Positions 1 through 34,554 of a stretch of 34,554 nt of DNA are shown here, in pieces. The first letter of the stretch is position 1. Each line of letters opens with the position of its first letter. This stretch comes from Actinomycetes bacterium. Its GTDB lineage: Bacteria > Actinomycetota > Actinomycetes > JAHEKZ01. A program made the translations under genes and the position numbers. The notes under the pieces were generated by a model. It was not told where the DNA came from, did no database searches, and saw only the letters and a program-made list of their open reading frames with translations. The stretch is taken from the NCBI GenBank assembly GCA_024644435.1, contig JAHEKZ010000006.1, positions 1 to 34,554 of the forward strand, read 5' to 3'.

Positions 1-1137
1 GAAGATATCGATGCCGCCATGAAGCTCGGCTGCGGTCTGCCCATGGGGCCGCTCGCGCTGCTCGACCTGATCGGTCTCGACACCGCGTACGAGATCCTCG
101 ACACGATGTACAAGCAGACGCGCGACCGGCTGCACGCCCCCGCCCCGATCATCAAGCAGATGGTGATGGCCGGTGTGAAGGGCCGCAAGACCGGCCGAGG
201 TTTCTACACCTACGAGGCAGCGGGTTCACCGGTCGTCGTTGCCGATGCTCAGACGCCGGTGCCCAATGGTGACGACGCCGTCACCCGACCCATTCAGCGG
301 GTTGGCGTCGTGGGCTCGGGAACCATGGCGGTCGGTATCGCGGAGGTCTTCTGCAAGGCCGGTTACGACGTCGTGCTACGGGCGCGTGGTACCGAGCAGA
401 TCGACAAGGCCAGGGCGTCGATCGGGCGGTCGCTGGAAAAGGCGGTCGTGAGGGGCAAGATCACCGAGGCCGAGCGGGACGAGGCCCTGGGTCGGTTCAG
501 CGGAAGCACCTCATTTGACGACCTGGCCGATTGCGACCTGTTCCTCGAGGCAACGGTCGAAGAGCTGTCGGTCAAGCAAGCGATCTTCGCCACCCTTGAC
601 GAGCTGGCCAAGCCGGGCGCGATTCTGGCGACCACGACGTCCAGCCTGCCGATCGTCGAGATCGCGTCCTCCACGACGCGCATGGGCGACGTCGTGGGCA
701 TGCACTTCTTCAACCCGGCGCCGGTGATGAAGCTGGTAGAGGTCGTGCACACGATCAACACCGCTCCCGAGGTGGTCGAGACGGTGCGGCGGGTCTGCGA
801 GCGCATCGGCAAGCACCCGGTCACGTGCGGCGACCGTGCGGGCTTCATCGTCAACGCGCTGCTCTTCCCGTACCTCAACGACTCGGTGCGGATGTTGGAG
901 GCCCACTACGCAACCGCTGACGACATCGACAACGCGATGAAGGTCGGCTGTGGCTATCCGATGGGTCCGTTCGAGCTGTTGGACGTCGTGGGTCTTGACG
1001 TCGCACTCGCCATCCAACGCACGCTGTACCTGGAGTTCCGCGAGCCCGGCTATGCGCCGGCGCCGCTGCTGGAACATCTGGTGACAGCGGGCTACCTCGG
1101 CCGGAAGTCGACGCGCGGGTTCCGCGTGTACGTGTAG
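1..1137 (+). CDS. 3-hydroxybutyryl-CoA dehydrogenase, duplicated form, 5' end cut by window
   Basis: This enzyme oxidises or reduces 3-hydroxyacyl-CoA with NAD(P), probably interconverting 3-hydroxybutyryl-CoA and acetoacetyl-CoA. The reading frame is open from base 1, so the gene begins outside the window. What is visible is a 3HCDH C-terminal domain (IDAAMKLGCGLPMGP), a linker, a complete Rossmann domain (GVVGSGTMAVGIAEV), and a second C-terminal domain with the same pattern (IDNAMKVGCGYPMGP). The second unit keeps the catalytic His in MHFFNPAP, the Glu in LFLEATVEE and the Asn in GFIVNALL. The visible domain order implies a tandem fusion, roughly twice the size of a single-unit enzyme. It lies two bases upstream of the next gene. 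Downstream thiolase and crotonyl-CoA carboxylase/reductase genes fit a C4-CoA role. Family certain; exact substrate inferred. Confidence 0.93.
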   Translation, partial: EDIDAAMKLGCGLPMGPLALLDLIGLDTAYEILDTMYKQTRDRLHAPAPIIKQMVMAGVKGRKTGRGFYTYEAAGSPVVVADAQTPVPNGDDAVTRPIQRVGVVGSGTMAVGIAEVFCKAGYDVVLRARGTEQIDKARASIGRSLEKAVVRGKITEAERDEALGRFSGSTSFDDLADCDLFLEATVEELSVKQAIFATLDELAKPGAILATTTSSLPIVEIASSTTRMGDVVGMHFFNPAPVMKLVEVVHTINTAPEVVETVRRVCERIGKHPVTCGDRAGFIVNALLFPYLNDSVRMLEAHYATADDIDNAMKVGCGYPMGPFELLDVVGLDVALAIQRTLYLEFREPGYAPAPLLEHLVTAGYLGRKSTRGFRVYV

Positions 1138-1139
1138 CG

Positions 1140-1415
1140 ATGAGCAAGCGCCGGCCGAAGTCGCGACCGAGGGGCCCGGTTGCCTCGGTCGATACGACCG
1201 TCGACTGGCGCGGTGAGCCTTGGGTCGTCCGGCCGATCCGTGGCTCCTCCTCGTCCAAGGCCTACCGCTGCCCCGGATGTGACCAGCTGATCCCGCCGGC
1301 GACGCCACATACCGTGGTCTGGCCCGAGACGGCGATCACCGGCGAGGGAGCCGACCAGAGACGCCACTGGCACACCACCTGCTGGAACGCTCGTGACCGC
1401 CGCGGCCCTCGGTGA
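1140..1415 (+). CDS. small conserved protein with a Cys/His metal-binding motif
   Basis: A basic 91-residue protein of unknown function. Residues 1-12 are rich in Arg/Lys. C44 and C47 form a CPGC pair and residues 76-81 read HWHTTC, so C44, C47, H78 and C81 could hold one zinc. No other domain is evident. Similar short actinobacterial proteins are often labelled 'ATP/GTP-binding protein' in databases, but I see no P-loop here and would not use that name. The ATG lies two bases after the stop of the dehydrogenase gene, so the two are probably co-transcribed, and the next gene starts 8 bases beyond this stop. Confidence 0.75.
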   Translation: MSKRRPKSRPRGPVASVDTTVDWRGEPWVVRPIRGSSSSKAYRCPGCDQLIPPATPHTVVWPETAITGEGADQRRHWHTTCWNARDRRGPR

Positions 1416-1422
1416 CACCGCG

Positions 1423-2151
1423 ATGACCGCCGAGATCCGGTCGAACACTGAGCTTCCGGTGCGTCGAGAGGCTCTGACCCTTCGGACGTCGGACGGGTTC
1501 GCGCTCGTCGCCGAGTGGGCGCTGCCCGTATCCAAGCCACCAGCGGCGGCGGTGGTGACCTTTCACCCGCTGCCCACTGCAGGTGGGTTCATGGACTCGC
1601 ATCTGCTGCGGAAGGCGTCCAACCGCCTGCCGGCGATGGCGGATATCGCCGTCCTGCGGTTCAACACCCGCGGTACGACCTCTCCGCACGGCACGAGTGA
1701 AGGCTCGTTCGACGAGGCCAGCGCTGAACGCGCCGATGTGGACGCAGCGATCGAAGCGGGGCTGGTCCTCGGCGCGCCCAGGCTGATTCTCTTGGGGTGG
1801 TCCTTCGGCACCGACCTGGTGCTCAAGTTCGGACGCCAGCCCGGTGTGGACGCGGTGCTGCTGCTCTCGCCACCACTGCGCTACACGACGCAGGCCGAGC
1901 TTGCGGAGTGGGCAGAGTCGCCCATCCAGATCACCGCGCTTGTGCCGGAGGATGACGACTTCCTGCGCCCGCAGGAGGCGCTCCGCCGGTTCGCGGTGGT
2001 GCCACGGGCCGAGGTGGTCGACATCGAGGGAGGCAAGCACCTCTGGGTGGGGGAGAAATACGTGAGACGAGCCCTGGACGAGGTGGCATCCGCAGCGCTG
2101 GGGCGCCCCGTTCGTCTGCCGACCGAGTGGAACGAGGAGGAACTGTCATGA
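1423..2151 (+). CDS. alpha/beta hydrolase
   Basis: A 242-residue cytosolic alpha/beta-hydrolase-fold protein of unknown substrate. The nucleophile elbow is GWSFG with S127. An acidic patch VPEDDD and a late His (GGKHLW, H206) complete a plausible Ser-Asp-His triad. It resembles short hydrolases related to dienelactone hydrolase and CocE-type enzymes. I chose ATG 1423, which has a GGTGA sequence 7 bases upstream; a GTG at 1393 would add ten residues and overlap the previous gene by 23 bases. The stop overlaps the start of a second hydrolase (ATGA), so the two are translationally coupled. Confidence 0.85.
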   Translation: MTAEIRSNTELPVRREALTLRTSDGFALVAEWALPVSKPPAAAVVTFHPLPTAGGFMDSHLLRKASNRLPAMADIAVLRFNTRGTTSPHGTSEGSFDEASAERADVDAAIEAGLVLGAPRLILLGWSFGTDLVLKFGRQPGVDAVLLLSPPLRYTTQAELAEWAESPIQITALVPEDDDFLRPQEALRRFAVVPRAEVVDIEGGKHLWVGEKYVRRALDEVASAALGRPVRLPTEWNEEELS

Positions 2152-2888
2152 CGACGCTGGTGTTGTTGCATGCATTCCCGTTGGACGCCGCCATGTACGC
2201 GGGGGTGGCCGCCGAGTTCGACGGCGACCTGGTGACACCCGACCTGCCGGGCTTCGGTGGCGTCCGGCTCACGGATGCGGACCCGAGCATGGACGTGTAC
2301 GCCGACTACATCGCACGCCAGCTTGACGCTGCCGGGTTGGACCGGGTGGTGATCGGCGGAACCTCGATGGGTGGCTACGCGGCAATGGCGTTCTGCCGGA
2401 GGCATGCTGACCGCGTCGCCGGACTGGCGTTGATCGACACCAAGGCGACGGCCGACGCGGCAGCAGCTGCGGACGGTCGCCGAGCGATGGCCACACAGAT
2501 GGTGGAGGGGCAGACGACTGAGCCGCTGCTGGACAACGTGTTCCCCAAGCTGCTCGGGGAAACGACAACGCGCGACCGACCGGACGTCGTTCGACAGGTG
2601 CGCGATTGGGTGGCCGGAGCCGACCCGGGAGCCGCCGCCTACGCGCAACGTGCCATGGCCGTGCGGCCGGACTCGCTCGAGACGCTGGCTGCGCTCGCCG
2701 TACCGTCACTGGTGGTCGTGGGGGAGGAAGACGTGCTGTCGCCGCCCACCGACGCGGCCCTGATGGCGTCCGCGCTGCACGGAGCTGTCGTCGTCGAGAT
2801 CCCCCGCGTCGGTCACCTCACGCCGGTCGAGGCTCCTCACTATGTGGCAGAGGCACTGACCGAACTGGTGCAGCGCGTGGACGAGTGA
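2148..2888 (+). CDS. alpha/beta hydrolase
   Basis: A 246-residue alpha/beta-hydrolase-fold enzyme with a classical elbow GGTSMGG (S73), an Asp in VVGEEDVLSP and a terminal His in RVGHLTPVEAP. This layout fits esterases, lactonases or MhpC/BioH-like C-C hydrolases; the substrate cannot be read from sequence. A strong GAGGAGG at 2134-2140 sits 7 bases before ATG 2148, which rules out the GTG at 2127. The start overlaps the stop of the preceding hydrolase. The 3' end overlaps the convergent transporter gene by 71 bases. Confidence 0.88.
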   Translation: MTTLVLLHAFPLDAAMYAGVAAEFDGDLVTPDLPGFGGVRLTDADPSMDVYADYIARQLDAAGLDRVVIGGTSMGGYAAMAFCRRHADRVAGLALIDTKATADAAAAADGRRAMATQMVEGQTTEPLLDNVFPKLLGETTTRDRPDVVRQVRDWVAGADPGAAAYAQRAMAVRPDSLETLAALAVPSLVVVGEEDVLSPPTDAALMASALHGAVVVEIPRVGHLTPVEAPHYVAEALTELVQRVDE

Positions 2889-3759
2889 GCCAGGCACCCG
2901 CAAGCACCAAAGCCGCACCTACTGGTTCGTTCCACGTCAGGGCCTCGCCCAGCACGAGGATGCCGAGTGTCGTGGACACCAGCGGGATCAGGTACGTAAC
3001 GGTGGACGCGGTCGTCGCCCCGGCCAGCGAGATCACGCGGTACATCAGCATGTACGCGAAGCCGGTGCCCAGTACCCCCAGGCCGAGCATCGCGAGCAGC
3101 GCCGGTGCCGGGATCGACGTGGGGGCGTCACCGAGGGGCACCATCACGACAGACAGGGCGACGGTCGCCACCAACAGCTGCGCTGCCGGGTACTGAACCG
3201 GGTTGCGGGCTGCGCCGGCGCCGACCAGGTGCTTGCCCATGTACGTGACGGAGAACCCGTAGCAGGCGGTCGCTCCCAGGCAGGCGGCCGTGCCGAGCAG
3301 CAGGGCGCGGTCGAGGCTGTCGGTGAAGGCACCCCATGGACCCAGCACGACAACGACACCGAAGAACCCCAGAGCGAGCCCGCCGACAACCGATCGCGTC
3401 GGGCGAACTCCCGGCACCAGCAGCAGGCCCATGAGCACCGCCCACAGCGGAGTCGTCGCATTCCAGATGCCCGCGAGGATGCTGGAGATCTGGGTTTGGG
3501 CCCAGGCGAAGAGCAGGAACGGGATGGCGCTGAAGGTCAGCCCCACCAGGATCAGGTGGCGCCAGGTGCGCCATCCGCGCGGTAGACCGACGCGGCGGAT
3601 GGCGAGAAACGCGAGCAGGACGACCGCGCCCAGCGCGACCCGGCTGAAGGCCACCTGGGCAGGCGTGAGTGCCTCGAGCCCGACCTCGATGAAGAGGAAG
3701 GACGACCCCCACACCAGCGTCAGCAGGAGGTAGGGGGCGAACCAGCCGCGGAGCGTCAC
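2818..3759 (-). CDS. EamA/DMT-family membrane transporter
   Basis: A 313-residue integral membrane protein of the drug/metabolite transporter superfamily. It has about ten hydrophobic helices in two EamA repeats; the first begins at residue 8 (LLLTLVWGSSFLFI), and the second repeats the pattern near its end (TVTYLIPLVSTTLGILVLGE). Such proteins usually export metabolites or amino acids; the substrate is unknown. The start is GTG 3759, with no better in-frame start upstream. Its last 71 bases are antisense to the convergent hydrolase gene, so no room remains for an intergenic terminator. Confidence 0.88.
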   Translation of the reverse strand: MTLRGWFAPYLLLTLVWGSSFLFIEVGLEALTPAQVAFSRVALGAVVLLAFLAIRRVGLPRGWRTWRHLILVGLTFSAIPFLLFAWAQTQISSILAGIWNATTPLWAVLMGLLLVPGVRPTRSVVGGLALGFFGVVVVLGPWGAFTDSLDRALLLGTAACLGATACYGFSVTYMGKHLVGAGAARNPVQYPAAQLLVATVALSVVMVPLGDAPTSIPAPALLAMLGLGVLGTGFAYMLMYRVISLAGATTASTVTYLIPLVSTTLGILVLGEALTWNEPVGAALVLAGAWLTRPRAAPVRSVPLPHSEEPRPA

Positions 3760-3833
3760 CGAGGCATCGTGTCACTGATCGGCGTCGCGCGGCTCGCGGG
3801 TTTCGGACAGGGCTTGCGACGTGCGGGCGTGGC

Positions 3834-5171
3834 CTACTTCTCGCGGAAGCGGTTGATCGCGTCGAGGTGCTGGGCCCTGAGCTCGGGATTGGTCACGCCC
3901 ATGCCCTCTTCCTCAGCCAGGCAGAGGACGCCGACTTTGCCCTGGTGCATGTTGCGGTGCACCTCGAAGGCGGCCTGACCCGTCTCGGCCAGGGGGTAGG
4001 CCTTCGACAGCGTCGGGTGCAGCTTTCCGCGCTGGATCAGTCGGTTCGCCTCCCACGCCTCGCGGTAGTTGGCGAAGTGCGACCCGACAATGCGCTTGAG
4101 GTTCATCCAGAAGTAGCGGTTGTCGTACTCGTGCATGTAGCCGGACGTCGACGCGCACGTGACGATCGTTCCGCCCTTGCGGGCGACGTAGACGCTGGCG
4201 CCGAACGTCTCGCGTCCCGGGTGCTCGAAGACGATGTCGACGTCGTCTCCGCCGGTCAGCTCGCGGATCTTGCTGCCGAGGCGCTTCCACTCGGAGGGAT
4301 CCTGCGTGGACTCGTCCTTCCAGAACCGGTAGTTCTCGACGTTGCGGTCGATGATCAGCTCTGCGCCCATGCTTCGGACGATGTCGGCCTTCTCGGGCGA
4401 CGACACCACGCAGACCGGAGTCGCGCCGCCGTTGAGGGCCATCTGCGTGGCATACGAGCCCAAGCCTCCGCTCGCGCCCCAGATCAGCACGATGTCGCCC
4501 TGCTTCATGCCGGCGCCGTTCCTGCTCACCAGCTGGCGGTAGGCCGTGCTGTTGACCAGACCGGGGGACGCGGCTTCTTCCCAGTTGAGGTGCGCGGGCT
4601 TCTCGAGAAGCTGGTTCGCCTTGACCAGGGCCAGCTGCGCGAGGCCGCCGAAGTTCGTCTCGAACCCCCAGATGCGCTGCTCGGGGTCGAGCATCGTGTC
4701 GTTGTGGCCGAGCGGGCTCTCGAGCTCGACCGACTGGCAGTGCGCGACGACTTTGTCGCCGGGGTGCCACACGTGCACACCGGGACCGGTGCGCAGGACC
4801 ACGCCGGACAGGTCGGATCCGATCACGTGATATGGCAGGTCGTGGCGTTTGGCCAACGGTGAGGTGCGTCCGTAGCGGCGCAGGAACCCGAAGGTCGAGA
4901 CCGGCTCGAAGATGGCCGACCAGACGGTGTTGTAGTTGATCGACGACGCCATGACGGCGACGAGGGCCTCACCCGGGCCGACTTCAGGCACCGGTACGTC
5001 TTCGATGCGAAGAGACTTGCGCGGATCGCGGTCGCGGGTCGCGACACCGTCGAACATCTTCTCGTCCTCCTGGCGGAGGAGTGCGCCCGTGTAGTGCTCG
5101 GGCACCTCGAGCGCCGCGAAGTCGGCTGAGGACGCCTCGCCAGAGGTGATGGCGTCAACGATCTCTTGCAT
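3834..5171 (-). CDS. ccrA: crotonyl-CoA carboxylase/reductase
   Basis: This NADPH-dependent medium-chain reductase reductively carboxylates crotonyl-CoA with CO2 to (2S)-ethylmalonyl-CoA, the key step of the ethylmalonyl-CoA pathway, and also supplies butyryl-CoA or polyketide extender units. From the chosen ATG it is 445 residues long. N81, F170, E171 and H365 fall at exactly the numbers published for the four CO2-binding residues of the Kitasatospora enzyme, which supports both function and start. The nucleotide-binding motif is WGASGGLGSYA. A GTG three codons earlier (5180) has GGAGG five bases upstream and is an alternative start. It follows the epimerase gene by about 46 bases, in one operon. 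Mutase, dehydrogenase and lyase genes of the full ethylmalonyl-CoA cycle are not in the window. Confidence 0.96.
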   Translation of the reverse strand: MQEIVDAITSGEASSADFAALEVPEHYTGALLRQEDEKMFDGVATRDRDPRKSLRIEDVPVPEVGPGEALVAVMASSINYNTVWSAIFEPVSTFGFLRRYGRTSPLAKRHDLPYHVIGSDLSGVVLRTGPGVHVWHPGDKVVAHCQSVELESPLGHNDTMLDPEQRIWGFETNFGGLAQLALVKANQLLEKPAHLNWEEAASPGLVNSTAYRQLVSRNGAGMKQGDIVLIWGASGGLGSYATQMALNGGATPVCVVSSPEKADIVRSMGAELIIDRNVENYRFWKDESTQDPSEWKRLGSKIRELTGGDDVDIVFEHPGRETFGASVYVARKGGTIVTCASTSGYMHEYDNRYFWMNLKRIVGSHFANYREAWEANRLIQRGKLHPTLSKAYPLAETGQAAFEVHRNMHQGKVGVLCLAEEEGMGVTNPELRAQHLDAINRFREK

Positions 5172-5217
5172 GGGCTGCACGTCGGCCTCCGGGGCGGATG
5201 GTCGCAGGGAATGGACT

Positions 5218-5661
5218 CTAGTGGGCCGACTCGGGCGGCTGCACGAGTTCGAGCAGGACGCCGCCCGCGTCCTTGGGGTGGACGAAGTTGATGCGGGCTC
5301 CGGCCGTGCCGCGGCGTGGCTCGTCGTAGAGCAGGCGTAGTCCGCGTTCGCGAAGGGTGGCGCACGCTGCGTCGATGTCGTCGACGCGGCAGGCGACCTG
5401 CTGCAGTCCTGGGCCATCTCGATCGAGGAAGCGACCGATCGGTGACTCCGGCGTCAGTGGTGCAAGAAGCTGCACGTACGAGCCGGAATCCCCAACGGCC
5501 ATCATCGCCTCGCGGACGCCCTGGTCGGGGTTGCTCTCTTCGTGTGCCAGTCGCATGCCAAGCACGTCGCGGTAGTAGGCAATGGCCTTGTCGAGGTCGA
5601 CAACAGCCACGCCGACATGGTCGATCGCGGTGAACAGGCTGGATGTGTCGTGCTCAGTCAT
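5218..5661 (-). CDS. mce: methylmalonyl-CoA/ethylmalonyl-CoA epimerase
   Basis: A 147-residue vicinal-oxygen-chelate protein that interconverts (2R)- and (2S)-methylmalonyl-CoA, and in ethylmalonyl-CoA pathways also ethylmalonyl-CoA. Two beta-alpha-beta-beta-beta modules are visible. The metal ligands expected by family alignment are H15 (IDHVGVAV), Q64 (YVQLLAP), position 88 and E138 (VLLELV). Position 88 is Gln (GLQQVACRV) instead of the His of the Propionibacterium and Streptomyces enzymes. ATG 5661 has GAGAGGGG about 8 bases upstream. It is the first gene of a minus-strand operon with crotonyl-CoA carboxylase/reductase and diverges from the thiolase gene across 154 bases. Confidence 0.95.
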   Translation of the reverse strand: MTEHDTSSLFTAIDHVGVAVVDLDKAIAYYRDVLGMRLAHEESNPDQGVREAMMAVGDSGSYVQLLAPLTPESPIGRFLDRDGPGLQQVACRVDDIDAACATLRERGLRLLYDEPRRGTAGARINFVHPKDAGGVLLELVQPPESAH

Positions 5662-5815
5662 CTCCAGATCCCCTCTCGGTGGAGTCGAGGTCCGGCAAAC
5701 ATGGTGGCAGGGCGTCACCGGGAAGCGGGAGAGGGGGTCCGACTGTTCCACCACGTAAGAGGGCTGCCCTAGGCTGAGCCCCGATCACCCGTACCTCGGA
5801 TGGGAGGGTCATTCC
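5662..5815. promoter_or_regulatory. divergent promoter region, epimerase / thiolase
   Basis: These 154 bases separate the oppositely directed mce and thiolase genes and must hold both promoters. For the rightward gene a possible -35 TTCCAC (5746-5751) and -10 TAGGCT (5770-5775) lie 18 bases apart, followed by a clear ribosome-binding site GGGAGGG (5802-5808), 7 bases before the ATG. I could not pick a convincing leftward promoter. No strong palindrome was seen. Confidence 0.4.
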
Positions 5816-7000
5816 ATGACCTCGTCTGTCATCGTTGCCGGCGCCCGCACCCCCATGGGGCGGCTGCTCGGTTCACTCAAGGGCTTCAGCGCGGCCGACC
5901 TCGGGTCGGTGGCCATCCGCGGCGCGCTCGACCGAGCAGGTGTGTCGGGCGAGCAGGTGCAGTACGTGATCATGGGTCAGGTGCTTCAGGCCGGGGCGGG
6001 GCAGCTGCCTGTGCGCAAGGCCGCTGCCGATGCCGGGATCCCGATGACGGTCCCGTCGATCCTCATCAACAAGGTCTGCCTGAGCGGCCTGGACGCCATC
6101 GCGTTGGCCGACCAGCTCATCCGGGCCGGTGAGGTCGAGATCGTGGTTGCCGGCGGAATGGAGTCGATGACCAACGCGCCGCACGTCCTTCCCAAGTCGC
6201 GCGAGGGATTCAAGTACGGCAACACGCAGCTGGTCGACGCCATGGCCTTCGACGGCCTGACCGACGCATTCGACGGGCAGCCCATGGGGGCGTCCACCGA
6301 GGGGTACAACGAGCGCTACTCGCTGACGCGCGAAGAGCAGGACGCGTTCGCTGCGCGTTCACATCAACGCGCAGCCGCAGCTCAGAAGAACGGCCTCTTT
6401 GCCGAAGAGATCGTTCCGGTTGAGGTGCCCCAGCGTCGCGGCGATGCGATCGTGTTCTCCGAAGATGAGGGCATCCGCGCAGACACCACGGTCGAGTCGC
6501 TCGGGCGGCTCCGGCCGGCGTTCAGCAAGGACGGCACGATCACGGCCGGTTCGGCGTCCCAGATCTCCGACGGTGCTGCGGCCGTCGTCGTGATGAGCAA
6601 GGCGAAGGCCGAAGAGCTCGGTCTGCAGTGGCTTGCTGAGATCGGTGCGCACGGCATCGTGGCCGGCCCCGACACGTCGCTGCACGAGCAGCCGTCCAAC
6701 GCCATCAAGAAGGCCCTCGACCGCGAGGGGCTGACGGTCGACGACCTCGACGTGCTTGAGATCAATGAGGCGTTCGCCGCCGTGGGGATTGTGTCGGCGC
6801 GTGCTTTGGGTGTGTCGGAGGACAAGGTCAATCCCAATGGTGGAGCGATCGCGCTCGGCCACCCGATCGGGATGAGCGGGGCGCGGCTGGCGCTGACCCT
6901 GGCGTATGAGCTGAAGCGTCGGGGCGGCGGGATCGGTGCGGCGGCTCTGTGCGGCGGTGGCGGTCAAGGTGACGCCCTGATCCTGCGAGTGCCCGCCTGA
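5816..7000 (+). CDS. acetyl-CoA C-acetyltransferase (thiolase)
   Basis: A 394-residue type II thiolase that condenses two acetyl-CoA to acetoacetyl-CoA or cleaves it. The acyl-accepting Cys is C88 (NKVCLSG), the NEAFA motif follows, H349 is in [10 protein letters not shown] and the second Cys is C379 (CGGGGQGDA). Length and motifs match the biosynthetic acetoacetyl-CoA thiolase family. With the dehydrogenase at the left edge and Ccr, it gives a path acetyl-CoA to acetoacetyl-CoA to 3-hydroxybutyryl-CoA and, after an unseen hydratase, crotonyl-CoA to ethylmalonyl-CoA. The next gene appears to start inside this stop codon (CTGA), implying coupling. Confidence 0.96.
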
Positions 7001-7962
7001 GCCGGTCGCCGGCGGCCGACCCGTCCGCACTCGTCGCTCAGGCCAAGGACGGCGAACCCCGGGCGGTGGCACGGCTGATTTCGCTCATCGAAGACCAGTC
7101 GCCGGTTCTGGGCCAGGTGGCCCGCGAGCTGGCGCCCCACACCGGTCAGGCTCATGTCGTCGGCATCACCGGCGCACCCGGCGTCGGGAAGTCGACCACG
7201 ACGTCGGCCCTGGTGACCGCGCTCCGTGCGTCCGGTCGTCGGGTGGGTGTCCTGGCGGTCGACCCGTCGTCACCCTTCACCGGGGGAGCGCTGCTCGGCG
7301 ACCGCGTCCGCATGCAAGAGCATGCGACCGACCCAGGGGTGTTCATCCGCTCGATGGCGACGCGGGGTCATCTCGGTGGGCTCGCGGCGGCTGCCCCTCA
7401 GGCAGTTCGGGTGCTCGACGCGGCGCGCTGTGACGTGGTCCTGATCGAAACCGTCGGCGTGGGGCAGTCCGAGGTCGAGGTGGCCGGGCTGGCCGACACC
7501 ACGCTGGTACTGCTGGCGCCCGGGATGGGCGACGCGATCCAGGCGGCGAAGGCTGGGATTCTCGAGATCGGCAACGTCTACTGCGTCAACAAGGCCGATC
7601 GCGATGGCGCCGACGTCACCGCCCGTGAGCTGCGCACGATGCTGGCGATCGGGCGCAAGGTCGAGGGCGAGGACGCACCCCAGTGGCGCCCCCCGATCCT
7701 GCAGACCGTCGCGTCGCGCGGTGAGGGGATCGCCGAGCTGCTCGAGCAGATCGACCGCCATCGAGAGTTCCTCGTCGAGCACGACGAGCTCGAGGCCCGT
7801 CGCCGGCTACGTGCCAGGGCAGAGATCGAAGCCCTGGTCGTCGCCGACGTCCGGACCCGCCTGGCACACGGCGCTGATGCCGCAGCGTTGGACCGCCTTG
7901 CCGGCGACGTGGTCTCTGGCGCGACCGACCCCTACACCGCAGCGGCCACCCTCACCCCGTAA
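6997..7962 (+). CDS. meaB: MeaB/ArgK-type GTPase, chaperone of a B12-dependent mutase; probable CTG start
   Basis: A G3E-family P-loop GTPase that loads or protects the adenosylcobalamin of acyl-CoA mutases. It has Walker [10 protein letters not shown], the D in [10 protein letters not shown], the switch-region [12 protein letters not shown] and the guanine-specificity motif NKAD. The only standard start is GTG 7066 (298 residues), but the frame stays open upstream back to a stop at 6970. The upstream peptide ([21 protein letters not shown]) looks like the normal N-terminal helix of MeaB proteins. The frame's only plausible initiator there is CTG 6997, which overlaps the thiolase stop as CTGA, like the GTGA junctions elsewhere in this window. 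I therefore give the longer gene (321 residues); the start is inferred. The likely client is the mutase at 9746. Confidence 0.85.
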
Positions 7963-7979
7963 CGCACACCACCGTTTCA

Positions 7980-8012
7980 GGGCCATGTCACACCGGTTCG
8001 GTCATTTCGAAC
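7980..8012 (+). repeat. left inverted repeat of the cassette
   Basis: This 33-base sequence reads rightward from GGGCCATGTCACACC and ends in CGAAC. It is perfectly repeated in reverse orientation at 9139-9171. It contains an internal 5-bp hairpin (GTTCG, seven-base loop, CGAAC) but no following T-run. It starts 17 bases after the meaB stop. Confidence 0.9.
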
Positions 8013-8055
8013 AAACCGCGTCACCATCCTCGACCGATTCACCTCGTCGGCACTC

Positions 8056-9066
8056 TCAAGGACTGCGACGCGGTACGCCCCTGTGTGAGCCGCGCTCGCC
8101 AGTCACCACGCGTACGTCCGGAGGAGTGCGCCCGCCATTGGCGGCGCGAGTAGCACGAATGGCGGCGATGACCGAAGCGGGGTTGTCTCTGATGGTCTCC
8201 GGCAGGATTCGTTCAGCCAGAATCCGGTGACGGTTGTAGACGCCGTGGCGGCTCCAGGTTGCAGCGAAGTTGTCAGCTCTCTTGTAGTGGTGCTCGCGGG
8301 AGTCGACTTCGAGAGCGAGGCCAATGTCGGCGTAGTAGCCATCTGGTTCGGCGATGAACTCACCGTCGGACGTCTCAAGCCTGCAGTTCCATGCCGGCTC
8401 CGGGAGGTTGCTCGCGATCACGATGTCGCGGAGCCCTGCCTCAGGGACCGAGCGAACGCCGCTGAGGGCATCGCCAAGGACGTCCCTCATGACCGCCGTC
8501 CACTGCCTCTGCCCGTGGCGGATCTCTTCGGCGAGGTCGTCGATCTCAAGCATTCGGCGCTGGACTGCTTCAAGGGTTATGGCGCGGATGGCATGGCGGG
8601 ACGTATGACGTCGACCAACGTCGAAGACAGCACGCGGCAAAGGCGCAACCGGGTAGCCCCTGACAGTTCGTGCCTGCGGAAGCCTCTGTGTGCGTTCGAT
8701 AATGACGAACCCCGACGACCTCACTTGGCGGGCGGGTGGCACCAGGATGTGGACAGGCAGGGCATCCACGGGCAGTGGAAGGTTTCGAAGGCCGAGTAGG
8801 TGTGTTCCAAGTCCTCCGGTCAGCACCGCATCTGGGCCGGCGTACAGGAGACCGGCGCTGAGTCGTTCGTCGACTGTAGGCGTGCCCCGGTGAAGGAGGT
8901 AGGTGCCGGGCAACACACGTTGCCACCGTCCGCCGGTGCGAGTCCAGCTGCTGATCGTCGCCTTCGAAACTCCAAGAGCAACCAGCTGGGCGTGGCTGAT
9001 GGTGCCGCCTTGGGCGTTGGCGGCGTCGTGGACTGCGTTGATCTCGAACAGACGGGGTCGGGCCAT
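8056..9066 (-). CDS. AbiEi-like winged helix plus Vsr/DUF559-like nuclease domain protein
   Basis: A 336-residue protein. Residues about 10-60 resemble the winged-helix 'AbiEi antitoxin' N-terminal domain (SHAQLVALGVSKATISSW, then WQRVLPGTYLLH). Residues about 225-300 look like the Vsr/DUF559 restriction-endonuclease fold: Asp in AEPDGYY, the strand LALEVDSREHH and a following charged helix, that is a PD...ExD pattern. Such proteins are common, multicopy and functionally uncharacterised in actinobacteria; no AbiEii toxin partner is adjacent, so a toxin-antitoxin role is not supported. The start is ATG 9066 without a clear ribosome-binding site. The gene is lower in G+C than its neighbours and is enclosed by the 33-bp inverted repeats, suggesting acquisition as a unit. 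Confidence 0.75.
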   Translation of the reverse strand: MARPRLFEINAVHDAANAQGGTISHAQLVALGVSKATISSWTRTGGRWQRVLPGTYLLHRGTPTVDERLSAGLLYAGPDAVLTGGLGTHLLGLRNLPLPVDALPVHILVPPARQVRSSGFVIIERTQRLPQARTVRGYPVAPLPRAVFDVGRRHTSRHAIRAITLEAVQRRMLEIDDLAEEIRHGQRQWTAVMRDVLGDALSGVRSVPEAGLRDIVIASNLPEPAWNCRLETSDGEFIAEPDGYYADIGLALEVDSREHHYKRADNFAATWSRHGVYNRHRILAERILPETIRDNPASVIAAIRATRAANGGRTPPDVRVVTGERGSHRGVPRRSP

Positions 9067-9138
9067 GGGTCAGGGTGGCGCGACCGACCCGGTGCCGCCA
9101 CCGGCTTCGCCCTGTTGTGGACAGATGGTGCGGCGTCA

Positions 9139-9171
9139 GTTCGAAATGACCGAACCGGTGTGACATGGCCC
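9139..9171 (-). repeat. right inverted repeat of the cassette
   Basis: This is the reverse-complement copy of 7980-8012 with 33 of 33 bases matching. Its outer end is 9 bases from the stop of the rrf2-type gene, so both host genes read out of their 3' ends into the same sequence. It lies upstream of the cassette gene, whose promoter must be in the 72 bases between 9067 and 9138 or within this repeat. Confidence 0.9.
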
Positions 9172-9180
9172 CAACAGGGG

Positions 9181-9639
9181 TTACGACCAGGCGGCGGTGT
9201 CTTGAGTGAGGGCGGTCACCGCTGATGGCAGGGTGCCGCTGGCGATGTCTTCGAGCGTGACGTGGTCGAGGACGCCGCGGAGGGCGGCGCGGGTGGCGAC
9301 CCAGACCTCACGAAGGTGCTCGGCCGCGCCGTCGTAGTCGGCATTCTCGGGACGGCCACCACGCACGTCGGCGAGCGGGCCGTCGAGGGCACGGACGACG
9401 TCAGCCACGGTGATCTGCGACGCGGGTCTGGCGAGCCGGTAGCCGCCTTCGGCTCCTCGCTGGCTGGCGATGATGCCGGCCTGCCGCAGCTGGCGCAGGA
9501 TGCCTTCGAGGAAGCGTGCCGGAATGGCCTGCTCGGACGCGAGGTGGTCGCCCTTGATCAGCGTGCCCGCATCGCCGGACTCCTGTGCGATCACCAGCAG
9601 CGCCCGCATCGCGTAGTCGACCTTGGCGGACACATGCAT
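9181..9639 (-). CDS. Rrf2-family transcriptional regulator without cysteines
   Basis: A 152-residue DNA-binding protein of the Rrf2 family (VSAKVDYAMRALLVIA at the N-terminus, winged-helix segment IPARFLEGILRQLRQAGII, wing RGAEGGYRLARP, then ITVADVVRALDGP). The protein contains no Cys at all, so it cannot bind the Fe-S cluster used by IscR, NsrR or RirA; it belongs functionally with cluster-free members such as CymR. The start ATG 9639 begins the conserved domain; longer in-frame versions lack homology. It diverges from the mutase gene over 106 bases and may control it, but no operator was identified. Confidence 0.88.
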   Translation of the reverse strand: MHVSAKVDYAMRALLVIAQESGDAGTLIKGDHLASEQAIPARFLEGILRQLRQAGIIASQRGAEGGYRLARPASQITVADVVRALDGPLADVRGGRPENADYDGAAEHLREVWVATRAALRGVLDHVTLEDIASGTLPSAVTALTQDTAAWS

Positions 9640-9745
9640 GGCTCCATTGTGGTCCTTGGCTGCAGGTTGAGGCCACGCCGGGTCGCGATGCAGCAGATAG
9701 CCTGCCTTCATCCGGGCACGGCCCGCCTCGCCAGGGAGGAACGTC

Positions 9746-11443
<1,698 letters not shown>

Positions 11444-11464
11444 GGCGTACGTCAGAATGGACCC

Positions 11465-12415
11465 ATGACCGCGACACCAGGCCCTCCCGGAACCACTGGC
11501 TTCAACCCCTATGGCGCAATCGATCTGGCCGCCCTGGCGCAGCAGCGGCAGGCACGGGAGAAGGCCGAGGCCGCGCGGGCTAAGCGCTCAGCAGGAGACG
11601 TATCGGGCGCTGCGAGTCCGGCTGCGCCGGTGAGCGTCATCGACGTCAGCGAGGCGACCTTCCAGACAGATGTTCTGGAGCGCTCGATGACCGTGCCCGT
11701 CGTGATCGACTTCTGGGCCGAGTGGTGTGGCCCCTGCAAGCAGCTCTCCCCGGTGCTCGAACGCTGCGCCGAACAAGACGGAGGCGCGTGGGTCCTGGCC
11801 AAGGTTGACGTCGATGCCAACCCTCAGCTCTCGGCCGCAGCCCAGGTACAGAGCATCCCCACCACCTTGGTGGTGTGGCAGGGACAGGTCATCCCCGGGT
11901 TCACCGGTGCGCTGCCCGAGGCGCAGGTGCGCGACTTCCTCGACCAGGTGGTCGCGTTGTCCGGCGCCGCCCCCGCCGGCGAGGGGGAGGCCTCCGAGGT
12001 CGAGGAGGATCCCGCGCTGCTCGCGGCCGACGACGCGCTGGCCCGCGACGACCTCGATGCCGCAGAGACCGCTTACCGCGAGATTCTCAACGGCCAGCCC
12101 GACCACCCAGAGGCGCGACAGGGGCTGGCCAGTCTCACGCTGCTCCGTCGCACGGAGGGCGTCGACCTCGATGCCGCCCGGGCGGCGGCCGAGGCCAGCG
12201 ACGATGTCGCCGCGCACACCGTTGTCGCCGACCTCGAGCTGCTGGCCGGAGACGTCGATGCCTGCTTCGAGCGGCTGATCGCCCTCGTCCAGCGCACCAC
12301 TGACGACGACCGCGAGGCGGCCAAGCAGCACCTGCTCGAGCTGCTCGACCTCGTCGGCAACGACGATCCTCGCGTTCTTGAGGCTCGCCGGCGACTGGCC
12401 AACGCCCTGTTCTGA
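11465..12415 (+). CDS. thioredoxin-domain/TPR co-chaperone, YbbN (CnoX)-like
   Basis: A 316-residue cytosolic protein: a charged, Ala-rich N-terminal 50 residues, a thioredoxin domain (about 58-165) with an intact WCGPC motif at 87-91 and cis-Pro in SIPTTLVVW, then TPR-like helices (about 185-310: DALARDDLDAAETAYREIL and following). E. coli YbbN/CnoX has lost the CxxC and acts as a holdase; here both cysteines are present, so redox activity is possible. It follows the mutase gene by 21 bases. The ATG has no ribosome-binding site, but a -10-like CAGAAT (11453-11458) is 6 bases before it, so it may also be read as a leaderless message. Confidence 0.88.
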   Translation: MTATPGPPGTTGFNPYGAIDLAALAQQRQAREKAEAARAKRSAGDVSGAASPAAPVSVIDVSEATFQTDVLERSMTVPVVIDFWAEWCGPCKQLSPVLERCAEQDGGAWVLAKVDVDANPQLSAAAQVQSIPTTLVVWQGQVIPGFTGALPEAQVRDFLDQVVALSGAAPAGEGEASEVEEDPALLAADDALARDDLDAAETAYREILNGQPDHPEARQGLASLTLLRRTEGVDLDAARAAAEASDDVAAHTVVADLELLAGDVDACFERLIALVQRTTDDDREAAKQHLLELLDLVGNDDPRVLEARRRLANALF

Positions 12416-12471
12416 TCCGCGCCGTGCAGCTCGCGCTGGTGACTCGCCACTATCGACGATTCACCCATTTG

Positions 12472-12500
12472 GACGACTCCTTCCCCCAGGCGGAGTAGTC
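12472..12500 (+). promoter_or_regulatory. stem-loop upstream of the metzincin gene
   Basis: GACGACTCC (12472-12480) and GGAGTAGTC (12492-12500) are inverted copies with one mismatch and an 11-base pyrimidine-rich loop. It lies between the ybbN-like gene and the protease gene. There is no T-run, so a terminator is doubtful; an operator or leader hairpin for the protease gene is as likely. The remaining intergenic sequence (12416-12558) shows nothing else beyond the ribosome-binding site AGGAGG at 12547-12552. Confidence 0.35.
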
Positions 12501-12558
12501 AGCGACCCCACCCCTCCCGCCGAAGACCGGACTGTAGGTCTTGTCGAGGAGGACGTTC

Positions 12559-13353
12559 ATGGTTTCGCGAGCAGTGCGACCGGTCGCCCTGATGGTGATC
12601 GCCATCGCGGCGACAGTGGGTCTGTCTGCGCCGTTGACGCCGAACAACGCGGCGGACGCGGCAGGGGACGGGTTCGACGTCGGCAACTGGACCGACCCCA
12701 CCGGCAAGCAGCACCGCATCCGCTGGAATCCCTGCCAGCCTGCCGTCACCTTCGCGGTCAACCCGCGACAGGCAGGTAAGACCACCGCAGCCCGTTCGGC
12801 CGCGGTCGCGGACGTGAAGGCAGCGTTCCACCGGGTCTCGAACCGAACCGGCATCACCTTCTCGTTCACCGGTCGCACCACCGAGATCCCCAGGAACTCA
12901 AGCAACGATTCGTGGTCGTCACGACAGAAGGCAGCCGAGATCGTCGTGTCGTGGGTGAACCAGTCTCGGCCGAAGTACCGTTCGAACCTGCTCACCGACA
13001 GCGGCTCCGGCTACGGATCAGGCGTCGGCGGCTGGATGATGCGGGCGTGGACGGACGCTGACGGAAAGTGGCAGGCGGCGATCGGTCGCGGATTCGTGGT
13101 GCTCAACGCCGGTCACAACAACATCTACCAGCCGGGCTTCGGCAAGGGAACGACACGGGGCGCACTGCTGCTGCACGAGATCGGGCACGCGGTGGGACTC
13201 GGACACGTGGGCACGACCAGAGAGATCATGTACCCAACGATGCTCTCGCGTGAGTACAGCCGCTACAAGGATGGTGACCGCACCGGGCTCAAGCGCGTCG
13301 GTCGTCCGCTCGGCTGCATTGCTGGTGCATCCGACGCCTGGCCGCAGATCTGA
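12559..13353 (+). CDS. secreted matrixin-like zinc metalloprotease
   Basis: A 264-residue exported metzincin. Residues 1-35 form a signal peptide: short basic start, hydrophobic stretch PVALMVIAIAATVGLSA, and a cleavage-like site in AADAA. The zinc site is HEIGHAVGLGH with H206, E207, H210 and H216, and M224 in EIMYPTM is the Met-turn. The substrate is unknown; the mature protein is compact with no extra binding domains. ATG 12559 follows AGGAGG by 6 bases, so the upstream TTG at 12541 is not the start. It converges with the DUF885 gene with only two bases between stops. Confidence 0.9.
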   Translation: MVSRAVRPVALMVIAIAATVGLSAPLTPNNAADAAGDGFDVGNWTDPTGKQHRIRWNPCQPAVTFAVNPRQAGKTTAARSAAVADVKAAFHRVSNRTGITFSFTGRTTEIPRNSSNDSWSSRQKAAEIVVSWVNQSRPKYRSNLLTDSGSGYGSGVGGWMMRAWTDADGKWQAAIGRGFVVLNAGHNNIYQPGFGKGTTRGALLLHEIGHAVGLGHVGTTREIMYPTMLSREYSRYKDGDRTGLKRVGRPLGCIAGASDAWPQI

Positions 13354-13355
13354 CG

Positions 13356-14861
13356 TCAGCCGTTGCCGAGCGCAGCGGGTACCAGGCCAAGAGGCGGCGA
13401 GCCGAGCTCCATCAGTGCGTCGTGGAAGCGTCGCAGTGAGAACTCAGACCCCCATTGACGCCGCGCTTCTTCGCGAGTGTCGACGATCACCCACTTGCCC
13501 CAGGTGTAGACGCCGTATGCCGGGTCGAAGGTTCCCCTACGGGCCTCTGACCGAGCGGTGGCCTCCGGCATCAGGGCGTCGGTCGCGAAGCGGGCGGTGG
13601 CATCGTCGACGTCCATAGCTCCGGTGTGCAGGCCGATGGCGCAGGCCAGCCGGGTGACTCGCACCAGTGCTTCGAGGGCCACGCCGATCTGGAAGCGCAC
13701 ATCGGATGCGCGGAAACCTTGCTCGAACATGAGCTCCTCACCGTAGTGAGCCCAGCCTTCCGCAAAGCCGGCCGCGACCAGAGACCGTCTGATTGCTGAG
13801 GGGGCGTGCCGAAGGGCTCGCCCGTGCGCATAGTGACCGGGCGCCACCTCGTGAGCCGTGACGGAGGCCAGTGCGGTCTCGCTGAACATCGTGAGCCACT
13901 CAGACTGCTCGGCCTCGGGCCACGACGGCTCAGGTGGGGTGATGTCGTAGTGCGACGGGCCGTCGTCCTCGTAAGGCCCGGCCCAGGTGAGCATCGCCGT
14001 TGCCCAGCGCCGTGACGGAGGGGCGATCCCGACTCGGCACTCTCCGTCCAGGTGAGTCAGCCACCCCTTCTCGCGGCAGAACGCGATGGTCTCCTCGGTG
14101 ATGGACGCAGCGGCAGGCACGACATCGGGAGCGCGCGGATGATCCCCCAGCAGTGCCGCGATCGTGTCGCGAGTCGGGGTTCCCGGAGCCCACTGTTGGC
14201 ACCCGTCGTCCATCAGCTCCCACAGCCGGTCGCGCTCGCGTTCAGCGCGGTCGGAGAGGTCGGTCAGGTTGACCGTGTCGATGGCCTCATCACTTCGCAT
14301 GAGCTGTTCGAGGGCGTCGGCGCCGAGGGCTGCCTCGGGAACGCCGTTCTCGGCGAGCGCGGCCACATGCGCAACCAGCCGCTCGTGGGCAGCGAGCGCG
14401 GCAGGCGCGCCGGCGTCATCGCGCGGAACGCCTCCGGCCAGGCCCTGGACTGCGGGGAGAAGTGCCCGCGCCACCGGCGCCGGCACCATGTCGAGTGACT
14501 CGCACGCCATGTCGACGGCTTCGGGCCACCTGGCCAGATGGTGCGACCGTGCCACGGCCCGCTGGTCGGCCGGAGCGTACTCCCGGTCGTAGCACGCGAG
14601 GTCGAGATTCTCCAGGTGGATCAACGGGTTGCGGCGGTGCCACTGCAGGTCGCCCAGGCGCCCGCGGATGGCGGACTCGAAGGCTGACAGATGTGCCTCG
14701 TCATGGGCGTCGTCGAGCGGGGCGCCGCCGAGCTGAGAGAGGCCAGAGGCGACCCCGGCGGGGGAGAGGTCCTGGATCTGACCGTCGTACTCGTGGCGGC
14801 CGGTGCCTTCGCGTGCATCGGCGATCGAGAGGTCGAGCACGGCACGTAGTCGCTGGTCCAT
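13356..14861 (-). CDS. DUF885-family metal-dependent hydrolase-like protein
   Basis: A 501-residue soluble protein of the DUF885 family, which is related to zinc carboxypeptidase-like gluzincins. The family motif HEVAPGH (H337, E338, H343) and the downstream GFAEGWAHYGEEL (E368) are intact and would ligate one metal, so peptidase activity is plausible but unproven. No signal peptide is seen. ATG 14861 starts the conserved part. It has no ribosome-binding site, but TACCCT (complement of 14868-14873) ends 6 bases before the ATG, fitting a leaderless transcript. It diverges from the etfBA operon. Confidence 0.82.
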   Translation of the reverse strand: MDQRLRAVLDLSIADAREGTGRHEYDGQIQDLSPAGVASGLSQLGGAPLDDAHDEAHLSAFESAIRGRLGDLQWHRRNPLIHLENLDLACYDREYAPADQRAVARSHHLARWPEAVDMACESLDMVPAPVARALLPAVQGLAGGVPRDDAGAPAALAAHERLVAHVAALAENGVPEAALGADALEQLMRSDEAIDTVNLTDLSDRAERERDRLWELMDDGCQQWAPGTPTRDTIAALLGDHPRAPDVVPAAASITEETIAFCREKGWLTHLDGECRVGIAPPSRRWATAMLTWAGPYEDDGPSHYDITPPEPSWPEAEQSEWLTMFSETALASVTAHEVAPGHYAHGRALRHAPSAIRRSLVAAGFAEGWAHYGEELMFEQGFRASDVRFQIGVALEALVRVTRLACAIGLHTGAMDVDDATARFATDALMPEATARSEARRGTFDPAYGVYTWGKWVIVDTREEARRQWGSEFSLRRFHDALMELGSPPLGLVPAALGNG

Positions 14862-14955
14862 GAGGTGAGGGTAGGTGAGGGGTTTGAGGCGGGATCGTTG
14901 CCCCTTGCCCGGGCCTGTGACGGGACTCACTGTTCCACTGTCTGACCTGGAGATG

Positions 14956-14967
14956 ATTGGATCCAAT
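14956..14967. promoter_or_regulatory. perfect 12-bp palindrome in the etfBA upstream region
   Basis: ATTGGATCCAAT is fully self-complementary. It lies 12 bases before the first ACTGAC half-site and about 120 bases before etfB. Size and symmetry suit a dimeric repressor of GntR or similar type, but no regulator is encoded nearby and the assignment is inference. The alternative is chance. Confidence 0.4.
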
Positions 14968-14978
14968 AGGTCTGGCAG

Positions 14979-15003
14979 ACTGACCGGCGAGTCAGTGACT
15001 GAC
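14979..15003. promoter_or_regulatory. cluster of three ACTGAC half-sites, candidate TetR-family operator for etfBA
   Basis: ACTGAC (14979-14984), six bases, GTCAGT (14991-14996), one base, ACTGAC (14998-15003). The first pair forms an 18-bp interrupted palindrome and the second pair a 13-bp one sharing the middle half-site. Spacing and symmetry resemble TetR-type sites controlling fatty-acid degradation genes in actinobacteria, which suits electron-transfer flavoprotein genes. A -10-like CAGACT (14976-14981) overlaps the first half-site, so binding would block transcription. Confidence 0.5.
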
Positions 15004-15084
15004 CCGTCGTGGGATCAGCAGAACACCGACGGCCCGGCCATCGCGCGGGCGCTGAGGTTGGTACCAGGAGGTGCGTTCGCCGTC

Positions 15085-15876
15085 GTGAGAATTGTCGTGT
15101 GTGTCAAGCAGGTGCCCGATTCGTGGGCTGAGAAGAAGCTCAACCCGGCAGACAACACCCTGGACCGCGACGCCGCGGACGCCGTCGTCAACGAGCTGGA
15201 CGAGTTCGCCGTCGAAGAGGCCCTGCAGATCCAGGAACGGTTGGGTGGGCCAGACGACTGTCAGGTCACCGTCCTCACCGTGGGGCCGGAGAAGGCCATC
15301 GAGAGTGTGCGCAAAGGCCTGCAGATGGGGGCCGGCGACGGCGTCCATGTGGTCGACGACGCGATCCACGGCAGTGACGCCTTGGCGACGTCGGCGATCC
15401 TGGCCGCGGCCATCGAGCGGCTGGCGCCCGACCTCGTCCTGATGGGGTCGGAGAGCACCGACGCCAGGATGTCCGTCGTCCCGGCCATGGTCGCCGAGCG
15501 CACGGGCCGCCCGCAGCTGACCTTCGCCGGCAAGGTCGATATCGCCGACGGGACGGTCACCGTGCAGCGGGTCACCGACTACGGCTACGACGTGGTCGAG
15601 GCGCCACTCCCCGCCCTCGTGAGCGTGGTCGAGAAGATCAACGAACCTCGCTACCCCTCGTTCAAGGGGATCATGGCCGCCAAGAAGAAGCCGGTCGAGA
15701 CGCTGACTCTGGCCGACCTGGGCGTCGAGCCCGCCGTCGTCGGACTCTCCGGCTCGTGGAGCGCGGTGCAAGAGTTCGCGGCGCGTCCGCCCCGTGCGGC
15801 GGGCACCGTGGTGACCGACGAGGGCGACGGCGGCACGAAGGCAGCCGACTTCCTCAGCGCCCAGAAGTTCATCTGA
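15085..15876 (+). CDS. etfB: electron transfer flavoprotein beta subunit
   Basis: A 263-residue EtfB/FixA protein that with EtfA carries electrons from acyl-CoA dehydrogenases to the respiratory chain through ETF-quinone oxidoreductase. Its start RIVVCVKQVPDSW, the AMP-binding region VLTVGPEKAIESVRKGLQMGA, the signature VQRVTDYGYDVVEAPLPALVSV and the recognition-loop region RYPSFKGIMAAKKKP are typical. GTG 15085 has AGGAGGTG (15066-15073) 11 bases upstream; the longer open frame to 14875 overlaps the regulatory palindromes and has no homology. The etfA gene follows after 50 bases. Confidence 0.96.
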   Translation: MRIVVCVKQVPDSWAEKKLNPADNTLDRDAADAVVNELDEFAVEEALQIQERLGGPDDCQVTVLTVGPEKAIESVRKGLQMGAGDGVHVVDDAIHGSDALATSAILAAAIERLAPDLVLMGSESTDARMSVVPAMVAERTGRPQLTFAGKVDIADGTVTVQRVTDYGYDVVEAPLPALVSVVEKINEPRYPSFKGIMAAKKKPVETLTLADLGVEPAVVGLSGSWSAVQEFAARPPRAAGTVVTDEGDGGTKAADFLSAQKFI

Positions 15877-15908
15877 CCCAACTGACCCACTAGACCCCAC
15901 TGACCCAC
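15873..15908 (+). repeat. four imperfect 9-bp tandem repeats at the etfB-etfA junction
   Basis: Starting inside the etfB stop codon, the sequence reads CTGACCCAA, CTGACCCAC, TAGACCCCA, CTGACCCAC in unbroken 9-base register. It fills most of the short gap before the etfA ribosome-binding site (GGGAGG). Slippage is the simplest origin; any effect on the etfB:etfA ratio is speculative. Confidence 0.7.
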
Positions 15909-15926
15909 TGTGTCCGGGAGGACCCC

Positions 15927-16880
15927 ATGACCGAAGTTCTGGTGCTCGTCGAGCACGCCGGCGGTGACGTCAAGAAGGTCACCTTCGAGCTCCTGACCCT
16001 GGCCCGCTCGCTCGGTGAGCCGGCAGCGGTTGCCATCGGCGACGTGTCCGACGACGTCGTCGCCAGCCTGGCTGCTGGCGGAGCCGACACCGTCTACGTG
16101 GCGTCCGGCCCTGAGTACGGCGACCACATCGTGGCGCCGAAGGTCAGCGCGCTTCAGGCCGCACTGGCTGCATCCGGGGCCTCCGGTGTGCTCGTTCCCG
16201 CAACCGCTGAGGGCAAGGAGATCGCTGCTCGGCTGGCTGTTCGGACCGGCTCCGGAATCATCACCGATGCGGTGGGCGTGGGTGCGGGGTTCGTGGCTGA
16301 GCAGTCGGTCTTCGGCGGCTCGACCCTGGTCCAGTCCTCGGTCACGACAGGGACGCCGATCATTGCGGTGCGCCCGAACAGCGTTGCGGCAGTGGAGACG
16401 GCGGGAGCAGGTCGACGGGTTGACCTCGATGTCACGGTCACCGACGCCGACCGCGCCGCCAAGGTCACCGAGCGCGTTGCTCAGGAGAAGGCCGGACGCC
16501 CCGAGCTCACCGAGGCCGCGATCGTGGTCTCTGGAGGGCGTGGGGTCGGCTCGCCCGAGGGATTTGCGGTGGTCGAGTCGCTGGCCGATGCTCTCGGAGC
16601 CGCTGTCGGCGCCTCGCGCGCTGCGACCGACGCCGGGTGGTACCCCCACCAGTTCCAGGTCGGACAGACCGGCAAGACGGTCTCGCCCCAGCTGTACATC
16701 GCCAACGGCATCTCCGGCGCGATCCAGCACCGGGCGGGAATGCAGACATCGAAGACGATCGTTGCGGTCAACAAGGACCCGGAGGCGCCCATCTTCGACC
16801 TGGTCGACTTCGGCGTCGTCGGTGACCTCCACACCGTTCTCCCGCAGCTGACCGAGGAGGTCACGCGGCGGAAGGGCTGA
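15927..16880 (+). CDS. etfA: electron transfer flavoprotein alpha subunit
   Basis: A 317-residue EtfA/FixB protein that holds the FAD of the ETF heterodimer. The C-terminal FAD domain has [11 protein letters not shown], the signature [31 protein letters not shown] and DFGVVGDL; the N-terminal half is the EtfB-like fold. ATG 15927 follows a GGGAGGACC ribosome-binding site. It forms an operon with etfB. The next gene starts 27 bases downstream and may have its own promoter (TAGACT at 16893-16898). Confidence 0.97.
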
Positions 16881-16892
16881 CTTCGGCTCACC

Positions 16893-16898
16893 TAGACT
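16893..16898 (+). promoter_or_regulatory. candidate -10 element for the cysteine desulfurase gene
   Basis: TAGACT matches the actinobacterial TANNNT -10 pattern and ends 9 bases before ATG 16908. A GGGGAGG lies between them but only two bases from the ATG, too close for normal ribosome binding, which favours a start with no or almost no leader. No convincing -35 was found. Confidence 0.35.
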
Positions 16899-16907
16899 GG
16901 GGAGGCA

Positions 16908-18101
16908 ATGGCCTACCTGGATCACGCTGCGACGACGTCGATGCTTCCGGCCGCGACGGCGGCACTCACCAAAGAGCTCGGCGAGCTTGGCAACCCCTCA
17001 TCGCTGCACGCGGCGGGACGTCGTGCCAGACGCGTGGTCGAAGAGAGTCGTGAGGTCATCGCGGCGGGCTTTGGTGCACGCCCCAGCGAGGTGGTCTTCA
17101 CCGGTGGCGGCACCGAGGCAGACAACCTCGCCGTCAAGGGTCTGTACTGGGGCAGGCAGGCTGGACGCCGCCGACCCCGCATCCTGGCGAGCAGCGTCGA
17201 GCACCACGCGGTGCTCGACCCCATCCGCTGGCTGGAAGAGGCGCAGGGCGCAGACGTGGTCTGGCTCGAGGTCGATTCCGTGGGTCGGGTCGATCCGCAA
17301 CAGGTGCACGACGAGATCGCCCGAGACCCCGAGTCCGTTGCGCTGGTCACGGTGATGTGGGCCAACAACGAAGTCGGCACGGTGCAACCGGTCGCCGAGT
17401 GTGTTGCGGCCGCCTCGGGATTCGGCGTGCCCGTGCATGCCGACGCAGTGCAGGCGGCAGGGCACCTCGACGTCGACTTCGCTGCCTCCGGTCTCGACGC
17501 CCTGACAGTGAGTGCCCACAAGCTGGGTGGCCCACTGGGGGTGGGTGCACTGCTCTTGGGACGCTCGGTCGTGCCGACGCCGCTGGTGCACGGCGGCGGT
17601 CAGGAGCGCGACGTGCGCTCGGGAACTCTCGACACCCCCTCCATCGCCGGCTTCGCCGCAGCCACCGCTGAGGCGCTCGACACCCGCGTCGAGCGCACCG
17701 CTGCTGTGGCCGCCCTGCGCGACGAGCTGATCTCGCGTGTGATCGCCGAGGTGCCGGATGCCCGCCTGAACGGCGATCCCCGGCTCGACGCCACACATCG
17801 GCTCCCCGGCAACGCACACCTGTCGTTCCCCGGTTGCGAAGGCGACTCGTTGCTGATGCTGCTCGATGCACGCGGGGTCCACTGCTCTACGGGGTCGGCC
17901 TGCTCGGCCGGGGTGGCAGAGCCCAGTCACGTGCTGCTGGCGATGGGGTCGACGCCGGCCGAGGCGAGATCGTCTCTGCGGTTCTCGCTGGGACACACCT
18001 CTACGCGCGCCGATATTGACGAACTGGTCGCTGCGATCGGTCCGGTGGTCGACCGGGCCCGGGCCGCGCGCTCGTCGACGGCCACTGCGCGGGGGAAGTG
18101 A
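16908..18101 (+). CDS. cysteine desulfurase, IscS/NifS class
   Basis: A 397-residue PLP enzyme that removes sulfur from cysteine and passes it on as a persulfide. H100 (SVEHHAVL) stacks on PLP, K205 (SAHKLGG) forms the Schiff base, and the mobile loop [10 protein letters not shown] supplies the persulfide Cys (C332 by alignment, with C326 nearby). The mnmA gene starts 7 bases after the stop, so the natural sulfur acceptor here is probably the tRNA thiolase, alongside any Fe-S role. There is no iscU-type scaffold gene next to it. Confidence 0.95.
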
Positions 18102-18108
18102 GCGAGCG

Positions 18109-19184
18109 ATGCGCGTCCTAGCCGCGCTCTCGGGCGGCGTCGACTCGGCCGTCGCTGCCGCGCGAGCAGTCGACGCCGGTCACGAGGTCACCGCGGTCCA
18201 TCTTGCGCTCAGCAGCAACCCCCAGACCTTCCGTTCCGGTGCGCGGGGGTGCTGCAGTCTGGAGGACTCCCGCGACGCCCGCCGCGTCGCTGACATCCTC
18301 GACCTCCCGTACTACGTGTGGGACTTCGCCGACCAGTTTCGCGAGGAAGTGGTTGATGACTTCGTCGCGGAGTACGCCGCGGGGCGCACCCCCAACCCCT
18401 GCCTGCGCTGCAACGAGCGGATCAAGTTCGCCGCGGTGCTCGACCGCGCCCTGGGCCTCGGCTTCGATGCGGTGTGCACGGGCCACTACGCGAGGATCGT
18501 TCAAGGTCCGCACGGCCCAGAGCTGCATCGCGCGGTCGACCCCGACAAGGACCAGTCATACGTGCTCGCCGTTCTCGAACAGCCGCAGATCGCCAGGTCG
18601 ATGTTCCCGCTCGGAGACTCGGTGAAGGACGACGTCCGCACCGAGGCGGCCGATCGGGGACTGCTGGTGGCCGACAAGCCCGACAGCCACGACATCTGCT
18701 TCATCGCTGATGGCGACACCCAGGGATTCCTGGCCGCACATCTCGGAGAGCAGAAAGGTTTGATCCGTGACCGCGAGGGCGCCGTGCTGGGCGAACACGA
18801 CGGGGCATTCGGCTTCACCGTCGGGCAGCGCAAGGGACTAGGCCTTACCGTCGCCACCCCTGACCGGAGCCCCAGGTACGTCCTGTCCATCGAACCCCTG
18901 ACCAACACCGTCACGGTCGGCCCACGCGAGGCTCTTGCGGTGCGCGAGATCGTCGGCGAGCCCGTGCGCTGGTGCGGGCGCCGTGAGCTCGACGGCGCCC
19001 ACCTGTCGCTGCAGTACCGAGCGCACGGTGAGACCGTCATGGGCTCGGTGCGGCTGCCCGGGGGCGCACGGGGTGAGGTAACGGCCGTGCTCGACGAACC
19101 GGCACACGGCGTTGCTCCCGGCCAGACCCTGGCGCTGTACGACGGCACCCGCGTCTGCGGGTCTGCCACGATCACCGCCACCTC

Positions 19185-19188
<4 letters not shown>
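18109..19188 (+). CDS. mnmA: tRNA 2-thiouridylase MnmA
   Basis: A 359-residue PP-loop ATPase that makes 2-thiouridine at U34 of tRNA for Gln, Glu and Lys. It has the ATP loop SGGVDS (8-13), the first catalytic Cys C98 in TPNPCLRCN and the second, C197, in SHDICFI, followed by the [10 protein letters not shown] signature and a C-terminal beta-barrel. ATG 18109 begins the domain 7 bases after the desulfurase stop; the longer open frame upstream is a shadow of that gene. Its stop overlaps the next start (GTGA). Confidence 0.97.
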
Positions 19189-22428
<3,240 letters not shown>

Positions 22429-22455
22429 ATGGGTGAACAGTTCGTAGTCGTGTGA

Positions 22456-22483
22456 TTACAGATCGTCATGGCGCCGATACCAT
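22456..22483 (+). promoter_or_regulatory. candidate promoter for the GGDEF/EAL gene
   Basis: A -35-like TTACAG (22456-22461) and -10 TACCAT (22478-22483) are 16 bases apart, and the ATG lies 7 bases beyond the -10. Transcription would begin at or beside the start codon, so the message is leaderless. This decides the start in favour of ATG 22491 over GTG 22452. Confidence 0.5.
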
Positions 22484-22490
22484 CACCACG

Positions 22491-24593
22491 ATGGACGATC
22501 TTGAGGTGTCTGCAGACGGGCGGGAGGTATCGGATCACCCGAGCCTCGTCCGGCTGTCGATGTTTGCCGCCGGCTGGTGGATCTCTGTCGTTGGCGGTCT
22601 TGTCTTGGTCGGCTACGCGCTGCTGCAGACCGTACCGGCGCTCCCCGAGGCCGACGCGGCCTTCTGGGTCATCGCCGGCTTGTTGCTGCTCTTCGAGTTC
22701 AGCCCGGTCATCATCGGCAGCGGGTACGACAGTCAGGGCGTCGCCACGAGCGACGCCTTCACCTTCGCCATCCTCTACCTCTACGGGCCGTGGCCCGCGA
22801 TCGCCCTGATCTCGTGCGCAACGCTGGTGTCCGAGCTGGTCAAGCGCAAGCCGCCATGGAAAGTGCCGTACAACATCGGCCAGTTCGCCCTCAGTCTGGG
22901 CTCGGCGGCCCTGGTGATGGAGCTGTGGTTGCGGGCCAGCGGTGATGTGACGCCCACCCTGGCCGCTCCGCTCGCGGGATTGCAGCCGGTCGACCTCACG
23001 TGGATGGTGGTCGGTTGGCTCACGTTCTTCGTCGTCAACAACACCCTCTTCTCGATGCTCGCCGACCCGGGTCGCACCTTCGCCGACGACTTCTTCGACG
23101 ACTTCGCGTACTACTTCTTCACGACCATGGCCGTGCTGGCCGTCGCCCCGATCGTCGTCTTCGTGTCGGCACAGCCGGCCTTCATGCCACTGCTGCTTCT
23201 TCCGCTGTACGCCGTCCGCAAGACCGCGTCGATCTCGCGAGAGAAGGAACATCAGGCGCTGCATGACTCACTCACCGGTCTACCCAACCGGAAGATGATC
23301 CTGGCCGAGCTTGCCGCGCGACTCGACGTGGCCAGGCGCCAGAACACCAAAGTCGGCTTCTGTCTCCTCGACCTCGACCGGTTCAAAGAGGTGAACGACA
23401 CCCTCGGGCACCAGGTGGGCGACCGCCTGCTCGCGGTCGTCGCCCAACGGATCCAGGGCGCACTGCGTCCGGACGACATCGTCGCGCGACTCGGGGGAGA
23501 CGAGTACGCGATCCTGCTCGATCCCGTGCAGAGCCCGGACTCCGCAGTCGAGGTGGCCCATCGGGTACGCCAGGCGCTGACGCGTCCGTTCCATGTCGAG
23601 GGAATGCTGTTCGAGCTCGAAGCCAGTGTCGGCGTCGCGGTCTACCCCGTGCACGGTGAGGACGTCGACCCGCTCGTGCGGCGGGCCGATGTTGCGATGT
23701 ACCTGGCAAAGGAAGAGCGCACCGGGGTCGAGATCTACGTTGCCGACCGCGACCGCAACTCGGCGAGTCGACTCGCGCTCCTAGGGGGCCTGCGGCACGC
23801 CCTGCAGAACGGCGAGCTGCAGGTGCACTTCCAGCCCAAGGTCTCGCTGGGCACTGGCGACGTGGTGGGCGTCGAGGCGCTGGTGCGCTGGCACCACCCC
23901 CAGCGAGGCCTGGTGATGCCAGATGAGTTCATTCCGATGGCCGAACACTCCGGACTCATGGCGCCACTCACCGAACACGTGATCGATGAGGCGTTGGCCC
24001 AGGTGGCGCGGTGGCGTATGGCCGGGCTCGAGATACCGGTTGCGGTCAACGTCTCCATGCGCGACCTGAACGGACGCGACCTCCTCGGTGTGGTCGCGGG
24101 CGCCCTCGAGAAGCACGATCTGCCGGCGTCTCTGCTCGTGCTCGAGCTCACCGAACGCGTACTGACCCGCAACTCCGGTGACGTCAACACCACGCTCAAC
24201 GCTCTGCGGAGGCTCGGCGTCGCGGCATCCCTCGACGACTTCGGCACCGGGTACTCCTCGATGGTGCTGCTCAAGAAGCTTCCGATCGCCGAGATCAAGA
24301 TCGACCGGTCCTTCGTGTCCAGGCTCACCGCCGATCCCAGTGACGTGACGATCGTCAGGTCCATCGTCGAGCTCGCCCACGGGCTGGGCATGACGGCGGT
24401 GGCTGAGGGCGTCGAGTCCGAACAGGTCTGGGACCTGCTCCAAGGGCTTGGGTGCGACGCGGCCCAGGGTTGGTACGTGAGCCGTCCCCTCGACGCGGAC
24501 GACGCCACGGCGTGGTTGCTCCAGCACCCGTCTCAGCAGCGTTCACTGCGCGTCCTCCGCGGCGGAGCCGAAGGGGCCGGCGGCCCGGTCTGA
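22491..24593 (+). CDS. membrane-bound GGDEF-EAL cyclic-di-GMP protein
   Basis: A 700-residue membrane protein. About 230 N-terminal residues carry six or more hydrophobic helices, a sensor region of unknown ligand. The diguanylate cyclase domain has GGDEY at 335-339 and an intact product-inhibition site RPDD at 326-329, exactly five residues upstream. The phosphodiesterase domain has EAL at 462-464, the Asn in [27 protein letters not shown] and EGVE, so both activities look chemically possible. The Tyr of GGDEY is a common tolerated variant. ATG 22491 is chosen because a promoter-like pair ends just upstream; GTG 22452 would add 13 residues. A position between ligA and gatC is also found in Streptomyces. 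Confidence 0.93.
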
Positions 24594-24602
24594 CTCCTTC
24601 CG

Positions 24603-24608
24603 TAGGAT
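24603..24608 (+). promoter_or_regulatory. candidate -10 element of the gatCAB operon
   Basis: TAGGAT fits the actinobacterial -10 pattern and precedes gatC by 64 bases, leaving a leader of roughly 55 bases that includes the ribosome-binding site AGGAG (24664-24668). A -35 could not be assigned. The in-frame ATG at 24607 overlaps this element and is therefore unlikely to be the start. Confidence 0.4.
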
Positions 24609-24672
24609 GACGGAGGCGCCCTCACCAGGCGTGCTGACGGCACATCCCGAACGCCCCAACGGCAGGAGACCC

Positions 24673-24975
24673 ATGCCTGCGCTCGACCGCGACGATGTCG
24701 CCCATCTGGCACGACTGTCTCGACTTCAGCTCACCGACGCCGAACGTGACCACTACGGCGAGCAGCTCGATGTCATCCTGGCCGCCGTGGCCCGGGTGGC
24801 TGAGGTCGCGGCTGACGATGTTCCGCCCACCACGCACGCGGTGCCGGTGGTCAACGTCACCCGCCCGGATGTCGTCGTCCCCTGCCTCTCGCGCGAGGAC
24901 GTCCTGTCCGGGGCCCCCGCCGCCGAGGACGACCGGTTTCGGGTTCCTCGCATCCTCGACGAGGAGGAGCAGTGA
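24673..24975 (+). CDS. gatC: Glu-tRNA(Gln)/Asp-tRNA(Asn) amidotransferase subunit C
   Basis: The small 100-residue belt subunit that wraps around GatA and GatB and stabilises the complex. The N-terminal helix-turn-helix pattern [20 protein letters not shown] and the C-terminal strand FRVPRIL are typical, and the length is normal for the family. ATG 24673 has AGGAG four bases upstream. The stop overlaps the gatA start (GTGA). Confidence 0.95.
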
Positions 24976-26486
24976 GCGACCTGACGCGTCTGGACGCGTC
25001 CGAGACCGCCGCCGCCGTTGCTGCAGGAGAGGTCACGGCTCGAGAGGTGGCAGGTGCTCACCTGGACCGGATCGAGCAGACCGATGAGGCCGTCCACGCA
25101 TTCGTGCACGTCGACCGCGAGCTCACGCTGGCTGCCGCCGATGCAGTCGATGCCGCCCGCGCGTCTGGCGGCCCGCTAGGTCCGCTCGCCGGCGTCCCGC
25201 TGGCGCTGAAGGACGTCTTCACCATGCGTGGGGCGCCGACCACCTGCGGGTCCAAGATCCTCGATGGCTGGCGACCGCCCTACGACGCGACGGTCGTCGA
25301 ACGTCTGCGTGACGCAGGCGTGGTGGTGCTCGGAAAGACGAACATGGATGAGTTCGCCATGGGGTCATCGACCGAGAACTCGGCCTACGGCGTCACCCAC
25401 AACCCCTGGAACCTCGAGCGCATCCCGGGAGGCTCGTCCGGTGGATCGAGCGCCGCGGTGGCGGCGCGGCAGGCTCCGCTTGCCATCGGCACCGACACCG
25501 GTGGCTCGATCCGACAGCCGGCCGCTGTGACGGGGATCGTCGGCGTCAAGCCGACCTACGGGGCGGTCTCGCGCTACGGACTGGTCGCGTTCTCGTCATC
25601 GCTCGACCAGGGTGGTCCGTTCGCCCGCTCGGTGCTCGACGCTGCCCTCCTGCACGAGGTCATGGCGGGGCACGATCCTCGTGATGCCACCTCGATCGAC
25701 GCTCCGGTCCCTCCGGTTGCCGCGGCGGCGAGGGGTGAGCTCGGTGGCGTAGACGGGCTCAAGGTCGGTGTCGTCACCCAGCTACAAGGTGAGGGCTATC
25801 AGCCAGGCGTCCAGGCCAGGTTCGACGAGGTGGTGCAGCTCCTGACGTCTCTGGGGGCCGATGTCGTTGAGGTCTCGTGCCCGTCGTTCGACTACGCGCT
25901 GCCCGCGTACTACCTCATCGCGCCGAGCGAGTGCTCGAGCAATCTCGCTCGCTTCGACGGCATGCGTTACGGGCTGCGAGCGGGCGATGACGGCAAGAAC
26001 GGCGTCGAGCAGGTGATGGCCATCACGCGAGCCGAGGGATTCGGCCCTGAGGTCAAGCGCCGCATCATGCTGGGTACGTATGCCCTCTCGGCCGGCTACT
26101 ACGACGCCTACTACGGCCAGGCCCAGAAGGTTCGCACCCTGATCCGTCGCGATTTCGAGGCCGCGTACAGGGATGTCGACGTCCTGCTCTCGCCGACAAC
26201 GCCAACAGTTGCTTTCCCGATCGGTGAGCGGGCTGACGATCCGGTCGCGATGTACAAGGCAGACCTTGCGACCCTTCCGTCCAGTCTCTACGGCGGCCCG
26301 GCCATGAGCCTGCCGGCCGGGCTCGGCGACGATGACCTGCCGGTGGGCGTCCAGCTCATGGCGGCGGTGCAGCGTGACGAGCAGGTGTACCGAGTAGGGG
26401 CGGCCCTCGAGTCGGCGCTACAGGAACGCTGGGGCGGACCGCTGCTCGATCGGATTCCGGAGCTGGCGACGGGAGGTGCGGCGTGA
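24972..26486 (+). CDS. gatA: Glu-tRNA(Gln) amidotransferase subunit A
   Basis: The 504-residue amidase that releases ammonia from glutamine for transamidation of Glu-tRNA(Gln) and, in many bacteria, Asp-tRNA(Asn). The amidase-signature triad is present as K80 (LALKDVF), S155 (cis-Ser in PGGSSGGS) and S179 ([10 protein letters not shown]), each one residue beyond the Staphylococcus numbering. GTG 24972 overlaps the gatC stop and has GAGGAGGAG just upstream; its own stop overlaps the gatB start (GTGA), so the three subunits are coupled for equal output. Confidence 0.97.
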
Positions 26487-28006
26487 CAACACCATCCAGT
26501 GACGTTCTCATGTCCTTCGAGGACGCCATCGCGACCTTCGACCCGGTGATGGGGTTGGAGGTGCACGTCGAGCTCAACACGCTCACCAAGATGTTCTGCG
26601 GCTGCCCGACAGAGTTCGGAGCAGCTCCGAACACCCAGGTCTGCCCGGTCTGCCTCGGCCTGCCGGGGGCGCTGCCGGTGGTCAACCAGAAGGCGGTGGA
26701 GTCGGCGATCCGGATCGGGCTGGCCCTGGGGTGCTCGATCGCACCGTGGTCGCGGTTTGCACGCAAGAACTACTTCTACCCCGACATGCCCAAGGACTTC
26801 CAGACGTCCCAGTACGACGAGCCGATCGCCTTCAACGGAGCACTCGACATCGTCGTCGAGACCGACGACGGGCCGCAGTCGATCACCCTTGGCATCGAAC
26901 GCGCCCACATGGAGGAGGACACCGGGAAGATCTCCCATCTCGGAGGCGCGACTGGTCGCATCCACGGCGCTGACTACTCGCTGATCGACTACAACCGTGC
27001 CGGGGTGCCACTGATCGAGATCGTGACCAAGCCGATCGAGGTCGAGCCAGCCCTGGCGCCGGCCGTCGCCCGGGCGTACGTCACCGAGCTGCGTGAGCTC
27101 ATCGTCGCTCTCGGGGTCTCTGACGCCCACATGCACCAGGGTTCGATGCGAGTCGATGCCAACCTGTCGCTCAAGCCGCGTGGGCGGGCGGAGTTCGGCA
27201 CCCGTACCGAGACCAAGAACGTCAACTCGATCCGTTCGGTCGAGCGAGCAGTGCGCTTTGAGATCCAGCGCCAGGCAGTGGTTCTGTCGTCGGGCGGCAC
27301 CATCGTGCAAGAGACGCGGCACTTCCATGAGAACGACGGGTCGACGACCTCAGGCCGGGTCAAGGAGGAGGCGGAGGACTACCGCTACTTCCCTGAGCCA
27401 GATCTGACCCCGGTTGCCCCCGACGAGGCGTGGGTCGAGTCGCTTCGCGCGACTCTCCCCGAGTCGCCGCTGCTCAGGCGCGCCCGTATCCGCGAAGAGT
27501 GGGGTCTGTCCGAGCACGAGATGCAGTCGCTGATCAACGCCGGCGCGCTCGACCTCGTCGAGCAGACCGTGGCGCTCGGCGCTGACCCGGCTGATGCGCG
27601 GAAGTGGTGGACCGGCGAGATCGCCCGGATCTCCAACGAGCGGGGGCTCGACGTGGCGGTGCTGCCGATCACGCCAGCTGACGTCCACCGGATCATCGTG
27701 CTCACCTCCGACGGAGCCTTGAACGACAAGCTGGCCCGCCAGGTGATCGAAGGTGTGCTGGCCGGTGAGGGCGGCCCCGACGAGGTCGTTGCCAGTCGTG
27801 GTCTGGCAGTGGTCTCTGACGATGGTGCGCTGCTCGAGGCGATCGACGCCGCGCTCGCGGCCCAGCCGGATGTCGCCGACAAGATCCGTGACGGCAAGGT
27901 GCAGGCGGCCGGCGCCATCGTCGGTGCGGTGATGAAGGCGACGGCGGGCAAGGCGGACGCGGCACGGGTGCGCGAGCTGATCCTCCGGAGAGTGTCCGGC
28001 GCCTAG
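26483..28006 (+). CDS. gatB: Glu-tRNA(Gln) amidotransferase subunit B
   Basis: The 507-residue kinase-transamidase subunit that phosphorylates Glu on tRNA(Gln) and amidates it with ammonia channelled from GatA. The cradle domain has [15 protein letters not shown], the zinc-site cysteines CGCP and CPVC, and the signature [16 protein letters not shown]; the C-terminal third is the YqeY-like tRNA-binding tail. GTG 26483 has GGGAGG six bases upstream and overlaps the gatA stop. The stop is 10 bases from that of a convergent gene. Confidence 0.97.
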
Positions 28007-28016
28007 CCAGCTGCCG

Positions 28017-29183
28017 CTATCCCACCGAGACGCTGACGACTCGATCGTCGTCCTGCTGTGGACTGCCACGTCCGTCGGTGTTGCTCGTCGTGAGCCAGAG
28101 GGTGCCGTCCGGGGCGGCCATCACGGTGCGGATCCGCCCCAGCTCTCCGTCGAGGGCTGCCGTGGGTTCATGGGCGACAGCTCCGGTGACAGGCACCTCC
28201 CACAGCCGTTCTCCGCGGAGCGCCCCCATGTACAGCACGCCGTCCACCCAGGCCAGGCCACTCGGAGACGCCTCACTCGTGGGCCACGTGACCTGGGGGT
28301 CGGTGAACCCGTTCGCCTCCGACGTGGAGCCACCGGCTCCCTCTACGTCGGGCCATCCGTAGTTCCCCCCGGCCTCGATGAGGTTCAGCTCGTCGTAGGC
28401 CGATGACCCGAACTCGGTGGCCCAGAGCTGCCCCGCGTCATCGAATGCCAAGCCCTGCACGTTGCGGTGGCCGTAGCTCCAGACCGGTGAGCCGGGGAAC
28501 GGGTTGTCATCGGGGATGGCTCCGTCGGCCGTGATCCGCAGGATCTTCCCCGAGAGCGACGCGCGCTCCTGGGCGCGATCGGGCTCGCCCGCATCGCCGG
28601 TGGTCACGTACAGCATCCCGTCGGGGCCGAAGAGGAGCCGCCCTCCGTCGTGGAAGGAGTTCTTGGGGATGCCGGTCAGCACGGCTCGCGCGCCGACCAG
28701 GCGATCATTCTTGAACAGCATGCGAACGACGCGGTTGTCAGTGTTCGTCGTGACGTAGGCGTACACGAACTGGTCGTCGGCGAAGGTCGGTGAGGTGACG
28801 ACACCCAGCAGTCCGCCCTCGCCGTCGTCGGCCACCCCAGGAACAGTGCCGACCCTTTCCACGTCGCCCTGAGCTGTGATCATCGAGACGTCGCCGCTCG
28901 GTCGCTCACCGACGAGCGCCCGACCGTCCGGAAGGAACGTCAGCCCCCACGGCACCTGCAGGCCAGTGGCCAGATCGACGGGGTCTCCAATCGTCGGCGG
29001 CACGGTGGAAGCCCCTGACGGCGAAGCCGCGCCGACCGTTGCGGCGTCGGGTACCCACGGCAGTGCCTTCCAGCGGGTGCCGACCAGCGCGAGCGCGGCG
29101 ATCACGATCGTCAGCGCGATGACGATCACCATGGCGCGGGTCCGTCGGGTGCTGGAGCTTCTGCTCTCGGTCTCTGGTAGCAC
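28017..29183 (-). CDS. PQQ-dependent (sorbosone/aldose-type) sugar dehydrogenase, membrane-anchored or exported
   Basis: A 388-residue six-bladed beta-propeller of the soluble glucose/sorbosone dehydrogenase family. Residues 1-40 hold a basic start (RSSSTRRTR) and one hydrophobic helix (AMVIVIALTIVIAALALVG), so it is exported or anchored outward. Family motifs are WGLTFLPDGRALVGERPSG, HDGGRLLFGPDGMLYVTTGDAG, YGHRNVQGLAFD and LWATEFGSSAYDELNLIEAGGNYGWP. No PQQ-synthesis genes are near, so activity would depend on genes elsewhere or on external PQQ. The start GTG 29183 abuts a perfect palindrome; ATG 29132 is an alternative but would drop the charged N-terminus. Confidence 0.88.
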   Translation of the reverse strand: MLPETESRSSSTRRTRAMVIVIALTIVIAALALVGTRWKALPWVPDAATVGAASPSGASTVPPTIGDPVDLATGLQVPWGLTFLPDGRALVGERPSGDVSMITAQGDVERVGTVPGVADDGEGGLLGVVTSPTFADDQFVYAYVTTNTDNRVVRMLFKNDRLVGARAVLTGIPKNSFHDGGRLLFGPDGMLYVTTGDAGEPDRAQERASLSGKILRITADGAIPDDNPFPGSPVWSYGHRNVQGLAFDDAGQLWATEFGSSAYDELNLIEAGGNYGWPDVEGAGGSTSEANGFTDPQVTWPTSEASPSGLAWVDGVLYMGALRGERLWEVPVTGAVAHEPTAALDGELGRIRTVMAAPDGTLWLTTSNTDGRGSPQQDDDRVVSVSVG

Positions 29184-29200
29184 GCCTCCATCATGGAGGC
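29184..29200. promoter_or_regulatory. perfect 17-bp palindrome in a divergent promoter
   Basis: GCCTCCAT (29184-29191), one central base, ATGGAGGC (29193-29200). It touches the start codon of the sugar dehydrogenase and lies 37 bases before the hydroxyacid dehydrogenase start. The GGAGG arm is only one base from the GTG, too close to act as a standard ribosome-binding site. A regulator site for both genes, or an mRNA hairpin masking the start, are the two readings. Confidence 0.45.
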
Positions 29201-29237
29201 TCGGCCTGGAGGGGGCACGGCGGATACCGTGAGCGAC

Positions 29238-30146
29238 ATGACGCTCGTCTGGCTGCCCGAGGATGACTGGGCCGAGAACCTACAAGTACCCCCCGGGCTG
29301 GATGTTCGGGTGTGGCGAAGTGGTCAGTCGACTCCGGCAACCGCGCGCGACGTCGAGTTCTATGTGCCTGAGTACATGGGCCCGGCGAGCACGCTCGAGA
29401 TTCTCGCCGACATGCCGTCACTGCGCTTCGTGCAGACACTCACTGCTGGCGTCGACGACGTGCTGGCCCTTCTGCCCGCCGGTGTGACGCTCTGCAACGC
29501 GGCCGGTGTACACGACGCCAGCACTGCCGAGCTTGCGGTCGGGCTGGCCATCGCGTCGCTGCGGGGCTTCCCCGGGTTCGTGCGCGCTCAGGACGAGGGG
29601 GCGTGGCTGCACGCTCGACATGACGCGCTCGCCGATCAGCGAGTGCTGCTGCTCGGCGCCGGGTCAGTGGGGTCGGCGATCGCCGCACGGCTTGTTCCCT
29701 TCGAGGTCGACGTCACGGTGGTGGCCAGAACCGCGCGCGAAGGCGTGAGTGGGGTGCGCGATCTGCCAGGCCTGCTGCCCACGGCAGACATCGTGATCCT
29801 TGCTGTGCCGTACGGCGCTGCCACACATCACCTGGTGGACGAGTCGTTCCTGGCCGCTCTGCCGGACGGAGCACTGGTCATCAACGTTGCCAGGGGAGCT
29901 GTGGTCGACACCGGTGCCCTTCTCGCCGAGCTCACTGCCGGACGCCTGCGGGCGGCTCTTGATGTGACGGATCCCGAGCCGCTGCCCGCGAACCATCCGC
30001 TGTGGACGGCTCCCAACGTCCTCATCACGCCGCACGTCGGGGGAGACACATCGGCCTTCATGCCTCGTGCCTGGCGACTGCTGCAGTCCCAGCTCGACCG
30101 TCTGGCCGCGGGACAACCGCTCGACAATGTGGTGCGGTCAGGCTGA
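29238..30146 (+). CDS. D-isomer-specific 2-hydroxyacid dehydrogenase
   Basis: A 302-residue NAD(P)-dependent dehydrogenase of the phosphoglycerate/glyoxylate-reductase family. The cofactor loop is LLGAGSVGSAIAARL; the catalytic Arg is in INVARGAVVD, the Glu in DVTDPEPLP and the His in ITPHVGG. The substrate is uncertain; a glyoxylate or hydroxypyruvate reductase role is possible. The start ATG 29238 is 7 bases after a -10-like TACCGT (29225-29230) with no ribosome-binding site, so the message may be leaderless. The in-frame ATG at 29193 lies in the palindrome and is rejected. Confidence 0.9.
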   Translation: MTLVWLPEDDWAENLQVPPGLDVRVWRSGQSTPATARDVEFYVPEYMGPASTLEILADMPSLRFVQTLTAGVDDVLALLPAGVTLCNAAGVHDASTAELAVGLAIASLRGFPGFVRAQDEGAWLHARHDALADQRVLLLGAGSVGSAIAARLVPFEVDVTVVARTAREGVSGVRDLPGLLPTADIVILAVPYGAATHHLVDESFLAALPDGALVINVARGAVVDTGALLAELTAGRLRAALDVTDPEPLPANHPLWTAPNVLITPHVGGDTSAFMPRAWRLLQSQLDRLAAGQPLDNVVRSG

Positions 30147-30229
30147 GACCCGAACCGCGCAGGGGCTTGTCGACGCAGTTGGACAAGGGCCAGACTGGCG
30201 GACGCGGGGGCGCCACTGGGAGGGTGCGA

Positions 30230-31318
30230 ATGGTGCAGGTGATGGTGGCGGTGGGCACCAAGAAGGGTCTGTTTCTCGGGTGGTCGCCCGACCGGGAGAA
30301 CTGGGAGTGGGAAGGGCCCCACCACTCGATGGCTGCCGTGGCAGCCGTGGCGATCGACACCCGTCAGTCACCGGTGCGGCTTCTCGTGGGTGGCCGCAAC
30401 GAGCACTGGGGCCCTGCGGTGTTCACCTCTGACGACCGCGGTCAGTCGTGGGTGGAGGAGCCGGGCGGATCGATCGCCTTCCCCAGCAAGGCCGGTGCCG
30501 ACGTCGAGCAGATATGGCAGCTGCAGCCGGGTCCGCCGAGTCGTCCCGACGAGGTGTGGGCCGGAGTCGAGCCCTCGGCGCTCTTCCGCTCTGACGACGG
30601 TGGGCGCACCTTCGCGCTCAACCGCGCTCTCTGGGACCATCCCCATCGATCCGACTGGCGCCCAGGCGCGGGGGGCCAATGTCTTCACACGGTCCTGCCG
30701 CACCCCGACGACAGCAACCGGGTGATGGTCGCCATGTCGACCGGGGGCGTCTACGTCACCACCGACGCGGGGGCGTCGTGGAACCCGTCGAACACGGGGG
30801 TGCGGGCGCCCTTCATGCCCGACCCCGAGCCGGAGTACGGCCAGTGCGTGCACAAGGTCGTTCGCGATACCGAAGACCCTGACGTGCTGATGCTGCAGAA
30901 CCACGGGGGCGTCTACCGCAGTGTTGACGGGGGAGCTTCCTGGCAGGAGGCGATGGAGGGGCTGCCGGCGAACTTCGGCTTCGGGTTGACGAGGACGCCT
31001 GGACCGGGCGGCGCCTTCTTCCTCTTCCCGCTCACCGCCGACCTGAGCCGGTTTCCCCCAGATGGACGCGCCGGTGTCTATCGCAGCGTTGACGGTGGCC
31101 GGGCATGGAGTGACGCGTCGACCGGGCTGCCCGACTCCGGGTTCCACACGATCGTGCTGCGCGATGCGCTGACCACCGATGCAGCCACGCCGGCCGGTCT
31201 CTACCTCGGAACCCGATCGGGCGAGGTCTGGGGTAGTCAGGACGAGGGCGCCAACTGGCACCAGCTGGTCAGTCACCTGCCGGACGTCCTCTGTGTCCGG
31301 GCCGCAGTGCTGCCATGA
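30230..31318 (+). CDS. BNR/WD40-like beta-propeller protein (sialidase-fold, function unknown)
   Basis: A 362-residue predicted beta-propeller. Asp-box-like repeats recur: TSDDRGQSW, RSDDGGRTF, TTDAGASW, RSVDGGASW, RSVDGGRAW and SQDEGANW. No signal peptide is seen (MVQVMVAVGTKKGLFLGWS), so it is probably cytosolic, unlike true sialidases. I see no basis for calling it a glycosidase. GGGAGGG (30218-30224) is 5 bases before ATG 30230. Its stop overlaps the start of a MoaD/ThiS-like gene (ATGA), so the propeller and the ubiquitin-like protein are made together. The 83-base gap before it shows nothing else notable. Confidence 0.82.
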   Translation: MVQVMVAVGTKKGLFLGWSPDRENWEWEGPHHSMAAVAAVAIDTRQSPVRLLVGGRNEHWGPAVFTSDDRGQSWVEEPGGSIAFPSKAGADVEQIWQLQPGPPSRPDEVWAGVEPSALFRSDDGGRTFALNRALWDHPHRSDWRPGAGGQCLHTVLPHPDDSNRVMVAMSTGGVYVTTDAGASWNPSNTGVRAPFMPDPEPEYGQCVHKVVRDTEDPDVLMLQNHGGVYRSVDGGASWQEAMEGLPANFGFGLTRTPGPGGAFFLFPLTADLSRFPPDGRAGVYRSVDGGRAWSDASTGLPDSGFHTIVLRDALTTDAATPAGLYLGTRSGEVWGSQDEGANWHQLVSHLPDVLCVRAAVLP

Positions 31319-31608
31319 CCGTTCGAGTGACACTGGAACTCCCCTCGGTCCTGGCCGACGTGGCAGGGGGGCGGCGAACCCTCGCCGTCGAGATGGATGG
31401 CACTGATCCCACGGTCGATGACCTGCTCGACCTGGTCGCGGGGGTGCACCCACATCTGGTGCGCCGACTGCGCACCGAGTCCGGCCAGCTCCGCCGACAC
31501 GTCAATGTCTACGCCGATGGCGCAGATGTGCGGGGCGGTGCCGGAACATCGACCGTCCTCGGCCACAATGCCGTCGTGCTGGTCCTTCCTTCTGTCGCCG
31601 GTGGCTGA
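31315..31608 (+). CDS. MoaD/ThiS-family ubiquitin-like sulfur-carrier protein
   Basis: A 97-residue beta-grasp protein. It begins VRVTLELPSVLADVAGG, has the middle segment VDDLLDLVAGVHPHL, and ends in LVLPSVAGG with the Gly-Gly exposed at the C-terminus, as needed for adenylation by a MoeB/ThiF-type E1 enzyme and thiocarboxylate formation. No E1, moaE or thiG gene is near, so it is not obviously the molybdopterin or thiamine carrier. Its ATG overlaps the propeller gene stop and its stop overlaps the trmB start by 8 bases. A sulfur carrier or protein modifier dedicated to the propeller protein is an inference from context only. Confidence 0.85.
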   Translation: MTVRVTLELPSVLADVAGGRRTLAVEMDGTDPTVDDLLDLVAGVHPHLVRRLRTESGQLRRHVNVYADGADVRGGAGTSTVLGHNAVVLVLPSVAGG

Positions 31609-32314
31609 CCCCGCGTCGCAGCGCGTCCGTACCTACCACGCGAGGCGGGGGCGCCTGAGCGACAATCACCGAGCGGCACTAGCGAACGTCGGCGAGCGCT
31701 GGCTGCTCGATCCGACCGGCGACGAGCTCGACCTCGCGGCGGTCTTCGGACGGCCGGCGCCTGTGGTGCTCGACATCGGGTGCGGCATGGGAGAGAGCTC
31801 GCTGGCTCAGGCCGTGGCTGCCCCGGACGCGTCCATACTCGCGATTGACGTACACACCAGGGGCATCGCGACACTTCTCAGACACGGCGAGGAGGCCAGG
31901 CTCACCAACGTCCGAGCCGTGCTGGGTGACGCGGTGACGTTCATCGAGCAGCGGGTGCGGCGCGGGTCCCTGGCCGGAGCACGGATCTACTTTCCCGACC
32001 CCTGGCCCAAGGTGCGCCACCACAAACGTCGACTGGTACAGCCTGACTTCGTGGCGCTGCTGGTGGACCGACTCGCCTCCGGGGGATTCATCCACTGCGC
32101 CACCGATGACGAGGGATACGCCGCTCAGATGCTGGAGGTGGTGGATGCCGAACCGCGGCTGGAGAACCCCTTCGCCGACTTCGCGCCGCGTCACCTGACC
32201 AGCTCCACGTTGCCGGGTGCCGTCGACCGCCCCGTCACCAAGTACGAGAGACGGGCAGGGCGTCTGGGCCACCCAGTCCGAGATGTGTGGGCCACCCGTA
32301 GGCTTCCGGCATGA
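31601..32314 (+). CDS. trmB: tRNA (guanine-N7-)-methyltransferase
   Basis: A 237-residue class I SAM methyltransferase that makes m7G46 in the tRNA variable loop. The SAM site is [16 protein letters not shown], the family signature is [17 protein letters not shown], and the conserved C-terminal motif is [10 protein letters not shown] 31601 overlaps the preceding gene by 8 bases and matches the usual protein length; earlier in-frame starts lie within the MoaD-like gene and have no homology. Its stop overlaps the ilvD start (ATGA). Confidence 0.95.
32299..32304 (+). promoter_or_regulatory. candidate -10 element inside trmB for ilvD
   Basis: TAGGCT lies in the last codons of trmB and ends 6 bases before the ilvD ATG. 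It would allow ilvD to be transcribed as a leaderless message independent of the upstream genes. There is no Shine-Dalgarno sequence before this ATG, in line with that idea. Confidence 0.4.
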
Positions 32315-33993
32315 GCGAGACGCCCGATCTCAAGCCGCGCAGCCGTGATGTCACCGACGGAATGGAGCGTGCGCCGAACCGGGCGATGCTGCGTGCCGTC
32401 GGGATGACCGACGACGACTGGGAGAAGCCGCAGATCGGAATCGCTTCCAGCTGGAACGAGATCACCCCGTGCAACATGTCGTTGAAGCGGCTGGCGCTCA
32501 AGGCCAAAGAGGGTGTCTTTGCCGCCGGCGGATTCCCGATGGAGTTCGGCACCATCTCGGTGTCTGACGGCATCTCGATGGGTCACGAGGGCATGCGCGC
32601 CTCGCTGGTCAGCCGCGAGGTGATCGCTGACTCGGTCGAGACGGTGATGCACGCCGAGCGTCTCGACGGTTCGGTCACCTTTGCCGGGTGCGACAAGTCG
32701 CTGCCCGGCATGCTCATGGCCGCGGCGCGACTCGGACTGGCCAATGTCTTCGTCTATGCCGGCTCCATCCTGCCCGGTCGCGTGGCCGGCAAGGACGTCA
32801 CGATCCAGGACGCCTTCGAGGGGGTCGGCGCCTGCGCGCTCGGACGCATCACCCGCGACGAGCTCGATGAGATCGAGCGTCAGGCCTGCCCGGGTGAAGG
32901 AGCCTGTGGCGGCATGTTCACCGCCAACACGATGGCCAGCGTGGGTGAGGCCCTGGGGATGTCGCTGCCGGGCAGCGCCGCCCCAGCCGCAGTCGACCGT
33001 CGCCGGGACGAGTACTCGTTCCGGTCCGGTGAGGCGGTCGTTGAGCTGTTGCGCCGTGGGATCACCGCGCGCGACGTCATGAGCAAGCTGGCGTTCGAGA
33101 ACGCCATCGCGGTCGTCATGGCGCTCGGTGGCTCGACCAACGCCGTGCTCCATCTGCTCGCCATCGCCCGAGAGGCCGAGGTCGACCTCACCATCGACGA
33201 CTTCAACCGCATCGGAGACCGGACGCCGCACCTGGCCGATGTAAAGCCCTTCGGTCGGTACGTCATGAACGACATCGACCGCATCGGTGGGGTGCCCGTC
33301 GTCATGCGTGAGCTGCTCGACGCAGGGCTTCTGCACGGTGACGCCATGACCGTCACCGGTCGGACCGTGGCCGAGAACCTCGCTGAGCTCGACCCGCCGA
33401 CGCCGGACGGGAAGATCCTGCACCCGGTCTCAGAGCCGATCCACCCGACCGGTGGACTCATGGTTCTCAAAGGGTCCTTGGCTCCGGAAGGTTCGGTGAT
33501 CAAGGCGGCGAGCATCGACAAGCCGGTCTTTGAGGGCACGGCCAAGGTGTTCGACGATGAAAAGGACGCGATGAGCGCCGTCACCCACGGACACGTGGTC
33601 GCAGGCGACGTCGTCGTGATCCGCTATGAGGGCCCCAAAGGTGGCCCCGGGATGCGCGAGATGCTCGCCGTGACCGCCGCCATCAAGGGTGCGGGGCTCG
33701 GCAAGGACGTCATGCTCGTCACTGACGGCCGGTTCTCCGGGGCGACGGCGGGGTTCTGCATCGGTCACGTAGCCCCCGAGGCACCCCACGGCGGGCCGAT
33801 CGCGTTCGTGCGAGACGGCGACCGGATCCGGCTCGACATGGCGGAGCGAACCCTCGATCTCCTGGTCGACGCCGGTGAGCTGGATGCGCGACGCAATGGC
33901 TGGATAGCGAAGGAGCCCCGCTACACGAAGGGCGTGCTGGGTAAGTACGCGCGACTGGTCGGGTCGGCTGCCGAGGGCGCCGTCTGCGGCTGA
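32311..33993 (+). CDS. ilvD: dihydroxy-acid dehydratase
   Basis: A 560-residue Fe-S dehydratase that converts 2,3-dihydroxyisovalerate and 2,3-dihydroxy-3-methylvalerate to the 2-oxo acids, the third common step of valine and isoleucine synthesis. The cluster ligands are C54 (TPCNMSL), C127 (GCDKSLPGM) and C199 ([11 protein letters not shown]), the pattern of the [2Fe-2S] class; K129 is the Lys expected to be carbamylated. The catalytic-region motif [15 protein letters not shown] is intact. The start overlaps the trmB stop. No other ilv genes are in the window; valine carbon links back to isobutyryl-CoA and the mutase at 9746, but only loosely. Confidence 0.97.
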
Positions 33994-34064
33994 GCCGTAC
34001 GGTCGACATCCGGGCGTACGACCCCCGATCGAAGGAAACGTGTGGGACCCTGACTCGCACGGAG

Positions 34065-34090
34065 CGATCGGCCTTGACGATCGGCCTGGA
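34065..34090 (+). repeat. 13-bp tandem direct repeat upstream of the last gene
   Basis: CGATCGGCCTTGA (34065-34077) is followed directly by CGATCGGCCTGGA (34078-34090), one mismatch, then CGA begins a third copy. It lies in the 119-base gap after ilvD and 22 bases before the next ATG. Tandem sites for a regulator spaced a little over one helical turn, or simple slippage, are both possible. Confidence 0.65.
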
Positions 34091-34112
34091 CGAGCGGTGA
34101 GAGAGGTGTCGC

Positions 34113-34535
34113 ATGACCACGACGATCGACCCGGCGCGTCCGGCCGAACAGGATCGCGCGGGGCTCGGACGGTCGCTCACCGCGTCCCTCGTGATCTCCA
34201 CCGTCGGAGTCTTCGTCAGCCTGGTCGGCTGGGTCTGGGCCAACGCGCAGCGCATCGACTACGACGACCTCGACCTGACCGGGGTGTTCAGCGGCAGCGA
34301 GGAGGGCTTCGCCTACTTCGCCGTCTACCTCACGGCGATGTTCCTAGCGGGCATTCTGGCGCTGTTCCTCGCGCTCGTCGGCTCAGCTGGGGTGCGCGAG
34401 CGCGCATGGACCGCGGTTGCGGCCGGAGCAATGGCCATGGTCTTGGTGATGGTGCCCGTCGTATTCGTCGCGGGCCATGAGATCAACCATTGGGGCGGTT
34501 GCATCGGCTGCGGCGGCGGAGGCGAAGGCGACTGA
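34113..34535 (+). CDS. small membrane protein of unknown function
   Basis: A 140-residue protein with three hydrophobic segments (about residues 22-44, 65-89 and 98-120) and a polar N-terminus. The C-terminal tail reads HEINHWGGCIGCGGGGEGD; its His and two Cys (CIGC) could bind a metal or form a disulfide. I do not recognise the family. ATG 34113 has GAGAGG six bases upstream. An ATG at 34540 soon after the stop may open another gene, but too little is visible. Confidence 0.7.
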   Translation: MTTTIDPARPAEQDRAGLGRSLTASLVISTVGVFVSLVGWVWANAQRIDYDDLDLTGVFSGSEEGFAYFAVYLTAMFLAGILALFLALVGSAGVRERAWTAVAAGAMAMVLVMVPVVFVAGHEINHWGGCIGCGGGGEGD

Positions 34536-34554
34536 CGTGATGACCCGCACCCTC

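Follow-up and report, generated by a model that had tools for sequence, protein, structure and literature searches.

Among the described systems closest to the locus analyzed here are the REPtrons, in which REP or REPIN elements are associated with a RAYT. A resident gene lies between two inverted copies of an extragenic, dispersed palindrome; the repeats are lineage-specific and form REPIN-like inverted pairs, and inheritance is vertical (PMC2817692, PMC3116915, PMC8049555). RAYT genes were recognized through this arrangement, in which a dispersed palindrome flanks a single gene as two inverted copies (PMC2817692), and RAYTs are considered to be domesticated and vertically inherited (PMC8049555). 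The RAYT enzyme is a Y1 HUH transposase, and the REPtron repeats carry a GTAG tag and are present in hundreds of copies.

Other palindrome families have been reported without a dedicated enzyme, among them the CGTC-tagged repeats, which are intergenic and dispersed, and for which neither a known RAYT nor any other dedicated gene has been described (PMC3733652). With respect to the protein discussed below, the characterized AbiEi proteins of the AbiE type IV toxin-antitoxin systems recognize 23-bp inverted repeats, present in pairs, in a cognate-specific manner (PMC7319586). The Vsr/MTES_1575/DUF559 nucleases have the pattern E...D...E-x-D-S...H. MITEs share their ends with DDE transposons, and MITE-type palindromes (ERIC and Correia) are intergenic and non-coding.

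The meaB-rrf2 locus

In the 34,554-nt stretch of actinobacterial DNA that was analyzed (the window), a single gene, encoding the protein P0001, is positioned between two 33-nt arms (Table 1). The arms are 100% complementary and spaced by 1126 nt; the chance expectation for a perfect inverted repeat of at least 33 bases anywhere in the window is ~4e-10. As meaB and rrf2 are convergent and the enclosed gene has the same direction as rrf2, each arm is located directly behind the stop codon of the flanking gene. The G+C content of the segment 7980-9171 is 64.3% relative to 68.0% for the window, which places it among the lowest 0.3% of 1192-nt windows, and GC3 is 0.71 in the enclosed gene vs 0.84 in its neighbors. 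Hence, the perfect repeats around one gene, the distances of 17 and 9 bases to the two stop codons and the reduced G+C that the original prediction described are all real features of this locus.

Table 1. Features of the meaB-rrf2 locus (positions refer to the window)
Feature	Position	Strand	Remarks
Left arm	7980..8012	+	33-nt head of the dispersed palindrome; 17 nt past the meaB stop
Hairpin GGTTCG-GTCATTT-CGAAC	7995-8012		within the left arm
Right arm	9139..9171	-	identical 33-nt head, inverse; 9 nt past the rrf2 stop, 72 nt upstream of the start of the enclosed gene
Extended half-element (C-rich lead, head, degenerate inner tail)	7966..8042	+	70.1 bits with covariance model R1, made from alignment A1, which itself contains both half-elements of the window
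Extended half-element	9109..9185	-	76.7 bits with the same model R1
Cognate gene (P0001), AbiEi-type winged helix and C-terminal Vsr/MTES_1575/DUF559-like nuclease domain	8056..9066	-	336 aa
AbiEi-like part, residues 9-190	8497..9042	-	PADLOC PDLC02249, PDLC02228
Vsr/EDxHD-like nuclease part, ~residues 203-310	8137..8460	-	alignment of homologs; MTES_1575 in 6/29
meaB, flanking gene	7066..7962	+	neighbor conserved in 4/4 genus genomes
rrf2-type regulator gene, flanking gene	9181..9639	-	neighbor conserved in 4/4 genus genomes

The P0001 protein

Residues 9-185 of P0001 match a PADLOC AbiEi model (2.4e-15), and all homologs that were aligned (29/29) also match a model of this type. The C-terminal part is below the Pfam cut-offs in P0001 itself, and among the homologs MTES_1575 is matched in 6 of 29 (8e-5 or weaker) and DUF559 in one. 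The originally proposed combination of an AbiEi-like N-terminal and a Vsr/DUF559-like C-terminal part is thus upheld in its broad lines, the nuclease domain being recognized in some of the homologs. Searches of NCBIfam with P0001, and of PDB profiles for a solved relative, gave no match, and an AlphaFold2 model built from three sequences (pLDDT 30) was not used.

The pattern E...D...E-x-D-S...H is conserved in the alignment of the homologs, and the conserved positions in the nuclease part of P0001 are S206, E209, D242, E/Q253-x-D255 and H260. Across the 29 homologs, D242 shows no variation, and E209 and H260 are conserved in 90% or more, which we take to be as expected of a Vsr-like nuclease on comparison with the EDxHD fold. 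As judged from the alignment, the conserved residues would have catalytic roles. In L140, L144, L148 and L172, all of them repeat-bounded copies, Q replaces E253 beside the conserved D-S. Hence, catalysis may not be universal in the family, and it may be altered in these homologs. No AbiEii nucleotidyltransferase, the expected toxin partner of an AbiEi protein, is encoded beside the gene; the neighbors are meaB and rrf2 in the four genus genomes and glyS and dusB for many homologs.

The dispersed palindrome family of the genus

The arms at meaB and rrf2 are two half-copies of a dispersed palindrome family. When up to three mismatches are allowed, ten places in the own genome carry the 33-mer, and the arms are accordingly not the private ends of a cassette, as first thought. 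With the covariance model, the own genome gave 36 matches and two congeners gave 41 and 32, counts in which some palindromes are scored on both strands, and the fourth genus genome (G003) gave none. The family is found at ~15-25 sites per genome in three genus genomes, mostly right behind stop codons, and the element positions are largely common to the congeners. A complete element is a palindrome of ~124 bp composed of two inverted 62-nt halves, and as RNA, full elements fold more favorably than shuffled sequences by 7 to 10 s.d. (z from -7 to -10). The head (GGGCCATGTCACACCGGTTCGGTCATTTCGAAC) carries neither a GTAG nor a CGTC tag, and since it is nearly invariant, the genus alignment holds zero compensatory changes. 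No Rfam match was obtained. Among 84,980 species genomes (from which the window's own genome was perhaps left out), the repeat pattern is restricted to the genus, in two MAGs, and it is absent from viral contigs. The orientation of the loop GTCATTT varies between the genus copies. At L026:1498-1546 and L027:1480-1550, the elements have collapsed to one near-perfect ~50-nt hairpin without the inner spacer.

In the three genomes, 92 halves could be assigned to a position relative to genes, and 76 of these lie behind a same-strand stop codon, at a median distance of ~14 nt. The 50 loci for which both neighbors were called are 28 convergent, 20 tandem and 2 divergent gaps, to be compared with 34, 193 and 34, respectively, among 261 baseline gaps. 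This distribution bears on the possibility that P0001 is an orphan AbiEi-type repressor or architectural protein, that the palindromes are its binding sites, and that the nuclease-like domain is inactive or otherwise used and copies nothing. The promoters of AbiEi antitoxins do contain inverted repeats to which these proteins bind (PMC7319586), the arm 72 nt upstream of the gene start is a plausible autoregulatory site, and the Q found in place of E253 in some homologs would fit an inactive domain. However, the copies are mostly found behind stop codons, with divergent promoters at only 2 of 50 loci, and neither the full 124-bp palindromes nor the copy downstream of the gene is explained by a binding site. 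The conservation of D242, E209 and H260 also argues against an idle nuclease domain, and we consider this alternative unlikely.

Gene and repeats within the genus

The gene is present at the same meaB/rrf2 site in 4/4 genus genomes; repeats at this locus in relatives lacking the gene, which the original prediction had named as evidence against itself, were not seen within the genus. Moreover, dN/dS of the gene within the genus is 0.09-0.14, close to that of meaB. Such purifying selection at conserved loci indicates that the gene is resident rather than hopping. In G003, the ortholog (~70% identity) at the meaB/rrf2 site is bounded by a different repeat, GGGTGCAACG-N3-CGTTGCGTTC, which is itself dispersed at ten places in that genome. 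Of the seven G003 sites with usable neighbors, six have an element at the orthologous position in the other species. Replacement of the head in situ left no signal in a comparison of inner tails (17.0 at orthologous sites vs 16.1 at random sites), a test that was possibly underpowered.

G003 carries a second gene between glyS and dusB, with its own repeat family (20 rows). Genomes G000 and G002 lack this gene at the site and have none of G003's second family. In G000, the empty glyS-dusB site contains a palindrome that does not belong to a dispersed family. G001 also lacks a gene at glyS-dusB, yet has 8 rows of G003's second family; these are possibly relics of a lost gene. Two of the G001 copies bound a 160-aa gene (L232:1507-2166), and no cognate gene was found in this genome.

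It was originally suggested that the nuclease moves the whole repeat-bounded cassette, in a TnsA-like manner. The perfect arms around one gene and the lower G+C would be in keeping with an active two-ended transposon of this kind, and so would the finding of homologs at several distinct loci (meaB-rrf2, glyS-dusB and others), which implies that relocation happened at some time. Nevertheless, each genus genome has a single copy of the gene, at a shared site and vertically inherited, and no second copy of the whole cassette was found. Likewise, there is no direct repeat at the outer flanks of the arms that would represent a target-site duplication, and no DDE partner gene was seen adjoining the cassette. 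What is scattered in these genomes is the gene-less palindrome, not a gene-bearing unit. With the dN/dS values and the glyS-dusB locus shared by homologs, these data speak against a moving cassette, which we regard as the least probable of the readings considered here and most unlikely.

Homologs in other actinobacterial families

Homologs were searched for in 395 genomes of the class, and 70 loci were examined. A flanking inverted repeat of at least 32 bits was found at 31 of the 70 loci vs 2 of 400 mismatched flank pairs. Among the control genes the figure is 0 of 230; six of the initial 236 reached at least 32 bits, four of which are homologs of the P0001 gene, while the other two, in stretches picked for repeat copies ~1 kb apart, were set apart. 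In other families, homologs that share 33-43% identity lie between unrelated inverted repeats of 25-70 bp, and the arm sequences are wholly different between lineages. The upstream arm is usually 60-160 nt ahead of the start, and the downstream arm 0-50 nt past the stop. Thus, the idea that gene and repeats belong together is borne out: the association recurs in many families with unrelated repeats, far above the controls.

The repeats that flank the homologs are also dispersed. When 15 arms were concatenated and used as query against their 15 genomes, the gene-flanking repeat was dispersed in its own genome in 15/15 cases (11-58 matching rows each), and among the matches listed each arm segment matched its own genome only. 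The copies inspected in eight of the 15 genomes are intergenic, near gene ends and frequently in inverted pairs. Of 12 cases in a second set of arms, which included those of second paralogs in the same genomes, eight were dispersed. Each gene has a family of its own: G030, G266 and G288 have two genes each, with two different repeat families. In G288, two genes unrelated to P0001 (L211:5163-6260 and L212:6368-7207) are also bounded by inverted copies of the G288 repeat 0.8-1 kb apart, which is either a coincidence in a genome rich in repeats or the result of passenger capture. These genes, together with the family in G001 for which no gene was found, indicate that families can outlive or lack their gene.

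The remaining 39 of the 70 homologs are below 32 bits, and whole clades are without flanking inverted repeats. The gene at other loci without repeats, an observation that the original prediction had considered damaging, was therefore made in part, in clades other than that of P0001. On the tree, the flanking-repeat trait is clustered but patchy (14 changes vs 22.8 when shuffled). One clade (L179, L184, L193, L194, L196, L201 and L209), from genomes of 6-10 Mb, has a shared syntenic neighbor and no flanking inverted repeats, and is possibly a repeat-free, fully domesticated branch. The glyS-dusB locus is common to more than a dozen homologs from many actinobacterial families and is an ancestral home of the gene family. 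Its occupants are L135-L141, L145, L146, L149, L152, L159, L171, L206 and L210, and the junction is empty in G000-G002.

The association across families is relevant to a further explanation, in which the repeats are ordinary 3'-end elements of meaB and rrf2 (terminators or mRNA stabilizers), homogenized within each genome, and the gene is a bystander. The bias to stop-codon-proximal and convergent gaps (28/50 loci vs 34/261 gaps), the stable hairpins and the orthologous positions of six of seven usable G003 sites agree with this explanation. It predicts no tie to one gene family, however, and does not account for the finding that in many families the homologs, at loci unrelated to each other, have dispersed repeats of their own on both sides, a feature not shared by the control genes. 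In addition, hairpins are present in the region 7800-9300 without a T tract, giving no match to an intrinsic terminator (a G+C-rich hairpin followed by a T run). As the main explanation, the bystander 3'-end element is rejected on the grounds of the cross-family association, and overall we judge this reading to be very unlikely.

Proposed model: a resident gene and its cognate palindromes

We conclude that the protein is the cognate partner of its palindromes. The explanation that we favor, and hold to be probable, is that of a resident (domesticated) gene accompanied by cognate dispersed palindromes, which its protein binds and acts on. In this model, the AbiEi-type winged helix would bind the lineage-specific palindrome and the Vsr-like PD-(D/E)XK domain would act on the bound palindrome. 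The gene-less ~124-bp palindromes, which occupy harmless gaps behind stop codons, would be non-autonomous offspring or targets of the protein, and the gene itself keeps its position, flanked by two half-copies. As the likeliest course of events, palindromes would be nicked or cut and then repaired or copied from one of the other copies (by homing or gene conversion), which would keep the family uniform and let it spread slowly. Binding, cutting and copying, and their role, are our inferences.

Comparison with the REPtrons reveals the same organization, a resident gene between inverted copies of an extragenic palindrome, with lineage-specific repeats, REPIN-like inverted pairs and vertical inheritance. 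The enzyme differs: an AbiEi-type winged helix with a Vsr/PD-(D/E)XK nuclease replaces the Y1 HUH transposase. The palindromes are long, lack the GTAG tag in the genus head and are present in tens of copies. Moreover, Y1_Tnp (PF01797, RAYT) was matched in 0/4 genus genomes and 0/15 others, while the positive-control genomes gave matches. The defining REPtron enzyme is thus missing and the P0001 system is not classed as a REPtron; spread driven by a RAYT is rejected on the absence of Y1_Tnp from the 19 genomes searched. We give even odds to the reading that a REP/RAYT-like system has evolved independently for a second time and is widespread in Actinomycetota. In this reading, the AbiEi-winged-helix/PD-(D/E)XK proteins would be dedicated to the processing of repeats and would copy or convert their cognate palindromes across the chromosome, with such rapid co-divergence of enzyme and repeat that the repeats differ from genus to genus.

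The other systems resemble the P0001 system in part. The CGTC-tagged repeats are similarly dispersed between genes without a known RAYT, but here a dedicated gene is bounded by the repeat. P0001 shares residues 9-190 with AbiEi, but it has an extra C-terminal nuclease-like domain and no AbiEii neighbor, and its repeats are found genome-wide instead of in one promoter. It has the conserved pattern of the Vsr/MTES_1575/DUF559 nucleases; the differences are that it scores below the cut-offs, carries an AbiEi-type part in the same polypeptide and is associated with a repeat family. The elements are palindromic, intergenic and non-coding (~124 bp here), like the MITE-type palindromes, and the gene between matching ends is a nuclease gene.

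Implications

A link between AbiEi/DUF559 proteins and dispersed palindromes was not found in the open-access literature that was searched. Within this literature the arrangement of gene and repeats appears to be undescribed, as had been supposed for the element as a whole. Dispersed bacterial palindromes are an old puzzle, and the HUH-type RAYT is the only dedicated enzyme that we found described. Here, an unrelated nuclease-fold protein has the same genomic signature across many actinobacterial families. With a new class of enzyme, the origin and persistence of such palindromes become directly testable, and the numerous orphan "AbiEi/DUF559" genes gain a candidate role. The family may also yield nucleases that are sequence-specific and whose targets can be deduced from the genome that encodes them. 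Collectively, these data suggest that an enzyme and a family of small DNA palindromes, selfish-looking in character, are partners in an association that had not been described before.
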